This document shows positions 1-64,000 of a DNA stretch of 64,000 nt, one piece after another; positions within the stretch are counted from its first letter, which is position 1; each line of letters opens with the position of its first letter. Made by a program: the position numbers and the translations under genes. The stretch comes from Thermoanaerobacterium sp. RBIITD. GTDB taxonomy: Bacteria; Bacillota; Thermoanaerobacteria; Thermoanaerobacterales; Thermoanaerobacteraceae. The notes beneath the pieces were generated by a model. That model worked only from the letters and a program-made list of their open reading frames with translations. It searched no databases and was not told the origin of the DNA. The stretch is from positions 2,865,411 through 2,929,410 of the forward strand of contig NZ_LT906662.1 in assembly GCF_900205865.1 (NCBI RefSeq), written 5' to 3'.

Positions 1-2466
1 AACACGATGCAGGATATAATTATAAGATGGAAAAGGATGCAAGGATACGCAGCTCTTTGGATACCTGGTTCAGACCATGCAAGCATAGCAACAGAAGTCA
101 AAGTCCTTGATAAACTCAAAGAAGAAACAGGGCTTACCAAAAGAGATATAGGAAGGGAAAAATTTCTTGATAGAGCATGGGACTGGAAAGAAAAATATGA
201 AAATCGCATTTTAGATCAGCTCAAAAAATTAGGATCTTCATGTGATTGGACGAGGAAGAGATTTACTCTTGATGATGTGTGTTCAAAAGCTGTAAGAGAA
301 GTATTTGTTTCATTGTATAAAAAAGATTTAATATATCGTGGCGATAGGATAATAAATTGGTGCCCCAGCTGTAAAACCGCCCTTTCTGATGCTGAAGTAG
401 AACATGAAGATGAAGCAGGTCATCTTTGGTATATTAAATATCCTATAAAAGATGAAGATGATTATGTTGTTATAGCAACAACGAGACCTGAAACAATGCT
501 TGGTGATGTAGCTGTTGCTGTTAATCCAGATGATGAAAGATTTAAAAATGTGATAGGAAAAACTCTTATTTTACCTATAGTAGGCCGTGAGATACCAGTT
601 ATTGAAGATAATTATGTTGATCCTACATTTGGTACTGGTGCTGTTAAAGTAACACCTGCACATGACCCAAATGATTTTGAGATGGGAATAAGACATGATC
701 TTGATTTCATAAATATAATGAATGAGGATGCATCCATAAATGAAAATGGTGGTGAATATGCCGGTCTTGATAGATATGATGCCAGAAAGAGGATTGTTGA
801 AAAACTTACTAGTATGGGACTTCTTTTAAAAGTAGAAGACCTCAATCACAGTGTAGGCCACTGCTATAGATGCCATACAACAGTTGAACCACTTTTATCA
901 AAGCAATGGTTTGTTAGAATGGAACCTTTGGCTAAACCGGCACTAGAAGCTGTAAAAGAAGGTAAGGTAAAATTTATTCCTGAAAGATTTGAAAAGATAT
1001 ATAATAATTGGCTAAATAATATTAAAGATTGGTGTATATCGAGGCAGCTTTGGTGGGGACACAGAATACCAGCATGGTATTGTGACGATTGCGGCCATAT
1101 TACCGTATCAAAAGATGACCCAAGTGAATGCGAAGAATGTGGAAGCACGAATATACATCAAGATGAAGATGTTCTTGATACATGGTTTAGCTCTGCATTA
1201 TGGCCGTTTTCTACAATGGGATGGCCGGATAAAACAGAAGACTTAAAATATTTCTTCCCGACAAATGTACTTGTTACAGGATATGATATTATATTCTTCT
1301 GGGTTGCTAGAATGATATTTATGAGCCTTGAATTCATGAAAGAAGTGCCATTTAAGCATGTCCTTATACATGGCCTTGTAAGGGATTCACAAGGTAGAAA
1401 GATGAGTAAATCATTAGGAAACGGAATTGATCCACTTGAAATAATAGATAAATACGGTGCAGATACACTTAGATTTACTCTAATAACTGGAAATGCACCA
1501 GGAAATGATATGAGGTTTAGCGATGACAAAGTTGAAGCTAGCAGAAATTTTGCAAATAAATTATGGAATGCATCAAGATATGTGCTATTAAATCTAAATA
1601 GTGATGATACAGCATTATATTTAGAAAATTTAAATTTAGCTGATAAATGGATATTAACAAGGTTTAATAATGTAGTAAAAGAAGTCACAGAAAACCTTGA
1701 AAAGTACGAACTTGGTATTGCAGCAGGCAAACTATATGACTTTATATGGAGCGAATTTTGTGACTGGTATATCGAGCTAAGTAAGCCTGTACTTTATGGC
1801 GATGATTTTGAAGCCAAAAAAATAACAAAATCTGTTTTAAGGTATGTTCTTGATAATACATTGAGACTATTACATCCATTTATGCCTTTTATAACAGAAG
1901 AGATATGGAAGAATATACCACATGATGGTGAAAGCATTATGTTAAGTAAATGGCCGGAATATAAGGAAGAGTTAAATTATAAAGATGATGCAAAAAAGAC
2001 GGAACTTATTATGAATGCTATAAGAACAATAAGAAACCTAAGGGCCGAAGCGAATGTAACACCATCGAAAAAAGCGAGAGTTATAATATCATCTGATAAC
2101 AACAATGTTATAAATGTGTTTAAAGATGGTAAAAATTATATTATTAAGTTGGCTGGTGCCAGCGAAGTAATATATGAAAATAATAAAGATAGACTTCCGC
2201 AGAAAGCTATGTCAGGTTCTATTGAAGGCGCATTAATTGTTGTGCCGCTCGAGGATCTTATCGATATAAGCATTGAAATAGATAGATTAAATAGCGAAAG
2301 AGAAAAGATAATTAGTGAAATAAAACGTGCTGAGGGAATGTTAAAAAATGAGTGCTTTGTTAATAAGGCACCGAAGAATGTCGTTGATGCTGAGAGAGAA
2401 AAACTATCAAAATACAGAGAGATGCTTGAAAATATTGAAGAGAGAATAGAATATCTTAGAAAGTAA
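1..2466 (+). CDS. valS: Valyl-tRNA synthetase, 5' end outside window
   Basis: Class I aminoacyl-tRNA synthetase that charges tRNA-Val in the cytosol. The reading frame is open from base 1, so the gene begins upstream and the HIGH signature near the N-terminus is not visible. Seen: the editing-domain stretch [18 protein letters not shown], the KMSKS loop at 1399-1413, the anticodon-binding region, and a C-terminal coiled coil rich in Glu/Lys, the tRNA-binding arm typical of bacterial ValS. The visible 821 codons plus about 50-60 missing ones match the usual length of about 880. It ends 26 bases before the acetyltransferase gene and probably shares its transcript. An upstream T-box would lie outside the window. 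Confidence 0.97.
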
Positions 2467-2492
2467 TTTGATGCCTCACGGGAGGTTATATA

Positions 2493-3029
2493 ATGTTTAC
2501 TTTATTCAAAAAGGTTGAGAAAAAGCCTACATTAGCCATAAGAGAAGCAAATATAAAGGATGCTAAAGGAATAGTAAAACTCATTGATAGTGTTGGAAAA
2601 GAGAAGCTGTACATGGTTACAGAAAATTATACGTTGACGGAAGAGGAAGAAAGGCAATTAATAAGAAAACTTAACCATGAAAAAGATTTAATTCTTGTTG
2701 CAGATTATGGTGGAAATATAATTGGCTGTTTGACACTTTTCCGCTATTATGGCGGCAGGTCACCTAAAGTTCAACATGTAGGTGAAATAGGCATAAGTAT
2801 CGATTCTGAATTTAGAAATAACGGAATCGGTTCAAAGCTTTTTGAATATACAATTGAATGGGCGAAGAGGAAGAATTATAAAAAACTGTGTTTAAGCGTT
2901 TTTAGTTCAAACTTAAATGCAATACACCTATATGAAAAGTATGGTTTTCAGATAGAAGGGAGAAGAAAACAACAATTCAAAATAGGTGATAATTACGTCG
3001 ATGAAATATTGATGGGATTATTTCTATGA
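2493..3029 (+). CDS. GNAT family N-acetyltransferase
   Basis: A 178-residue GNAT acetyltransferase that moves an acetyl group from acetyl-CoA to an unknown amine. The core runs from about residue 15 to 175. Seen: a beta4-like strand ending HVGEIGISIDSEFRNNGIGS, in which RNNGIGS is the acetyl-CoA pyrophosphate loop (R/Q-x-x-G-x-G/A), and the later NAIHLYEKYGF motif typical of RimI/YhhY-like enzymes. The start has a GGGAGG site. The gene lies 26 bases after valS and is followed at once by a strong hairpin terminator, so valS and this gene form one unit. The substrate cannot be told from sequence. Confidence 0.9.
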   Translation: MFTLFKKVEKKPTLAIREANIKDAKGIVKLIDSVGKEKLYMVTENYTLTEEEERQLIRKLNHEKDLILVADYGGNIIGCLTLFRYYGGRSPKVQHVGEIGISIDSEFRNNGIGSKLFEYTIEWAKRKNYKKLCLSVFSSNLNAIHLYEKYGFQIEGRRKQQFKIGDNYVDEILMGLFL

Positions 3030-3030
3030 A

Positions 3031-3067
3031 AAAACCTCAGACAAAAACTACCCCTGTCTGGGGTTTT
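3031..3067 (+). terminator. Intrinsic terminator after the GNAT gene
   Basis: A 13-bp stem (3031-3043 with 3055-3067, one G-U pair) with an 11-base loop; the 3' arm ends in TTTT. It ends the valS-GNAT unit. It lies just before the folC ribosome site, so folC needs its own promoter or readthrough. Confidence 0.85.
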
Positions 3068-3087
3068 GAATTTTGGAGGATGAAATA

Positions 3088-4365
3088 ATGAGATATCAAG
3101 ATGCGATAGATTACATTCACAATACATATAAATTTGGTGTAAAATTAGGCCTTGATAATATCAGGCGTTTACTTGAATACATGGATAATCCTCAGGAAAA
3201 GCTCAAAATTATACACGTTGCTGGTACAAATGGTAAAGGCTCAACATGCTCATTTATAAATAGTATTTTGATTGATGCAGGTTATAAGGTTGGGCTATAT
3301 ACATCACCATATCTAGAGGAATTTGAAGAAAGGATGAGAATTAACAATGAAAATATTCCTAAGGAGAAGCTCACAAATTATGTAGAATATATAAAACCTA
3401 TAATCGATAAAATGATTAGTGAGGGGTATAATCATCCTACAGAATTTGAAGTTATAACAGCAATTGCTTTTAAATATTTCTACGATGAAAAAGTTGATTT
3501 CGTCGTACTTGAGGTTGGCCTTGGTGGAAGATATGACGCAACAAATGTAATAAATAAACCATTGGTATCTGTTATAACAACAATTGATTTTGATCATATG
3601 GATAAACTTGGAGATACTATAAGTAAGATAGCCTTTGAAAAGGCAGGTATTATAAAACAAGACGGCATAGTAGTTAGTTTCTATCAAAGAGATGAAGCAT
3701 TAAAGGTTATTAAAGAGATCTGTGATTTAAAAAATGCTACCCTTACTGTTATGAATGCTGATGATGTCAAGATTAATGAATCAAATAGTGTGCATCAGAT
3801 ATTTGATTATAAAAATTATAAAAATCTTGAGATAAGGATTATCGGTAAACATCAAATATACAATGCTGTATTAGCGGTTATGGCAATTGATAAATTAAAA
3901 TCATATGGCATTAATATCGATATAGATACTATAAAAAAAGGTCTTAACGAAGCGAAATGGCCTGGTAGAATCGAAGTCATAAATAGATCACCATTGATTG
4001 TGATTGATGGTGCGCATAATCCCCAAGGTATGAAAGTGTTGAAAGATGCATTGAAACTTTTTACTTATAAAAAACTCATCCTTGTTGTTGGAATGTTAAA
4101 AGACAAAGATACTTCAAACATGATTAAATTAATTACACCGGAAGCTGACTATGTAATAACTACGATGCCTATTAGTGAAAGAGCTTATACGGCTGAAGAG
4201 TTGTCTGAAAAGATAAGTAGCACAAATGTCTTGCATTTTGATAATATAGATGATGCGACTGATATGGCACTTAAAATGGCACACCAAGATGACATGGTAT
4301 TGTTTTGTGGTTCGCTATACATGATCGGACATGTAAGGACATATTTAAGAAAGGTAATATTTTAG
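3088..4365 (+). CDS. folC: Folylpolyglutamate synthase / dihydrofolate synthase
   Basis: A Mur-ligase-family ATP-dependent enzyme that adds glutamate to folates and, in bifunctional forms, to dihydropteroate. Seen: the P-loop HVAGTNGKGSTC near residue 45, VVLEVGLGGRYDATNVI near 145, and the C-terminal ligase domain with IDGAHNPQG near 310. About 425 residues, the normal length. I chose ATG 3088 rather than the in-frame TTG at 3073, because the GGAGG ribosome site (3075-3079) overlaps that TTG and is well spaced from 3088. Position after valS is common in clostridia. Confidence 0.95.
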   Translation: MRYQDAIDYIHNTYKFGVKLGLDNIRRLLEYMDNPQEKLKIIHVAGTNGKGSTCSFINSILIDAGYKVGLYTSPYLEEFEERMRINNENIPKEKLTNYVEYIKPIIDKMISEGYNHPTEFEVITAIAFKYFYDEKVDFVVLEVGLGGRYDATNVINKPLVSVITTIDFDHMDKLGDTISKIAFEKAGIIKQDGIVVSFYQRDEALKVIKEICDLKNATLTVMNADDVKINESNSVHQIFDYKNYKNLEIRIIGKHQIYNAVLAVMAIDKLKSYGINIDIDTIKKGLNEAKWPGRIEVINRSPLIVIDGAHNPQGMKVLKDALKLFTYKKLILVVGMLKDKDTSNMIKLITPEADYVITTMPISERAYTAEELSEKISSTNVLHFDNIDDATDMALKMAHQDDMVLFCGSLYMIGHVRTYLRKVIF

Positions 4366-4415
4366 TCTTTTAATTAATATAATATAGAAAACTATAGTCT
4401 CAAGAAGGTGGTTGT

Positions 4416-4649
4416 GTGGAATATAATGATACAGATCTTCTACGAGAGATAGATAAAGCACTAAAGCAATTGAAGGAAAGTGAATTATATCTTGAAAGAG
4501 TAGAAAAAGACAACTACCTTAAAACAAAACTTGCCAAATTGAAATATGATTTTGCAAGACAAGAATACTTAAGACTTTTAAAAATTGCAAGAGAAGAGAA
4601 TATAAAATATGATGTACGAGATTTATATGAAAAAATTATAGACATGTGA
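4416..4649 (+). CDS. Small charged helical protein, unknown function
   Basis: A 77-residue protein with a GTG start and AAGGTGG ribosome site. I do not recognise the family. It is almost wholly predicted helix, rich in Lys, Glu, Leu and Tyr, with heptad-like spacing (for example LKQLKESELYLERVEKD), so a short coiled coil is likely. There is no signal peptide or membrane segment. It lies 50 bases downstream of folC and is followed by a bidirectional terminator. Strong ribosome site and compact context make it a likely real gene. Confidence 0.7.
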   Translation: MEYNDTDLLREIDKALKQLKESELYLERVEKDNYLKTKLAKLKYDFARQEYLRLLKIAREENIKYDVRDLYEKIIDM

Positions 4650-4653
4650 TAAA

Positions 4654-4672
4654 AGCGGCCGAATTGGCCGCT
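4654..4672. terminator. Bidirectional terminator between convergent small genes
   Basis: A perfect 7-bp GC-rich stem (AGCGGCC / GGCCGCT) with a 5-base loop, between the stop codons of the plus gene ending at 4649 and the minus gene ending at 4676. The T-runs on each side are weak. Confidence 0.7.
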
Positions 4673-4675
4673 ATA

Positions 4676-4846
4676 TTATTGTTCTTGGTATAGCATATTT
4701 TCAAAGAAATCACAATTTTGATCCTTAAAAGCCATACAATGACTATTACAGTTGTGGATACAAGTTTTTGCATTGCATTCTTTTGTGGAATCAAAAAATA
4801 TATGTTCATTTGTATTATTTACAATTTCGATATTAAGATAATTCAT
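4676..4846 (-). CDS. Cys-rich DUF1540-like small protein
   Basis: A 56-residue protein with a cluster CNAKTCIHNCNSHCMAF...CDFF. The order Cys-x4-Cys-x3-Cys-x3-Cys and a final Cys near Phe-Phe resembles DUF1540, a short Cys-rich, probably metal-binding domain common in spore-formers. The start is ATG 4846, not the longer 4894 form, because an AGGGGGT ribosome site lies 8-9 bases upstream of 4846. Function unknown. It converges on the gene ending at 4649. Confidence 0.6.
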   Translation of the reverse strand: MNYLNIEIVNNTNEHIFFDSTKECNAKTCIHNCNSHCMAFKDQNCDFFENMLYQEQ

Positions 4847-5380
4847 AATAACATACCCCCTATATTTGATGTTTTTATTATACACTACATTCATTTATCT
4901 GTCAATTGCAATTTTAATAAAATATAATTTCATAAAGTAATAAAATAATGGTTAAAACAGCATTAATCTAATTAAAAATAATATTAATTAATATAAAAAA
5001 TACAATAGCATAAAATAAGGATATGAATTTACAAAGCATAATATGTTAAATAATTATGAATATATGCAATTATAAGAATGTGATATTTCGCGCCAAAGTA
5101 TTTATACATTATTTGCAGAAGTAATAGAGCAAAATTAGGTGTAATCAAATGTAATGAAAAGGACATAGTAATAATTCCTAAAACAGGTGAAATAGGAAAT
5201 TGGACAGATAGTTTAAGGTAGAAGCTAGGGAGAAAGAGATAAAATGCCTGTCCTTGGTTTTATATGGAACGAAGATAAATTTATAAAAGCATATTTAAAT
5301 GATGAAAATATGCCATATGCATTAAAGACTGAAAGCTTACTTGAAATATCGATCTATTTATGATAAAATTGTAATTGCGT
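4847..5380. other. Gene-poor stretch with possible decayed coding DNA
   Basis: About 530 AT-rich bases with no intact gene. From about 5130 the plus strand has protein-like pieces in two frames: one ends with IIPKTGEIGNWTDSLR before a stop at 5218-5220, and another is an ATG-initiated 39-codon piece from 5244 starting MPVLGFIWNEDKF. The frame switch and stops suggest a degraded gene, but I cannot name the family. Confidence 0.35.
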
Positions 5381-5455
5381 CGGGGCATAGCGCAGAGGTA
5401 GCGCGCGCGGTTCGGGACCGTGAGGTCGCAGGTTCAAATCCTGTTGCCCCGACCA
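5381..5455 (+). tRNA. tRNA-Pro (anticodon CGG)
   Basis: A full cloverleaf of 75 bases including encoded CCA. The acceptor stem CGGGGCA pairs with TGCCCCG, the D-stem GCGC pairs with GCGC, the anticodon stem CGCGG pairs with CCGTG around loop TTCGGGA (anticodon CGG, decoding CCG), and the T-arm is GCAGG-TTCAAAT-CCTGT. No other tRNA is adjacent. Confidence 0.93.
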
Positions 5456-5519
5456 TTTTTGTGGCATTAATTTTTCCCATGCATATTATAAAGTAGCATA
5501 TGTGTGGGGGGAATGTGTC

Positions 5520-6434
5520 TTGAATATATTTGTAGCAAATAAAGGTGACGATACTATAGCTCGTATTAAAAATGTAAATAACAAAAAATTTATCAAATTG
5601 GTACCTAATGAAAATAATTTTTTAAGAAACAGCAAAAGTCAGGAGCCATTTGTCGGACCGCACAGATTATTGTTTAATAAAGAATGCAATAAGCTTTATT
5701 CACTTAATGTATTTGACGATTCAATAAGTATTATAGATTTAAATGATTTTAAATTGATTAATACGTTTTATGCTGGCTCATGTCCTAATGATGGCTTTAT
5801 TTTAAATAATCATATTTTTATAACAAACGGTGATGCAGATTGTGTCAGCATATTTGATGTTGAATGTGGAAAAATTTCAGAACAAATCAAAGTTGGAGGA
5901 CAGCCACAAGAAATTCTATATAATAAAAGATATGACAGAATTTTTGTTTCAAACATGAATTCAGATTCTATAACATTTATAAATCCATGTGATTTTAATA
6001 CAGAAAAGGATTTAATAGTTGATTCAAGACCATTTGGTATGTGTTTTTCCGATGATGAAAGATATTTATTTATAACAAATACTTATCTCGAGACGGGACT
6101 TGACGGTACGATAACTATTTATGACGTATTAGAAGACAAAGTACTAAACAAAATTAAATGTGGCAAATTACCGACATCAATAGCTTTTTGCAAAGACTAT
6201 TTGTTTGTTATCAATTCTTGCTCAAACACTTTGATGAAAATAAATTTAAAAACGCTTCAATATGATGAATTATTCTGTGGTTACATGCCTTCATATATTA
6301 GCCTATATGAAAATTATGCGTTTATATCCAATGCAGGAGAAAATAAGTTATTGATTGTAAATATCGACAAACTATCAATAGAGAAAAGTATAGAAGTAGG
6401 GAAAGAGCCCGATGGTCTCATTCTTGAGGCGTAA
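5520..6434 (+). CDS. YVTN/YncE-type beta-propeller protein
   Basis: A 304-residue protein made of repeated roughly 40-residue blades of the YVTN/YncE kind, e.g. IFVANKGDDTIARI, IFVSNMNSDSITFINP, LFITNTYLETGLDG, AFISNAGENKLLIVNI and the linkers VGGQPQEILY and CGKLPTSIAF. Such proteins are ligand- or nucleic-acid-binding propellers; this one has no signal peptide. TTG 5520 is preferred to GTG 5502 because the GGGGGGA ribosome site lies between them. Its end overlaps the convergent DUF4364 gene by 17 bases. Specific role unknown. Confidence 0.8.
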   Translation: MNIFVANKGDDTIARIKNVNNKKFIKLVPNENNFLRNSKSQEPFVGPHRLLFNKECNKLYSLNVFDDSISIIDLNDFKLINTFYAGSCPNDGFILNNHIFITNGDADCVSIFDVECGKISEQIKVGGQPQEILYNKRYDRIFVSNMNSDSITFINPCDFNTEKDLIVDSRPFGMCFSDDERYLFITNTYLETGLDGTITIYDVLEDKVLNKIKCGKLPTSIAFCKDYLFVINSCSNTLMKINLKTLQYDELFCGYMPSYISLYENYAFISNAGENKLLIVNIDKLSIEKSIEVGKEPDGLILEA

Positions 6435-6939
6435 GGGCTTTTATTATATAACTGTAAACATCATTTGACTTTTGTTTCCAATTATCACAGACGATTTTTG
6501 CCTGCTGGGCATTGACTAAGCTTAAATTAATTTCAATAAGCACAATTTCATTTTCTATGACTTTGCAATTTGCAATGTATTCATTAGCAGATTTTCTGTA
6601 ATATGTAGCAACATACTGGGATTCTTGTTTAAATTTCTCTTTATTTATGACTACATATTCATCAATTTTTTTTCTTGTCTCTTCGGGTATATGTTTAAAA
6701 AATAATTTTAGAGCATTTAAGCCAGAATCAGTTAAGTTATATTTATTATCTTCCAGTATAATGAATTTGCTTTCTTCAAGTTCATTTAAATACTGTCTTA
6801 AATAAAAATAATTCATTAAATTATTATCAAGTATTATTCTATTGATCTGTTCGCCTGTTATGGGCATATCGATTCTATTCAATATATATAGTATAATGAG
6901 CTTATTTTCAGCCAATTCCTGTATTTCGTAGTTCAACAT
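6418..6939 (-). CDS. DUF4364 family protein
   Basis: A 173-residue protein matching the clostridial DUF4364 family: an N-terminal winged-helix-like part (ELAENKLIILYILNRIDMPITGEQINRII) that resembles a PadR/MarR DNA-binding fold, and a C-terminal mixed alpha/beta part. Start ATG 6939 has an AAGGAGAG site. Likely cytosolic and possibly a regulator; this is inference from the fold-like pattern. It overlaps the convergent propeller gene by 17 bases. Confidence 0.75.
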   Translation of the reverse strand: MLNYEIQELAENKLIILYILNRIDMPITGEQINRIILDNNLMNYFYLRQYLNELEESKFIILEDNKYNLTDSGLNALKLFFKHIPEETRKKIDEYVVINKEKFKQESQYVATYYRKSANEYIANCKVIENEIVLIEINLSLVNAQQAKIVCDNWKQKSNDVYSYIIKALTPQE

Positions 6940-6998
6940 ATCACTCTCCTTACTATATATTGTATGTTATATATATTTTAGCACAAAATATATATTAA

Positions 6999-7030
6999 AA
7001 AAAGAGAGTATTTATAAATACTCTCTTTTT
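6999..7030 (-). terminator. Terminator of the SASP gene
   Basis: A near-perfect palindrome: AAAAAGAGAGTATTTA pairs with its complement at 7015-7030. It lies just downstream of the minus-strand SASP stop (7034) and ends in a U-run on that strand. Confidence 0.75.
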
Positions 7031-7033
7031 AAA

Positions 7034-7333
7034 CTAATTAAGCATATATCCTGCTTCACTGCCTGCAGCACCTTTCGCACCGCCTTGTGCTGGTTTTCCA
7101 CTACCTATGCTTGTGCCATTTGACATTGCTGCTTCAGCGAATTGTACCATTCTTCTAAGCATGTGTCCTCCAACTGCGCCACAATCACGACTAGATAAAT
7201 TTCCCCAATAGTCTTCAGAACCTTGTTTAACGGGTAAACCCATTTCAGATGCAATTTCATATTTTAAATTATCAAGTGCTTGGTGTGCTTCAGGAACAAC
7301 TTTTGGTTTATCATTCCAACTTCCTCTTGCCAT
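7034..7333 (-). CDS. Alpha/beta-type small acid-soluble spore protein
   Basis: A spore DNA-binding protein that coats and protects forespore DNA. Seen: LDNLKYEIASEMG, matching the germination-protease cleavage region, and SSRDCGAVGGHMLRRMV, matching the second conserved block (usually TSRQNGxVGGxMVKRM). At 99 residues it is longer than usual (60-75) because of a Gly/Ala/Ser-rich tail. A Cys replaces the normal Asn/Gln in SRDCG. Start ATG 7333 has a GAGGAGGGA site. Expression late in the forespore (sigma G) is expected from the family; I did not resolve a promoter. Confidence 0.9.
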   Translation of the reverse strand: MARGSWNDKPKVVPEAHQALDNLKYEIASEMGLPVKQGSEDYWGNLSSRDCGAVGGHMLRRMVQFAEAAMSNGTSIGSGKPAQGGAKGAAGSEAGYMLN

Positions 7334-7457
7334 TTTTATCCCTCCTCATTTATTTTCCCATAATTAATTTGTGTAGATATGTTTAATTTATTCTTTTAAA
7401 AATTGGTTATTATATGTTAAAATATTTTTGAAAACGAACAATAAAAAGGTGATTTTA

Positions 7458-8135
7458 GTGGACAATGAAAAAATTTTAATAAAAAAAATTAAAGAGTGGG
7501 GTGCATCAGATATTGGCTTTTCAGATTTAATTGATGTTCTTCCAGAAAGTTTAAAAGATTTAAGATATGGTATAACAGTTATTGTAAAATTGTCGAATAG
7601 GATAATAGATGAAATCAGTGATAAGCCGACATATACGTATTTTCATCATTATCGTTCTGTAAATACTTTGATTGATCAGATTACATTGAGGGCTGTTTTA
7701 ATGTTAGAAGAATGGGGTTATAATGCACTTGCTGTACCGGCTTCACAATCTATTAAAGAACTTGGAGAGTATAGAGGACTTTTTCAACACAAGACAGCTG
7801 CAACAAAAGCGGGATTGGGCTGGATAGGTAAAAATGGTCTTTTGATTACAGAAAAATATGGCCCGAGAGTAAGACTTGGCACCATATTAACTGACATGAA
7901 ACTAAGTTCCGGTACACCGATCGAAATCAGCAAATGCGGTAATTGCAATCTATGTGTCAGAAATTGTCCTGCGATGGCATTATATGGGAAAACATGGAAA
8001 GCTGGGATGCTGAGAAATGAGATAGTTGATGCGAGGGCATGTAGTGAGTATATGAATAAAAAATTTAAGCACATAGGAAGAGGTTCTGTTTGCGGTATTT
8101 GTATAAAAGTATGCCCATATGGAAAGAAAATTTAA
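7458..8135 (+). CDS. QueG-like double 4Fe-4S cluster protein
   Basis: About 225 residues, shorter than true epoxyqueuosine reductase QueG (about 370). Seen: HKTAATKAGLGWIGKNGLLIT and GPRVRLGTILTD, both characteristic of the QueG family, then CGNCNLCVRNCPAMAL and CGICIKVCPYG, two ferredoxin-type Cys motifs for two 4Fe-4S clusters. The QueG HEAT-repeat tail is absent. It may be a reductase or electron carrier of unknown substrate. GTG 7458 is chosen because AAAAGGTG lies at 7445-7452; the longer TTG 7428 has no site. Confidence 0.8.
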   Translation: MDNEKILIKKIKEWGASDIGFSDLIDVLPESLKDLRYGITVIVKLSNRIIDEISDKPTYTYFHHYRSVNTLIDQITLRAVLMLEEWGYNALAVPASQSIKELGEYRGLFQHKTAATKAGLGWIGKNGLLITEKYGPRVRLGTILTDMKLSSGTPIEISKCGNCNLCVRNCPAMALYGKTWKAGMLRNEIVDARACSEYMNKKFKHIGRGSVCGICIKVCPYGKKI

Positions 8136-8210
8136 TAATTTTTTAATAAACTTTATAAATAAATTTGATAGAATTTATATGAGAAATATAATAAAAAGGA
8201 GTCACAAAAC

Positions 8211-10025
8211 ATGTGGCGAAGATATTTTAAGTCGGTTATTCTTATGTTAATACTAATGTTTTTTATTTCAGGGTGCGGCTTTAATAAAGTACAGGAAAAA
8301 GGTATTATGAGCGGCACAGTAAAGAGCAATAACAATTTAACATATAGATACGGTTTAAATAACAGTCCCAAATTTGGCCTTCAAGCTATATATTTTATCA
8401 ATGGAAAGGATGGATGGGCTGGAGGACAAGGAATAATATTGGCAACTAACGATGGCGGGCAAAATTGGGCTGTGCAATATACTGGCTCATTTAATATTAC
8501 CTCATTTGACTTTATAAATTCTCTTTACGGATGGGCTTTATCAGATAATTCTTTGTTAAGGACGACAGACGGTGGCAAGTCATGGATGGAATTACCCTAC
8601 CCTAAGGAAAAGCTTAAGAACATCAAATTTGTAAACATCAATAAGGGGTTTGGCATATCTAATGGAAAGTTATATTTAACATTAGATGGTGGCCAGTCAT
8701 GGAAAAGTATAAATACAAAGATTAAAATTGAATCCTATGATTTTATTGATGAATACAACGGGTGGGCTTCATATAACAATAATTTATATTATACAAAAGA
8801 TGGAGGTTTGACGTGGAATTTGTCATATGACCCAAATCTGAAGGGTAAATGTGATGTTGTTTTAGATACTTTTGACTACAATAACATTTGGGTACTTTAT
8901 AGAGGCAGTAAGACAGCTATGAATCATCAACCATATATGCTATTAAAGACAAGTGATGGCGGAAGAAAATGGCAAACTATTGCTGAAGAAGGATACTTTA
9001 AAGGCTTATATGGTGAGCATGAATCAAATAATAATTTGGGCTCATATGTAAGTACGATTAATGTCGTTGATAAAAATACCGCATTTGTTATTGGAATAAA
9101 TCCAGTAGCTGATAATGGAAAGATAATTATATCAAGAACAACTGACGATGGGAATACATGGAATAAATATGATATACCTCAATTTGATTCAGAAAGTCTT
9201 ATCGAGGGAATTACACCAATTTCATTTGTAGACACATATAATGGATGGATTGCAGCGACAAAAAATGGTAATGGCATAATTCTGAGCACATTAGATGGAG
9301 GTCAAACATGGCAGCAACAATACCCTGTAAAAAATGGCAATAATCAAATTGATTATAAATTGGTAAATCCTGTAATAATTGATGCCTTAAAGGATTTTGC
9401 CGATAACTCTATTATTAAGATTTATGCACCATCTGTTGTACCATTACCTGATGTAAAGAAAAATTCATATATTGCTGCAATACCTTATATGGGAAAATTC
9501 AATAGAAATTACAAGGTTGACCTAATTTTAACTGATAAACCTATTGACATAAATAGCCCCGAAATAGAGATATATAGGGAAAATTTTAATAACATTCTCG
9601 GAAATTTTGGTGGTTCTCTATTTAGTTCTAGCGATGATGCGGAAAACTATATAAAAACGATTGAACTTAACAACGGATTTATTATAGATGATAAAAGCAA
9701 AAAACTTAATTACAAGGATTTTATTTGGGGAAATGTATATTACAAAAATGGTATTACGAGTATACAATGGAGAGAAGGCAGATGGATAGTAGAAGTAAAT
9801 GCAGGGGAGAAACCAGAAATAGAACTTGCGAAACAGATGGTTAAATATCTCCAGGATTATAATTTACCTGTTCCTCTTTATAAAGGATTAATAGTTGTAA
9901 ATATATTTAATGGGAAAACAACAACTAATATTTATTGGACAAAAGATTCAAGCGTTTACTATATAAATTATAATTTCAAGCCTATCGATGCACTGCAGAT
10001 GGCTGTTTCAATGAAACAAAATTAA
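8211..10025 (+). CDS. Lipoprotein with seven Asp-box (Ycf48-like) repeats
   Basis: A 604-residue exported lipoprotein: a hydrophobic signal then lipobox ISGC (Cys about residue 23). Residues about 45-385 carry seven Asp-box motifs (NDGGQNW, TDGGKSW, LDGGQSW, KDGGLTW, SDGGRKW, TDDGNTW, LDGGQTW), which predicts a seven-bladed propeller like Ycf48/BNR proteins. The C-terminal 220 residues form another domain with IQWREGRWIVEV and ELAKQMVKYLQ that I cannot assign. It probably sits on the outer face of the membrane. A weak hairpin terminator follows. Confidence 0.8.
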   Translation: MWRRYFKSVILMLILMFFISGCGFNKVQEKGIMSGTVKSNNNLTYRYGLNNSPKFGLQAIYFINGKDGWAGGQGIILATNDGGQNWAVQYTGSFNITSFDFINSLYGWALSDNSLLRTTDGGKSWMELPYPKEKLKNIKFVNINKGFGISNGKLYLTLDGGQSWKSINTKIKIESYDFIDEYNGWASYNNNLYYTKDGGLTWNLSYDPNLKGKCDVVLDTFDYNNIWVLYRGSKTAMNHQPYMLLKTSDGGRKWQTIAEEGYFKGLYGEHESNNNLGSYVSTINVVDKNTAFVIGINPVADNGKIIISRTTDDGNTWNKYDIPQFDSESLIEGITPISFVDTYNGWIAATKNGNGIILSTLDGGQTWQQQYPVKNGNNQIDYKLVNPVIIDALKDFADNSIIKIYAPSVVPLPDVKKNSYIAAIPYMGKFNRNYKVDLILTDKPIDINSPEIEIYRENFNNILGNFGGSLFSSSDDAENYIKTIELNNGFIIDDKSKKLNYKDFIWGNVYYKNGITSIQWREGRWIVEVNAGEKPEIELAKQMVKYLQDYNLPVPLYKGLIVVNIFNGKTTTNIYWTKDSSVYYINYNFKPIDALQMAVSMKQN

Positions 10026-10047
10026 AAATAAAAAAATACTGAAATAA

Positions 10048-10068
10048 AAAAAGGCAATAATCCTTTTT
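10048..10068 (+). terminator. Weak hairpin after the propeller lipoprotein
   Basis: AAAAAGG pairs with CCTTTTT around a 7-base loop, 22 bases downstream of the stop. The stem is AT-rich but the 3' arm is a U-tract. Confidence 0.5.
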
Positions 10069-10071
10069 ATA

Positions 10072-10170
10072 TGGAAAGAATAAAAAAGATTGCAGATGAG
10101 TAGTTCAATCGTGAGGAGTTTAGTTACTAACAAAACAAAAACAGTCGGGCTTGTGGTATCTGAAATTATT
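10072..10170 (+). pseudogene. Fragment of a LacI-family regulator
   Basis: The plus strand reads IVRSLVTNKTKTVGLVVSEI, the hinge and start of the ligand-binding core of LacI/GalR repressors (usual form ARSLVTKKTxTIGLVVPDI). Just upstream in another frame is MERIKKIADE followed by a stop, matching the end of the LacI helix-turn-helix. The short open frame 10090-10278 beyond residue 27 shows no further similarity. This is a frameshifted, truncated remnant of a sugar-responsive repressor. Confidence 0.75.
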
Positions 10171-10347
10171 AAACTTGGTGTTTATCATCCTTGTTTTTGG
10201 GAACAGAAATTTTTATGCTACTGTTTTTTTATCAAGAAAAATAATATAGGCATCGATGTTTTTGAACTATCTTTATAACAAGCATTTCAATGGAGAATTT
10301 ATGAATGCAAGAATGGACCTTGATGATTATAATAGCAATGATAAAGA

Positions 10348-10401
10348 GTTAAATACAAATGCATTATTTTTGACCTTGATGGAGTTTTGATGATATATTA
10401 A
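10348..10401 (+). pseudogene. Start of a HAD phosphatase (PgmB-like) remnant
   Basis: The frame reads VKYKCIIFDLDGVLMIY then stop. IIFDLDGVL is HAD motif I, as at the N-terminus of beta-phosphoglucomutase. Only about 17 codons remain. With the LacI fragment 180 bases upstream, it suggests the scar of a lost disaccharide-phosphorylase-type sugar cluster (LacI plus PgmB); that origin is inference. The rest of 10171-10476 shows nothing I recognise. Confidence 0.6.
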
Positions 10402-10476
10402 AACTTATATAAAATTGTAATAATAACCTTCCATGGGAATAAATTTATTATAGGCAAACATGGGAGGTGTTTTTTT

Positions 10477-11262
10477 ATGAAAATTTATTATATAAAAAAG
10501 AACGCTATTATTAATATAATAACAGTTATTGTAATAGCCATTATTTCTGTTTTATATTTTAATTATGGTGCGCCACCGATTATAAATACTTTTTTAAATA
10601 TTGACAGAGAGCTGCCTATATATTCTGTCGACATACCGGACAAAAGAGTAGCAATTTCATTTGATGCATCATGGGGCAGTGATAAGACAGAGAAACTTCT
10701 CAATATATTAAAAGATAAAAATATTAAGACGACGTTTTTTCTTACAGGTTTATGGGTTGATAAATATCCTAATTTAGTTAAAAAGATTGCAGAAGAAGGG
10801 CATGAAGTTGAAAACCACAGCAATACACATCCGCATATGTCACAATTAAATGAAAATCAAATTATTGACGAATTAAAATCGAATGAGGAGAAGATAATCA
10901 ATTTATCAGGTAAAAAGCCAACATTATTTAGGCCACCTTTTGGAGACTATAACAATCGGTTAATTGAAACAGCTAAAAGTCTCGGCTACTATACAATACA
11001 ATGGGATGTTGATTCACTCGACTGGAAAGGATTAGATACAGAAGCTATTATTGAGAGGGTTTTGCCAAATGTAAAAAATGGTTCTATTATATTATTTCAC
11101 AACAATGGAAATTTTACTGCTGATGCTTTACCGTATATTATTGACAAACTAAAAGAAAAAGGGTTTCAAATAGTTCCTGTTTCACAGCTTATATATAAAG
11201 AGAACTATTATATTGATCATGAAGGCAAACAGCATTTGAAGAAAGATTCGTCTAACAGTTAG
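10477..11262 (+). CDS. PdaB-like polysaccharide deacetylase
   Basis: A 261-residue membrane-anchored carbohydrate esterase family 4 protein that removes acetyl groups from cell-wall or spore polysaccharide. One N-terminal membrane segment (residues about 10-28), then motif 1 AISFDASWG, motif 2 HSNTHPH and motif 3 RPPFGDYN, followed by WDVDSLDW and a final ILFHNNG. The FDASWG form, rather than TFDDGP, is typical of the sporulation deacetylase PdaB group. Start ATG follows GGAGGTG. The nearby SleB-like gene supports a role in spore cortex making or loss. Confidence 0.85.
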   Translation: MKIYYIKKNAIINIITVIVIAIISVLYFNYGAPPIINTFLNIDRELPIYSVDIPDKRVAISFDASWGSDKTEKLLNILKDKNIKTTFFLTGLWVDKYPNLVKKIAEEGHEVENHSNTHPHMSQLNENQIIDELKSNEEKIINLSGKKPTLFRPPFGDYNNRLIETAKSLGYYTIQWDVDSLDWKGLDTEAIIERVLPNVKNGSIILFHNNGNFTADALPYIIDKLKEKGFQIVPVSQLIYKENYYIDHEGKQHLKKDSSNS

Positions 11263-11445
11263 TATATAAAAATACATATATCATAATATAACAGAGAATA
11301 TATATCTATAATGTATTATAACAGAGGTATTTTAGAATAATGCCGTCTTATAAGGAAATATCAACAATGACATAGCATATATTAATTGTTATAATTATTC
11401 CAGATTATTTGCCAGGCTGTTATATAAATAGAAAGGAGCGATACT

Positions 11446-12072
11446 ATGCGTAAAAACATGGCTAAGCTCGTAACAGCTTACGCATTGGTTTTAATTATAA
11501 TGTTAAGTTCTTTTAAATCTGTTTTTGCATATGCAAAAGAACATGTCGTATCAAAGGGTGAATCATTATATATAATATCAAATTGGTATGGCAGCAATGT
11601 TGACGCTATAAAAGCCGCTAATAAAAGTTGGGATAATACAATCTATCCAGGTGAAAAATTGGTGATACCTGTTAATAATATTACTGTGAATAACAGCGAT
11701 ACTGGCAATTATCTTCAGAATAGGTATCTAATTGCAAAGATGATATATGCAGAAGCAAGAGGAGAAAGTTTCGAGGGGCAAGTTGCAGTTGGAGCTGTGA
11801 TTTTAAACAGAGTTAAAAGTGGGATTTTCCCGAATAGCGTAATTGGTGTTATATACCAGCCGGGTGCGTTTGAAGCGGTCGAAAATGGTGAATTTTTTAA
11901 CCATGATCCAGACCTTGAGGCATTTAAAGCTGCTGATGCAGCTATTTCTGGTTGGGACCCAACAGGTGGTGCACTATACTACTTTAATCCTGCTACATCA
12001 TCATCACCTTGGATATGGTCATTAACGATCACAAATGTTATTGGCAATCACTGGTTCGGAAATAAATATTAA
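11446..12072 (+). CDS. LysM-containing SleB/CwlJ-type cell wall hydrolase
   Basis: 208 residues: a signal peptide (about 1-29, ending VFAYA), one LysM domain (HVVSKGESLYIISNWYG to about residue 80) that binds peptidoglycan, and a Hydrolase_2 (SleB/CwlJ) domain from about residue 95 with IAKMIYAEARGE, in which Glu is the presumed catalytic residue, and AVILNRVKSGIFPNS. SleB proteins are lytic transglycosylases of the muramic-lactam spore cortex; here LysM takes the place of the usual PG_binding_1 domain. A strong terminator follows. Confidence 0.88.
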   Translation: MRKNMAKLVTAYALVLIIMLSSFKSVFAYAKEHVVSKGESLYIISNWYGSNVDAIKAANKSWDNTIYPGEKLVIPVNNITVNNSDTGNYLQNRYLIAKMIYAEARGESFEGQVAVGAVILNRVKSGIFPNSVIGVIYQPGAFEAVENGEFFNHDPDLEAFKAADAAISGWDPTGGALYYFNPATSSSPWIWSLTITNVIGNHWFGNKY

Positions 12073-12073
12073 T

Positions 12074-12108
12074 AAAAATAAGGCAAAGAATACATTTGCC
12101 TTATTTTT
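12074..12108 (+). terminator. Intrinsic terminator after the SleB-like gene
   Basis: A perfect 14-bp stem (12074-12087 with 12095-12108) around a 7-base loop, ending in TTTTT, 1 base after the stop codon. Confidence 0.9.
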
Positions 12109-12165
12109 ATAGTGTATTTGAAATATACTACACAATAATATAAAATGATATTAGGGGGTATATCA

Positions 12166-13863
12166 ATGAGTGCAATATTAGTTCCCATGTTTTACGAGTT
12201 ATCAGTTTTGATAACGATAGCATTTATTATATCAAGATTACCGCTTTTTAAAAATCTCATTATAGATAGAAGCATTAATTTATATCATAAGATTATCTTG
12301 TCAATTATTTTTGGATTATTCGGGATCATTGGAACATATACGGGGATTTCTATCGATGGAGCTTTAGCAAACGGAAGAGCGATTGGAGTAATTATTGGAG
12401 GACTTTTAGGAGGACCATTTGTTGGAGTATTATCAGGCTTAATCGCAGGTTTACACCGTTATCTAATAGATTTAGGAGGATTTACTGCAATATCTTGTGC
12501 TATATCTACAATAGTTGAAGCAATAATAGCCGGGTTTTTATCTTTTAAATTTAAAGGTGCAAAAAATAAATTTTTATTTGCATTTACTACTGGATTATTA
12601 AATGAAACATTGCAGATGATAATTATATTACTTACAGCAAGACCATACACAAAAGCTTTGCACTTGGTTAAAATAATTTGGCTACCAATGAGCTTTGCTA
12701 ACTCCCTTGGAATTGGAATATTTATATTGATAATAGAAAGTATATTTATTGAGAAAGAAAAAATTCTTGCTAATCAAGCACTGGTTATAACAGAAATAGC
12801 AGATAGAATGATGAAATATTTTAAAGATGGCTATAATGAGACATCAGCATTATCGGCTGCAAAAATTATAAAAAAACTTACCGGTGTCGATGCTGTGGCA
12901 TTTACAGATAAAGAAAAAATTCTTGCTCATGTAGGGATTGGTAATGACCATCATAAATGTGGTGATAAACTTCATACGCAGATCACTAAAAATGCTATAT
13001 CTACGGGGCGCATAAAAATTGCGCAAACAAAAAATGAGATTGAATGTGACAATCTTAGATGTTCTCTTAAATCAGCAGTTATATCCCCAATTTACAAAGG
13101 AAAAGAAATAGTTGGAGTTTTTAAAATGTATAAAATCGAAGCATACGCAATATCTGATATAGATGTTAAGCTTGCTCAAGGACTAAGCAGGTTAATATCG
13201 ACACAACTTGAAATTCATGATATAGAAAATAAAGAAAAACTTCTTGATAAGGCTAGATTCAAAGCATTACAGGCACAGATTAATCCGCATTTTCTATTTA
13301 ATTCTTTAAATACTATTATGTCATTATGTAGAACAAAACCATTAATGGCGAGAGAAGTTTTGTTTAACTTATCATTATTTTTGCGAAGAAATATGGAAAT
13401 CGATATAGATTTAATATCAATTGATAAGGAAATTGATCATGTAAAATCTTTTGTTTATATACAAAAGGCGAGATTTGGCAATAAGATTAATGTAAATTAC
13501 AATATTGAAGATAATCTAAATTTTTATATTCCTCCGCTTACTATACAACCCCTTGTAGAAAATTCAATAAAGCATGGGCTTTTAAAAAGGGACTCTGGTG
13601 GGACAGTGGATATAATAATAAAGAATTATAAAAGAGGATATATGATTACTGTTAAAGATGATGGAATTGGAACAGATGAAGAATATATTAAAAGTATTTT
13701 AAATAAAGATAATAAATGTAATGAAAAGATAGGCCTTGTAAATGTAAATAAGAGGCTTCAAAGCTATTTTGGTTCAGAATCTAGTTTGAAATTTAAAAGT
13801 AAAGTCGGACAAGGGACGACAATTAGCTTTTATATCCCACAAGGAGGCAACTGTAAAAAATGA
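12166..13863 (+). CDS. LytS/BtsS-family sensor histidine kinase
   Basis: A 565-residue membrane sensor kinase. Seen: an N-terminal 5TMR-LYT region of about six membrane segments (to about residue 195) with the family signature NGRAIGVIIGGLLGGPFVG, a GAF-like part (about 205-350), a His_kinase box with QINPHFLFNSLN (phospho-His near residue 375), and an HATPase domain with PPLTIQPLVENSIKHG. LytS-type kinases sense membrane state or extracellular pyruvate. ATG 12166 is chosen over 12145 because AGGGGGT lies between. It overlaps the response regulator by 4 bases (ATGA), showing translational coupling. Confidence 0.93.
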   Translation: MSAILVPMFYELSVLITIAFIISRLPLFKNLIIDRSINLYHKIILSIIFGLFGIIGTYTGISIDGALANGRAIGVIIGGLLGGPFVGVLSGLIAGLHRYLIDLGGFTAISCAISTIVEAIIAGFLSFKFKGAKNKFLFAFTTGLLNETLQMIIILLTARPYTKALHLVKIIWLPMSFANSLGIGIFILIIESIFIEKEKILANQALVITEIADRMMKYFKDGYNETSALSAAKIIKKLTGVDAVAFTDKEKILAHVGIGNDHHKCGDKLHTQITKNAISTGRIKIAQTKNEIECDNLRCSLKSAVISPIYKGKEIVGVFKMYKIEAYAISDIDVKLAQGLSRLISTQLEIHDIENKEKLLDKARFKALQAQINPHFLFNSLNTIMSLCRTKPLMAREVLFNLSLFLRRNMEIDIDLISIDKEIDHVKSFVYIQKARFGNKINVNYNIEDNLNFYIPPLTIQPLVENSIKHGLLKRDSGGTVDIIIKNYKRGYMITVKDDGIGTDEEYIKSILNKDNKCNEKIGLVNVNKRLQSYFGSESSLKFKSKVGQGTTISFYIPQGGNCKK

Positions 13864-14567
13864 AAGTGCTGTTGGTTGATGATGAAAAACCTGCAAGAGA
13901 CGAATTAAGATATATACTGAAAAAAATTGGCGTAGGTGAAATATATGAAGCTGATAGCTTCAATGCAGCTATAAATATTTCAAAAATTATAGAACCTGAT
14001 ATTATATTTCTTGATATAGAACTTGGAAATAAAAATGGATTTGAAGTTATCGAATATTTAAAAAAAACAGGTGTATTTTCCGAAGTTGTATTTGTAACAG
14101 CATATGAAAATTATGCTGTTAAAGCATTTGAAGTAAATGCACAGGACTATATATTAAAACCATTTTCATATGAAAGAGTAAAATCAACAATAGAAAAAAT
14201 CCAAGACTTAATATATGAAAAATACAATTTGAGAGGTAATTTAAAGTTAACTGCAAATGATAATGGAATTATACACTTAATAGATATAAAAGATATATAT
14301 TATATTTATTCTAAGAGAAGAAATGTATATATAAAAACACTTGATGGTAGTTTTTTAACCGATAATACTTTAAGGGATCTTGAGAGAAAATTAAAGAGCT
14401 TGAGCTTTATACGAACACATAAGGGCTTTTTAGTCAATATCGATAAAGTAAGCGAGATAATTCCATGGTTTAATAGCACATATATGCTTAAATTTAAAGG
14501 AATAGATGATGAAGTACCTGTGAGCAGGAACTTTTCAAAAGAGTTTAAAGAAAAAGTTCTTAAGTGA
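13860..14567 (+). CDS. LytTR-family response regulator
   Basis: A 235-residue partner of the kinase just upstream. Receiver domain residues 1-115: acidic pair DD at 7-8, phospho-acceptor Asp52 (IIFLDIELG), Thr in VTAYE and Lys in YILKPF. LytTR DNA-binding domain from about residue 135: SLSFIRTHKGFLVNIDKVSE and DEVPVSRNF. LytTR proteins bind paired direct repeats upstream of target promoters. The downstream CstA-family transporter is the likely target by analogy with E. coli BtsSR and its transporter BtsT. Confidence 0.93.
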   Translation: MKVLLVDDEKPARDELRYILKKIGVGEIYEADSFNAAINISKIIEPDIIFLDIELGNKNGFEVIEYLKKTGVFSEVVFVTAYENYAVKAFEVNAQDYILKPFSYERVKSTIEKIQDLIYEKYNLRGNLKLTANDNGIIHLIDIKDIYYIYSKRRNVYIKTLDGSFLTDNTLRDLERKLKSLSFIRTHKGFLVNIDKVSEIIPWFNSTYMLKFKGIDDEVPVSRNFSKEFKEKVLK

Positions 14568-14669
14568 GGAAATTGCACAATTAAACTTTAATTTTTGAAG
14601 CTAAAAAAGACAATAGCAAAGCTAAGCATATCAATGACTGTGGATAACTTATGAACTTTGAAAATTTAA

Positions 14670-15351
14670 CTAAGCTGCTTTTGGTAATGATTTAGTAGCA
14701 TTAACAGCAATAGTACCTGCAACAAGTGTAATACAGTTTAATAAAGCAAAGGTTTTAGCTTTCTTAATACCTGCTGAGCGCAGATTGTCAGTATTTAAAT
14801 AGTCTTTTAACCTGCTGTTACATCTTTCAATAGAAGTTCTAAGGTTATATATCTCCTGCCAATCATCAGAACTTCTTATTGGAGAGCTAAAATACCTATT
14901 ATTTTTCTTGTAATTGATTTTAAGGCAATACCCATAGTTTGAATTGCTGCACCAAGAAGAACCATGAGGACAATCTACCTTTCCTAATACATGTGGACAT
15001 CTGAATTTTAGATAATCACCGTCTTTGCGGTTGATGTGGATGGTACATGGCCCAATACAATGAAACCACAGTTATATCTAAATACAGGGTCTGATTTTAA
15101 TCTATCAACAAGCTTTACTATATTTTGAATCTTCTCAAGTTGCATAGCAATCAAGGTGTAAAGCAAAGGCAATGGGTCATATCCTTTAGGCCTTTATATT
15201 CATGCCTTGATAGTGAAAGCAAGACATTTGGTGTGAACTTCCTTTTTTGTTTCTTAAAAAGTCAGTAATATCAAGCTATTTAAAATATGAAATTTGCTCA
15301 AGTAAGTATTTTATACGCTGAATAATGCATCTTATAACATAATCTAAGCAT
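14670..15351 (-). mobile_element. Degenerate transposase gene (DDE-type IS remnant)
   Basis: The minus strand carries transposase-like pieces split over frames and stops: MLRLCYKMHYSAYKIL at the start (15351), TPNVLLSLSRHEYKGLKDM in the middle, and a longer C-terminal part with CPHVLGKVDCPHGSSWC, YNLRTSIERCNSRLKDYLN and KAKTFALLNCITLVAGT before a stop at 14670. The last block resembles the end of the DDE catalytic domain in IS1182/IS4-like transposases, including the conserved R-x-S/T-I/V-E. There are several internal stops and frame changes. I found no clear terminal inverted repeats or target duplication. It separates the LytTR regulator from the cstA-like gene. Confidence 0.75.
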
Positions 15352-15431
15352 AATGAACGTTTTCTCTCCTCAAAATAATATTACAATAGTAAAATGTAAT
15401 TAAAAAGTAAAATTTTGTTGGAGGGATTTAC

Positions 15432-16862
15432 ATGATTACTTTTTTAGGCGCATTGATTCTGCTATTAGTAGGCTATACAGTATATGGGAAGCTCATAGAA
15501 AGAATATTTGGCGCAGAAGAGAATAGGAAGACACCAGCATATACTAAAAATGATGGTGTTGATTTTGTTCCGATGGATTGGAAAAGAAACGCACTTATTC
15601 AACTTCTTGATATTGCTGGCTTAGGGCCCATTTATGGTGCAATATCTGGTGCATTATGGGGACCATCTGCATATTTGTGGATAGTATTTGGCGGTATATT
15701 TGCTGGTGGTGTTCATGATTATCTTTCAGGAATGATATCCATAAGAAATGGTGGTGCGAATGTTCCATTGATGGTTGGTAAATATCTTGGAAATGTTATG
15801 AAGGCTTTGATGAATATATTTACTGTAATCTTATTAGTACTTATTGGTGCAACTTTTACGGCAGGTCCAGCAGGTCTTATGGCATCAATAACAAATATGC
15901 CGCTTTTAACTTGGGTACTAATAATTATAACTTATTATTTTATAGCGACATTACTTCCAATTGATAAGATCATAGGAAGAATTTATCCATATTTTGGAGC
16001 ATTGCTTATTATAATGTGTTTTTCAGTAGGTGCTGCTATGATATTAGGTATTGGTGGACATCATATGGCAGAATTGACGCTTCAAAATTTAAATCCAAAG
16101 GGGCTTCCAAGATGGCCACTTCTATTTATAACAATAGCATGTGGTGCCGTTTCGGGTTTCCATTGTACACAATCGCCTATAGTTGCAAGATGTACAAAAA
16201 ATGAAAATGAAGGACGTAAAATCTTTTATGGTATGATGATAGTGGAATCTGTTATTGCATTAATTTGGGCAGCTGTAGCTATATACTACTTTAATGGAAC
16301 TGTTGGACTTGGTAAGGTTCTTGCTACACCTGCAGGTCCATCCGGTGTTGTAAAGGAGGTAAGCTTTGGCTTATTAGGACCAATAGGTGGGACTTTGGCT
16401 GTCCTTGGCGTAGTAGTTTTACCAATAACATCAGGGGATACAGCATTTAGAGGTGCAAGACTTACAATTGCAGAATTTCTTAAGTGGGATCAGGTAAAAA
16501 TTTCAAAAAGATATATAATTGCAATTCCACTGATTGCTATAGGTTTCATCTTGACACAGATTAATTTTTCCATAATATGGAGATATTTTTCTTGGGCAAA
16601 TCAAACAGTTGCTATGATAATGCTTTGGACAGGATCAGCATACCTTATTAAGGAGAAAAAGTTTCATTGGATAGCGACAATTCCGGCAATATTTATGACA
16701 GCGGTTAGCTTCACATATATTTTAATGGCACCAGAGGGCTTCAGAATACCTGCAAAGGTATCTTATCCTATTGGACTGCTTATAACACTGGTAATAACTG
16801 TAATATTCTTCGCGAAGATTTTATTTAAAAGACCAGTTATCGAAACGACAAATGAAAAATAA
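15432..16862 (+). CDS. cstA: CstA-family transporter (putative pyruvate/peptide carrier)
   Basis: A 476-residue integral membrane protein with about 12 hydrophobic segments. Seen: YTKNDGVDFVPMDWKRNALIQ, LLDIAGLGPIYGAISGALWG, VFGGIFAGGVHDYLSGMISI and ITSGDTAFRGARLTIAEF, all characteristic of CstA (carbon starvation) proteins. This is the short clostridial form; E. coli CstA and BtsT have about 700 residues. Family members import pyruvate or peptides with protons. LytS/LytTR genes just upstream, with an IS scar between, suggest pyruvate- or membrane-signal-induced expression. Start ATG follows GGAGGG. Confidence 0.9.
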   Translation: MITFLGALILLLVGYTVYGKLIERIFGAEENRKTPAYTKNDGVDFVPMDWKRNALIQLLDIAGLGPIYGAISGALWGPSAYLWIVFGGIFAGGVHDYLSGMISIRNGGANVPLMVGKYLGNVMKALMNIFTVILLVLIGATFTAGPAGLMASITNMPLLTWVLIIITYYFIATLLPIDKIIGRIYPYFGALLIIMCFSVGAAMILGIGGHHMAELTLQNLNPKGLPRWPLLFITIACGAVSGFHCTQSPIVARCTKNENEGRKIFYGMMIVESVIALIWAAVAIYYFNGTVGLGKVLATPAGPSGVVKEVSFGLLGPIGGTLAVLGVVVLPITSGDTAFRGARLTIAEFLKWDQVKISKRYIIAIPLIAIGFILTQINFSIIWRYFSWANQTVAMIMLWTGSAYLIKEKKFHWIATIPAIFMTAVSFTYILMAPEGFRIPAKVSYPIGLLITLVITVIFFAKILFKRPVIETTNEK

Positions 16863-16885
16863 TAAAATCAATTATTTTTATGAAT

Positions 16886-16907
16886 GACAGGTTATCCCTG
16901 TCTTTTT
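16886..16907 (+). terminator. Terminator after the CstA-like gene
   Basis: GACAGG pairs with CCTGTC around a 5-base loop, followed by TTTTT. Confidence 0.75.
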
Positions 16908-17289
16908 CTTTTTTATCATACATATTAAGTCTTAATAGGTTATATAATAAATTTATATATAAGAATATAGCAATTGAAAAAATATTAAATTAATGATATG
17001 ATTTTTAATGTAAATTTTATAATTAGGGAAAATAGTGAAAGAATATAGAAAAAATGCTATAATAATCTTTGTAAGTTATATTAAGACGGAATCAATTTAT
17101 AGCTGTTATTGTAGTATATATAGATGTAATAGTTGACAAAATTGTTTCGAAATTAGGTGATCTGATGAAGTTTATTATTGTTTTTACAATAAAACAATTA
17201 AATATTTTCGATAACCTGTCATAAATACTTTCCATTATTAATATTTATATCATTAGAAGGTACACATGATGGAAGGGGAGAGTAAACAG
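16908..17289. other. AT-rich intergenic region, nothing recognised
   Basis: About 380 bases with many stops in all frames and no RNA fold that I can name. It must contain the promoter of the SSB-like gene. Confidence 0.5.
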
Positions 17290-17949
17290 ATGGCAGGTAA
17301 TGTATTGGAAAATAATATGGTAAACGTAATGGGGAAAATTGCTAATGACCTTGAATTCAGTCATGAATTATATGGTGAAGAGTTTTATAATTTTATACTT
17401 GAAGTTCCTAGATTAAGCGATGTCAAGGATATGCTTCCTATAACAATATCAAATAGATTGTTTGAGGGCATAAATTTAATTCCAGGTGCAAGAGTAAAGG
17501 TCGAAGGACAATTAAGGTCATACAATAGGCAATCTCCCAATGGCGGTAAAAACAAATTAATATTAACAATATTTGCAAGGGATATAATTGTCGTTAGTGA
17601 TGATGAATTTGTTAAGAATCCTAACGAAATTTTTTTAGATGGCTTTATCTGTAAAGAGCCTGTTTATCGTACAACGCCATTCGGAAGGGAAATAGCTGAT
17701 TTACTAATAGCCGTTAATAGGCCATACAGTAAGTCTGATTATATACCCGTAATTGCGTGGGGCAGAAATGCAAGATTTTGCGAGAAGTTAAAAGTTGGTG
17801 ACCGTATTAAATTATGGGGAAGAGTTCAAAGCCGAGAGTATCAAAAAAAGAATGACAGCAATGAAGTGATTACACGAACTGCTTATGAGGTATCAATAAC
17901 AAAAATGGAGAAAGTAGAAAGGGATGAGGATACCAAAGAGGAGAAGTAA
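17290..17949 (+). CDS. Two-OB-fold single-stranded DNA-binding protein
   Basis: 219 residues with two SSB/PriB-like OB folds in tandem. The first (about 8-110) contains FYNFILEVPRLS and GARVKVEGQLRSYN; the second (about 115-205) contains LDGFICKEPVYRTTPFGRE, YIPVIAWGRNARFCEKLKVGD and GRVQSREYQ, the latter matching the bacterial SSB core. The tail is acidic/charged but lacks the usual SSB acidic tip. It may act in replication or repair next to a main ssb gene elsewhere. ATG 17290 is preferred, 8 bases after GGGGAG; ATG 17266 after GAAGG is possible. Confidence 0.8.
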   Translation: MAGNVLENNMVNVMGKIANDLEFSHELYGEEFYNFILEVPRLSDVKDMLPITISNRLFEGINLIPGARVKVEGQLRSYNRQSPNGGKNKLILTIFARDIIVVSDDEFVKNPNEIFLDGFICKEPVYRTTPFGREIADLLIAVNRPYSKSDYIPVIAWGRNARFCEKLKVGDRIKLWGRVQSREYQKKNDSNEVITRTAYEVSITKMEKVERDEDTKEEK

Positions 17950-17977
17950 TACTTAATTTACAAAGGAGAGAGCTAAA

Positions 17978-18505
17978 TTGAAGAGAGGACTAATTGAGAT
18001 TTATACTGGTGATGGAAAAGGTAAAACCACAGCTGCTGTAGGTCTTTGTGTTAGAGCTCTTGGAAGAGGTTTTAAGGTTTATATGGTACAGTTTTTGAAA
18101 GGACGAGATACAGGAGAGCTTCATATTCTTAAAGATTATGAAAATTTTAAGGTGTTTCGGTTCCAGACCAGTGATAAATTTTTCTGGCAGATGACAGAAG
18201 AAGAAAAAACCGAGTTAAGGATAGAAATGAAAAAGGCATATGAATTAATAGAAAATGTTTTAAAAAATAATGAGTGTGACCTTCTTATATTAGATGAAAT
18301 TATGGGTGTTATTCATAATAACATATATTCAATTGACGATGTGCTTAAATTAATGGATGAAAAACCTGATACTATAGAAATGGTTATGACGGGCAGAAAT
18401 GCACCGGAAGCAATTATTGATAAAGCTGACCTTGTTACAGAAATGAAGCTTATAAAACATCCATTTGAAAAGGGAATACCAGCAAGATACGGTATAGAAT
18501 TTTAA
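17978..18505 (+). CDS. cobO: Cob(I)yrinic acid a,c-diamide adenosyltransferase
   Basis: A 175-residue CobA/CobO-type enzyme that transfers the adenosyl group of ATP to cob(I)alamin or its precursors in adenosyl-B12 synthesis or salvage. Seen: an inverted-type P-loop TGDGKGKTTAAVGL at residues 10-23, GRGFKVYMVQFLKG, CDLLILDEIMG and VMTGRNAPEAIIDKADLVTEM, all diagnostic. TTG start 9 bases after AAAGGAGAG. 28 bases downstream of the SSB-like gene, probably co-transcribed. No other cobalamin genes are in the window. Confidence 0.93.
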   Translation: MKRGLIEIYTGDGKGKTTAAVGLCVRALGRGFKVYMVQFLKGRDTGELHILKDYENFKVFRFQTSDKFFWQMTEEEKTELRIEMKKAYELIENVLKNNECDLLILDEIMGVIHNNIYSIDDVLKLMDEKPDTIEMVMTGRNAPEAIIDKADLVTEMKLIKHPFEKGIPARYGIEF

Positions 18506-18528
18506 AACCCGGCTAAAAACCGGGTTTT
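18504..18528. terminator. Bidirectional terminator between cobO and dapH
   Basis: A perfect 9-bp stem AAAACCCGG / CCGGGTTTT with a 7-base loop. It overlaps the cobO stop and lies 2 bases from the dapH stop, so it serves both convergent genes. Confidence 0.88.
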
Positions 18529-18530
18529 AA

Positions 18531-19244
18531 TTATCCTCTTAAATCATCAAGTAACTTTGTTTTATCTTTTGTCTTTTCATCTTTTATTTTTACAATCTTT
18601 GCAGGTACACCAGCTACGACAGTGTTTGGCGGTACATCTTCTGTTACAACAGAGCCAGCCGCAACAACAGAGTCGTGACCTACTCTTACACCTTCAAGTA
18701 CAACCGCATTTGCACCAATTAAAACATTATCTTCAATGATTACCGGTATGCTACTGGGCGGCTCTAATACACCAGCAATAACAGCACCTGCGCCGACATG
18801 AACATTTCTGCCGATCATTCCTCTTGCACCAACAACTGCATTCATATCTATCATGGTGTTCTCACCTATCTCGGCACCTATGTTGATTATTGCGCCCATC
18901 ATTACAACTGCATTTTTGCCGATTTTAACTCTATCTCTGATTATTGCACCGGGTTCTATGCGCGCATTTACATCCTTTATATCAAGTAAAGGGATTGCAG
19001 AATTACGTCTATCGTATTCTAAATGATAATTTTTAATCTTATCTTTGTTTACATCTAAAAGCTTTTTTATATCATCTAATTCGCCAAAGATAATCTTAAA
19101 ATTGCCTTCACCAAATACTTCAAAAATATTTGAATCAACATCGACATTGCCGTTTATATAAGCTTTTACAGGTGTTGATTTTTTAGATTCTTTTATAAAT
19201 CTTGCAATCTCATATGGATTTGTCATTTCATCTTTTGAGTTCAA
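18531..19244 (-). CDS. dapH: Tetrahydrodipicolinate N-acetyltransferase
   Basis: Acetylates 2,3,4,5-tetrahydrodipicolinate with acetyl-CoA, the first step of the acetylase DAP/lysine branch. About 237 residues: an N-terminal alpha/beta part, then a left-handed beta-helix of hexapeptide repeats ([20 protein letters not shown] through [20 protein letters not shown]). The start is TTG 19244: AAAGGATGAT lies at 19251-19260, whereas the upstream ATG 19283 would sit inside dapB. Last gene of asd-dapA-dapB-dapH, 7 bases after dapB. Confidence 0.94.
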
Positions 19245-19251
19245 AATGCTA

Positions 19252-20007
19252 TCATCCTTTCTTGACAAGTGATTCCATATCATATAATCCGGGCTTTTGT
19301 CCGACTAAGAATTTTGCGGCTTTTAAAGCACCATTGCCGAATATTTCACGTGATCTTGCGGAATGACTTATAGTTATCAATTCATCGTGTCCTGCAAATA
19401 TGACTTTATGTTCTCCAACGACGGTTCCGCCTCTTAATGCGTGGATGCCAATCTCATTTTGTTTTCTTGCATCAGCTTTTGAGTGTCTGCCATATACGTA
19501 TTCTTTTTTATCTTGCAAAACATTATTTATCGCATCTGCTATCAAAAGTGCTGTGCCACTTGGAGAATCTTTTTTCATATTATGGTGCATCTCTAATATT
19601 TCAATATCGTAATCACTGCTTAAAATTCTGGCAGCTTCTTTTACGAGGTTAAGTAAGACATTTATTCCCAAAGACATATTTGCAGATCTAAATATTGGTA
19701 TTGATTTTGATGCATCACAAACAGATTTTAACTCTTCTTCACTTAAACCTGTTGTTGCTATTACAACAGGTAATTTTTTATTCACAGCAGATTTTAGAAG
19801 AGCAGGGATTGCTGTATGGTATGAAAAATCAATTACAACATCTCCATCTTCTTTTACTTCATCAAGGCTTTTATATACAGGAAAGTCGTATGATGTTGAA
19901 TTTTGGTCAATACCGGCTACAACTTCATATTCGGGGTTTTCTGATGCAAGTTTTGCGATGACTTTACCCATTTTGCCATTACAGCCATTTATTATAATTT
20001 TAAGCAT
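19252..20007 (-). CDS. dapB: 4-hydroxy-tetrahydrodipicolinate reductase
   Basis: NAD(P)H-dependent reduction of hydroxy-tetrahydrodipicolinate to tetrahydrodipicolinate in DAP/lysine synthesis. About 251 residues. Seen: the Rossmann start [43 protein letters not shown], and the catalytic block [19 protein letters not shown] (His, Lys). ATG 20007 is chosen, preceded by AAGGGAGG; longer forms start inside the dapA tail. It lies 13 bases after dapA. Confidence 0.96.
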
Positions 20008-20020
20008 TTTATGGCCTCCC

Positions 20021-20902
20021 TTATAATAAACCATAGGTCTTAAGAACCGATTTAAGTGTTTCTAAATTCTTTTCACTCATATCGACAAGTGGAAGCCTTA
20101 ATGGACCAACATCATACCCCATGAGATTCATAGCCGTTTTTACTGGGATAGGATTTGTCTCAATAAACATAACTTTGTTTAATGGATTTAATTCCAACTG
20201 TAGTTTTCTCGCTTTGTCTATATCTCCATCAAGATATGATGTTGCCATTTCATGTACTTTTTTGGGAACTATATTAGCAGTAACAGATATAACACCAAGC
20301 CCACCAAGTGACATTATTGGGACTACCTGGTCGTCGTTTCCAGAATATATTTCAAAGTTATCTCCCATAATGCGGGCGATTTCTGCTATTTGAACAATAT
20401 CGCTGCTGGCTTCTTTGACCCCAACAACATTGCTAACTGATTTGCATATCTCTAAATATGTTTCAGGTTTTACATTCATGCTCGTTCTACTGGGAACATT
20501 GTATATTATTATAGGTTTATCAACATGTCTAGCAATTTCTGTAAAATGTTTAACTAGTCCTGATTGTGTAGTTTTATTGTAATATGGAGTAATAACTAGC
20601 AGTGCATCTGCACCACAGGATGCTGCATATTCGCTCATCTCGATGCTGTGTGCTGTATTGTTGCTGCCAGTTCCTGCTATAACAGGAATCCTTCTTGCGA
20701 CTTTGTCAACCGTGAATTTTATTGTGTCCATTTTTTCCTTGTCTGTCATTGTCGATGCTTCGCCAGTAGTTCCGCAAATAATTATGGCGTCAGTACCTTC
20801 TTTTATATGCCATTCTAAAAGTTCAGCAAGTTTATTAAAATTAACGCCATCCTGTGTAAAAGGTGTGACAAGGGCTACACCGGAACCCTTAAATACTGAC
20901 AT
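20021..20902 (-). CDS. dapA: 4-hydroxy-tetrahydrodipicolinate synthase
   Basis: Condenses pyruvate with aspartate semialdehyde, the committed step to DAP and lysine; cytosolic TIM barrel. 293 residues. Seen: [31 protein letters not shown], the catalytic Tyr in [14 protein letters not shown] and Schiff-base Lys in [13 protein letters not shown] start has an AAAGGATGA site. 36 bases after asd. No lysine riboswitch is visible upstream of the operon. Confidence 0.97.
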
Positions 20903-20938
20903 CTATTAATCATCCTTTCTTTTAAATCAAAAGCAATA

Positions 20939-21922
20939 TTACTTTATCAATAACTCTGCAATCTGAACAGCATTAGAAGCTGCTCCTTTTCTAATATTAT
21001 CTGCAACAATCCACATATTCAATCCACTATATACAGTTTCATCACGCCTTATTCTTCCAACATATACTTCATCATGTCCGGTAACAAGTGTTGGAAGCGG
21101 ATATATATTTTTTTCAGGGTCATCCATGAGAACAACGCCTGGTGCATTCATTAGAATTTTTTTTAGATCTTCCATTTCATAAGGCTTTTCGAATTCTAAA
21201 TTGACACTTTCACTGTGGGAATTTTTGACAGGTACTCTTACTGTAGTTGGGGAAACTTTTATAGAATTATCACCCATAATCTTCTTTGTCTCGTTTATCA
21301 TCTTTAATTCTTCCTTAGTATATCCATCAGGTAAAAACACATCTATGTGTGGTAAACAATTATTAGCAATTGGATATGGGAAGCATTGATTTTCTTCACC
21401 ATTTAATGTCCTTTCAAGGTCGTCTACACCCTTTTTACCTGCACCAGATACTGCCTGATATGTTGATACGACAATTCTTTTAATCTTGTATTTGTCATGA
21501 AGTGGTTTTAGAGGTACTACCATTTGAATAGTGGAACAGTTTGGGTTTGCTATAATTCCTTTATTCCATTTGACATCATATGGATTAACTTCTGGTACTA
21601 CAAGTGGAACATCTTCATCCATTCTCCATGCACTAGAATTATCAACAACGGTTACTCCCTTTGATGCTGCAATAGGAGCATATTTTTTGCTCACCGTTGC
21701 GCCTGCCGAAAATAGGGCTATCTTTATATCCCTATCAAAACTGTTTTCATTTAATTCTTCAACTGTATATTCATTGCCTTTAAATGTTAATTTTTGACCA
21801 GCTGATCTTTTAGATGCGAAGAGGTATAGTTTATCGACAGGAAAATTCCTTTCTTCTAGAACTTTTATAAATGTTCTTCCTACAAGGCCTGTTGCGCCTA
21901 CTATTGCTACATTGACTCCCAT
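20939..21922 (-). CDS. asd: Aspartate-semialdehyde dehydrogenase
   Basis: NADPH-dependent reduction of aspartyl phosphate to aspartate semialdehyde, shared by lysine, threonine and methionine pathways. About 327 residues. Seen: the N-terminal VAIVGATGLVGRTFIKVLEE, the catalytic Cys in ANPNCSTIQMVVPLKPL, and the later HSESVNLEFE block. ATG 21922 follows AGGAGGATAAGA; the in-frame form from 21937 would precede the ribosome site. First gene of the dap operon; its promoter lies in the roughly 115 bases upstream, too short for a lysine riboswitch. Confidence 0.96.
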   Translation of the reverse strand: MGVNVAIVGATGLVGRTFIKVLEERNFPVDKLYLFASKRSAGQKLTFKGNEYTVEELNENSFDRDIKIALFSAGATVSKKYAPIAASKGVTVVDNSSAWRMDEDVPLVVPEVNPYDVKWNKGIIANPNCSTIQMVVPLKPLHDKYKIKRIVVSTYQAVSGAGKKGVDDLERTLNGEENQCFPYPIANNCLPHIDVFLPDGYTKEELKMINETKKIMGDNSIKVSPTTVRVPVKNSHSESVNLEFEKPYEMEDLKKILMNAPGVVLMDDPEKNIYPLPTLVTGHDEVYVGRIRRDETVYSGLNMWIVADNIRKGAASNAVQIAELLIK

Positions 21923-22037
21923 TCTTATCCTCCTCATAAATATGAATTCATTAAAATAATGTAATAAAGCATGTTTATTATATAAAATATATCATTAATA
22001 TTATATGAAGTCAATAAAAGAAGGTTTACCAATAAAC

Positions 22038-22062
22038 AACCCCGGTTAGTATAACCGGAGTT
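22038..22062 (-). terminator. Terminator of the minus-strand lipoprotein gene
   Basis: A 10-bp stem with one mismatch (22038-22047 with 22053-22062) at the 3' end of the gene ending at 22061. The minus-strand 3' side reads GTTGTTTATT, a weak U-tract. Confidence 0.6.
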
Positions 22063-22927
22063 ATTTTTTAGATTTTGAAGCTTTCTCAAGGGACTTTATG
22101 TCTGTCTCTAATACATCTGATTTTACTTTTGTTATTGTGCTATCTTTAGAATTGACCGATTTTTCTAATTCCGCTAATCCTGCATCAAATTTATCAGCCG
22201 AGGATTTTGCTTCATTAGTAAGCTTAACTTTTAATGTTTTCCAAGTCGTGTTTAAGTCTGCAATGTCTTTTTTCGCTATATCCCATTTTCCTGTACTTGC
22301 ATTAAATGCGATATCTCTATTATAATATCTTAGTCTTTTTATATCTGGAGTTAGTTCTGCTTTAAAGAGAGTTTCAATATCTGGTATATATTTGTATACA
22401 TTATTAGCAGCAATAAGTGTATCGTTAATGGATTTATTATTTGAATTAGTTGTCAGTGTATTTATTGCAGTACTAACATTATTAATTAAATTGGAATTTG
22501 CTCCGGCTTTTGTCGCCGTAGGGATTAATACATTCCAATTGGTATGTATGTCTTTTACTGTTTTATCAATTGTATTCCATGACTTCTTTTCAGGTGGCTC
22601 TTTTGGTTGACTTGGTTTGCTATTTTGGCCACTTTTCTGCACACATTGTTGAGATTTTTTATTAAAACTTTGCTTAATTTGCGGTGCTACAGTTGTAACG
22701 CTTGAAGATTGTCCTGCCTTTTGAGCGTTTTGTAATTTTTGACCTTCTTTAATTATAGTTTCTATATCTTGCTCAATTTTTGTAAGTTCTTTCGGTGTAG
22801 ACATTTTTTGAGAAACGCTAGGTTTTTTTTGCGATGTAGGCTTTTTTTGATTTTTCTTGCAACCAGTAAATTGAAATACCATTAATAAGATAATGATGGT
22901 ACATACTATTCTGAGATATTTTTTCAT
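22061..22927 (-). CDS. Putative lipoprotein, helical, unknown function
   Basis: 288 residues. N-terminal signal with lipobox FTGC (Cys about residue 23), then a low-complexity Lys/Pro/Ser/Gln linker to about residue 115, then a helical domain of about 170 residues with regular Asn, Lys and Leu. I do not recognise the family; it resembles clostridial lipoproteins annotated only as hypothetical. Good GAGGTG ribosome site. It is monocistronic, with its own terminator. Confidence 0.7.
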   Translation of the reverse strand: MKKYLRIVCTIIILLMVFQFTGCKKNQKKPTSQKKPSVSQKMSTPKELTKIEQDIETIIKEGQKLQNAQKAGQSSSVTTVAPQIKQSFNKKSQQCVQKSGQNSKPSQPKEPPEKKSWNTIDKTVKDIHTNWNVLIPTATKAGANSNLINNVSTAINTLTTNSNNKSINDTLIAANNVYKYIPDIETLFKAELTPDIKRLRYYNRDIAFNASTGKWDIAKKDIADLNTTWKTLKVKLTNEAKSSADKFDAGLAELEKSVNSKDSTITKVKSDVLETDIKSLEKASKSKK

Positions 22928-23199
22928 ATAATCACCTCAAAAATAGTATTACCATCATCATATGTTTTAATGTAATTCATTATATGCGAGTATTTTTTCA
23001 CCTTTTAGTTGGTCTTTATATTGAAACATGTAAAAATTGTAATATAATCCTTTCTTTGAACGATACATATAAATATATAAAGTTTGTTAGATTTCATATA
23101 TGATAACAAGCTTATCATCATTTTGTGGTCATAGGATTTAGGTGAAATTTATTCTTGCTGATATTTAATACTATGCTTATTTAAGCTTCACTCATAATG

Positions 23200-23405
23200 C
23201 TATTTCTTGTAAACAGCTGTTTTTCGTATCATTGCGATTAACTCATCATGTTTTCCACGTTGTACTATATTCCCAATATCGAGGACAATTATTTCGCCGG
23301 CTTTTTTTATAGTCGATATTCTGTGGATGATGATCAACGTTCTATTCTGCATTAATGATTTAAAATTATTTAAAATCGTTTCTTCAGTATAGGAAGTATG
23401 GCAGA
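23200..23405 (-). pseudogene. C-terminal fragment of an ABC exporter ATPase
   Basis: Minus strand reads [20 protein letters not shown] then [20 protein letters not shown] and ends IRKTAVYKK. This is the H-loop (IIIHRIST) and C-terminal tail of an ABCB-type exporter nucleotide-binding domain. Walker A, Q-loop, signature and Walker B are gone. There is no start codon or ribosome site. The rest of 22928-23199 has nothing recognisable. Confidence 0.8.
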
Positions 23406-23425
23406 TTCGAAAACGTTCGGAATAG

Positions 23426-23569
23426 GTAATATTTAGTATACTTTACAGAATCTTTATAGCATTACTCAGCGCAGTTGGTTCATGGTTTTTTAACGTGATT
23501 TCTGGATTCATAGATGGTATCGACGTAGAGTCAGAAAAAAAGATGAATAGGTGGGATATAAAGTTTTAA
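23426..23569 (+). pseudogene. C-terminal remnant of an unidentified membrane protein
   Basis: The plus frame between a stop at 23423-23425 and the TAA at 23567-23569 encodes 47 residues: a hydrophobic span ([20 protein letters not shown]) then a charged tail GIDVESEKKMNRWDIKF. No start codon with ribosome site exists. It looks like the last membrane helix and tail of a decayed transport protein. Family unknown. Confidence 0.4.
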
Positions 23570-23578
23570 TTTTTTATC

Positions 23579-23607
23579 TTGTTAAAGTAATGACTATATG
23601 TTATAAT
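23579..23607 (+). promoter_or_regulatory. Sigma-A-type promoter of glnA
   Basis: -35 TTGTTA (23579-23584), 17-base spacer, -10 TATAAT (23602-23607). Transcription would start near 23614, giving a leader of about 105 bases. Confidence 0.75.
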
Positions 23608-23632
23608 TGTTTTAAAATTATATATAATAGGT

Positions 23633-23702
23633 AGGACAAGGGTGTCCTCAATAAAGGGGGGAGAAGTGAATCAGACCTTTTAATTGAGTTCACCCATTTT
23701 TT
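23633..23702 (+). promoter_or_regulatory. Putative ANTAR-responsive attenuator in the glnA leader
   Basis: Two mutually exclusive RNA folds are visible. Antiterminator: stem AGGAC/GTCCT (23633-23637, 23644-23648) with hexaloop AAGGGT, which has A at loop position 1 and G at 4 as ANTAR-protein targets require. Terminator: 23640-23652 pairs with 23683-23695 (GGGTG/CACCC and CTCAAT/ATTGAG with a 2x2 internal loop), followed by TTTTTT at 23697-23702. Both use bases 23640-23648. The second gene of the operon encodes an ANTAR regulator. I did not find the usual second ANTAR hairpin. Confidence 0.72.
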
Positions 23703-23719
23703 ATTTAAGGAGGATGATT

Positions 23720-25054
23720 ATGGGAAATAAGTACAGCGCCGAGGATGTACTAAGAATATCAAAAGAGCAAGGTGTTGAATTTATTCATCTTCAATTCAGT
23801 GACATTTTTGGAGTAATGAAAAATGTATCAATTCCAATAGAAGAGCTTGACAAAGCATTAAACAATGAGCTTATGTTTGATGGATCTTCTATAGACGGAT
23901 TCGTAAGGATTGAGGAATCCGATATGTACTTAAGGCCGGATACAGATACATTTTTAATATTTCCATGGAGAACAACGAGCGGTCTTGAAGCGAGATTAAT
24001 TTGTGATATCTATAACCCGGATGGCACACCATTTGAAGGTGACCCAAGATACATTTTAAGAAGAAACCTTGAAGAAGCAATCAAGCTTGGTTATACGATG
24101 AATGTAGGACCAGAATGCGAATTTTATATGTTTCTGACAGATGAAAAAGGTAATCCTACTACTATAACACAGGATGCAGCTGGGTATTTCGATATGGCAC
24201 CTATTGACCTTGGTGAAAGTGCAAGAAAAGAAATGGTATCTACTTTAAAGGAGATGGGGTTTGACATAGAGGCATCACATCATGAAGTCGGGCCTGGACA
24301 GCATGAGATAGATTTTAAATATGATAATGCATTGACTACTGCTGATAATGTTATGACATTTAAAATGGTAGTCAGAATAATCGCCCAGAAACATGGGCTC
24401 CATGCCACATTTATGCCAAAACCTGTTTATGGAATAGCAGGATCCGGTATGCATATGAATCAATCACTTACTAAGGATGGACAAAATGCCTTCTATGATC
24501 CTAATGATCCATTGGGACTCAGTAAAGAATGTTATTACTATATTGGTGGGCTTCTCTCACACGCAAAGGCACTTACATGTATTACAAATCCTACCGTAAA
24601 TTCATATAAACGCCTTGTATCAGGCTTTGAAGCACCTGTTTACATTGCGTGGTCAGGTAGGAATAGAAGTCCGCTGATAAGAATACCAGCTAAAAGGGGA
24701 AATTCAACAAGGATTGAGCTTAGATCACCTGATCCATCAAATAATCCTTATTTGGCACTTGCTGCTGCATTGGCTTCCGGCCTTGATGGTATCAAAAACA
24801 AAATATTACCGCCTCCGGCAGTTGATAAGAATATCTATGAGATGAATGAAAGAGAGCTTGATGAACTCTGTATTGAAAAACTACCCGGTTCTTTAGAAGA
24901 AGCTTTAGTCATACTGGAGAAAGATGAAGTGATTAAGAATGCGCTTGGTAGCCATATCTACAATAAATTCATTGAAGCAAAATGGGCTGAATGGAATTCC
25001 TACAGAACATATGTAACACAATGGGAAATTGATCAATACCTTACTAAATTCTGA
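23720..25054 (+). CDS. glnA: Glutamine synthetase, type I
   Basis: ATP-dependent ligation of ammonia to glutamate; central to nitrogen assimilation; dodecamer in the cytosol. 444 residues. Seen: [17 protein letters not shown], the metal and substrate motifs [47 protein letters not shown] and NRSPLIRIP, and [18 protein letters not shown]. Length without the beta-type insertion fits GSI-alpha, which is feedback-inhibited rather than adenylylated. ATG 23720 follows AAGGAGG; the upstream frame from 23684 lies in the leader terminator. Control is probably by the leader attenuator. Confidence 0.97.
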
Positions 25055-25071
25055 TGATATGGGGTGTTTTC

Positions 25072-25641
25072 ATGAGCCAGTTGCGCATAATAATAGCTGA
25101 TAGCAATGATGCAAGCCGAAATACATTAAAAGGAATGTTATTGTCAAGTGGTCATTTGATTTATGAAGCAAGGGATGGGGGTAGTGCTGTCAGGCTATCC
25201 CGTTCCTTAATGCCCGATCTCGTTCTTATTGATATGAGCATAACGGGTATGAATGCATATGAGGTTGCACATATTATTGACAGTGATAATGTAGCACCAG
25301 TTATTTTAATAACACATACGATTCAGAGAGGATTTATTGAGGAAGTAAGGAATTATTCGGTTTTTGCATATTTAATAAAACCTATTGATAGGTCTATGTT
25401 ATTAAGGTTGGTAGAGTTTGTTGTAGAAAACTATAAGAAGTATTCGGCTTTAAAGAACGAAATAGAAAATTTAAAAAAGCAAATTGAAGCCCGTAAAAAG
25501 ATAGAAAGAGCCAAAGGACTGCTTATGAAAGTGAAAAAAATGGAGGAAAATGAAGCATACACTCTTATGAGGAAGATGAGCATGGATTCAACACTTCCGA
25601 TGGAGACAATAGCTGAAAGGATATTAAGAAAGTATTCATAA
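25072..25641 (+). CDS. ANTAR-domain response regulator (RNA-binding antiterminator)
   Basis: 189 residues. Receiver domain to about 120: acidic residues at 10 and 13 (IIIADSND), phospho-acceptor Asp54 (VLIDMSITG), Lys in AYLIKPID. A coiled coil follows, then the ANTAR three-helix domain: KKIERAKGLLMKVKKMEENE and AYTLMRKMSMDS. ANTAR proteins of the AmiR/NasR/EutV group bind paired RNA hairpins and prevent termination. ATG 25072 is preferred; an alternative ATG 25054 overlaps the glnA stop. Equivalent genes follow glnA in several clostridia (GlnR/NitR antiterminators). Confidence 0.93.
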   Translation: MSQLRIIIADSNDASRNTLKGMLLSSGHLIYEARDGGSAVRLSRSLMPDLVLIDMSITGMNAYEVAHIIDSDNVAPVILITHTIQRGFIEEVRNYSVFAYLIKPIDRSMLLRLVEFVVENYKKYSALKNEIENLKKQIEARKKIERAKGLLMKVKKMEENEAYTLMRKMSMDSTLPMETIAERILRKYS

Positions 25642-25677
25642 AAAACCCAGTATATAGGATTTATATACGGGGTTTTT
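25640..25677 (+). terminator. Terminator of the glnA-ANTAR operon
   Basis: A long stem, AAAAACCC-A-GTATATA with TATATAC-G-GGGTTTTT and one mismatch, ending in TTTTT. Confidence 0.88.
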
Positions 25678-25777
25678 GCTTAATTTATTTTAATAGTTAA
25701 TTTCCAAAGTTTTTAGGCATTTAATTTTAATTTCTTTGTTCTAACACAATGTTTTAATACCTTCGAAAGCCATAGCA

Positions 25778-26313
25778 TTACATATCGTACATCATTTTAA
25801 CACCTGTAAAACCACCGTAACCAACTATGAATGTAAGCATTTTAGATCTCTCTGATGGATTATTTTCATATTTTGCTTTTTTAAACATATCATGTATTTG
25901 CTTATTTACTATTTCAGCATCTTTTAATGACCAAAGCGTAAATGCCTGTTCTCCCATACCGGGAATGCCAAAATATGCTGGTTCGTCACCACAAAATATT
26001 ACTAGATAATCATAATTGTATTCAGCTGATCCAGAATACAATATTTTTTCTCTGTATCAACTTTATTTATTTCATCCTGCACAATCTTAACGCGTGTATA
26101 CTCTAATGCTTCCTTTAATGAAACCTTTGCACCTGCAGGCTTTATTCTGTTGCTTGTTACTTCATGTAGTTCAGTGAAATATGTCTGATTGTCGTTTTTT
26201 CTATTAGCGTAATCTCTATATCTTTGTTAAGCAAATATTTATCAAGTTTTTGTGCAGCCGTTGCTCAACCGAACCCCTACCTAAAACAATGATCTTCTTG
26301 CTCAGCTAATTAA
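25778..26313 (-). pseudogene. Broken type II NADH dehydrogenase (NDH-2)
   Basis: The minus strand has LSKKIIVLG (start of the FAD Rossmann fold) near 26310, then frame-shifted pieces, then an open run YDYLVIFCGDEPAYFGIPGM, EQAFTLWSLKDAEIVNKQIH and MLTFIVGYGGFTGV, matching the FAD/NADH core of NDH-2. The usual G-x-G-x-x-G motif reads GRGSVE, several frame changes occur between 26040 and 26310, and the last third of the protein is missing. NDH-2 passes NADH electrons to membrane quinones. Next to a Gx transporter and polyprenyl synthase on the other strand, it resembles ndh2 of a FLEET locus. Confidence 0.85.
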
Positions 26314-26394
26314 ACCTCCAGTGTTAAAATTATTACCAACTATGATTGTATCATAATATTCATAAATAAATTATTTTGCCATAATTATTCCACA

Positions 26395-26423
26395 TTGATT
26401 ATAGGTAAAAAAACAAATATAAT
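26395..26423 (+). promoter_or_regulatory. Promoter of the Gx-transporter gene
   Basis: -35 TTGATT (26395-26400), 17-base spacer, -10 TATAAT (26418-26423). The start site would be near 26430, which excludes the long upstream translation start at 26395. Confidence 0.7.
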
Positions 26424-26460
26424 ATCTATGATGCGTTATAATGGATTGGAGGGCATTAAA

Positions 26461-26961
26461 CTGTCAACTAAAAAACTTGTTTATATTTCAATATTAGTAG
26501 CGCAGGCGTTAGTTCTTAATATCATTGAAAATTTTATTCCCGTTCCGGTACCTATTCCCGGGATAAAAATTGGACTTGCTAATATAGTTACTTTAGTAAC
26601 AATTATAATGTTTGGTTTCAAAGCTTCACTTTTTGTTGTTGTTTTGAGGATTTTATTAGCTCAAGTGCTTGTTGGAAATATTTCGGCATTTTTATTTAGC
26701 GTTACCGGAGGAATTTTGAGTGATTGTGTAATGTATTTTGTATATAAAAGGTTAAATAAATATTTTAGCCTTATAGGTGTAAGCGTTTTTGGCTCTGTTG
26801 CACATAATGTAGGCCAATTATTTGTTGCGTCTATAGTGGTAAATAATTTTATGATATTTTCTTATTTACCTGTTTTAATGCTATCTGCAATATTAATGGG
26901 GATTTTTACTGGCCTTGTTGCTAATTTCCTTGATGGATATATAAAAAAACATAGAATATAA
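26461..26961 (+). CDS. Gx transporter family protein (Hpre_diP_synt_I, EetB-like)
   Basis: About 166 residues, five to six membrane segments. Seen: VPVPIPGIKIGLANIVTLVT and NISAFLFSVTGGILSDCVMY, typical of the Gx_transp family once called heptaprenyl diphosphate synthase component I and related to ECF S-components. EetB of flavin-based electron transfer belongs to this group as I recall. The likely start is CTG 26461, 7 bases after TTGGAGGG; ATG 26431 would fall at the predicted transcription start with no ribosome site. Intact, unlike both neighbours. Confidence 0.82.
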   Translation: MSTKKLVYISILVAQALVLNIIENFIPVPVPIPGIKIGLANIVTLVTIIMFGFKASLFVVVLRILLAQVLVGNISAFLFSVTGGILSDCVMYFVYKRLNKYFSLIGVSVFGSVAHNVGQLFVASIVVNNFMIFSYLPVLMLSAILMGIFTGLVANFLDGYIKKHRI

Positions 26962-26983
26962 TTCGAAGTGGTAGGTGTTATTT

Positions 26984-27701
26984 TTGTTTGATAAATATAC
27001 ATTTATAAAGAAAGATATGAAAAAGTAGATGAATTTCTCCTAACGATTGTTAAGACAAATTTACAAACAATAGAAAAAGCTGTTAATGAATTGGTTTTGT
27101 CTGGCGGGAAAAGGATAAGACCGCTTCTTGTCTTAGCGATTGCGAGATTCGGTGAGTACAGTGAAGATATAATTTAAATGTAAGTATTCTGAGATATTTA
27201 AGAAGGATTTATAGAAAAAATGCTTTACTTTTTGCAATAAGCTGTGAGTCAGGTGCTATAGAGGTAAATCTATCAAAGGACTTAATTAGATCTATGAGAA
27301 AATTTGGCTCTAATGTTGGTATGGCGTTTCAGATAGCAGATGATATACTTTATTATGAAGGAAAAGAGAACATTATTGATAAACCTCTTGGCAGTGATGT
27401 TCTAAATGGAATTTATACTTTACCATTGATATACGCACTTAATACAGACTATAAAGATGATATATTAAGTATACTAGCTAAAGTTTAATTAGAAAAAAAG
27501 ATATAAAAGAGATAATAAAAAAATTTAAAAAGAGTGGTGGCATTGATTTATGCTAAAGACCTTGCTTTAAAGTATATAAATAAGGCGGTCAAAATTCTTA
27601 ATATATTGCCTGATTGTGAGCAAAAGGCTTTAATGATAGATATAGCAAATAATTTTTTAAAAAGAAATATTAATTTATTTGATGTGATAAGAAATCTCTG
27701 A
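26984..27701 (+). pseudogene. Broken polyprenyl (heptaprenyl) diphosphate synthase
   Basis: The plus strand has the N-terminal part VNELVLSGGKRIRPLLVLAI interrupted by a stop, then a jump to RKNALLFAISCESGAIEVNL and FGSNVGMAFQIADDILYYEG (second Asp-rich motif), IDKPLGSDVLNGIYTLPLIY, another frame change, and ALKYINKAVKILNILPDCEQ. About 100 residues with the first DDxxD motif are deleted, so catalysis is impossible. The family makes the isoprenoid side chain of menaquinone. It would be the DmkB counterpart in a FLEET-type locus. Confidence 0.88.
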
Positions 27702-27710
27702 ATAAAGTAA

Positions 27711-27740
27711 AAAGGGCATTTCTGAAGTAAAATACCCTTT
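27711..27740 (-). terminator. Terminator of the isoaspartyl dipeptidase gene
   Basis: AAAGGG/CCCTTT with further A-T pairs inside; on the minus strand it ends in TTTTTAC, 20 bases past the stop at 27761. Confidence 0.6.
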
Positions 27741-27760
27741 ATATAACATTTTGGTGTCTA

Positions 27761-28933
27761 TTATTTTTCAAACATGCCTTTGTTAATAATTTCATTGAAT
27801 TTAATCATAAATTTACCTCTTGCGATAACCGAAGATATATTCAAATTGTTGTCAAGTATTACAAAGTCAGCATCAGAATCTTCCTTTATATAGCCCTTAT
27901 TAGGATATAGAAATAATATTTTAGCGACATTTTCTGTTATTATTTTAATAGCTTGTTCAAGAGGCAGTATGCCTTTTACAATTATTTCTTTTAGATCTCT
28001 ATACAATGTTAAAGTACTCCCAACCATGACTTTAATAAGCTTCTTATTTTCATCAAATACTGGAATACTTCCATTGCTGTCAGAGCTCATTGTTACATTT
28101 TCTATAGGAAGATTATTTTCAATTATTTTTTTAACAGCGTTTAAAGGCGTCAGAGCCGTTTTCGAATTTTCATCAGGTTTTATGTCTGATGTTAGATCTA
28201 TGCGGCCACCCATCTTTAAAAATTCAAGAGCTTGTGAAAAGAGATGCCCAATTCTGTTAACATGCGTTGGTATAAATTGTGTTACAGGTATTTCTGTCTT
28301 TTTTACGATATCTATAATCGGTGTTAAACCTCTTACACCGTCACCTACATGCAGATGAACGATACCTGGTTTATTTCCGAGGAGCCCACCGACTCTTGCT
28401 TCAGCCGCAAGCTTTGTAAGATCTTCCATTGTTGGTTGTGCCGACCTATGGTCGGATATAGCTATTTCACCGGTGCCCAAGACTTTGTCTATGATGACAA
28501 GATCAGACCTTACACTATTTGTAAGTGTCCTTGTTGGCAGCTCATAAGCACCTGTATAAATATATGCCGTTAATCCTTCTTCTTCAAGGGCTCTTGCCTT
28601 TGCTAAAAGTGCTGACATGCTCCTTGTTATACCATCTGCACCAAGCAATCCAACAACAGTAGTAATCCCGGCCCTTGTCAGATCTGTAAGATTTATTTCA
28701 GGTGTTCTTGTAGCGGGTCCACCTTCACCACCGCCACCAGCTATATGTACATGTTGATCAATGAAACCAGGTACTATAATATAACCACTTAAATCAACTA
28801 CTTCAACATCAGGTAAGTCTGGTGGGTTAATATTTTCTGCTATTTTAATTATTTTTTCATTACATGTAAGAATATCCATTTTGCCAATAGGCTTTGGTGT
28901 ATAAACTTCTCCACCTTTTAAAAGCAAAAACAT
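27761..28933 (-). CDS. iadA: Isoaspartyl dipeptidase (beta-aspartyl-peptidase)
   Basis: An amidohydrolase with a binuclear zinc centre that cleaves beta-aspartyl dipeptides from damaged proteins. 390 residues, the family length. Seen: VPGFIDQHVHIAGGGGEGGP (metal-binding HxH), RAGITTVVGLLGADGITRSM, GIVHLHVGDGVRG, the metal His in TQFIPTHVNR and the late Asp in VTMSSDSNGSIP. Start ATG has GAAGGTGATAG. Monocistronic, divergent from the MocR regulator with about 110 bases between. Confidence 0.95.
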   Translation of the reverse strand: MFLLLKGGEVYTPKPIGKMDILTCNEKIIKIAENINPPDLPDVEVVDLSGYIIVPGFIDQHVHIAGGGGEGGPATRTPEINLTDLTRAGITTVVGLLGADGITRSMSALLAKARALEEEGLTAYIYTGAYELPTRTLTNSVRSDLVIIDKVLGTGEIAISDHRSAQPTMEDLTKLAAEARVGGLLGNKPGIVHLHVGDGVRGLTPIIDIVKKTEIPVTQFIPTHVNRIGHLFSQALEFLKMGGRIDLTSDIKPDENSKTALTPLNAVKKIIENNLPIENVTMSSDSNGSIPVFDENKKLIKVMVGSTLTLYRDLKEIIVKGILPLEQAIKIITENVAKILFLYPNKGYIKEDSDADFVILDNNLNISSVIARGKFMIKFNEIINKGMFEK

Positions 28934-29046
28934 TATCTATCACCTTCTATATAATTTTCTTTATTATTATAACTCTTTTTGATTCTAAATTTTCATATTT
29001 TATGTTATTATTTAATTGTATCGTAACAAATTAAGAGGTGTTTATC

Positions 29047-30483
29047 ATGATAAACTTTTCAGTAGATAAAAATAAAAATATGCCACTTTATCTTCAGATT
29101 TTTAACCAGTTTAAAAAATATATAGAGAATGGTAGCCTTCCACCAGGTTATAAACTCCCCACGATAAGAGTATTGGCAAAGGACCTTGGTGTGAATAATA
29201 TAACTGTTATAAATGCTTATAAGTTGCTTGAACAAAATGGTTATGTTGATAAAAGGGTTGGAAGCGGAACATATGTTTCTATAAATATAAAACCTGATGA
29301 TTTGAGCGGCGAAGATATAAAAGCCTTAGAACATGGTCAAATACTTCTAAATAAAAATATGATAAATTTTTCATCATCATCTCCGAATCCTGAACTATTT
29401 CCTGTTGACGATTTTAGAATAATAATAGACAAGGTTCTTGAAAGAGATAAAGGTTACGCATTTGAGTATCAAGATACAAAAGGGTATATGCCTTTAAGAA
29501 AATCTGTGTGTGAATTTATAAAAAAAGACGGAATAAATACGGATTATGAAGATATTCAGATAATATCTGGCGGTCAGCAAGGGATTGATGTTGTCTCTAA
29601 GGTTTTGATAAATTTCGGCGATTGTGTATTTGTTGAATCACCGACATACTCATGGGCAATAGTATCTTTCAAATCAAGGGGTGCCGATATAGTAGATATA
29701 CCGCTAATGAAGGACGGTGTTAATATTGAAGAATTAGAAAAAAAACTGAAGATTTTCAAACCAAAATTGATTTATACGATGCCGGTATTCCAGAACCCAA
29801 CGGGTATATCATACAGTATTGAAAAAATCCATAAAATATTGGAACTTGCATATAAATACGACACATATATTGTTGAGGATGATTTTTCAAATGAATTGAA
29901 TTTTAGCGATAAAAGACACTTACCAATGAAAGCATATGATAATTTTGACAGGGTAATATATATAAAAAGTTTCTCTAAAATATATATGCCAGGTCTTAGA
30001 CTTGGATTTATAATAGCTCCGAAAAATCTTGTTAACGCCTTTGCTGAAGCAAAATATGCGTCAGATTTATCGACATCTGGGCTTATGCAGAGGGCTTTTG
30101 ACGTTTATTTGCGGGAAGGAATATGGAAAAGACATATTGAAAAATTTAAAAATATTATGAAAAAACGTTTTTATGAAATGAAAAATATGCTCTTAGATAG
30201 TAAAGGGCATTACCAAATTGAATTACCTGATGGTGGTTTTTATTTCTGGCTTACACTAAAGAACGATATTTCTGCAAAAAATTTATATTTAAGATGCATT
30301 GAAAGAAATTTATCAATTGTCCCTGGGAATATGTTTTTCCCTAACAAAATTGATGATAGACATATAAGGCTAAGTTATGCATCTTGTGAAGTAGAAAAAA
30401 TTAAAAGTGGTGTTTTAATTTTAAATGAAATTTTGAAAGATATTCATAATAATGAAGATAATGAATATATTCCAATAGTTTAA
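29047..30483 (+). CDS. MocR-type GntR regulator with aminotransferase domain
   Basis: 478 residues. N-terminal GntR winged helix (about 1-75: MPLYLQIFNQFKKYI, GYKLPTIRVLAKDLGVNNI), then a type I aminotransferase-like domain that binds PLP, with IYTMPVFQNPTGISYS, IVEDDFSNEL and the PLP Lys in YIKSFSKIYMPGLRLGF. MocR proteins include GabR and PdxR; the target here is unknown, with iadA divergent as one candidate. ATG 29047 is chosen after AAGAGGTG; GTG 29038 overlaps that site. Confidence 0.92.
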   Translation: MINFSVDKNKNMPLYLQIFNQFKKYIENGSLPPGYKLPTIRVLAKDLGVNNITVINAYKLLEQNGYVDKRVGSGTYVSINIKPDDLSGEDIKALEHGQILLNKNMINFSSSSPNPELFPVDDFRIIIDKVLERDKGYAFEYQDTKGYMPLRKSVCEFIKKDGINTDYEDIQIISGGQQGIDVVSKVLINFGDCVFVESPTYSWAIVSFKSRGADIVDIPLMKDGVNIEELEKKLKIFKPKLIYTMPVFQNPTGISYSIEKIHKILELAYKYDTYIVEDDFSNELNFSDKRHLPMKAYDNFDRVIYIKSFSKIYMPGLRLGFIIAPKNLVNAFAEAKYASDLSTSGLMQRAFDVYLREGIWKRHIEKFKNIMKKRFYEMKNMLLDSKGHYQIELPDGGFYFWLTLKNDISAKNLYLRCIERNLSIVPGNMFFPNKIDDRHIRLSYASCEVEKIKSGVLILNEILKDIHNNEDNEYIPIV

Positions 30484-30568
30484 AGGCGCATTGAGCGATT
30501 TTTTTGCATTAAGTTCTTATTTATTACAGATAATAAATTTGTAGTCTATTTAAAAAGGAGGTTAAATT

Positions 30569-30751
30569 ATGGCACTTACTCAAAAAGAACTTGGATATAT
30601 TTCTGATGAACTTGCTTCAGAAGAATTAGTAATAAAAAAATATCAGACAGCAGTAAATCAGGTAACAGATCCGCAAATCAAGAATTTATTTCAAAAAAAT
30701 GTAGGCATACACCAGAATCATTATAATACGTTATTAAATTTATTAAGATAG
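30569..30751 (+). CDS. Small CotF-like spore coat protein
   Basis: 60 residues, two amphipathic helices: LTQKELGYISDELASEELVI and PQIKNLFQKNVGIHQNHYNT. The pattern is that of the ferritin-like CotF/YhcQ coat family, in half-size form. Strong AAGGAGG site. 11 bases before the larger coat gene, so both form one operon. Likely made in the mother cell; no promoter was resolved. Confidence 0.75.
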   Translation: MALTQKELGYISDELASEELVIKKYQTAVNQVTDPQIKNLFQKNVGIHQNHYNTLLNLLR

Positions 30752-30762
30752 GAGAGATAGGA

Positions 30763-31305
30763 ATGGGAAAGGCACCTAAAGCAACAGTATCTACTATGAA
30801 TGTAGCTGGAATGCCAAATATAGGCAGTAATATAAGCAAGCAAATTGATTCCATTACAAATTCAAATTTAAGGAATGTGTCGACAAGCGATACTATTACA
30901 AGTAGCAACATTAATACGACAGGAATGCCAAATAATACCGGTTTTACTGGAAGTATAAGCCAAGCAATTGATAATGAAACAAGGCAAAATTTAAGCAATA
31001 TAAACCCTAATAGTAATATTAGAGAACAAGTTGATAATCCTGCAGTAAAACCTGCTCAAGTACTAACAGAGAAAGATGTAACAGCGGATTGTTTAAGATC
31101 TGAAATACTGCTTTTACAATCTTATAATAGTGCATGTATAGAAAGTGTAAATCAAAATGTTTTTTCAAGTATAAAAAATATTTTGAATGAAGAACATGAT
31201 ATACACTATGAAATATTTAATACAATGAAGCAGAAAGGTTGGTACCCTGTAAGTCAGGCGAATCCACAGGATATAAATAATACGAGAAATATGTTTCAAG
31301 GTTAA
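30763..31305 (+). CDS. CotF-domain spore coat protein
   Basis: 180 residues. The N-terminal half is low complexity, rich in Asn, Ser, Thr and Ile, with two related segments (NVAGMPNIGSNISKQIDSIT and MPNNTGFTGSISQAIDNETR). The C-terminal half is a coat F domain: KDVTADCLRSEILLLQSYNS through FNTMKQKGWYPV, a four-helix ferritin-like bundle without metal ligands. Structural protein of the spore coat. Followed by a hairpin terminator. Confidence 0.85.
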   Translation: MGKAPKATVSTMNVAGMPNIGSNISKQIDSITNSNLRNVSTSDTITSSNINTTGMPNNTGFTGSISQAIDNETRQNLSNINPNSNIREQVDNPAVKPAQVLTEKDVTADCLRSEILLLQSYNSACIESVNQNVFSSIKNILNEEHDIHYEIFNTMKQKGWYPVSQANPQDINNTRNMFQG

Positions 31306-31309
31306 AGAG

Positions 31310-31330
31310 AGAGGCCCATTGGGCCTTTCT
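31310..31330 (+). terminator. Terminator of the coat protein pair
   Basis: AGGCCC pairs with GGGCCT around a 3-base loop, followed by a T-rich stretch TTCTTCCTT. Confidence 0.75.
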
Positions 31331-31417
31331 TCCTTAATAGTAAGATGTATATTATTGATGTGATATGTTTGCCAATGTTATTATATATATTGAAAATAGT
31401 ACAAGGGGGATATTGGC

Positions 31418-32962
31418 ATGCATATTAAAAAAATTTTTTTTATGTTAGCAATAGCTTTTTTAATCTTATCGATATTCATATTTAATTTTGCCACATCTAA
31501 TGCATCAACGAGAGTTGTATATACATATGCAACACATGATTATTCAAATGACAATTATTCGTATAACTCATTCGTCAAGAATAAATCAAATATTAATTAT
31601 GTTATAACTTTTACATATGGCATAGATGAAAACGGGAATCTATATGGTACGGAAGACAATACTGTAAAAGATGAAGCATTAAAAAACAATATTATACCGC
31701 TTTTACTTATACATAATATGAAAGGTGGAACATTTGACAATACTTTAATACACGCTGTTTTAAATAATGAGAAATCAAGAAACAATTTGATTAATAAAAT
31801 TGTAGAAGCTATACTAGATGGAGGGTATAAAGGCGTTAATATTGATTTTGAAAATATCGGATACAATGATAGGCAAAATTACAATCAATTTTTAGCTGAC
31901 CTAAAATCGAAATTAGCAAGTTATAATTTAATTTTAACAGTTGCGATACCAGCACTTACAGCCGATAGACCTAATAGTTCATGGGCTGGTGGTTTTGATT
32001 ATAGGGCAATATCTAAAATAGTTGATAAAGTGATATTAATGGGATATGATGAACACTGGTCAGGCGGTGAAAGCGGACCTATTGCATCATACCAATGGAT
32101 AAAAAACGTCGCACAGTATGCCATTTCAACGATAGATAAAGATAAGATCGTAATGGGTCTACCTGCATACGGATATGATTGGTCACAAGTTGGTACAACA
32201 TCTGTTACAGAAGATAAAGTTATTAATCTTATAAATACATACGGCGGAAATGCAATGTGGGATAATACTTCGAAAGAACCTTATTATATATACTATAAAG
32301 ACGGTATAAGACATACTGTATGGTTTGAAAACTCATACAGCTTTAAATTAAAACTTGATTATCTATCATCTGTAGGCATTGACAATATTTCGTTTTGGAA
32401 ACTTGGTTTTGAAAATGAAGATTTTTGGAGTGCTATAGAAGGTGGCACAGGAGATTACTTTGGGGATATATTTGCAAGCTGGGGTAGAGATGATATAAAT
32501 GAAATGGCAAAGCTCAAATATGTTTCCGGATATGATGATGGTACATTTAGGCCAAATAGTTACATAACAAGAGCAGAATTCATAACGTTACTTTTGAGGG
32601 TTAAAGGTATAAAAGAAGAACCGGGAATCGGATTTTGGGACACAAAATATAGTTTTGCAAAAGATGCAATAGCTACAGCTAAAAAGCTTGGTATTGTTAA
32701 TGGTTATAGTGATGGCAGTTTTAGGCCGGACAATAAAATAACAAGAGAAGAGATTGCTGCGGTTATTGCAAAAGCATACGGGTATAAACCATTCGCAGAA
32801 AGCAATTTTACAGATATCAGCAATAGTTATGCAAAAAATGATATTATTGCACTTTCGAATATGGGTATATTATCAGGATATGATAATTATCATTTTATGC
32901 CATATAATAATGCAACGCGTGTTGAAGCAACAGCCATATTATATAGAGTTCTAAATAAATAA
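31418..32962 (+). CDS. GH18 family glycoside hydrolase with three SLH domains
   Basis: 514 residues, exported and S-layer-anchored. Signal peptide about 1-30. GH18 barrel about 33-345: catalytic motif GGYKGVNIDFENIG (acid Glu in DFEN), KVILMGYDEHWSGGESGP, GLPAYGYDWSQVG and the final TVWFEN...SFWKLGFE, close to SleL/YaaH-type cortex and cell-wall hydrolases. Three SLH domains from about 355 (YVSGYDDGTFRPNSYITRAE, GYSDGSFRPDNKITREE, GYDNYHFMPYNNATRVE) bind pyruvylated secondary wall polymer. Likely acts on peptidoglycan or chitin-like glycans. Confidence 0.9.
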   Translation: MHIKKIFFMLAIAFLILSIFIFNFATSNASTRVVYTYATHDYSNDNYSYNSFVKNKSNINYVITFTYGIDENGNLYGTEDNTVKDEALKNNIIPLLLIHNMKGGTFDNTLIHAVLNNEKSRNNLINKIVEAILDGGYKGVNIDFENIGYNDRQNYNQFLADLKSKLASYNLILTVAIPALTADRPNSSWAGGFDYRAISKIVDKVILMGYDEHWSGGESGPIASYQWIKNVAQYAISTIDKDKIVMGLPAYGYDWSQVGTTSVTEDKVINLINTYGGNAMWDNTSKEPYYIYYKDGIRHTVWFENSYSFKLKLDYLSSVGIDNISFWKLGFENEDFWSAIEGGTGDYFGDIFASWGRDDINEMAKLKYVSGYDDGTFRPNSYITRAEFITLLLRVKGIKEEPGIGFWDTKYSFAKDAIATAKKLGIVNGYSDGSFRPDNKITREEIAAVIAKAYGYKPFAESNFTDISNSYAKNDIIALSNMGILSGYDNYHFMPYNNATRVEATAILYRVLNK

Positions 32963-32987
32963 GGAGCATTAAGCTCCTTATTTATTT
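32953..32987. terminator. Bidirectional terminator, GH18-SLH and bactofilin
   Basis: A perfect 15-bp stem (32953-32967 with 32973-32987) around ATTAA. It overlaps the stop codons of both convergent genes. Confidence 0.9.
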
Positions 32988-33382
32988 TCCCTTTTCTTTT
33001 CGGAAATTTCAATTGTATTGCTTTTTTTGTTCATCTTACATTTACCTTCGAATACTGCACCTTCATCTATTATTAGATTTTGGACTTCTATATCACCATA
33101 TACTTTGCCAGATGAAGTAATCTGTGCTTGATTTTTCACAGTTATATTTCCAGTTACTTCGCCAGAAACAGATATATTATCTGTTATTATGTCTGCTTCG
33201 ATTTTTGAGCTTTCACCGATTATTACATTTCCCTGCACTTCGATTTTACCGCTTATATTTCCGTCTATTCTCATAGCTCCTTGTGCTTTAATGCTGCCCT
33301 CAAGAGTGGTATTTTTACCTATTATAGTATCGATTTTATCAGTATTTATATCTGCTATATTAATGTTCTTTTTCTGAAACAT
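32978..33382 (-). CDS. Bactofilin (polymer-forming cytoskeletal protein)
   Basis: 134 residues. The central bactofilin beta-helix (about 18-110) shows the repeated six-residue pattern: DTIIGKNTTLEGSIKAQGAM, GKIEVQGNVIIGESSKIEAD, SGEVTGNITVKNQAQITSSG. Tails are short and charged. Bactofilins form filaments at the membrane and often recruit M23 peptidases; here an M23 gene lies directly upstream on the same strand, as in many bacteria. AAGGAGGTGGAG start site. Confidence 0.93.
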   Translation of the reverse strand: MFQKKNINIADINTDKIDTIIGKNTTLEGSIKAQGAMRIDGNISGKIEVQGNVIIGESSKIEADIITDNISVSGEVTGNITVKNQAQITSSGKVYGDIEVQNLIIDEGAVFEGKCKMNKKSNTIEISEKKRENK

Positions 33383-33426
33383 CGCTCCACCTCCTTAAAA
33401 ATAGCGGCAATAATTTTATATGTATT

Positions 33427-34341
33427 TTAGTTGCTTAGATATTTCATTGGGTCAACAGGATTACCATTTAATCTTACTTCAAAATGAACATGTGGCCCAG
33501 TGCTTCTTCCGGTACTTCCTGATTTTGCTATGACATCACCCCTATTTACAGCTTGTCCCACTTTAACAAGTAACTGAGAGTTATGCCCGTAAACAGAAGT
33601 GATTCCATAACCATGGTTTATCATAACGACATTTCCATATCCGGATAACCAACCAGCATATGATACAATACCCTTTCCCGCAGCCTTGACAGGTGTGCCA
33701 TAGCCAACAGCTATATCAATGCCAGGATGAAATTCAGAATTCTCACCATATGGCGATGTACGGCCGCCAAATTTTGACGTTATGTTTCCGGAAACAGGAT
33801 ATGATGAAGGCAATGAATTAAGATAATCAAGTCTATTGCTTATATCATTTATGAGATTTTTGTAATCATTTGTTTTATTATCTATTTCATTTGCAAGTTC
33901 ATTAGTCGTTTTATCATCATATGTCAGCTTCCTTGAATCACGGGTTATTCCACCACGGCTTGTTTCTTGAGGATTAAGTCCCACCATTCTTCTTACTTTT
34001 TGTTCAAGGTCATCAAGACTTTTTATTTTTTCATTAACTTTCTTCGCATTATCGTTTAGCATAGCTATTTTTTCGTCTTGTGACTTTTTGATGTTGCTAA
34101 TTTGATATATTTTTTGGTCCTTTAAAGAAATAATTTTGTCTTTTTCTTTTATTGTTGCATAAAGATATGTATATGTACCTGCAAAATAGAATATTGTTGA
34201 AAATAACCCTGCTAAGATAACCATGGATGTTGCTATAGTAACCTTAAAAATGGATTTATTAATTTTAATGCTCTTAACCTCATGTTTAGAATCAGGAATA
34301 ATCATGATATTTATGTATTCACTTTTTCTTTTGATATGCAT
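33427..34341 (-). CDS. Membrane-anchored M23 endopeptidase
   Basis: 304 residues. One membrane segment (about 30-52), coiled coil (about 60-170), then LytM/M23 domain from about 185: ITSKFGGRTSPYGENSEFHP, zinc ligands in HPGIDIA and HVHFE, and GHNSQLLVKVGQAVNRGDVI. Zn-dependent cleavage of peptidoglycan cross-links outside the cell. 44 bases before the bactofilin gene, forming the common M23-bactofilin operon. A mini-frame ATG-GGC-TAA lies between the GGAGGG site and the true ATG. Confidence 0.93.
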   Translation of the reverse strand: MHIKRKSEYINIMIIPDSKHEVKSIKINKSIFKVTIATSMVILAGLFSTIFYFAGTYTYLYATIKEKDKIISLKDQKIYQISNIKKSQDEKIAMLNDNAKKVNEKIKSLDDLEQKVRRMVGLNPQETSRGGITRDSRKLTYDDKTTNELANEIDNKTNDYKNLINDISNRLDYLNSLPSSYPVSGNITSKFGGRTSPYGENSEFHPGIDIAVGYGTPVKAAGKGIVSYAGWLSGYGNVVMINHGYGITSVYGHNSQLLVKVGQAVNRGDVIAKSGSTGRSTGPHVHFEVRLNGNPVDPMKYLSN

Positions 34342-34587
34342 TTAGCCCATTTATCCCTCCTTCAAAAATCCAACAAATATTATTATTCTATATTTATTTT
34401 AAAATTCCTCCTTTGACAATAAATTAACAAAACGCCATATTGCTCTCAATGGGATTGGGGTGCTGATAACCTATTATTGTTTATAAGAAATTGTACACAT
34501 TAATATTATAACATTATCGAAATAATTATATTTTGAATACTATGTTTATTGAAGGTAATTTAATAGGTTTGTAAAGGGGGTATCATT

Positions 34588-35592
34588 GTGGCTACAATAA
34601 TATATCCGCCTACGATAAATTTTAGTTGGCTTTACCAAAGGCCTCAGCAATTGCTTACATGTATGGCTAAAAAAAATTATAAAGTTTATTACTGCAATAA
34701 ATCATATGATAGCAATTATAAAAAAGGTATAACACAGATTAAAAATAATTTCTATTTGGTGAATGGCGTTGATTTAAGTTATATAAAATCAAATGAAACA
34801 CCAATTTTATGGATTTCGTATCCTCCAAATTATAGATATATAAAAAGTTATGTAAAAAAGTATATAATATTTGATTCAATAGATTTTCCATCAAATGAAT
34901 TTAACGAATGGATATCAAACTTTAGAGAACTTCAAAGAGAAGCAAATATCATATTTGCATCATCAAGTAAATTATATGAAATAAATAAAAATAATAATAG
35001 CCATACATTTTTACTTCCAAATGGTGCAGATTTTGAACATTTTAATAAAGCAAGAAAGATTTTTTTCAAAAAGCCAACAGATATACCGGTTGGAAAGCCT
35101 GTAATTGGATATTTTGGAGCATTAGCTACATGGCTTGATTGGGATCTAATTGATTATATAAGTTTAAAACACCCTGAATATAATTTTTTATTTATTGGAC
35201 CAAATTTAAATGTATCACAATTGCCAGAAAGGGAAAATATCTTTTATTTAGGTGAAAAGAATTATAATATTCTGCCATATTACCTACAATATTTTGATGT
35301 TTGCATAATTCCATTTAAGATAACTCCAATGACGGAGGGTTGCGATCCTATTAAGTTGTATGAGTATATGAGCGCTGGCAAGGCAGTTGTTTCTATGAAT
35401 TTACCTGAAGTTAAGCGATATGATGAAATTTATGTTGCAAATAACAAAGAAGAATTTGCTAATATGCTTACTTATGCTATTAATGATGTTAATGATAATA
35501 AAAGAAAAATGTTGATGAAGATTGCAAAAAGTAATTCTTGGGAGAAAAGGGCAGAATATGCTGACAGAATTATTAGATACTATATTTTGTGA
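34588..35592 (+). CDS. Family 1/4-type glycosyltransferase
   Basis: 334 residues, GT-B fold. Seen: the start YPPTINFSWLYQRPQQLLTC (seen in teichuronic-acid and capsule-type transferases), PNGADFEHF, VIGYFGALATWLDWDLI and the donor-binding EGCDPIKLYEYMSAGKAVVS. Transfers a sugar from a nucleotide donor to an unknown acceptor, probably a surface glycan. GTG start after AAGGGGG. Alone, without other polysaccharide genes. Confidence 0.85.
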   Translation: MATIIYPPTINFSWLYQRPQQLLTCMAKKNYKVYYCNKSYDSNYKKGITQIKNNFYLVNGVDLSYIKSNETPILWISYPPNYRYIKSYVKKYIIFDSIDFPSNEFNEWISNFRELQREANIIFASSSKLYEINKNNNSHTFLLPNGADFEHFNKARKIFFKKPTDIPVGKPVIGYFGALATWLDWDLIDYISLKHPEYNFLFIGPNLNVSQLPERENIFYLGEKNYNILPYYLQYFDVCIIPFKITPMTEGCDPIKLYEYMSAGKAVVSMNLPEVKRYDEIYVANNKEEFANMLTYAINDVNDNKRKMLMKIAKSNSWEKRAEYADRIIRYYIL

Positions 35593-35674
35593 CCTGGGTA
35601 TATCCGGGTCCTACATAGATAAATTTATATTTTTTTGATAAAATATATTCATAAAGAAAATGAGGAGTGTTATT

Positions 35675-35995
35675 TTGAAAGGAATAATTTTAGGATTTGT
35701 TTTAGCTGTGCTAACTCTTTTTGCTAATGTTATTATAAATGGTATACATACAACTTACATTAATTACAGCAATTATTTTTTTATAGTGGGATGTACGGTG
35801 GGAATTATTGGTGGATTTTTATACACATCACGATGGCTCAACGATAGACGAATTATTAAAAAAATTATAAAAAACGAAGAGCAGCCTGAAAAGAGAAATG
35901 AATATGCTTATATGACAGATTGGGGAAATGTTTTTTTGACTGCATCCGCAATTCTAATAATATTATCATTATTAGTGGTACTTATAAACGAATAA
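35675..35995 (+). CDS. Small membrane protein, unknown function
   Basis: About 106 residues with three hydrophobic segments: GIILGFVLAVLTLFANVII, YFFIVGCTVGIIGGFLY and VFLTASAILIILSLLVVLI, with a charged loop DRRIIKKIIKNEEQPEKRNE between the last two. It resembles DUF3899-type Firmicute proteins but I am not sure. TTG 35675 is chosen because GAGGAGTG lies just upstream of it; ATG 35660 overlaps that site. Confidence 0.65.
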   Translation: MKGIILGFVLAVLTLFANVIINGIHTTYINYSNYFFIVGCTVGIIGGFLYTSRWLNDRRIIKKIIKNEEQPEKRNEYAYMTDWGNVFLTASAILIILSLLVVLINE

Positions 35996-36046
35996 AATAA
36001 CTCATTAGTTTAATACTATTTATGTATTATATAGGAGGTGTTTCTA

Positions 36047-36322
36047 GTGGGGAAAAAGATAGCAGTAGAAAGACAGCTTTCCAGTGTAAAAAGATATCTA
36101 ACCGATAAAGGCTATGATGTCGTTAACCTTGAACAAAACAGCGAATTAAGTGGTATTGATATCAAGGATTATGATGCTATAGTTATAACAGGACAACACA
36201 GAGATATGTTAGGATATGAAAATACAATAACAAAATCACCCGTGATTGATGCTGCTGGTTTAACTCCGGAAGATGTAGAGAGCCAAATAAAAAGAAGCAT
36301 AGGTGGTGATTTTAATGGCTAA
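36047..36322 (+). CDS. UPF0180/YkuS-like protein
   Basis: About 91 residues. KKIAVERQLSSVKRYLTDKG, YDVVNLEQ and DYDAIVITGQHRDMLGYEN match the UPF0180 (YkuS) pattern of a small Rossmann-like protein of unknown function in Bacilli and Clostridia. GTG 36047 is chosen, 7 bases after AGGAGGTG. Its end overlaps the next gene by 8 bases. Confidence 0.75.
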   Translation: MGKKIAVERQLSSVKRYLTDKGYDVVNLEQNSELSGIDIKDYDAIVITGQHRDMLGYENTITKSPVIDAAGLTPEDVESQIKRSIGGDFNG

Positions 36323-36521
36323 TAGAGATCAGCTAAGAGCAGTAGGTGAGATGTGCCCAGATTTTACTTTTGATGATTCACTCTATAAAAACGGTTCAAC
36401 AATGTCAATTAACGAAGCAGGCGGCAGAAGCTGTGAAATATGCATGCACTGGGATACTAAAAATCAGAAATGCAAAATAGACGTTTTTGATGATGTACTT
36501 ACAAGTCTTGATCAAACTTAA
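36315..36521 (+). CDS. Small Cys-containing protein, translationally coupled
   Basis: 68 residues; family not recognised. Cys at EMCPDF and a cluster CEICMHWDTKNQKCKI (C-x2-C-x8-C) that could bind a metal or form disulfides. ATG 36315 after GGTGGTGA overlaps the YkuS-like gene by 8 bases, which suggests coupled translation and joint function. Followed by a terminator shared with the amidase gene. Confidence 0.65.
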   Translation: MANRDQLRAVGEMCPDFTFDDSLYKNGSTMSINEAGGRSCEICMHWDTKNQKCKIDVFDDVLTSLDQT

Positions 36522-36529
36522 TAATAAAA

Positions 36530-36552
36530 AAGGAGAGAGGTATTCCTCTCTT
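36530..36552. terminator. Bidirectional terminator, 36521 gene and amidase gene
   Basis: AGAGAGG/CCTCTCT stem with a 4-base loop, A-run on the left and TTT on the right, between two convergent genes. Confidence 0.75.
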
Positions 36553-37697
36553 TAATCATTTATATGGATAAATCTATATATAACTTTTTTATCCCATCCT
36601 AAATCAAATGGTACATGGTATCTATCAGATGTATGTGTATTGACAACTGGTATTCCGTATGAATCAAAACCTGTTACAACTCCGAAATGTACTATTTCAC
36701 CTTTTTCTTCGTAACAGATGAGGTCTCCTTTTTGAAGTTCTCTTATAGCACCAGCAGGATGCATATCTGTCGGTTTTACCATATTAGTATATATACCTTG
36801 TGCAATAAGCCTGCCCTTTCCATTGTAGACAAGATAATTGAATAATGCTGGTGCTTGTGCCCAAGCAGTACTTGAATCACGACCGTTGAAATTCCACACA
36901 TAATCCATTTTAAGTCCACCGCCTTCGTGCAAAACCTGTGAAGCGAAATTTGTACAGTCACCACCAACGCCGTTGTAATCTCTGTATTTTTTATTGTATT
37001 CATAATTATTTCCACTGCCCCAAGCTGCACCTGCATATGTATTAGCGTAATTTACCGCACCTTCACGATCATAGTTACCTTTTTTCTCGTTCATATTCTC
37101 ACCTACAGGTCTTGAATTTGCAGGAGATATCTCAGGAGCAATGCCATCCGCAGGGCTTATATCGATAAATGCGGAGTCTTCATCAAGTGGATCATAATAC
37201 CAGTCACGGCGAACTACCCATCTATCATTGACTTTTACTAGCTGTATTGAATGTCTAATGCCGAGCCCCATGTAATTTACTATATTTGGTTTGACATTAT
37301 ACTCATATCCCATTTTCATGGTTTCTACGAGATATAGCCAAATAGATTTTTCTCCTACTTTTATACTTTTTATTTTGTATATTGATTTTGCTTCAGTAAA
37401 TTTTAGATTTCGCTTTTCAGACCATCCTTTAATATAGTTGATTCTTCTCATCTCATGTTCTAGGGCCCATTTTCCATATGTTGATGATGTGTCATAGTAT
37501 TTCTCAATTTCTTTAATGTCCCTGCTTAATAGTACTTTGCCTCTCGAATCAAAAAATTTATCCATCAGAGGTTTTATCTCTTCTTTGTTATCTGCAACAG
37601 TTGTTATTGTTTTATTAAAAAATGACATTCCCCAGATACTAATAGCTGCTAATAAGATTAAGGGAACAATTATCTTATATAATTTATTTTTCCGCAA
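36552..37697 (-). CDS. Exported Amidase_6-domain protein
   Basis: 381 residues. N-terminal membrane/signal segment (about 8-26), a middle domain of about 150 residues, then a CHAP/NlpC-like putative amidase domain from about 210: YDREGAVNYANTYAG, GVGGDCTNFASQVLHEGG (catalytic Cys about residue 246), HFGVVTGFDSYG and NTHTSDRYHVPF. Such domains are thought to cleave amide bonds in the cell wall. TTG start after GGGGGGAGA. Confidence 0.85.
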   Translation of the reverse strand: MRKNKLYKIIVPLILLAAISIWGMSFFNKTITTVADNKEEIKPLMDKFFDSRGKVLLSRDIKEIEKYYDTSSTYGKWALEHEMRRINYIKGWSEKRNLKFTEAKSIYKIKSIKVGEKSIWLYLVETMKMGYEYNVKPNIVNYMGLGIRHSIQLVKVNDRWVVRRDWYYDPLDEDSAFIDISPADGIAPEISPANSRPVGENMNEKKGNYDREGAVNYANTYAGAAWGSGNNYEYNKKYRDYNGVGGDCTNFASQVLHEGGGLKMDYVWNFNGRDSSTAWAQAPALFNYLVYNGKGRLIAQGIYTNMVKPTDMHPAGAIRELQKGDLICYEEKGEIVHFGVVTGFDSYGIPVVNTHTSDRYHVPFDLGWDKKVIYRFIHIND

Positions 37698-37873
37698 TAA
37701 ATCTCCCCCCTGCCTGTATGTTACTTATATATAATATGTTTAATTATAATAAATAATACTATGTAGTTAAAATTGTTATTTATATTTTTAAAATTTAGAT
37801 ATGTTATAATATAATCGTAAATGTAATTCTAAGTTTGGTTAATACAAAAATAAATGAAAGGGATGAAGATCGA

Positions 37874-38246
37874 TTGATAGAACTAAAAGGAGTCTAAAAA
37901 TTCTATAGTGGAAGTATTGTTTAAAATTGTTAATTGCATTAAATTTATCGCTAAGCGGTATATTTGCAGTTAATTTGATAAGTATCATCGTTGATGTAGT
38001 TAACTTAAAATTAGATTGAGAAGACCCGCAGAAAGCCATGAAGGGTAATTTAAATGTTCTTTTTTAGTATTTTAATTTCTTTAATAATGGGAGGGATTTT
38101 AATAGGAGGAGCTTTTGCCATCACATTTTTTGGGATTAATAGCATGTTGGCTTAACTTATTATTGAATTACTATTATTGGCTATGATATATCTATCCTAT
38201 ACTATAGCTTTAAAAGCTGTTTTCTATATAAAGGCGAATAGAAAGG
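37874..38246 (+). pseudogene. Collapsed ABC transporter: ATPase start joined to permease tail
   Basis: TTG 37874 begins IELKGV-stop-KFYSG, the usual N-terminus of an ABC ATPase (IELKNVxKFYSG). Soon after, other frames give hydrophobic pieces: LSLSGIFAVNLISIIVDVVN, FSILISLIMGGILIGGAFAI and LIIELLLLAMIYLSYTIALK, like the end of an ABC-2-type permease. A large deletion seems to have joined the start of one gene to the end of its partner. No function is left. Confidence 0.65.
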
Positions 38247-38255
38247 ATGATTTTA

Positions 38256-39173
38256 ATGAACAAAAAAACTATTTTCGGAATAGTAATATCTGTAGTTGTA
38301 GTAATTGCAGCTGTACTATCGATGATATATTCTATGCCCCGTACAAATAGACAATCTGTGGCATATAGTGGTTCTATTGGTGTAATAACAATTGACGGAG
38401 TAATAGGCGATAATTCTTCGATATTTGGCTTATCACAAGACATGAATGACCCTGTGGAACAGATAAGACGGGCGATGGATGATAAGTCTGTTAAAGCTGT
38501 TGTCGTTAGAATTAATAGTCCTGGTGGTTCATCAGCAAAATCCGTAGAAATTTACGAAGAACTAAAGAAACTTAAAAAATCTGGGAAAAAGATTATAGTT
38601 TCAATGGGTGACACAGCGGCATCTGGTGGATATATGGCAGCTGTTGCAGGTGACACAATTGTTGCAAACCCAGCGACATTGACTGGAAGTATTGGTGTAA
38701 TAATGGAATACACCAATTATGAGGGACTTTATAAAATGCTTGGTTTAAAAGAAGTTGTAATCAAAAGTGCCGAGCACAAGGATATAGGCTCACCAACAAG
38801 GGATTTGACACCGGATGAACAAAAAATTTTACAGGACATTATAAATGATACATACGACCAATTTATAAATATTGTATCAGAAGGAAGAAAAATGCCATAT
38901 GATAAAGTAAAATCACTTGCAGATGGAAGAGTATTTTCAGGTAGACAGGCTTTAAAACTAGGACTTGTTGATAAGCTTGGTGATTTTTATGATGCTGTTG
39001 ATATTGCTGCAAAGAGTGTAGGAATAAAAGGTAATCCGCAGCTTATTTATTATACAAGGACAAATCCTCTGGGAGCGCTTTTTGGAAGTAGCTCTAAAAG
39101 CGATATTAGCAAAAGTGCGATAGAAGTATTGAGGTTATTATTTATAGACAGGACAAATTTAAATTATAAATGA
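38256..39173 (+). CDS. sppA: Signal peptide peptidase SppA (S49)
   Basis: 305 residues. N-terminal membrane segment (about 4-22), then the S49 protease domain. Seen: the conserved INSPGGSSAKSVEIYEEL, nucleophile Ser in GDTAASGGYMAAVAGD, and ANPATLTGSIGVIMEY. The general-base Lys is probably that in HKDIGSPTRDLT (Bacillus SppA-type Ser-Lys dyad). Digests signal peptides left in the membrane. ATG 38256 follows AAAGGATG; ATG 38247 overlaps that site. Confidence 0.94.
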   Translation: MNKKTIFGIVISVVVVIAAVLSMIYSMPRTNRQSVAYSGSIGVITIDGVIGDNSSIFGLSQDMNDPVEQIRRAMDDKSVKAVVVRINSPGGSSAKSVEIYEELKKLKKSGKKIIVSMGDTAASGGYMAAVAGDTIVANPATLTGSIGVIMEYTNYEGLYKMLGLKEVVIKSAEHKDIGSPTRDLTPDEQKILQDIINDTYDQFINIVSEGRKMPYDKVKSLADGRVFSGRQALKLGLVDKLGDFYDAVDIAAKSVGIKGNPQLIYYTRTNPLGALFGSSSKSDISKSAIEVLRLLFIDRTNLNYK

Positions 39174-39348
39174 TATAAGACTCTGGATTTAATTCAAGCA
39201 GATCACACTTTTTAATTAAAATTATTAATAAATGTAAAATTCTTAACTGTAAAGATACAGAAATATTTATTAATTTTTATCTGTATTCTGTTAAATCTTA
39301 TGCAGATGCTGAAAAATACAGAGATTTAGAGAAGCGATATCTAAAAAA

Positions 39349-39381
39349 ACACCGGACAGAGTACCATCACATGTCCGGTAT
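39349..39381 (-). terminator. Terminator of the SOD-like gene
   Basis: ACCGGACA pairs with TGTCCGGT around a 13-base loop, 4 bases past the minus-strand stop at 39385; on that strand it is followed by TTTTTTT. Confidence 0.8.
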
Positions 39382-39384
39382 ATT

Positions 39385-39981
39385 TTATATATTCTTCATA
39401 TCTACCCAAAAAGCAACTCTTCTATTTACTTCACTCCATTTTACGTTTTTCATAAAGGCTTCGATATATCCTTTTTTGTCTGCACCATAGTCTATAAAAT
39501 ATGCATGTTCATAGGTATCAATTATTAATAATGGAGTGGACCTTGAAACAATTCCGTGATTGTGTAAGTCTTGCAGGTAATTATGAAGCTTTAAATCTAT
39601 GGGGTCAAAACATAGAGCTGTCCATCCCCTTGCTGATAATGCACAGGCTTTAAAATCGGTGAGCCAGTTTTCATATGTGCCAAAATCACATTTTATCATG
39701 GATGCGATTAATCCAACTGCAGGTCCACCAGATCCACCAAGATTTTCGAAATATAGTTCATGCAGCTTTACACCATCAAGAGCATAAGTTTCTTCAAGTT
39801 TCAGTTCTCTGTATTCACTATATGTTGCATTTGCTTTTGATTTGTCAGCTGTTAATAATTTATCCCATATTTCATTTGTTTTATTTACATATCCTTCATA
39901 TAGTTTATAATGTTCTTTTAAAGTTCTTTCAGATATACCATCTAATACAAGATCATATTTTTTTGGAACAAGCTTATCCAT
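39385..39981 (-). CDS. Iron/manganese superoxide dismutase-like protein
   Basis: 198 residues, SOD fold. The four metal ligands align as His24 (KEHYKLYEGYVNK), His74 (KLHELYFENLGG), Asp155 and His159 (IDTYEHAYFIDYG). Departures from textbook SOD: the His-rich HHxxHH segment is replaced by HYKLYE, the FGSGW block reads LSARGW, and the usual NxxNQD Gln segment is absent. This divergent form occurs in clostridia; it may still be a superoxide scavenger or have another metal role. Monocistronic, AGAGGAGG site. Confidence 0.82.
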   Translation of the reverse strand: MDKLVPKKYDLVLDGISERTLKEHYKLYEGYVNKTNEIWDKLLTADKSKANATYSEYRELKLEETYALDGVKLHELYFENLGGSGGPAVGLIASMIKCDFGTYENWLTDFKACALSARGWTALCFDPIDLKLHNYLQDLHNHGIVSRSTPLLIIDTYEHAYFIDYGADKKGYIEAFMKNVKWSEVNRRVAFWVDMKNI

Positions 39982-40184
39982 AATATACCTCCTCTTTATA
40001 TCTATATCAATATATGTGATTATAAGAATCTGTGATACTAATATAAATTACCAGCAGTATTTTTTATTACGTGATATAATATAAGTGAATAAAAAGTAGA
40101 ATGTGAATATTAAATTTCTTACTTACATCTGATAGTTTCAAAAGGTTTTGTGCATAGTTATATTGAAAGGAATGATATTTAAAA

Positions 40185-40736
40185 ATGGATATGGAAGAGA
40201 TTTCAAGAGAAACCAAAACTGTTGTAGATGAACTGCTTGATATTGCAAATATTAAAAAAGGCGGTCTTTTTGTGCTTGGTGGCAGTACAAGCGAAGTAGT
40301 TGGAAAAAAAGTTGGTACATCAGGTAGCCTTGATATTGCAAAAGCAATTGTAGACCCAATATTAGAATCTACAAAATCAAGGGGAATAAATCTTGCGATA
40401 CAGGGATGCGAGCACTTAAATAGAGCACTCCTTGTTGAAGAAGAAACCATGGAAAAATATAATCTTGATGAAGTGACGGTAATACCACAGGTACATGCAG
40501 GTGGTTCACTCGCTACATATGCATATGATTTATATAAACACCCGGTAATGGTAGAAAATTTAAAGGGTTTAGCACATGCTGGTCTTGATATTGGTCTTGT
40601 ATTAATTGGTATGCATTTAAGGCCTGTTGTTGTTCCAGTTAGATTAAGTTTGAATAAGATAGGTTACGCGACAATTGTTGCTGCAAGAACAAGGCCAAAA
40701 TTAATAGGTGGAGAAAGGGCAGTATATAAAAGATAA
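40185..40736 (+). CDS. YwlG/UPF0340 family protein (TIGR01440)
   Basis: 183 residues. GGLFVLGGSTSEVVGKKVGT, LAIQGCEHLNRALLVEEETM, VIPQVHAGGSLATYAYD and AHAGLDIGLVLIGMHLRPVV are strongly conserved in this family across Firmicutes. Structures in the family show a three-layer alpha/beta fold; biochemical role is not known to me. Ribosome site AAGG is weak and distant. Monocistronic here; in Bacillus it lies near glyA. Confidence 0.88.
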   Translation: MDMEEISRETKTVVDELLDIANIKKGGLFVLGGSTSEVVGKKVGTSGSLDIAKAIVDPILESTKSRGINLAIQGCEHLNRALLVEEETMEKYNLDEVTVIPQVHAGGSLATYAYDLYKHPVMVENLKGLAHAGLDIGLVLIGMHLRPVVVPVRLSLNKIGYATIVAARTRPKLIGGERAVYKR

Positions 40737-40834
40737 AATATCAAAGATCGTTCCTTAATTGAATTTTATTTGGGGACGATTTTTTTGTTTCGCGAAAAAA
40801 GTACAGATATTCCTATTTTATTGCTTTTAGTAAA

Positions 40835-41011
40835 ATGAGTATATTAAAGTATTTAGGTTATAAATTACCGTCTGACATTTTTATGGTTGTTTCTGCTGTA
40901 TTGTATGGTGAAATATTTTTAGCATCGGGAATGTTTATAAATGAAGCAAGTATATTTTTTGTTGTAACATTAAATGCAATGAGGCTGTTGAATTATAAAA
41001 GGCGCGGTTAA
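40835..41011 (+). pseudogene. C-terminal scrap of a heavy-metal P-type ATPase
   Basis: A 58-codon open frame ending EASIFFVVTLNAMRLLNYKR. The end LNAMRLLNYKR matches the conserved C-terminus of HMA-type P1B ATPases (VxLNALRLLRFK), and a hydrophobic stretch precedes it. No ribosome site and no catalytic domains. Short similarity, so moderate confidence. Confidence 0.5.
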
Positions 41012-41023
41012 TCCGCACCTTTT
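40997..41023. terminator. Bidirectional hairpin before the SLH-PepSY gene
   Basis: AAAAGG-c-GCGG pairs with CCGC-a-CCTTTT around TTAAT; 5 bases past the minus-strand stop at 41028. Confidence 0.8.
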
Positions 41024-41027
41024 AGAG

Positions 41028-43175
41028 TTACCTTTCTAATCTTAAATATCTTACAAGCATTGATGCTGTTTGCGCTCTTGTAATGTAATTTTGTGGATAG
41101 AAATAACCATTGTCACCCGTCATTATTTTAAGGCCTGATGCTATTGCAATATATCCTTTTAATGATGAATCTATCTTATCGGTATCTTTAAAGTTTAATG
41201 TATATATGTCATTTAAATCAGCAATGAAATTTACTCCGAAGCTTCTTACAAGGAATTTTGCCGCATCTTGACGTGTAACTAAACTATCTGGATTCTTTTC
41301 ATTAACTTTGATTATATTTCTTTGTATTGCAGCATTATAATAATTGTCATAATCATTATTTGAATTTAGTGGAATAGGTTCATATACAGGTTGTATAGAT
41401 TTAACAAGCATTTTTATGAAATCTTTTTGAAGTATATTCTCATCTGGAGAGAATTTATTGTCTTTACCATCTGCAATTCCATACTGTACAAGTAATGCAA
41501 TATCTTTTTCTGCCCAATGTCCTTTAATATCAGTAAATTCAACTTGATTGTCTTTTACAATTGGCTTTCCACTATAATCTAACAATGTACCAGTTTTAGC
41601 ATCTATAAACCCGTTGAAATTTGTTAATTGATAAACAAGTTTTATTTCTGGTTTTTGAGGTCCGTCATTAGTCGGATTATAATATGCAATGTAGTTTAAT
41701 CCAAATTCACTATTATTAAGAAGCACTTTATAAGCGTCATCGAGCTTTATAGCATTGTCTACTGCCGGTAGGTCTACATTTGTCCAATTCATATTATAGT
41801 TTATTATATCACCAGAATACGGGCTAACAGATACACTAAATGTGTTAAATGGACATAAGATGCCATTGACTTTTTCTACATAATCAAAAGGAATATATGG
41901 CATTTTATGATTTGGGTCTTCTTTTACATTTCTATCCTGATATTCAACTTGTTTAAATTTATCAGGTTGGACTTTATTTAAATAATCTTCAACAATCTTT
42001 TTAAGTTGATCTTTAGTGTATTTAGGTTCTTTGCCTTGCACATTGTCAATATTAGATCCACCGCGGTAGAAGAATTTTAGCTCTCCTGTTACTGCATCGA
42101 CAGATGCATTTATAAAATAATAATTGTTATCTTTATTGTAGTTCCAGTTAAAATTCCAATATGCGTTAGTCCCGTAAGGATATCCATTATATAGATTTGC
42201 ACTTTGAAGTAAATACTCAGGGCCTATTTCAAATGGAAGGCTATTCTTAGCAGATTCAAGTGCTTTATCCTTATTGATATATTTTGTTGTATCATCGACA
42301 GCTTTTTGTTCTTGTGGTGATAGATTTTGCTTTGAAGAATTCATTCCCATATCACCACCACCGCCATACATAGGACCATAGTAGCCTTGATATACTATAT
42401 CACCTGTTGTAGCATCAATTGGCGAATTGTTAGTAATTCCGTAAACAAGAATAGCTTGCGGTTTTTGCTCTTTATTATCATATACATCTGAATATACAAG
42501 ATTATACTGTAATTTTAGACCTATCTTATCTTTAAATATTTGTAGTGCCTTTTCTTTTGATATTGAGGCATTTAAATCAGGAAAAGTATAGTTGTTATTC
42601 CAATTTAGATAATATGATTGGACTTTAAGTGTATTTTTATCAACAGATACTGATATTTGATTTTCTTGAAACGGAATGCCATTTACAAGTCTTACAAAAT
42701 TAAAGCTGTAAACTGGTGAAAAGTATTCATTATTATCATAATATGGTTTTGCAATACCGTTATAAAAATCCTGTTCTTTAGTTTCTTTTAATTTATCTGG
42801 TGCTACTTTATTGATAAAATCAATTGCTGCTTTTTTTGCTTCGTATTTTGTATATTTTGGTATTCTGCTAACAGGCCCGTTTACAGGAGTATAAGAATTG
42901 TAGTTTAGTATTTCACCTGTATCAGCATCTACATTAACGCTTATACTTCTATTATTCTTTAAATTCCAGTTTAAGCTCCATGTTTTTCTATTATTATTTT
43001 CAGAATAATTAGAATTGAAGTCGTAGCCGCTATCAGGAATGTCAAATGTTTTTTTGGCAATCTCTATTGCCTGCTTAAGTTCAATCTTGGTGTTTGTCTG
43101 TGCTGCCGCTATCGAAGGTATTATCATAGTTAATACCAAAATCACGGCAACTGTAACCGTAAAAAACCTTTTCAT
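41028..43175 (-). CDS. YcdB/PepSY-repeat protein with three SLH domains
   Basis: 715 residues, exported. Signal peptide about 1-25 (ending AAAQ). Several YcdB/YcdC-PepSY-like modules follow, each with a helix such as KYEAKKAAIDFINKVAPDKL or YTKDQLKKIVEDYLNKVQPD, a W-x-N-x-N strand and a VDADTGEILNYN or VDAVTGELKFFY strand. Three C-terminal SLH domains (from about 555: FTDIKGHWAEKDIALLVQYG, then TRQDAAKFLVRSF and TRAQTASMLVRYL) anchor it to the wall polymer. PepSY modules often inhibit proteases; function here is unproven. Confidence 0.88.
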   Translation of the reverse strand: MKRFFTVTVAVILVLTMIIPSIAAAQTNTKIELKQAIEIAKKTFDIPDSGYDFNSNYSENNNRKTWSLNWNLKNNRSISVNVDADTGEILNYNSYTPVNGPVSRIPKYTKYEAKKAAIDFINKVAPDKLKETKEQDFYNGIAKPYYDNNEYFSPVYSFNFVRLVNGIPFQENQISVSVDKNTLKVQSYYLNWNNNYTFPDLNASISKEKALQIFKDKIGLKLQYNLVYSDVYDNKEQKPQAILVYGITNNSPIDATTGDIVYQGYYGPMYGGGGDMGMNSSKQNLSPQEQKAVDDTTKYINKDKALESAKNSLPFEIGPEYLLQSANLYNGYPYGTNAYWNFNWNYNKDNNYYFINASVDAVTGELKFFYRGGSNIDNVQGKEPKYTKDQLKKIVEDYLNKVQPDKFKQVEYQDRNVKEDPNHKMPYIPFDYVEKVNGILCPFNTFSVSVSPYSGDIINYNMNWTNVDLPAVDNAIKLDDAYKVLLNNSEFGLNYIAYYNPTNDGPQKPEIKLVYQLTNFNGFIDAKTGTLLDYSGKPIVKDNQVEFTDIKGHWAEKDIALLVQYGIADGKDNKFSPDENILQKDFIKMLVKSIQPVYEPIPLNSNNDYDNYYNAAIQRNIIKVNEKNPDSLVTRQDAAKFLVRSFGVNFIADLNDIYTLNFKDTDKIDSSLKGYIAIASGLKIMTGDNGYFYPQNYITRAQTASMLVRYLRLER

Positions 43176-43273
43176 ATCTATCCCTCCTCTAATGTTTCTT
43201 TTATATATTATTGTTCTTATATATTATTTAGACGAGAAATATATAGAAAAGTTCCCAAAAAAATGAGGAAGTT

Positions 43274-44197
43274 TTATCTTCCCCTAATAATATTCCAAAC
43301 ATCAGGATCCTCCTGACCGAGCCTCCATACGGCTATTCCTGGTAAACCATATTGACCTAATAATGATATTTTAGCTGCAAAACTTCGCGCATCTTCGAAC
43401 CATACTGTGTGCTTTGTACCATCTATCGTATAAGTATATGTTGATTCTTGTGCTATTTCATCGTATGTTATAGTTGCACCGAGGTTTTTAGCCACTTCAA
43501 TTGCTTGTGCATATGATAATGTCCTTGGATAATTAACACCTTCCGCCCAATCGTAGCCATATACAGCAATTCCAAGCCATATTTTATTTGCTGGTATTGA
43601 AGATACGGCATAATTTAAGACGTTTCTTACAAATCCTATTGATGCGACAGGTCCCGGCTGTGAAAAATGTTCATCATATGCTAAGATGTAAGCTTGATCT
43701 ATATATTGCCCTATGACAGAATATTGAAATGCACCTGAAAAGGGATGCTGTGGATTATCCTTAAGCTCGGCAGGTAATGAAATTGTCACGATTTTTCCTG
43801 CATTTTTAAGTGATTGATATAGCCCATGCATAAATGCATTTAAATTATTTCTATCTTCAGGAGGAACAAACTCGAAGTCTATATTTATACCGGGAAAATT
43901 ATTGCTGACAGCTATATTTGTTATGCTGTTAATTAAAGTGTTTCTTAAAGATACATTTGATAAAAGACCATGTATAAGCTGTGCTTTTTTAGGGTCTGAA
44001 TAATTGTGAATTATCGCATATATAGGAAGACCATTTTGTAAAGCAATATTTTTAACCTGCTCAGATGACATATCCACAAGTGTTCCGTCAGATTTTACAC
44101 CATACCAAAATGGAATTAGTGTTGTAATGTCATGTACATGTGCATTTAAATCATCGAGGGTACCAGGCGCCTCATCATAATACCATTTATTGTCCAT
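43274..44197 (-). CDS. GH18 hydrolase without signal peptide (SleL-like)
   Basis: 307 residues, only a GH18 barrel. Catalytic motif FPGINIDFEFVPPEDRNNLN, then YILAYDEHFSQPGPVASIGF, WLGIAVYGYDWAEGVN, HTVWFEDARSFAAK and GIAVWRLGQEDPDVW, close to SleL/YaaH spore cortex N-acetylglucosaminidases. The N-terminus (MDNKWYYDEAPGTLDDLNAH) is not a signal peptide and there is no LysM or SLH. Mother-cell synthesis and loading onto the spore would fit, by inference. Confidence 0.87.
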   Translation of the reverse strand: MDNKWYYDEAPGTLDDLNAHVHDITTLIPFWYGVKSDGTLVDMSSEQVKNIALQNGLPIYAIIHNYSDPKKAQLIHGLLSNVSLRNTLINSITNIAVSNNFPGINIDFEFVPPEDRNNLNAFMHGLYQSLKNAGKIVTISLPAELKDNPQHPFSGAFQYSVIGQYIDQAYILAYDEHFSQPGPVASIGFVRNVLNYAVSSIPANKIWLGIAVYGYDWAEGVNYPRTLSYAQAIEVAKNLGATITYDEIAQESTYTYTIDGTKHTVWFEDARSFAAKISLLGQYGLPGIAVWRLGQEDPDVWNIIRGR

Positions 44198-44320
44198 AAC
44201 AAGACCTCCATAAAATCATTCTATCTTTAACATAATACGTTATAAAATTTTCATTGTGAATTGAAGTGATTATTGTTTTTTATCCGTCTAAATCTATGAA
44301 AAGTGAAGGAGGTAAAAATT

Positions 44321-45481
44321 ATGAAAAAAAAAGCAGGTGTTTTATCATGTTCAATATCGATAATATTGCTTGGTGTTTTGCTCTTACTAAAAAACTTTAA
44401 AGTAGAAATACCATCAATATACTATGATATTATTGGCCCATTATTTCTAATACTTCTCGGTATTGAAATAATATTTTCAAAGACCATATATGGTGAAGAA
44501 AATAATGGGATAAACATTGGTCTTGTACTCTTTACGATAATTGTAATGGTGATTTCAATGGCGTTTTTCTATTTTTCACCGTTTGGGAATAGTATATTTA
44601 GATTAGGAGGTGTTTCATTTGGAAATTTAGTTGACTTTGTAGGACCGAGAGAAACAAAAATTGTAAATAAAGAAATAGATGTATCAGATGGGATAGATAG
44701 CGTAGATATAAAAAATAAAATGGGCAGTGTTAAATTTACAGGAACTGATGGCAATAAAATGATAGTTGAGGCAACAATACGTTATAAAGGGGGAAGAAAT
44801 GACATAAATGATAATTCAATTATTTTAAATATTGACGGTAACACTGCTTATTTAAGCGATAATATCGATAGAAGCTTCTATAATGTTGATACAAATCTAT
44901 TTGATAAAAAATATAAGGATAACTTTATAAAGAGAAATCGAGATAATAACGGTGTAATAATTGACTACGATATAAAAATCCCCCAAAACAAAAAAATTAC
45001 CGTTAATAATGGATTCGGCCTTGTAGAAGCTCATGATTACAATGGAAAAACAAATATCAACAATCAATTTGGAAATATTGATTTAAAAAATCTAAATGGT
45101 GACACCACCGTTACAAATAAATACGGTGAAATTGATGTAAGAGATATAAAGGGTTTTGCGGATGTCAGCAATGAATTTGGCTCAATTAATATAAATAGTA
45201 CTAATGGGGCAAGAGTCAAAAATAAATTTGGAAATATCGATATAACGGATATAATCGATGGTTCATTAAATGTTATAAACGAATTTGGTAGTATATCAGT
45301 AAGAGGTCTTCCGAAGGATTTAAGTATTGATTTGAGTACGAAGTTTGGAACTATTACTACAGATTTTCCTGTATCATATAAAAAGAATTCAACTGAATCA
45401 AGTGCTGTAGGTAGAGTTGGATCAGGTAAATATGAAGTAAATATAACAAATAATCATGGTAGCATTGATATTAATGAATAG
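44321..45481 (+). CDS. LiaF-type membrane protein with beta-helical toastrack domain
   Basis: 386 residues. Three to four N-terminal membrane segments (SISIILLGVLLLLKNF, IIGPLFLILLGIEIIF, FTIIVMVISMAFFYFS), then a DUF4097-like right-handed repeat region from about residue 110 with recurring units: KNKMGSVKFTG, NNQFGNIDLKNLNG, TNKYGEIDVRDIKG, SNEFGSININSTNG, KNKFGNIDITDIID, INEFGSISVRG. Such proteins accompany PspC in envelope stress responses. ATG 44321 follows AAGGAGG. 11 bases before the PspC gene. Confidence 0.85.
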   Translation: MKKKAGVLSCSISIILLGVLLLLKNFKVEIPSIYYDIIGPLFLILLGIEIIFSKTIYGEENNGINIGLVLFTIIVMVISMAFFYFSPFGNSIFRLGGVSFGNLVDFVGPRETKIVNKEIDVSDGIDSVDIKNKMGSVKFTGTDGNKMIVEATIRYKGGRNDINDNSIILNIDGNTAYLSDNIDRSFYNVDTNLFDKKYKDNFIKRNRDNNGVIIDYDIKIPQNKKITVNNGFGLVEAHDYNGKTNINNQFGNIDLKNLNGDTTVTNKYGEIDVRDIKGFADVSNEFGSININSTNGARVKNKFGNIDITDIIDGSLNVINEFGSISVRGLPKDLSIDLSTKFGTITTDFPVSYKKNSTESSAVGRVGSGKYEVNITNNHGSIDINE

Positions 45482-45492
45482 GAGGAATTAAA

Positions 45493-45900
45493 ATGGATAA
45501 AAGATTATACCGTTCAAAAACGCAAGCTGTGTTAGGTGGTGTTTGTGGTGGTATTGCGGAGTATTTTGATGTTGATGTAACTATAATCAGGCTTATATGG
45601 GTTTTAGCTGCGTTAATGGGTGGAACAGGTTTATTGTTTTATATTATAGCATGGGTAATCATACCGGAAAATCCTTATCAAATTAAAAATCCTGAATTTA
45701 AACCGGAGGATGTACCACAAGATGGTGAGAGACCTAATATTTCAAATAGAAAAAGCAACAGCGAAATCTTTGGCTGGATATTGATAGGACTTGGTATATT
45801 GTTTTTACTAAAAATATTTGTTCCATGGATGGGGTTCCATATTTTTTGGCCTATAGTTCTTATAGTTATAGGACTTGCAATTATATTAAAGAAGATGTAA
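45493..45900 (+). CDS. PspC-domain membrane protein
   Basis: 135 residues. PspC domain 1-60: KRLYRSKTQAVLGGVCGGIAEYFDVD and LIWVLAALMGGTGLLFYIIAWVIIPE (amphipathic helix plus membrane segments). A charged linker then a second pair of membrane segments (FGWILIGLGILFLLKIF, FWPIVLIVIGLAIIL) like LiaF/DUF5668. Envelope-stress sensing is inferred from its toastrack partner upstream. Ends with a strong terminator. Confidence 0.92.
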   Translation: MDKRLYRSKTQAVLGGVCGGIAEYFDVDVTIIRLIWVLAALMGGTGLLFYIIAWVIIPENPYQIKNPEFKPEDVPQDGERPNISNRKSNSEIFGWILIGLGILFLLKIFVPWMGFHIFWPIVLIVIGLAIILKKM

Positions 45901-45913
45901 AAAGTCTATAAAT

Positions 45914-45942
45914 AAAAAGTCACAGGGTAACCTGTGCTTTTT
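45914..45942. terminator. Terminator of the toastrack-PspC operon
   Basis: AAAAG-t-CACAGG pairs with CCTGTG-CTTTT around GTAA, then more T. Also at the end of the convergent deacetylase gene. Confidence 0.88.
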
Positions 45943-46919
45943 TACTGAGTATTTCCCCCATTCATAAGATCTGATATTGTTGCAAAACCATATCCTTCAG
46001 ATTTAAGTTTTTCAATTATTTGTGGCAATGCTGCAAAAGTCTCCGGTTTACCCTCATGCATAAGGATAACGGAACCAGGGCCTGCTTTTGAAACGATTCT
46101 GTTTACTATATTCAATGTTCCAGGCCTTTTCCAATCATCTGGATCAACGCTCCACAACACAACGTGAAGTCCTAATGCATTTGATATTTTTAAAAGAGTA
46201 TTATTAAATGCACCATATGGTGGTCTAAATAAATTAGGTTTTATTCCTGTTGCATTGACAACAATTGCTTGTGTTTTATAAAGTTCGTCAACCATCTGCT
46301 GGGGTGTCATCTTAGGCATATATGAGTGGCTGTATGAATGAAGACCTATTTCCTCCCCATTGTCAACAATATATTTAAGTAAATCTGGATTTTTTTCGGC
46401 CATTCTTCCTACTACGAAAAAAGTTGCTTTAACATTTAAGTTTTTTAATATGTCTACGTATTTTTTAGTAAATTCTTTTGATGGTCCATCGTCGAACGTA
46501 AGTGCAACTATCTTCCCGGCTTTTCTATTTAAACTAAATACGTTATTATTAAAAGGCATTGGACTATTAAAAAATTCATCTCTGTCACTTCTATCGACCA
46601 GTGATAATGTATTGCTGTCGATATATGTTGTATTCGCCGTTGTTATGGGTGCATCTTGACTTGTACTTTTTGTATTTTGTCCAATCGGACTTTTTGCATC
46701 GGTATTAGCTGTTATTATTGCTTTATTACCTTTTTCAATTGGCTTTTTCACTTTAGCTGCGGCTGCAATTTTATTAAATTTAGGATAATTTGTAGAAACA
46801 TGTTTACTTGCAAATAAATTTTTACTATAGAAAAGGCCGAATCCTATCAGTATTGAAATTATTACAAGAAAAATTAGAGCTATGACAGACTTCAGTTTTT
46901 TTGACTTATCTGTTATCAT
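45942..46919 (-). CDS. Polysaccharide deacetylase (CE4, PgdA/PdaA-like)
   Basis: 325 residues. N-terminal membrane anchor (about 11-32), low-complexity linker to about 125, then the CE4 domain: motif 1 VALTFDDGPSKEFT, motif 2 HSYSHSYMPKMT, motif 3 FRPPYGAFNNTLL, motif 4 WSVDPDDWKRPG and motif 5 ILMHEGKPET. All metal and catalytic residues (DD, HxxxH) are present. Removes N-acetyl groups from peptidoglycan or a wall glycan outside the cell. Confidence 0.92.
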   Translation of the reverse strand: MITDKSKKLKSVIALIFLVIISILIGFGLFYSKNLFASKHVSTNYPKFNKIAAAAKVKKPIEKGNKAIITANTDAKSPIGQNTKSTSQDAPITTANTTYIDSNTLSLVDRSDRDEFFNSPMPFNNNVFSLNRKAGKIVALTFDDGPSKEFTKKYVDILKNLNVKATFFVVGRMAEKNPDLLKYIVDNGEEIGLHSYSHSYMPKMTPQQMVDELYKTQAIVVNATGIKPNLFRPPYGAFNNTLLKISNALGLHVVLWSVDPDDWKRPGTLNIVNRIVSKAGPGSVILMHEGKPETFAALPQIIEKLKSEGYGFATISDLMNGGNTQ

Positions 46920-47087
46920 GATTTATCACCCCGGTAAATTAATTATATCACTTAAATTATTAAAAATTATTAAATTTATGTTACGTTTTTGTTACTTTTT
47001 TGTAGAATACTATTAAAAATTGGCAATAGATGTAGAAATATAAAAGATCAATATAATTAAATTATATTAATCTTTTGTATGTTAAAA

Positions 47088-47894
47088 TCAGTGTTTTTTC
47101 ATCCATTTGTCGATATAGATTATAGATTCTTTTTGTGTCACTGTATTTGCTAAAAGGCTATGTGTACCATTTTCTAATATATCAATTTCTTTGTCATTGT
47201 ACCTTATTTTTTTGTAGAAGTTTATAACTGCATCAAGTTTAACTATGTTATCTTTTTTTCCCTGTAATATAAGAATCGGTGTTTTGATGTATCTAAATGA
47301 AACATAATAGGCACGTGTAATCATTGCCCATAAATTCAAAATGAATTTAGGTGTTATGCAATTAATGCAAAAATCATCCTTTGCTTTAAGCTGGTTTTTA
47401 TAATACCGTGAATCAATGTTTAAATTACTATTGAAAAAATATGATTTAAATAAATCTATTAAATCATCTATACGCGGTTTAATATATGTTTTAAGAGCCG
47501 GTGCTAATAAAATGAGCCCATTTACATTATTTGATTTGTTAATAGAGCAATTTAAAGCACAGATGCTCCCTATACTTTCACCCAATAGGTATAATGGAAT
47601 GTTATTGTAATTATGACGAATATTTTTTATAACGTAGTTTATATCATCTATGTACTGCCAGTATTTTGGAATATCGCCTGGTATTCCATCAGAATCTCCA
47701 TGTCCTCTTAAATCGACAGAAATAATGAGGTTTTTGCCGGTTAATCCATCGCTGAGTATGCCATAACCCTTGCCGTCAACACCGAGTCCATGTAAGGCAA
47801 GAATGATTTTATCAAAATTGTTTGACTTTTCCCATTTTCTCATGGCGAGAAGTGCCCCATCAGGCATCTTGATATAATCCATTGTAAAAGGCAT
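47088..47894 (-). CDS. Alpha/beta hydrolase, monoglyceride lipase-like
   Basis: About 268 residues. Ser hydrolase with oxyanion loop ILALHGLGVDGKGYG, nucleophile Ser107 in LLGESIGSICAL, Asp in ILQGKKDNIVKLD and His in ENGTHSLLANT. ISVDLRGHGDSDG is typical of the Hydrolase_4/lysophospholipase group. Substrate probably a lipid ester or small ester. ATG 47894 follows GTGGAG; the 47909 start overlaps it. Cytosolic. Confidence 0.88.
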   Translation of the reverse strand: MPFTMDYIKMPDGALLAMRKWEKSNNFDKIILALHGLGVDGKGYGILSDGLTGKNLIISVDLRGHGDSDGIPGDIPKYWQYIDDINYVIKNIRHNYNNIPLYLLGESIGSICALNCSINKSNNVNGLILLAPALKTYIKPRIDDLIDLFKSYFFNSNLNIDSRYYKNQLKAKDDFCINCITPKFILNLWAMITRAYYVSFRYIKTPILILQGKKDNIVKLDAVINFYKKIRYNDKEIDILENGTHSLLANTVTQKESIIYIDKWMKKH

Positions 47895-48045
47895 AATGGT
47901 CAACTCCACTTTTTTTATTTATTTTAACCATTATAACTTTTATAATTCCAGTATATGTTTACTAATTATTTTTGTTATTGTTTGGACAAAATAACATATG
48001 TGAAACAGGATTTACACATGTAACTATACTGAAAGGATGATAATC

Positions 48046-48255
48046 TTGCAGTCAAAATTTAATGTTGAAGGTATGAGTTGTCCAAGTTGTGCATCTAAAA
48101 TAGAAATCCTCTTAAAAAGCCAAAAGGGAATTGAAGATGTTGACTTGAATTTTACTACTGGTAAAATGAAAGTAGATTACAATCCGAATGTAATTACAAA
48201 AAAAGATATTAAAAAAATTATAAATAAAATTGGATATTATGCTGAAGAAGCATAA
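48046..48255 (+). CDS. HMA-domain metallochaperone (CopZ-like)
   Basis: 69 residues, a single heavy-metal-associated domain: FNVEGMSCPSCASKIEILLK with the metal-binding MxCxxC, and a C-terminal VITKKDIKKIINKIGYYAEE. Binds Cu(I) or a similar soft ion. TTG 48046 after AAAGGATG. No CopA P-type ATPase is adjacent; only an ATPase scrap at 40.8 kb. Followed by a strong hairpin. Confidence 0.9.
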   Translation: MQSKFNVEGMSCPSCASKIEILLKSQKGIEDVDLNFTTGKMKVDYNPNVITKKDIKKIINKIGYYAEEA

Positions 48256-48275
48256 ATCGGGCATTTGCCCGATTT
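48254..48275. terminator. Terminator after the HMA gene
   Basis: AAATCGGGC pairs with GCCCGATTT around a 4-base loop, then TTT. It also lies at the end of the convergent permease gene (stop 48281). Confidence 0.88.
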
Positions 48276-48280
48276 TTCTA

Positions 48281-49630
48281 TTACCATTTATCAAATAGAT
48301 CAAATTTATTTGCGATAAAGAATAAGACTAAGATAATGCATAAAAGCAATACACCGCCTAAAAGACCTATAGCCTGTTTAGGAACAATCAACGTTGAGAG
48401 AAGCACAATTGATATTAAGACTATTGTTAACCATGGCCTAATTGGAAATCCGGATTTTTGACATTCAAAATATGAAGGATTTTTCTTTTTAAGCATTGGC
48501 CTATATCTGATAAATGTATATAATATTATTATCCAATTGAAAAATTGCACAAAACCTGTTGCGCTTGTTATATATTCGTAGACATCTTTCGGAAGGATAT
48601 AGGATAATATAACTGCAATCAATAAACCTATACTGCTAAATAATAGCGCATATATTGGAACATCCCGCTTGGTAAGTTTACTTAGAAATGTAGGGGCAAA
48701 TCTACCTTTGCCGAGAGAATACATAACTTGCGATACACCGTACATTGCCCCATTCATTGTAGTTAATGCTGCTGTCAGTATAACGAAATTCATTATAGAA
48801 TCTATATAAGGTATTTTTGTAAATGAAAGCAGTTTAATAAAAGGACTTACCTTAGTAGATACTTTATACCATGGGATTACCCCCAACAGAACACCGATTG
48901 ATAGAAGGTATAAAACTGTTAGAAATAGCACTATGTATTTTCTTGCAATTGGTACATATTTCTGGGGCTTTTTTGTTTTTGATGCGGTCATAGCTGTTAC
49001 TTCAACGCCACCAAAAGGTATAAGTGACATTAAGAGTGCACCAAAAAATCCTTTTATTCCATTTGGCGCAATACCGCCATGAGAGAAATAATTATGTAAA
49101 CCAATCTCCTTAGTTCTACCAAATAGACCCATTAGAGTTAAAATGCCAACTATAGTAATGATAAACAATGCTGATATTTTTATTGTTGAAAACCATGATT
49201 CGACGGTGCCAAAATTTTTTGTACCTAATGCATTAATACCTAATACCATTAAAGAATATAAAAGCGCAAATATCCATAAAGGTACTCTTGGGAACCAGAA
49301 CCTTGTGAATATTGCTGAAGCAGTTACCTCGCTTGACATGATAAATACACCTGCAGTCCAATAAATCCAACCGCTTAAGAAACCACCTATGTCGCCGAGG
49401 GCTTCTTCTGCATAGACTCTAAATGAACCATCAACAGGGTTCGCTACGATCATTTCCGTTAAAGCGCAAAAAACCTCTGACATTATAAAAGCAGAAACCG
49501 CATAATCTAATAAAACTATAGGACCAGCTGTATGTATTGCAAGGCCGCTGGCAAGAAAAAAACCCGCACCAAGTATTCCGCCTACACCAATTAAAACAAG
49601 TTCATTGACAGTTAAATTGTCTTTTTCCAA
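48281..49630 (-). CDS. APC family amino acid permease
   Basis: About 449 residues with about 12 membrane segments. Seen: the first-helix signature LVLIGVGGILGAGFFLASGLAI (as GxGxGAG/GxGIG), SEVFCALTEMIVANPVDGSF and ALLMSLIPFGGVEVTAMTAS, typical of amino acid/polyamine/organocation permeases. Imports an unidentified amino acid. TTG 49630 is preferred, 10 bases after GGAGG; the GTG at 49639 overlaps the site. Monocistronic. Confidence 0.9.
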   Translation of the reverse strand: MEKDNLTVNELVLIGVGGILGAGFFLASGLAIHTAGPIVLLDYAVSAFIMSEVFCALTEMIVANPVDGSFRVYAEEALGDIGGFLSGWIYWTAGVFIMSSEVTASAIFTRFWFPRVPLWIFALLYSLMVLGINALGTKNFGTVESWFSTIKISALFIITIVGILTLMGLFGRTKEIGLHNYFSHGGIAPNGIKGFFGALLMSLIPFGGVEVTAMTASKTKKPQKYVPIARKYIVLFLTVLYLLSIGVLLGVIPWYKVSTKVSPFIKLLSFTKIPYIDSIMNFVILTAALTTMNGAMYGVSQVMYSLGKGRFAPTFLSKLTKRDVPIYALLFSSIGLLIAVILSYILPKDVYEYITSATGFVQFFNWIIILYTFIRYRPMLKKKNPSYFECQKSGFPIRPWLTIVLISIVLLSTLIVPKQAIGLLGGVLLLCIILVLFFIANKFDLFDKW

Positions 49631-49852
49631 TATAAACACACCTCCATAAATACTATTTTTATTATTGACTGATTAATTATTTTTTATTTCGCATATGAAA
49701 TTATAAACATACATTGATTTATTACTAAATACGTATAGAAAGGAGCTTTATTTTTTATTTTAATGTGATAGTGATTTATCATCTTTTTTCTTGAAAATAA
49801 ATTAAGGATGATGTAAAATTTCATCTATCAAGTTCATTTAAGGAGGACTGAA

Positions 49853-50365
49853 ATGAAGTATTATATTTTTAATAAATTTAGCAGAATTTTTTTATACACT
49901 GTAACATTATTACTTTTTCTTTCTATAGCATTTTTATTTATATATATATTCATTGATTTAAATAATAAAGGATTTAATATTGAATTATCTATTTTATGGT
50001 GGCTTTTATATATTTTTTTGCTAATAATATTGTCTGCCGTTTTATTTTCCTTGACCATATCTCAAAATATGCTATTAGAGGATTATCTCGTCATATCACT
50101 TGGAATATTGGGCTTTACACGTATAAAATATGAAAATATTAGATCAGTTGAAGTTATAAAAAATAAAGATAATTACAAAAAAGGAATACATATTAAAGAA
50201 AATAAATGCTTTATGATTATTTCAAAAAATAACTTACTTAAAATAAACTTGAATAAACCTGTTAAAATATATTATTTTACATTTTTTGAAAAGTACGCAG
50301 ATACAATCATATTTTCAACAGCTGATTCAAAGAAATTAATAACTGACATAGAAAGTAAAATATGA
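49853..50365 (+). CDS. Two-TM protein with PH-like domain
   Basis: 170 residues. Two membrane segments (about 14-34 and 46-68: LWWLLYIFLLIILSAVLF), then a soluble domain with GFTRIKYENIRSVEVIK, the pattern of bacterial PH-like domains (F-x-x-I-x-Y-x-x-I-x-x-V), and a final TADSKKLITDIESK helix. Function unknown. AAGGAGG start site. Confidence 0.7.
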   Translation: MKYYIFNKFSRIFLYTVTLLLFLSIAFLFIYIFIDLNNKGFNIELSILWWLLYIFLLIILSAVLFSLTISQNMLLEDYLVISLGILGFTRIKYENIRSVEVIKNKDNYKKGIHIKENKCFMIISKNNLLKINLNKPVKIYYFTFFEKYADTIIFSTADSKKLITDIESKI

Positions 50366-50471
50366 ATCATATTTTCACAGATTTTATCATAGATAAAGTA
50401 ATGTGAAAGCGTAGAATTATTGTTTTACGCTTTTATAATCTTGATAAAATTTGTGAAAGGAGGTGCTATTA

Positions 50472-51629
50472 TTGCATTTAAAAATTAATGGAGTTTTAGC
50501 TGTAATTTTCTCTTTTATTTTTCTTACAATAAATATTGGATATAGCTATGCGAGCACTATAACAATAAATATTCCAACACGGACAATATATTTTGTATCG
50601 CCCAATATGGCAAAACTTTATCCAATCGCAGTAGGAAAAATAGTATCCACATCACCCTTAGGAACTTATAGAATTATAAATAAACAGGTGAATCCCGTGT
50701 GGTATCCGCCATGGGGTGGGAGAAGTGTTCCTTCGGGCCCATATAATCCACTTGGATACAGATGGATGGGGTTTTATAGTGATTATGGTATACATGGTAA
50801 CAATGTGCCATCATCAATTGGTACTCTTGCATCATCTGGATGTATAAGAATGTATGAAGCGGACGTGGAGGAACTTTACAATATGGTTAATTATGGTGAT
50901 GCTGTAAATGTAGTATATCAGACTATGTTTACAAGATATTCACCGACAGGTGGTAAAGCATTATTTGTATACCCTGATTTTTATAAAAAAGGTGTAAATA
51001 CAAAATGGGCAATAGTAAAGGCTTTAAATGATAATGGTATAAAAATAAGTGAAGAAACTGTACAAAAACTTTATAAGAATATAAATATAAGTGACCCGTT
51101 GGTATTTTCAGAAGGATATAAAATTATAGATAATCATGGCCTTGTAAGTAATGACATTTATAAATCTGATAATGGGACACTTTATGTGAATGTTGATGAT
51201 GCAAAAGGGTTTATAGGTCTTGACGATCAAAATCTTAAGGACATCAGTTTATTAGACAAAAATAGTAAAAAGTACATAAATATAAATGATATAACGAATA
51301 TAACCGGCTTAAAGTTTAATGTAGATGAAGGAACAGAAACGATAAAAATGGCAGGCAATATTTTTACATATGAGGGGAAATTTTTATATTCCTCTGATTA
51401 TGCAGATTATCAAAATAGAGAGATACTAATACCTATTAAAGAATTTTGCAATGTTACTGGGAGAAAAGTAGAGTGGGATCCTAGCAAAGGAGTACTCATT
51501 GATGGTAAGACAGTTCCTTATAAAATATATTATGGTAAATCCTTCTTTAGTCAAAGAGATTTAATGAACATCTATGGTCTTAATGTGGTTGTAGATTCTG
51601 CAGGGAGAAGAATATATATTAAGCGCTGA
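50472..51629 (+). CDS. L,D-transpeptidase with copper-amine-oxidase-N domain
   Basis: About 385 residues, exported. Signal peptide about 1-27. YkuD domain to about 155: VSTSPLGTYRIINKQVNPVW, then the catalytic block YGIHGNNVPSSIG and SSGCIRMYEADVEELYNMV (His...Ser-x-Gly-Cys-x-Arg). It cross-links peptidoglycan through 3-3 bonds. The C-terminal part contains a Cu_amine_oxidN1-like domain (REILIPIKEFCNVTGRKVEW and GVLIDGKTVPYKIYYGKSFF). TTG 50472 follows AAAGGAGGTG. Confidence 0.9.
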   Translation: MHLKINGVLAVIFSFIFLTINIGYSYASTITINIPTRTIYFVSPNMAKLYPIAVGKIVSTSPLGTYRIINKQVNPVWYPPWGGRSVPSGPYNPLGYRWMGFYSDYGIHGNNVPSSIGTLASSGCIRMYEADVEELYNMVNYGDAVNVVYQTMFTRYSPTGGKALFVYPDFYKKGVNTKWAIVKALNDNGIKISEETVQKLYKNINISDPLVFSEGYKIIDNHGLVSNDIYKSDNGTLYVNVDDAKGFIGLDDQNLKDISLLDKNSKKYININDITNITGLKFNVDEGTETIKMAGNIFTYEGKFLYSSDYADYQNREILIPIKEFCNVTGRKVEWDPSKGVLIDGKTVPYKIYYGKSFFSQRDLMNIYGLNVVVDSAGRRIYIKR

Positions 51630-51643
51630 AGCGCTTAATTTTT
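51619..51643 (+). terminator. Terminator overlapping the L,D-transpeptidase stop
   Basis: AAGCGC pairs with GCGCTT around TGAA, then AATTTTT. The loop contains the stop codon TGA. Confidence 0.75.
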
Positions 51644-51743
51644 ATGTACTTTTTATTTCAATTTTGATAAAATTAAATTATAAACATTTTGGGAACTTCT
51701 TTTGATATTTTCCGTCAAATGTTATTGAGGGGAGGTTTTATGT

Positions 51744-52301
51744 TTGAATGCAAATGAGCTCCTAAATCTTGCAAAGAATGGTGATATTAATGCATTTGAA
51801 ACCGTTATAAGTAATTACCAGAATTATATATACAACATTATATTTAGAATTGTAGGTTTAAAAGAAGATGCCTTGGACCTTACACAAGAAACATTGATAA
51901 AAGCATATATAAATCTTAATAAATTCAAAGGAAACAGTGAATTCAAAACGTGGTTATATAAGATTGCTGTCAATGTATCCCTCGATTTTATAAGAAAGAA
52001 AAAAGGTGTTGAGGAACAATTGAATGAAATAAGTGATTTAAGGACACCGGAGGATATCGTTGACGAAAGAATTACAAGAGAAATAATTTTAGATGAACTA
52101 AATAAATTACAAAATGACTATAAAATAGCCTTAATACTTAGGGACATTGAAGGTCTTTCTTATAGTGAAATTTCAAAAATTACAAAAGCAAGCCTCGGAA
52201 CGGTAAAATCTAGGATATCAAGAGCGAGAAATATATTGAAAGAAAATTTAAAACATGTGCCAGAGTTTTTAAATTATATAGAGGAAAGGAGGCCTATATA
52301 A
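51744..52301 (+). CDS. ECF RNA polymerase sigma factor
   Basis: 185 residues, sigma-70 family group 4 (SigW-like). Region 2 about 20-90: YNIIFRIVGLKEDALDLTQE, FKTWLYKIAVNVSLDFIRKK; region 4 about 115-170: LNKLQNDYKIALILRDIEGL, SYSEISKITKASLGTVKSRI. Directs polymerase to stress promoters. TTG start 7 bases after GGGGAGG. It overlaps the anti-sigma gene by one base (TAATG), so translation is coupled and the neighbour is its regulator. Confidence 0.95.
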   Translation: MNANELLNLAKNGDINAFETVISNYQNYIYNIIFRIVGLKEDALDLTQETLIKAYINLNKFKGNSEFKTWLYKIAVNVSLDFIRKKKGVEEQLNEISDLRTPEDIVDERITREIILDELNKLQNDYKIALILRDIEGLSYSEISKITKASLGTVKSRISRARNILKENLKHVPEFLNYIEERRPI

Positions 52302-53455
52302 TGTATTGCAATGAAGTTAAAGAATTAATAAATCAATATGTTGATGATGAATTAGATGAAAAAAATAGAAGAGATGTAAAAGAGCACATTAATACATGTG
52401 AAGATTGCAAAAAGGATTACAACATAATATCATCGATAAAAGAAATATTAAGTGAAATGCCTCCTGTTACATTGCCCGAAGATTTCAGCGCTAAACTACA
52501 TGAAAATTTAGTTAAAACTGAGAGCAGATTAAATGTAAAGCGAAAATTACAAAAATTTAAGGGAAAGTTTGGCTTTGACAATATGAAGTGGCTAAAAACT
52601 GCTACGGTGATTATATCAGTTCTTTTTATATTAACATTTGCATATAAACTCTTTGGCAACGTAATTAAAAATAACGATAGAATAAGTACGCATTCTTTAG
52701 ATCAATCGGTGAATAAGGGTTTAGCGACAGGTGAAAGCAAATCCTCACAATCTGCAAAATCTGATATAAATCGAGGTTTTAATCCTAGTTATGAGAGAAA
52801 AATTACAAAGGATGCTACAATATCAATTGAAACAGACAATGGAGAAAAATGTTTCAACAAAATATTGAGCCTTGCTGATCAATATAAAGGATATGTCGAG
52901 AATTCAAGCGAAAGTGATACAAGCGACAATAAAAAGATAATAAATATTATTTTAAAGATACCTGCTAATGATTTTGAAAATGTCATTGCAAATATAAAAG
53001 CCTTAGGTAGTGTTAAGGCTATAAGAGTCGGTAGCAATGATATTACTGAGCAATATTATGATATTGAATCAAGGATAAAAAATCTCGAAATACAGGAACA
53101 GAGATTGCAAGAAATAATGAAAAAAGCAAATACCGTTTCTGAAATATTACAAGTGGAAAGTGAGTTAAATAATGTGAGAACACAGATTGACTCATATAAA
53201 ACCCAGATTAAGGTTTGGGACAATATGACAAGTATGAGCACAATAAATCTTACATTTGTCACTTTCAAAGCAGTAGATAATAAAAGTTTTACAATAGGTA
53301 AAGGCTTTTTAAATGACTTGATACAGGCATTAATAACAAGTATAGATACATTCTTTAAAGTTATAAAAGATATATTTATAATCATAATTTATATATTGCC
53401 GTATGGATTAATTGGATATCTATTGTATAGAGGATATAAATTGTTCAAAAAATGA
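52301..53455 (+). CDS. Anti-sigma factor with zinc finger and DUF4349
   Basis: 384 residues. N-terminal zf-HC2 anti-sigma domain: Cys3 and H-x3-C-x2-C (HINTCEDC) for zinc, which binds the sigma factor in the cytosol. One membrane segment (about 101-118), then an extracytoplasmic DUF4349 region with long coiled coil (EQYYDIESRIKNLEIQEQRL, SEILQVESELNNVRTQIDSY) and a C-terminal membrane segment. DUF4349 is probably the sensor. Ends with a terminator before polA. Confidence 0.92.
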   Translation: MYCNEVKELINQYVDDELDEKNRRDVKEHINTCEDCKKDYNIISSIKEILSEMPPVTLPEDFSAKLHENLVKTESRLNVKRKLQKFKGKFGFDNMKWLKTATVIISVLFILTFAYKLFGNVIKNNDRISTHSLDQSVNKGLATGESKSSQSAKSDINRGFNPSYERKITKDATISIETDNGEKCFNKILSLADQYKGYVENSSESDTSDNKKIINIILKIPANDFENVIANIKALGSVKAIRVGSNDITEQYYDIESRIKNLEIQEQRLQEIMKKANTVSEILQVESELNNVRTQIDSYKTQIKVWDNMTSMSTINLTFVTFKAVDNKSFTIGKGFLNDLIQALITSIDTFFKVIKDIFIIIIYILPYGLIGYLLYRGYKLFKK

Positions 53456-53483
53456 GGATGAGCAATTTACATCTTCTTTTTTT
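53454..53483 (+). terminator. Terminator of the sigma/anti-sigma operon
   Basis: GAGGATG pairs with CATCTTC (one G-U) around a 9-base loop, then TTTTTTT. It starts within the anti-sigma stop codon. Confidence 0.82.
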
Positions 53484-53526
53484 TGCGGTATATTAAAATA
53501 CAAGAAGTTTTTTAGGAGTTGAGTTT

Positions 53527-56136
53527 ATGTCAAAATTTTTGATTATCGATGGAAATAGTTTAATGTATAGAGCGTATTATGCGTTACCTGACCTTATGAA
53601 CAGCGAGGGATTACATACAAACGCGATATATGGTTTTTCTATGATGCTTATAAAATTGCTAGATGAGGAAAAACCGGATTATATTGCTGTTGCATTTGAT
53701 AAAAAAGCACCTACATTTAGGCATAAGGAATACAGTGCATATAAAGGGACAAGGCAATCAATGCCCGAAGAGTTGATTGAGCAGGTCGATATATTAAAAG
53801 AAGTAATTGATGCCTTTAATATAAAGACATTAGAGATGGAAGGCTTTGAAGCAGATGATATAATAGGGACAGTCTCAAAACTTGCCGAAGAAAATAATTT
53901 ATCTGTTCTTATTGTCACCGGTGATAGGGATGCATTGCAACTTGCATCAGGTAGTGTCAAAGTTAAGATTTGCAAAAAAGGAATAACACAGATGGAAGAA
54001 TATACTGATAAAGACGTAATGGAAAAGTATGAGGTTACACCAGAACAATTTATCGATTTAAAGGGCTTAATGGGGGACAAGTCTGATAATATTCCTGGCG
54101 TACCAAATATCGGAGAAAAAACAGCAATTAAACTCATTAAAGAATTTGGTTCTATTGAAAATCTTTTGATGAATACAGATAAATTAAAAGGGAAAGTAAA
54201 GGAAAACATAGAAAAAAATATTGAATTGGCCGTATTAAGCAAGAAGCTTGCTACTATTGAAAGAAATATACCGCTTGATATTAATTTTGATGATTATCGT
54301 AAGATAGATTACAATATTGATAAACTTAAAGAGCTATTTGAAAAGTTGGAATTTTCAAGTCTAATTGAAATTATAAAAAAAGATGATCATAATAATTATA
54401 CTGATACTGTAAAAGAATGGCCGCAGAAAGACAATAATTATCTTAAAGAATTTTTGAATAACAAAACAACTATATCTATCAATCCATTTATATATGATGG
54501 GGAAATAAAGGCTATATCTTTTGCAAGTGATGATGAGGTATTTTTTATAGATATCGATGATTATGATGTATTTAAGATGTTAGATAACGGAAACTTGACA
54601 CTGATATGTCACGATATAAAGAATTTCTTGGTGTGTCTTTCATACCACGACATAGATTTAAAATGCAGATACTACGATACTGCCATAATGACATACCTTT
54701 TAAATCCATCAGAATCAAGTTATGATATTAATCGAGTACTAAAAAAATATCTAAAAGAAGATGTTCCAAATATCGATGAAATTGTAGGGAAGGGCAAGAG
54801 CAAAAAACATTATGAGGATATAGACAAAAAACTTCTAATCGACTATTTGTGCCGTTGTGCATCATTGTTAGAAAAATTAAAAGAAAAGCTATTATCATTT
54901 ATAAAAGAAATGGAAATGGAAGACCTTCTTAATAACGTAGAATTTCCACTAATAGAAGTTTTGAAATCTATGGAAGTATATGGATTTACATTGGATAAAA
55001 ATGTATTAAGCGAATTATCGAAAGAAATAGAAGAAAAAACCGACAAAATAATTAAAGATATCTATGAAACTGCAGGATATGAATTTAATATCAATTCAAC
55101 AAAGCAATTGGCAGAATTTTTGTTTGACAAGCTTAATCTGCCTGCAATAAAGAAAACAAAGACGGGCTACTCGACAGATATTGAGGTTCTGATGGAACTT
55201 ACGCCATATAATGAAATAGTAGGGGAAATAATCGAATATAGGCAGCTTGTAAAGTTAAAATCTACATATATAGATGGTTTTTTGCCTCTGATGGATGATA
55301 TGAATAAAGTCCATTCTACTTTTAAACAGACGGTTGCGGCAACTGGTAGAATTAGCTCAACAGAGCCGAATTTACAAAATATACCTGTAAGGGATGAATT
55401 TGGTAGACGTATAAGGCGTGCTTTTATATCGAGTTTCCAAGATGGGTATATTGTATCTGCGGATTATTCTCAAATAGAATTACGTGTTCTTGCGCATATT
55501 TCAAATGACGATAAACTAATAGAATCTTTTTTAAATAATGAGGATATTCATATAAGAACAGCGTCTGAAGTATTTAAAGTAGCGCCGGAAAATGTGACAA
55601 GTGAAATGAGAAGACATGCAAAAGCTGTAAATTTCGGTATAGTGTATGGCATAAGTGACTATGGGCTTTCAAGGGATTTAAAGATATCTCGTAGAGAAGC
55701 AAAAGAGTATATAGACAATTATTTTGACAGATATAAAGGTGTAAAAAACTATATTGAATCAATAGTAAAATTTGCTAAAAAAAATGGATATGTAACTACT
55801 ATTATGAATAGGAGAAGATATATACCAGAGATAAATTCAAGAAATTTTAATCAAAGGTCATTTGGTGAACGGATGGCTATGAATACTCCCATACAGGGAA
55901 GTGCTGCAGATATTATAAAAATGTCTATGGTCATTGTATATAATGAGATGAAGAAGAGAAATTTAAAGTCAAAATTAATACTTCAGATACATGATGAGCT
56001 TATAGTCGATACATATCCGGATGAAGTTTTAATTGTTAAAGATATACTAAAAAATAGTATGGAAAATGTTATAAAATTAAAAGTTCCTTTGATTGTAGAG
56101 ATAGGACAAGGTATGAATTGGTATGATGCAAAATGA
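53527..56136 (+). CDS. polA: DNA polymerase I
   Basis: 869 residues. 5'-3' exonuclease domain 1-290 (VAFDKKAPTFRHKEYSAYKG, GFEADDIIGTVSK, VTGDRDALQLASG). The 3'-5' exonuclease region (about 310-470) lacks the catalytic DxE: the aligned strand reads TISINPFIYDGEIK, so proofreading is probably lost, as in several thermophiles. Polymerase domain: motif A VSADYSQIELRVLAH, motif B RRHAKAVNFGIVYG, motif C LQIHDELIVDTY. Gap filling, primer removal and repair. Confidence 0.97.
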   Translation: MSKFLIIDGNSLMYRAYYALPDLMNSEGLHTNAIYGFSMMLIKLLDEEKPDYIAVAFDKKAPTFRHKEYSAYKGTRQSMPEELIEQVDILKEVIDAFNIKTLEMEGFEADDIIGTVSKLAEENNLSVLIVTGDRDALQLASGSVKVKICKKGITQMEEYTDKDVMEKYEVTPEQFIDLKGLMGDKSDNIPGVPNIGEKTAIKLIKEFGSIENLLMNTDKLKGKVKENIEKNIELAVLSKKLATIERNIPLDINFDDYRKIDYNIDKLKELFEKLEFSSLIEIIKKDDHNNYTDTVKEWPQKDNNYLKEFLNNKTTISINPFIYDGEIKAISFASDDEVFFIDIDDYDVFKMLDNGNLTLICHDIKNFLVCLSYHDIDLKCRYYDTAIMTYLLNPSESSYDINRVLKKYLKEDVPNIDEIVGKGKSKKHYEDIDKKLLIDYLCRCASLLEKLKEKLLSFIKEMEMEDLLNNVEFPLIEVLKSMEVYGFTLDKNVLSELSKEIEEKTDKIIKDIYETAGYEFNINSTKQLAEFLFDKLNLPAIKKTKTGYSTDIEVLMELTPYNEIVGEIIEYRQLVKLKSTYIDGFLPLMDDMNKVHSTFKQTVAATGRISSTEPNLQNIPVRDEFGRRIRRAFISSFQDGYIVSADYSQIELRVLAHISNDDKLIESFLNNEDIHIRTASEVFKVAPENVTSEMRRHAKAVNFGIVYGISDYGLSRDLKISRREAKEYIDNYFDRYKGVKNYIESIVKFAKKNGYVTTIMNRRRYIPEINSRNFNQRSFGERMAMNTPIQGSAADIIKMSMVIVYNEMKKRNLKSKLILQIHDELIVDTYPDEVLIVKDILKNSMENVIKLKVPLIVEIGQGMNWYDAK

Positions 56137-56160
56137 AAGTGTTAAAATGACACTTTCATT
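56132..56160 (+). terminator. Hairpin overlapping the polA stop
   Basis: A perfect 11-bp stem (56132-56142 with 56150-56160) with 7-base loop, containing the polA stop codon. The U-tract is short, so it may only attenuate transcription into coaE. Confidence 0.7.
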
Positions 56161-56187
56161 ATTCTATATAAGGCAGGAGATGTTATT

Positions 56188-56784
56188 ATGGAGGTTATTG
56201 GATTAACTGGAGGTATTGCATCCGGCAAGAGCACTGTCTCTGGAATACTAAGGGACCTTGGTGCATTTATCATTGATGCTGATATTGTATCAAGGGAGAT
56301 AATGTTAAAGGGAAGCAAGGTATATAATAAATTAGTAAGCAAATATGGGAAAGAAATACTAAAGGAAAATGGGGAAATTGACCGAAAGAAACTTGGTAAT
56401 TTAGTATTTGCAGATAATAAAAAACTTAAAGAACTAAATGCAATAACACACCCTGAAATAATTAAAAGGATAAAAGATATAATAGAAAGAGAAAGAAAAA
56501 ATGGCAAAGAAAAAGCAATTATTCTTGATGCAGCGTTGTTAATTGAGATGAAATTATTTAATATGGTTGATGAAGTCTGGTTAGTTGTGGTTGATAGAAA
56601 AACACAGATTAGAAGGCTTATGGAGAGGGATAAGCTTAAATATATTGATGCATTAAACCGTATAAAAAGCCAAATGTCGATCGAAGACAAAATGAAGTAT
56701 GCCGATTTTATCATAAATAATTGTAAGGACTTCAATGCGATAAAAAAGCAAGTTGACCTATTATGGGGACGATTTGCAAACTAA
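56188..56784 (+). CDS. coaE: Dephospho-CoA kinase
   Basis: 198 residues. ATP-dependent phosphorylation of dephospho-CoA, last step of CoA synthesis. P-loop [18 protein letters not shown] at residues 4-21, then [40 protein letters not shown] and the LID region [15 protein letters not shown]. polA-coaE-lytic transglycosylase is a common clostridial order. AGGAGATG site. Confidence 0.96.
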
Positions 56785-56803
56785 AACATCTGGAGGTATT
56801 ATA

Positions 56804-57364
56804 TTGATATTAAAAAAATTCTTACTAATATTTGCAATAATTGTTACACTATTAACAGCATATCTTGTAAAAACAAATTGGTTTTTGAAGCAAATGTATC
56901 CACGGAAATATAGCGAACAAGTATATTTTTATTCTAAACAATACAATGTTGACCCTAATTTAATTTTTGCAATGATTAAGGCCGAGAGCAATTTTAATCC
57001 ACGTATTGTATCGCATAAAGAGGCCATAGGCCTTATGCAGGTAATACCAGAAACAGGCGGATGGGTAGCCGAGAATATAGGCATAAAAGGATACAATAAA
57101 GACATGCTTTTTAACCCCGATTACAACATAAATATTGGGACATGGTACTTAAAATATCTCTTAAAACAATTTAACAATAATGTCACTTTGGCTGTTGCAG
57201 CATATAATGGTGGCAGCGGAAATGTTTTAAACTGGCTTAAAGATAAAAGATATTCTGAAAATGGAAGTAATCTTAAAAATGTACCATTTCCTGAAACAGA
57301 TAAATATATTAAGAAGGTCATAAAAAATTATAGGATATATCAGAATTTATATAATAAAAAATAA
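56804..57364 (+). CDS. Membrane-anchored lytic transglycosylase (SLT)
   Basis: 186 residues. One membrane/signal segment (about 5-22), then an SLT domain: catalytic Glu in IFAMIKAESNFNPRIVSHKE, AIGLMQVIPETGGWVAENIG, NINIGTWYLKYLLKQFNNNV and LAVAAYNGGSGNVLNWL. Cuts glycan strands non-hydrolytically. TTG 56804 follows TGGAGG; the ATG 56753 frame would overlap coaE. Next gene after coaE. Confidence 0.92.
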   Translation: MILKKFLLIFAIIVTLLTAYLVKTNWFLKQMYPRKYSEQVYFYSKQYNVDPNLIFAMIKAESNFNPRIVSHKEAIGLMQVIPETGGWVAENIGIKGYNKDMLFNPDYNINIGTWYLKYLLKQFNNNVTLAVAAYNGGSGNVLNWLKDKRYSENGSNLKNVPFPETDKYIKKVIKNYRIYQNLYNKK

Positions 57365-57421
57365 GTTTAATCACGTAGAATAATTTAAAGTATTTACAAA
57401 TATTTGTATAAGGAGAGAGGA

Positions 57422-57880
57422 ATGATATTTATGGACTTCGGGGTTATACTGCTTGTTGTTATGCTTCTTTTCAGCATTATTGGTAAAAATAATAGTGTTG
57501 CAGCAGCCATTGCTTTGCTTTTGACAATAAAATTACTTAATCTTGAAATAATTAATCAATATATATCGAAAAATGGTATAAATCTTGGTATAATAGTATT
57601 AACGATGGGAGCTCTATCACCACTTGCATTGAATAAAGTGTCTTTAAATGATTTTGTGAATGCTACAAAAAGTATAGAAGGTATAATAACGATTGCTGCT
57701 GGCATAATAGTTGCTATTCTTGCATCTATAGGCCTTGATACCATGAAAATTGATACAAACGGTGTCGTGGGGGTTTTGCTTGGCACAGTTATAGGTGTGA
57801 GTTTCTTTAGAGGTGCGCCTATTGGGCCTATGATAGCACTTGGCATTACAACAATATTGCTAAAGATATTTAGAATATAG
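57422..57880 (+). CDS. DUF441 (UPF0756) membrane protein
   Basis: 152 residues, four to five membrane segments. NLGIIVLTMGALSPLALNKV, VGVLLGTVIGVSFFRGAPIG and PMIALGITTILLKIF match DUF441 (YtwI). Function unknown. ATG 57422, 6 bases after AGGAG, is chosen over 57404. It is 15 bases before the nicotinate phosphoribosyltransferase gene and probably co-transcribed. Confidence 0.88.
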   Translation: MIFMDFGVILLVVMLLFSIIGKNNSVAAAIALLLTIKLLNLEIINQYISKNGINLGIIVLTMGALSPLALNKVSLNDFVNATKSIEGIITIAAGIIVAILASIGLDTMKIDTNGVVGVLLGTVIGVSFFRGAPIGPMIALGITTILLKIFRI

Positions 57881-57895
57881 AGAGGGAGGACACCA

Positions 57896-58930
57896 ATGAA
57901 AACTATAAAACATCTTGAAGATTTAAAAGAAGTTAAGATAAGCAATGATAGAGAATTCTTTTCAGCTACCCACGAAGAAATTAAAAATGGTGCAACAACG
58001 GATGTGTATTTTTTAAGAACACAGGACATCTTAATGCATCTTGGAATCGATGGTAAAATAGTAACAGCAGAAATTTTTGCAAGAAAAAAGGGTGTATTTG
58101 CAGGGCTACCCGAAGTTAAAAATCTTTTGAAAGATAAAAATATTGAAGTATGGTCACTCGACGAAGGTGATACTTTTGAACCTAAAGAAACCGTAATGAG
58201 GATAATAGGCCCATACAATGAATTCGGTACATATGAAACAGTCATACTAGGTATTCTCGCAAGTTCGTGTGGATGGGCTACAGCAGCTAGAGATTTAAAA
58301 GATGCTGTGCCAGATAAACCAGTATTATGTTTTGGAGCAAGACATGTACATCCTGCAGTCGCACCTGTTATGGAAAGAGCAGCACTTGTAGGCGGCGCAG
58401 ACGATGCAAGCTGTATTCTTGGTGCAAAATTAAAAGGAAGGGAACCGAAGGGCACTGTGCCACACGCAGCATTTCTAATAGCTGGTGATACATTACCAAT
58501 AGCAAAAGCATATAGTGAAATTTCTCCAAGCGATGAAAAGATTACCGTGCTTGTGGATACTTTTAAAGATGAGATTGAGGAGTCTTTAAGAGTGGCTGAT
58601 CTCCTTGGCGATAGACTGTATGGTGTTAGACTTGATACACCATCTGAAAGAGGTGGTGTTACACCAAATCTTGTCTATGAATTAAGACAAAGACTTAATC
58701 AAAAAGGTTATGATAAGGTTAAGATTATTGTATCCGGTGGCCTAACACCTGAAAGAATAAAAGAATTATCAGAAAGTGGCGCAGACGCATTTGGTGTAGG
58801 AAGTTATATATCTGATGCACAGCCGATTGATATGACAATGGATATAAAGGAAGTTGAAGGAAAGCCAATAGCGAAAAGAGGCAGAATACCAGGAAGAATA
58901 GAAAATAAAAAACTCAAAAAAATAATGTAG
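57896..58930 (+). CDS. pncB: Nicotinate phosphoribosyltransferase
   Basis: 344 residues, short form. Makes nicotinate mononucleotide from nicotinate and PRPP for NAD salvage. Seen: FFSATHEEIKNGATTDVYFL, FGARHVHPAVAPVMERAALV, GTVPHAAFLIAGDTLPIAKA, VDTFKDEIEESLRVADLLGD, VRLDTPSERGG and IIVSGGLTPERIKELSESGA (phosphate binding). Shorter than E. coli PncB (about 400), like archaeal and thermophile enzymes. AGGGAGG site. Confidence 0.94.
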   Translation: MKTIKHLEDLKEVKISNDREFFSATHEEIKNGATTDVYFLRTQDILMHLGIDGKIVTAEIFARKKGVFAGLPEVKNLLKDKNIEVWSLDEGDTFEPKETVMRIIGPYNEFGTYETVILGILASSCGWATAARDLKDAVPDKPVLCFGARHVHPAVAPVMERAALVGGADDASCILGAKLKGREPKGTVPHAAFLIAGDTLPIAKAYSEISPSDEKITVLVDTFKDEIEESLRVADLLGDRLYGVRLDTPSERGGVTPNLVYELRQRLNQKGYDKVKIIVSGGLTPERIKELSESGADAFGVGSYISDAQPIDMTMDIKEVEGKPIAKRGRIPGRIENKKLKKIM

Positions 58931-59011
58931 TCAGATGAGGGGACAGGTACCTTGTCTGAATATATTTTTAAAATGATATTATTATAAAATGATAGAAATG
59001 ATAAAAGAGTA

Positions 59012-59040
59012 TTGACACGAAGCAAAAAACATTATATAAT
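59012..59040 (+). promoter_or_regulatory. Consensus promoter upstream of a truncated tRNA-Leu
   Basis: Perfect TTGACA (59012-59017), 17-base spacer, perfect TATAAT (59035-59040). It drives a tRNA-Leu piece starting at 59073. Confidence 0.88.
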
Positions 59041-59072
59041 GTCTAATGTGTTAGCGATAAAAAGTTAGTTAC

Positions 59073-59107
59073 GCGGGGGTGGCGGAATAGGCAGACGCGT
59101 ACGTTTG
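59073..59107 (+). pseudogene. Truncated tRNA-Leu (5' part only)
   Basis: GCGGGGGTGGCGGAATAGGC and the following 15 bases match the acceptor 5' strand, D-arm and anticodon-stem 5' strand of a tRNA-Leu, and differ at a few bases from the intact tRNA-Leu at 59195. Similarity ends within the anticodon loop after GTTTG. No 3' half is found before 59194. Confidence 0.75.
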
Positions 59108-59154
59108 CGTGGATGTCGATTCTGTGATAGAATTAATTAACACTTTTGCGAATA

Positions 59155-59183
59155 TTGACAAGTTAGCATCTTGATGATACAAT
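59155..59183 (+). promoter_or_regulatory. Promoter of tRNA-Leu(GAG)
   Basis: TTGACA (59155-59160), 17-base spacer, TACAAT (59178-59183); the tRNA starts 12 bases later. Confidence 0.85.
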
Positions 59184-59194
59184 ACTTAATGCAA

Positions 59195-59281
59195 GCGGGA
59201 GTGCTGGAATAGGCAGACAGGCATGTTTGAGGGGCATGTGAGAATTATCTCGTATGGGTTCAAGTCCCATCTCCCGCACCA
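59195..59281 (+). tRNA. tRNA-Leu (anticodon GAG)
   Basis: An 87-base class II tRNA with encoded CCA. Acceptor GCGGGAG pairs with CTCCCGC; anticodon stem CATGT/GCATG around TTGAGGG (anticodon GAG); long variable arm GAGAATTATCTC; T-arm ATGGG-TTCAAGT-CCCAT. Confidence 0.93.
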
Positions 59282-59299
59282 AATTAAAATTGATTACAT

Positions 59300-59325
59300 A
59301 ATAAGCCTTTCAAGGCTTATTTTTA
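59300..59325 (-). terminator. Hairpin at the end of the AEC transporter gene
   Basis: AATAAGCC pairs with GGCTTATT around TTTCAA, with U-rich flanks on both strands; may serve both tRNA-Leu and the minus-strand gene ending at 59337. Confidence 0.75.
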
Positions 59326-59336
59326 TTATTATAAAA

Positions 59337-60257
59337 CTATAACCATTTTAGCATTATTAAAGACATAAAGATTATACTTACTATAGTAGTTGACGTAATA
59401 AATATTGATGCAAGCTTTACATTTAAATTTCTTTCATCTGAATATATAACTGCTATAAGTGGTGTTGGCATTATGGAGCCAAGCATAATTGCTTTGATTA
59501 CCATCGATGATGTATCAAAGAAAATTGGTAATCCTATAAACAATATTATTCCAGGAAGGTATTTTATAACTAAGCCTTTAAATAGGGATATAATCTCATC
59601 TTTATTTAGTTTAAAATCAAGGAAATAGCCTATTACAAATAATGCTAATGTGCTATTTGGAAGTGAAATCTGATATATTATATTTGTTATAAGATTTGGA
59701 AATTTAACTCCAGTTAAATTAAGTATAACGGACAATATATAAATATCAAATGGGAAAAAATATAATATCTTTTTAAGGATTTTTTTCTTATCAATTACAT
59801 CATCTTTTGAAAATATGTACGCGACTATGTAAGCAAGACCAAAGACAATAAACGAATTACCCATATCAAACATAGCAATGTGCATTAATCCATTGTTTCC
59901 ATAAATCTGTAGAATAAATGGAAATGCAAAAAGTCCTATATTATAACCACATAATGAGACGATAAGAGAACCTTTAGTATGTTTTTCTACATTACATTTC
60001 TTAAAAAATAAATAACCAATTACAAATGTAATAAAGCCTAAAGAAAATCCTAAAAATGGTAGTATAAATAAATTAGTATTTATATGAGTATCAATAAAAA
60101 CCTTCGCTATGCTTGCGGGCAATGTTATGTATATTATAAATTTGTTTAAAACACTACCTGTCGTTGTTGGTAAGATTTTCATTCTTTTAACTATATATCC
60201 TAAAAAAATTATGAAGACACTTGTTAAGATTTTTTCACCTATGACAAATTGATTCAT
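59337..60257 (-). CDS. AEC family transporter (auxin efflux carrier type)
   Basis: 306 residues, about ten membrane segments. Seen: VLNKFIIYITLPASIAKVFI (with the family LPA), LCGYNIGLFAFPFILQIYGN (the GNxGxxxxP-like turn) and ALFVIGYFLDFKLNK, then SIMPTPLIAVIYS. Likely exports or exchanges organic acids such as malate or malonate. GAAGGGAG site. Monocistronic. Confidence 0.88.
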   Translation of the reverse strand: MNQFVIGEKILTSVFIIFLGYIVKRMKILPTTTGSVLNKFIIYITLPASIAKVFIDTHINTNLFILPFLGFSLGFITFVIGYLFFKKCNVEKHTKGSLIVSLCGYNIGLFAFPFILQIYGNNGLMHIAMFDMGNSFIVFGLAYIVAYIFSKDDVIDKKKILKKILYFFPFDIYILSVILNLTGVKFPNLITNIIYQISLPNSTLALFVIGYFLDFKLNKDEIISLFKGLVIKYLPGIILFIGLPIFFDTSSMVIKAIMLGSIMPTPLIAVIYSDERNLNVKLASIFITSTTIVSIIFMSLIMLKWL

Positions 60258-60418
60258 ATTGATCTCCCTTCATACGTTAATAAATAAATTATACTACATT
60301 GAAGTCCTATTTTCATAAAATTTTTCTTAAATCATTACATAAGTAACAAAATTATTAAATTTTTATAAAATATATTAAAGAATAATAAAAAAAATATTAA
60401 AAAATTGTTTTGAAAACC

Positions 60419-60447
60419 TTGACTTTTGTAATAATCTTTGTTAAAAT
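60419..60447 (+). promoter_or_regulatory. Promoter upstream of the c-di-AMP riboswitch
   Basis: TTGACT (60419-60424), 17-base spacer, TAAAAT (60442-60447). The transcript would start near 60454, just before the riboswitch. Confidence 0.72.
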
Positions 60448-60471
60448 ATAAGAAGTTTGTACATATTAGCA

Positions 60472-60580
60472 ATCTTGCCGAATCCTAAAAGGTACGGAGG
60501 ATTTTTCATATATGGGGTTAATCTGCTATTGCAGTAGGGATGCCTTCTTGTCCCGCACCCGTCAACTAACTCCGGAGGCA
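60472..60580 (+). promoter_or_regulatory. ydaO/yuaA-type c-di-AMP riboswitch
   Basis: Conserved elements in order: GCCGAATCC...AAGGTACGGAGGA, GGGGTTAATCTGC, GTAGGGAT...TCCCGCACCCGTCA and ACTAACTCCGGAGGC, which match the ydaO/yuaA aptamer as I recall it. This class binds c-di-AMP and normally turns genes off; typical targets are wall hydrolases and K+ transporters. The next gene is an NlpC/P60 hydrolase. No clear terminator is visible between aptamer and ATG, so control may act on translation or on a hairpin I missed. Confidence 0.9.
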
Positions 60581-60601
60581 AATAATGGAAGGAGATTAGC
60601 T

Positions 60602-61303
60602 ATGAATAAAACATTGGGTAAAATAGTATTTGGAGTATCCGTTTTTGGTATGACTGTTGTTGGAAGCTCTATATTTACACATGCATATGCAGAAGGGCTT
60701 GGAACTGGAATGGTTACAGGCAACAGCGTAAACATAAGGACAGGTAATAACTTATCATCTAAAGTAGTGACACAATTAAATTGGAATGACATGGTTACAG
60801 TACTCGGCCAAGATAATGGTTGGTACCATATAAGACTTGCAAATGGCAACGAAGGATGGATATTTGGTAAATATTTATCATTGAGATTATCAAGTGATAA
60901 TACTTCAAGAGGAAGTGTCGATAGAAGTACTGTTGCAAGAATGATTGATTTTGGGAAAAAGTATCTTGGAACAAGATATGTATACGGTGGTGAATCCCCG
61001 TCAGTAGGTTTTGATTGTTCAGGTTTTACAAAGTATGTTTTTAGCAGTATTGGTATAGATCTTCCAAGAACGGCTGATAGCCAAGCAACGGTTGGTACCA
61101 GTATTGACCGCAGCAGTCTTGTACCTGGTGATTTAGTTTTTTTTAAAACTCTCGGCAGTAAATCAATAAATCATGCCGGTATATATATTGGAAATGGGCA
61201 ATTTATACATGCTTCATCAGGAGCAGGCAAGGTTATGATAAGTTCATTAAGCAGTGGATACTATAATGAACATTATGCAACAGCTAGAAGAGTTGTAAAA
61301 TAA
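60602..61303 (+). CDS. SH3b-NlpC/P60 cell wall endopeptidase
   Basis: 233 residues, exported. Signal peptide about 1-30 (ending HAYA). Bacterial SH3 domain about 36-97 (MVTGNSVNIRTGNNLSSKVV ... NEGWIFGKYLSL). NlpC/P60 domain from about 115: YLGTRYVYGGESPSVGFDCS (catalytic Cys139), HAGIYIGNGQFIHASS (His). Cleaves peptide stems in peptidoglycan. ATG 60602 after GGAAGGAG; the longer frame from 60512 runs through the riboswitch and is not used. Confidence 0.94.
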   Translation: MNKTLGKIVFGVSVFGMTVVGSSIFTHAYAEGLGTGMVTGNSVNIRTGNNLSSKVVTQLNWNDMVTVLGQDNGWYHIRLANGNEGWIFGKYLSLRLSSDNTSRGSVDRSTVARMIDFGKKYLGTRYVYGGESPSVGFDCSGFTKYVFSSIGIDLPRTADSQATVGTSIDRSSLVPGDLVFFKTLGSKSINHAGIYIGNGQFIHASSGAGKVMISSLSSGYYNEHYATARRVVK

Positions 61304-61316
61304 CAAACAAAATCAG

Positions 61317-61344
61317 AGGGATACTTTATAGTATTCCTTTTTTT
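61317..61344 (+). terminator. Terminator after the NlpC/P60 gene
   Basis: AGGGATACT pairs with AGTATTCCT (one G-U) around TTAT, then TTTTTT. Confidence 0.85.
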
Positions 61345-61453
61345 ATGTGTATATTTAAAACCACGATATTGAGTTATTATTGACTATTTAATAGTATTAA
61401 TATATTATTATATGTTGTATACAAAGTGTTTTTTTATGGAAGGAGATAACCTA

Positions 61454-63274
61454 ATGGGTTTTATTAGAGATGATATAAGAAATATAGCAATTATTGCTCA
61501 CGTAGACCATGGTAAAACGACTTTAGTCGATGGTATGTTAAAACAGAGCGGTATATTTAGACAGAATGAAAAAATAGAGGAAAGGGTAATGGACTCAAAT
61601 GAATTAGAGAGAGAAAGAGGAATTACCATACTTTCTAAGAATACTGCCATTAGATACAAAGGTGTAAAGATAAATATTGTTGATACACCGGGACATGCAG
61701 ATTTTGGCGGCGAAGTAGAGCGTGTACTTAAGATGGTTGACGGAGTATTGCTCCTTGTTGATGCATTTGAAGGACCTATGCCGCAGACGAGATTCGTATT
61801 AAGTAAAGCACTTGAACTCAATTTAAAGCCGATTGTTGTAATAAATAAGATTGATAGGCCAGATGCAAGACCAGAAGAGGTAATCGATGAGGTTCTTGAT
61901 CTATTTATAGAGCTTGGTGCCGATGATAATCAAATAGATTTCCCTGTTGTTTTTGCATCAGCCAGAGAGGGCATTGCTAAGTTAAATTTAAAGGATGAAT
62001 CAAGTGATTTACGTCCACTCTTTGAAACTATATTAAAGGAGATACCCGCACCGCAAGGTGATATTGATGGCCCATTACAGCTCATCGTTACGACTCTTGA
62101 TTATGATGTTTACATTGGAAGAATCGCCATAGGCAAAGTTGTAAGAGGTAAAATTGTATCAGGTGAAACGGTTGGAATATGCAAAAGAGACGGATCTGTA
62201 CAAAATGTTAAGCTGAGCAATTTATATCAATATGAAGGACTAAAAAGAATTCAGGTAGACAATGCCGTATTAGGAGATATTGTCGCTGTATCAGGAATAA
62301 GCGATATAGAAATAGGTGAGACAATAGCAGATCCGGAAAATCCAGAGCCTGTTGATTTTGTACAAATAGAGGAGCCGACAATTTCTATGACATTTGGTGT
62401 TAATACAAGTCCATTTGCAGGTAGAGAAGGAAAATTTGTTACATCAAGGCATCTTAGGGATAGACTATTTAGAGAGCTTGAAACAAATGTAGCATTAAGG
62501 GTTGAAGAAACAGAAACAACGGAAGCATTTAAGGTATCTGGGCGTGGTGAATTACATCTATCTATATTGATTGAAACAATGCGAAGAGAGGGCTATGAAT
62601 TACAGGTATCAAAGCCAACGGTAATTATAAAAGAAATTAACGGCGTAAAACATGAGCCAATTGAACTTTTAACTATTGATATACCGGAAGACTTTATGGG
62701 CATTGTTATGGAGAAGCTTGGTTCAAGAAAAGGCGAACTTATGGATATGCATACATTAAAGCCCGGAACATTAAGACTTAAGTTTAAGATTCCAACAAGG
62801 GGACTTATAGGATACCGATCTGAATTTCTTACAGATACAAAGGGTAATGGAATTATGACTTCTATTATATATGATTATGAACCATATAAAGGCGACATTC
62901 CCACAAGGTCGAGGGGTTCTCTTGTAGCATTTGAGGCTGGAACTACTACAACATATGGCCTTTACAACGCACAGGAAAGAGGAATACTTTTTGTCGGACC
63001 TGGTGTAGAAGTATATGAAGGTATGGTTGTTGGTGAAAATGCAAGGAGCGAAGATATAGATGTAAATGTATGTAAGAAAAAGCATGTAACAAATTTACGG
63101 TCGGCAACGGCTGATGAGTCATTAAGACTTTCACCTGTAAAAGAAATGTCTCTTGAAGAGGCATTGGAATTTATTGCAAATGATGAGTTAGTAGAAGTCA
63201 CACCAAAAAGCATAAGGATAAGGAAAAAGATTCTAAGCTCACAGCAGAGATACAAAAATGCAAAATATAAATAG
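61454..63274 (+). CDS. typA: Ribosome-associated GTPase TypA/BipA
   Basis: 606 residues, translational GTPase. G1 IAHVDHGKTTLVDGML, switch I ERERGITILSKN, G3 VDTPGHADFGGEVERV, G4 NKIDRPDARP, G5 SAREG, then EF-G-like domains III/V and the TypA C-terminal domain (AGTTTTYGLYNAQERGILFV, NVCKKKHVTNLR). Helps 50S assembly and growth under cold or stress. ATG 61454 follows GGAAGGAG; the frame from 61412 starts before the site. Confidence 0.97.
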   Translation: MGFIRDDIRNIAIIAHVDHGKTTLVDGMLKQSGIFRQNEKIEERVMDSNELERERGITILSKNTAIRYKGVKINIVDTPGHADFGGEVERVLKMVDGVLLLVDAFEGPMPQTRFVLSKALELNLKPIVVINKIDRPDARPEEVIDEVLDLFIELGADDNQIDFPVVFASAREGIAKLNLKDESSDLRPLFETILKEIPAPQGDIDGPLQLIVTTLDYDVYIGRIAIGKVVRGKIVSGETVGICKRDGSVQNVKLSNLYQYEGLKRIQVDNAVLGDIVAVSGISDIEIGETIADPENPEPVDFVQIEEPTISMTFGVNTSPFAGREGKFVTSRHLRDRLFRELETNVALRVEETETTEAFKVSGRGELHLSILIETMRREGYELQVSKPTVIIKEINGVKHEPIELLTIDIPEDFMGIVMEKLGSRKGELMDMHTLKPGTLRLKFKIPTRGLIGYRSEFLTDTKGNGIMTSIIYDYEPYKGDIPTRSRGSLVAFEAGTTTTYGLYNAQERGILFVGPGVEVYEGMVVGENARSEDIDVNVCKKKHVTNLRSATADESLRLSPVKEMSLEEALEFIANDELVEVTPKSIRIRKKILSSQQRYKNAKYK

Positions 63275-63277
63275 AAA

Positions 63278-63312
63278 AAAGGGGTTCGCTACGTAAAGTG
63301 CTTAACCCCTTT
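63278..63312. terminator. Terminator shared by typA and the lytic transglycosylase
   Basis: A 9-bp stem AAAGGGGTT / AACCCCTTT around a 17-base loop, followed by TTTTT; convergent genes end at 63274 and 63311. Confidence 0.85.
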
Positions 63313-63919
63313 ATTTTTCTAAATCTTTTAATATCTTATTGACATAATTTATGGTTTCATTATAAGGTGGTATACCGTTATATTTATCAACGGCAGCTTC
63401 TCCGGCATTATAAGCTGCTAAGGCTAACTTAACATTATTGTATTTGCTAATTAATTCACTTAATAATTTTGTACCCCCATCAATATTTTTTTTGGCATCA
63501 AAAGGGTTATCAATTCCAAGATAGGCGGCAGTCGAAGGCATTAATTGCATAAGACCCATGGCACCCGTCTTTGATACGGTATATTGTTCATAATCAGATT
63601 CTGCTTTTATAACTGAGTCGATTAGATTAGGGCTTACTCCATATTTTTTTGAAGCATCTAAAATATAATTTTTAATATCATTTATTGATGCACTATTATT
63701 TTTTCCATCATTTTTGATGTTAAAATTTTGTAGTAAATTTGTTGAATTAAGCGGCTTTTTATAATCAGCATCATATGTGCTTATAGGCTTTTCTTCCATT
63801 AAACTATTAAGCATCTCTTGAAAAGTGTTATCTTTTTTAGTAAGACTGATATTTAATGGAAGGCGAGACTCTATCTCATTAAGCTTACTTTCAATTAATG
63901 AATTAACATAATCCAACAT
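63311..63919 (-). CDS. Lytic transglycosylase (SLT domain)
   Basis: About 202 residues. An N-terminal helical part (about 1-85) has no clear signal peptide, then an SLT domain: SPNLIDSVIKAESDYEQYTV (catalytic Glu), KTGAMGLMQLMPSTAAYLGI, NIDGGTKLLSELISKYNNVK and LALAAYNAGEAAVDKY. Export route is unclear. ATG 63919 follows GAAGGAGG; the longer 63949 form precedes the site. Nothing else is visible up to 64000. Confidence 0.9.
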   Translation of the reverse strand: MLDYVNSLIESKLNEIESRLPLNISLTKKDNTFQEMLNSLMEEKPISTYDADYKKPLNSTNLLQNFNIKNDGKNNSASINDIKNYILDASKKYGVSPNLIDSVIKAESDYEQYTVSKTGAMGLMQLMPSTAAYLGIDNPFDAKKNIDGGTKLLSELISKYNNVKLALAAYNAGEAAVDKYNGIPPYNETINYVNKILKDLEK

Positions 63920-64000
63920 AAAAACCTCCTTCATATTATATTTCGACATAATATTAAGTTTTCCTTCTTATATAATAAAAATGGGAAATTAGTCCTATAA

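Follow-up and report, generated by a model that had tools for sequence, protein, structure and literature searches.

Why does an intact eetB-type gene persist between the remains of two other genes, ndh2 and dmkB, in the genome of the thermophilic, fermentative bacterium Thermoanaerobacterium sp. RBIITD? The initial annotation was made from the window, a stretch of 64,000 nucleotides (bases 2,865,411-2,929,410 of a one-contig, 3.40 Mb genome with a listed completeness of 99.99%). It described a broken NDH-2 gene facing away from an intact EetB-type gene and a broken polyprenyl diphosphate synthase gene, and read them as a relict locus for flavin-based extracellular electron transfer (FLEET; EET, extracellular electron transfer). 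Alignments and Pfam matches recover all three genes in these orientations (Table 1), although the left end of the ndh2 remnant lies about 60 bp beyond the annotated limit of 25778. On one side the three genes are flanked by glnA and an ANTAR response regulator gene, on the other by iadA.

Table 1. Features of the eetB locus, in window coordinates.
Feature	Position	Strand	Evidence
ndh2 remnant (type II NADH:quinone dehydrogenase)	25719..26305	-	tblastn; DNA alignment with the intact genes of sisters
eetB promoter, sigma-A-type, TTGATT-17-TATAAT	26395..26423	+	10/12 consensus; hexamers identical in 8 genomes
eetB ribosome-binding site, GGAGGG	26448..26453	+	GGAGG unchanged across 8 genomes
Intact eetB-type gene (PF07456, 'Gx transporter'), predicted to be an ECF-S-like exporter of FAD	26461..26961	+	PF07456 E = 6.6e-51
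dmkB remnant (polyprenyl diphosphate synthase)	26975..27671	+	PF00348 match, alignment to intact sister genes

The ndh2 and dmkB genes are beyond repair

In seven sister genomes of the same genus (G002-G008), ndh2, eetB and dmkB are all intact at the same glnA-ANTAR/iadA site, which in G008 is interrupted by a contig end; the products are an NDH-2 of 577 aa, an EetB of about 170-190 aa and a DmkB of 322 aa. On the grounds of homology and synteny, chance resemblance of the three genes is excluded. A megablast search of plasmids gave no match. Four sisters carry an inserted pair of genes between the ANTAR gene and ndh2 (L025:3093-5713, L026:3154-5767, L031:3246-5839, L027:9509-14021), an ATP-grasp-like protein and an MFS-like transporter (both named by eye only), which is missing from this genome.

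The sister NDH-2 is of the long form, with a C-terminal DoxX-like membrane part. The remnant aligns to residues 11-176 of this protein, and this part is joined directly to one that matches residues 554-575 (window 25719-25784), so that a stretch of about 1.1 kb is missing in between; the rest of the frame contains three 1-bp frameshifts and one in-frame stop. A functional FLEET needs an intact Ndh2, and a homology search of this genome found no second copy. In dmkB, a 268-bp deletion after about residue 64 takes out the first Asp-rich catalytic motif (residue 85 in the sisters), and three 1-bp frameshifts and one stop are also present, with the longest open piece still matching PF00348 (E = 2.2e-13). 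The only other polyprenyl synthase in the genome is encoded by a gene common to the family.

Several of these lesions are single-base changes, at least one of them in a poly-A run, as might be expected if assembly or sequencing errors had disfigured functional genes. Base-calling, however, does not explain the loss of about 1.1 kb from ndh2 and of 268 bp from dmkB, nor an insertion of roughly 5 kb in menA (described below); because of the two deletions, both enzymes are dead even if every 1-bp change is a sequencing error. The neighbouring glnA, ANTAR regulator and iadA genes are intact, and the assembly is a single contig of near-complete status. We therefore regard errors as an extremely improbable explanation.

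Loss of menA extends the damage to the whole quinone arm

In the sisters, menA (DHNA polyprenyltransferase) is intact (314 aa; NF004752 E = 1e-125) and adjoins a small conserved gene and pyruvate:ferredoxin oxidoreductase. At the syntenic place in this genome it is split by the insertion of roughly 5 kb, which contains a two-component system and a transposase, and its first half carries stops and frameshifts. A functional FLEET requires both DmkB and MenA, and here both are broken. In this genome, the gene for electron input (ndh2) and those for the two quinone-tail enzymes (dmkB, menA) are all dead. The proposal in the initial annotation that the ndh2 and dmkB losses reflect decay of one pathway is thus strengthened, since menA is broken too.

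The final 72 codons of menA, separated from the rest (L040:14017-14232), are 94% identical to the sister genes, and the first half about 70%. This difference suggests that sequence next to the inserted transposase was recently exchanged with a relative.

EetB is intact and is predicted to be an ECF S-subunit

The promoter and frame of eetB had been described as intact, and this holds: the frame is open throughout, and eight genomes share the same TTGATT-17-TATAAT, GGAGG and apparent start codon, with the sequence further upstream drifting. Matches to the promoter consensus at the 10/12 level are no more numerous than in shuffled sequence in this AT-rich region. The apparent CTG start (26461-26463), about 8 nt after the ribosome-binding site, is invariant in the eight genomes; translation begins either at this CTG or further upstream, at a leaderless ATG near 26428.

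Modelled with AlphaFold (pLDDT 89.4), the EetB encoded in the window has the six-helix fold of an ECF S-component. The highest Z, 15.6, is with riboflavin-binding RibU (163 residues, rmsd 3.2); further ECF S-components give 12-15, and all of these stand well above most unrelated helical proteins. Candidate partners are encoded in the genome, which has four PF02361 (ECF T-subunit) genes, the best of them adjoining two ECF-ATPase-like genes. Listeria EetB binds FAD and is required for flavinylation without external FAD (PMC9973259). The best explanation is that EetB is an ECF S-subunit predicted to export FAD for protein flavinylation.

A different function is suggested by the Pfam name of PF07456, 'component I', and by the resemblance of the second gene to HepT (TIGR02748, score below cut-off): eetB and dmkB would then encode a two-part heptaprenyl diphosphate synthase, placed beside an unrelated NADH dehydrogenase and with no electron-transfer pathway involved. 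We consider this very improbable. Members of PF07456 resemble ECF S-components and are FAD-binding (PMC9973259), in agreement with the fold match obtained here, and the PF07456 gene survives twice without its supposed partner (see below). In family- and order-level relatives, moreover, ndh2, eetB and dmkB belong to complete FLEET-like clusters that also contain EetA, ApbE, MenA or MqnP, and FMN-lipoproteins.

Substitution rates were considered as proof of purifying selection on EetB and were rejected. The dN/dS of EetB against the sisters is 0.11-0.14 and that of the pseudogene pieces 0.07-0.14, a comparison that has no power, given nearly saturated synonymous sites and similar ratios for the pseudogenes; most of the branch is older than the decay, which is why the EetB values are no lower.

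The flavin arm and an Rnf complex are intact elsewhere in the genome

Counterparts of EetA, FmnB and PplA had been noted as missing from the window, and they are indeed located elsewhere. An intact ApbE/FmnB lipoprotein gene (G000:C1:2449842-2450912; PF02424 E = 9e-92) pairs with an intact eetA (G000:C1:2450899-2451264; PF07009 E = 9e-34), 0.4 Mb from the eetB locus. There are two PplA-like lipoproteins, one of 153 aa (about 1,436,433-1,436,894), which is half the length of Listeria PplA and matches NF041941 (PplA) with E = 4e-29 but below the cut-off, and one of 162 aa (about 729,266-729,754). Both are intact and have GAT flavinylation motifs, by which they are predicted to be flavinylated; at the sequence level, the genome therefore retains PplA-type surface lipoproteins. 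A complete and intact rnfCDGEAB operon is also present (about 638,434-643,528; L043 5435-10529), and its RnfG carries TGAT.

The term relict accordingly fits the quinone arm, in which ndh2, dmkB and menA are dead, but not the flavin arm, in which EetB, EetA, ApbE and the PplA-like proteins are intact and which has Rnf present to use it.

By homology, NDH-2 in the intact sisters would pass electrons from NADH to demethylmenaquinone, built by MenA and DmkB from an externally acquired headgroup, and the quinol would hand them on to covalently flavinylated lipoproteins. With ndh2, dmkB and menA dead, the quinone arm could not work in the present genome. EetB, under its own promoter, would be kept as the only copy of the FAD-exporting ECF S-subunit supplying ApbE, which would still flavinylate RnfG, probably RnfD, and the two PplA-like lipoproteins.

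A second, independent loss spares the same genes

In another genome of the genus, G001, ndh2 is mostly gone (a 733-bp deletion plus frameshifts) and dmkB lacks 583 bp, with menA still open. Both small FMN-lipoproteins are broken, one being without a signal peptide and having GAI instead of GAT, the other having an in-frame stop; EetB, EetA, ApbE and the rnf operon are all intact. The G001 loss is separate from that in the present genome, since G005 and G007, with which G001 forms a group, are intact (98% support for the split of {G001, G005, G007} from the rest). A shared ancestral loss of ndh2, for which three frameshifts lying within two codons of each other in the two genomes might speak, is rejected by the same split. 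The poly-A run at codons 35-36 of ndh2 has lost 1 bp in both decayed lineages (window 26202; L027:8538); it is likely a slippage hotspot, and this mutation-prone run explains at least one of the near-coincident frameshifts. Frameshifts also split ndh2 in three further genomes of the Thermoanaerobacter group (G014:C1:272762-274490; G015:C1:2508361-2510090; and G019:C23:9101-10833, L133, probably of T. thermocopriae), where decay may be recurrent across the family or the breaks may be sequencing errors.

Common to both lineages is thus the loss of ndh2 and dmkB and the retention of the flavin-export/flavinylation genes and Rnf. Might EetB simply be the last gene to decay, its frame open by chance or because the event is young, in a FLEET that is dying as a whole? 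The EetB frame is short, and dN/dS does not separate it from the pseudogene pieces. This reading is nevertheless unlikely in our estimation: EetB, EetA and ApbE were spared in both independent losses, Rnf is intact, and the promoter hexamers and ribosome-binding site of eetB are unaltered. Under neutrality, 3.8 lesions would be expected in EetB of this genome and 3.0 in that of G001, for which a crude Poisson calculation gives chances of about 0.02 and 0.05, respectively, of a lesion-free gene.

A less unlikely possibility, though still one that we would bet against, is that the main reason for keeping EetB lies not in Rnf but in the two intact PplA-like lipoproteins, which would then have a quinone-independent electron donor. 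Both lipoproteins have their GAT motifs in this genome, and five sisters keep EetB without any Rnf. G001, however, keeps EetB though both of its lipoproteins are broken. Against this it must be said that G001 has one more FMN-binding protein, of 421 aa, which combines membrane segments at its N terminus with an FMN-binding domain (L148:6404-7669); it is encoded near a two-component system and another small membrane protein, and is possibly a further ApbE client. Because the five Rnf-less sisters keep EetB, Rnf is not its sole client, and other flavinylated proteins also matter for its retention. T. saccharolyticum is reported to be without Rnf (PMC12288451). An association between Rnf presence and ndh2 loss in the genus (2/4 versus 0/5; 9 genomes) was considered and dropped, being non-significant and too small to claim.

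We conclude with good confidence that the locus is the remainder of the ndh2/eetB-dmkB part of a FLEET-type system, and that EetB is retained most likely because the Rnf complex still needs FAD export. FAD export by EetB and the dependence of Rnf upon it are inferred from homology, the latter also from the pattern of loss. A bolder version, which we regard as unlikely, is that the flavin-export/flavinylation kit was handed from a dying quinone-dependent EET to Rnf twice, independently, and that EET may run without any quinone in this genome, the two PplA-like lipoproteins obtaining their electrons elsewhere, Rnf being one conceivable donor.

One EetB, probably for two systems

EetB is single-copy across the genus, even where both systems are present (in G008 a contig boundary splits it into two pieces). 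The order-level relatives G020 and G022 each have an ndh2-apbE-eetA-dmkB cluster next to the same glnA-ANTAR pair, and their only EetB is located away from it; in G022 it was read directly inside the rnf operon (L038). One EetB serving two systems is thus a recurrent state, which explains why EetB outlives one of them. A published comparison of genomes finds eetB colocalised with EET genes and, in 572 genomes of Clostridia, with rnf (PMC9973259). Among the 80 best-matching named EetB loci, which include none from Thermoanaerobacterium itself, EetA occurs in 58, NDH-2 in 25 and Rnf in 24, with NDH-2 and Rnf together in none.

Two lineages in which the quinone arm has been removed and EetB, EetA and ApbE stay constitute a natural epistasis experiment. 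The pattern separates a flavin-export module, common to Rnf and EET, from an electron-input module that belongs to EET only, and it points to a direct test of the dependence of Rnf on EetB in Clostridia, for which the literature consulted argues only from gene neighbourhoods.

Relation to known systems

The genus holds homologues of all eight Listeria FLEET products: Ndh2 (39% identity over 615 aa), EetB (44%), DmkB (37%), MenA (49%), FmnB (44%), EetA (28%), PplA (about 40%) and FmnA (45%), the last match being a general EcfT. The likeness to the Listeria ndh2/eetB/dmkB segment drawn in the initial annotation thus extends to homology but not to layout. In Listeria (read in L. ilorinensis, L114), ndh2-eetA-eetB-dmkB are co-directional and divergent from pplA-fmnB-menA-fmnA, whereas here ndh2 is divergent from eetB, eetA is paired with apbE, the genes are distributed over at least four sites, and ndh2, dmkB and menA are dead. 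The PplA-like proteins are also short compared with Listeria PplA, with one recognised FMN-binding domain each. The Thermoanaerobacter/Caldanaerobacter group (L034, L035) has the same families in a single co-directional cluster, ndh2-eetA-eetB-dmkB-apbE-menA with an adjoining FMN-binding lipoprotein gene, in contrast to the dispersed and partly decayed set described here.

Clostridial rnf operons with EetB (PMC9973259; L038) resemble the present genome in having one EetB beside, or serving, an ApbE-flavinylated Rnf, but here EetB sits in the wreck of an EET locus and not in the rnf operon. Our literature search found no paper on decay of EetB-type loci and none on Fe(III) reduction in Thermoanaerobacterium. 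The novelty is the repeated, selective decay, not a new kind of system.

Source of the quinone headgroup

No match to MenD above the cut-off was found in any of 41 genomes; matches in nearly all relatives fall below it and look like superfamily enzymes such as acetolactate synthase. MqnA and MqnD were found in none of the 25 genomes searched. Because these families are absent, the quinone headgroup is probably scavenged from outside, bearing in mind that a family missing from a search does not prove the pathway absent. Lactiplantibacillus plantarum offers a precedent: it is reported to perform EET with an apparatus that lacks headgroup synthesis and needs external DHNA-type quinones (PMC9888254, PMC10746273). 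Its quinone arm works once DHNA is supplied, whereas that of the present genome is destroyed. The pattern of loss fits the idea that EET reliant on scavenged headgroups is easily lost.

A module of UbiD, an MqnP-like prenyltransferase, UbiX and an NMT1-type substrate-binding protein was observed in four relatives: L051:5458-10834 (G007), L146:1-4471 (G022), L147:2-4450 (G020) and L039:2033-6492, with UbiX at 13145-13711 (G037). It includes ABC ATPase and permease genes where the locus extends far enough, and it is joined to the EET cluster in G020, G022 and G037. Neither MqnA/MqnD nor MenD above the cut-off was found in G007, G020 and G022, nor MenD above the cut-off in G037, where MenD only was searched for. 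Our literature search found nothing on an import module of this kind; from its gene content, with late futalosine-pathway enzymes but not the early ones, the module may take up a naphthoate-type quinone precursor and complete it.
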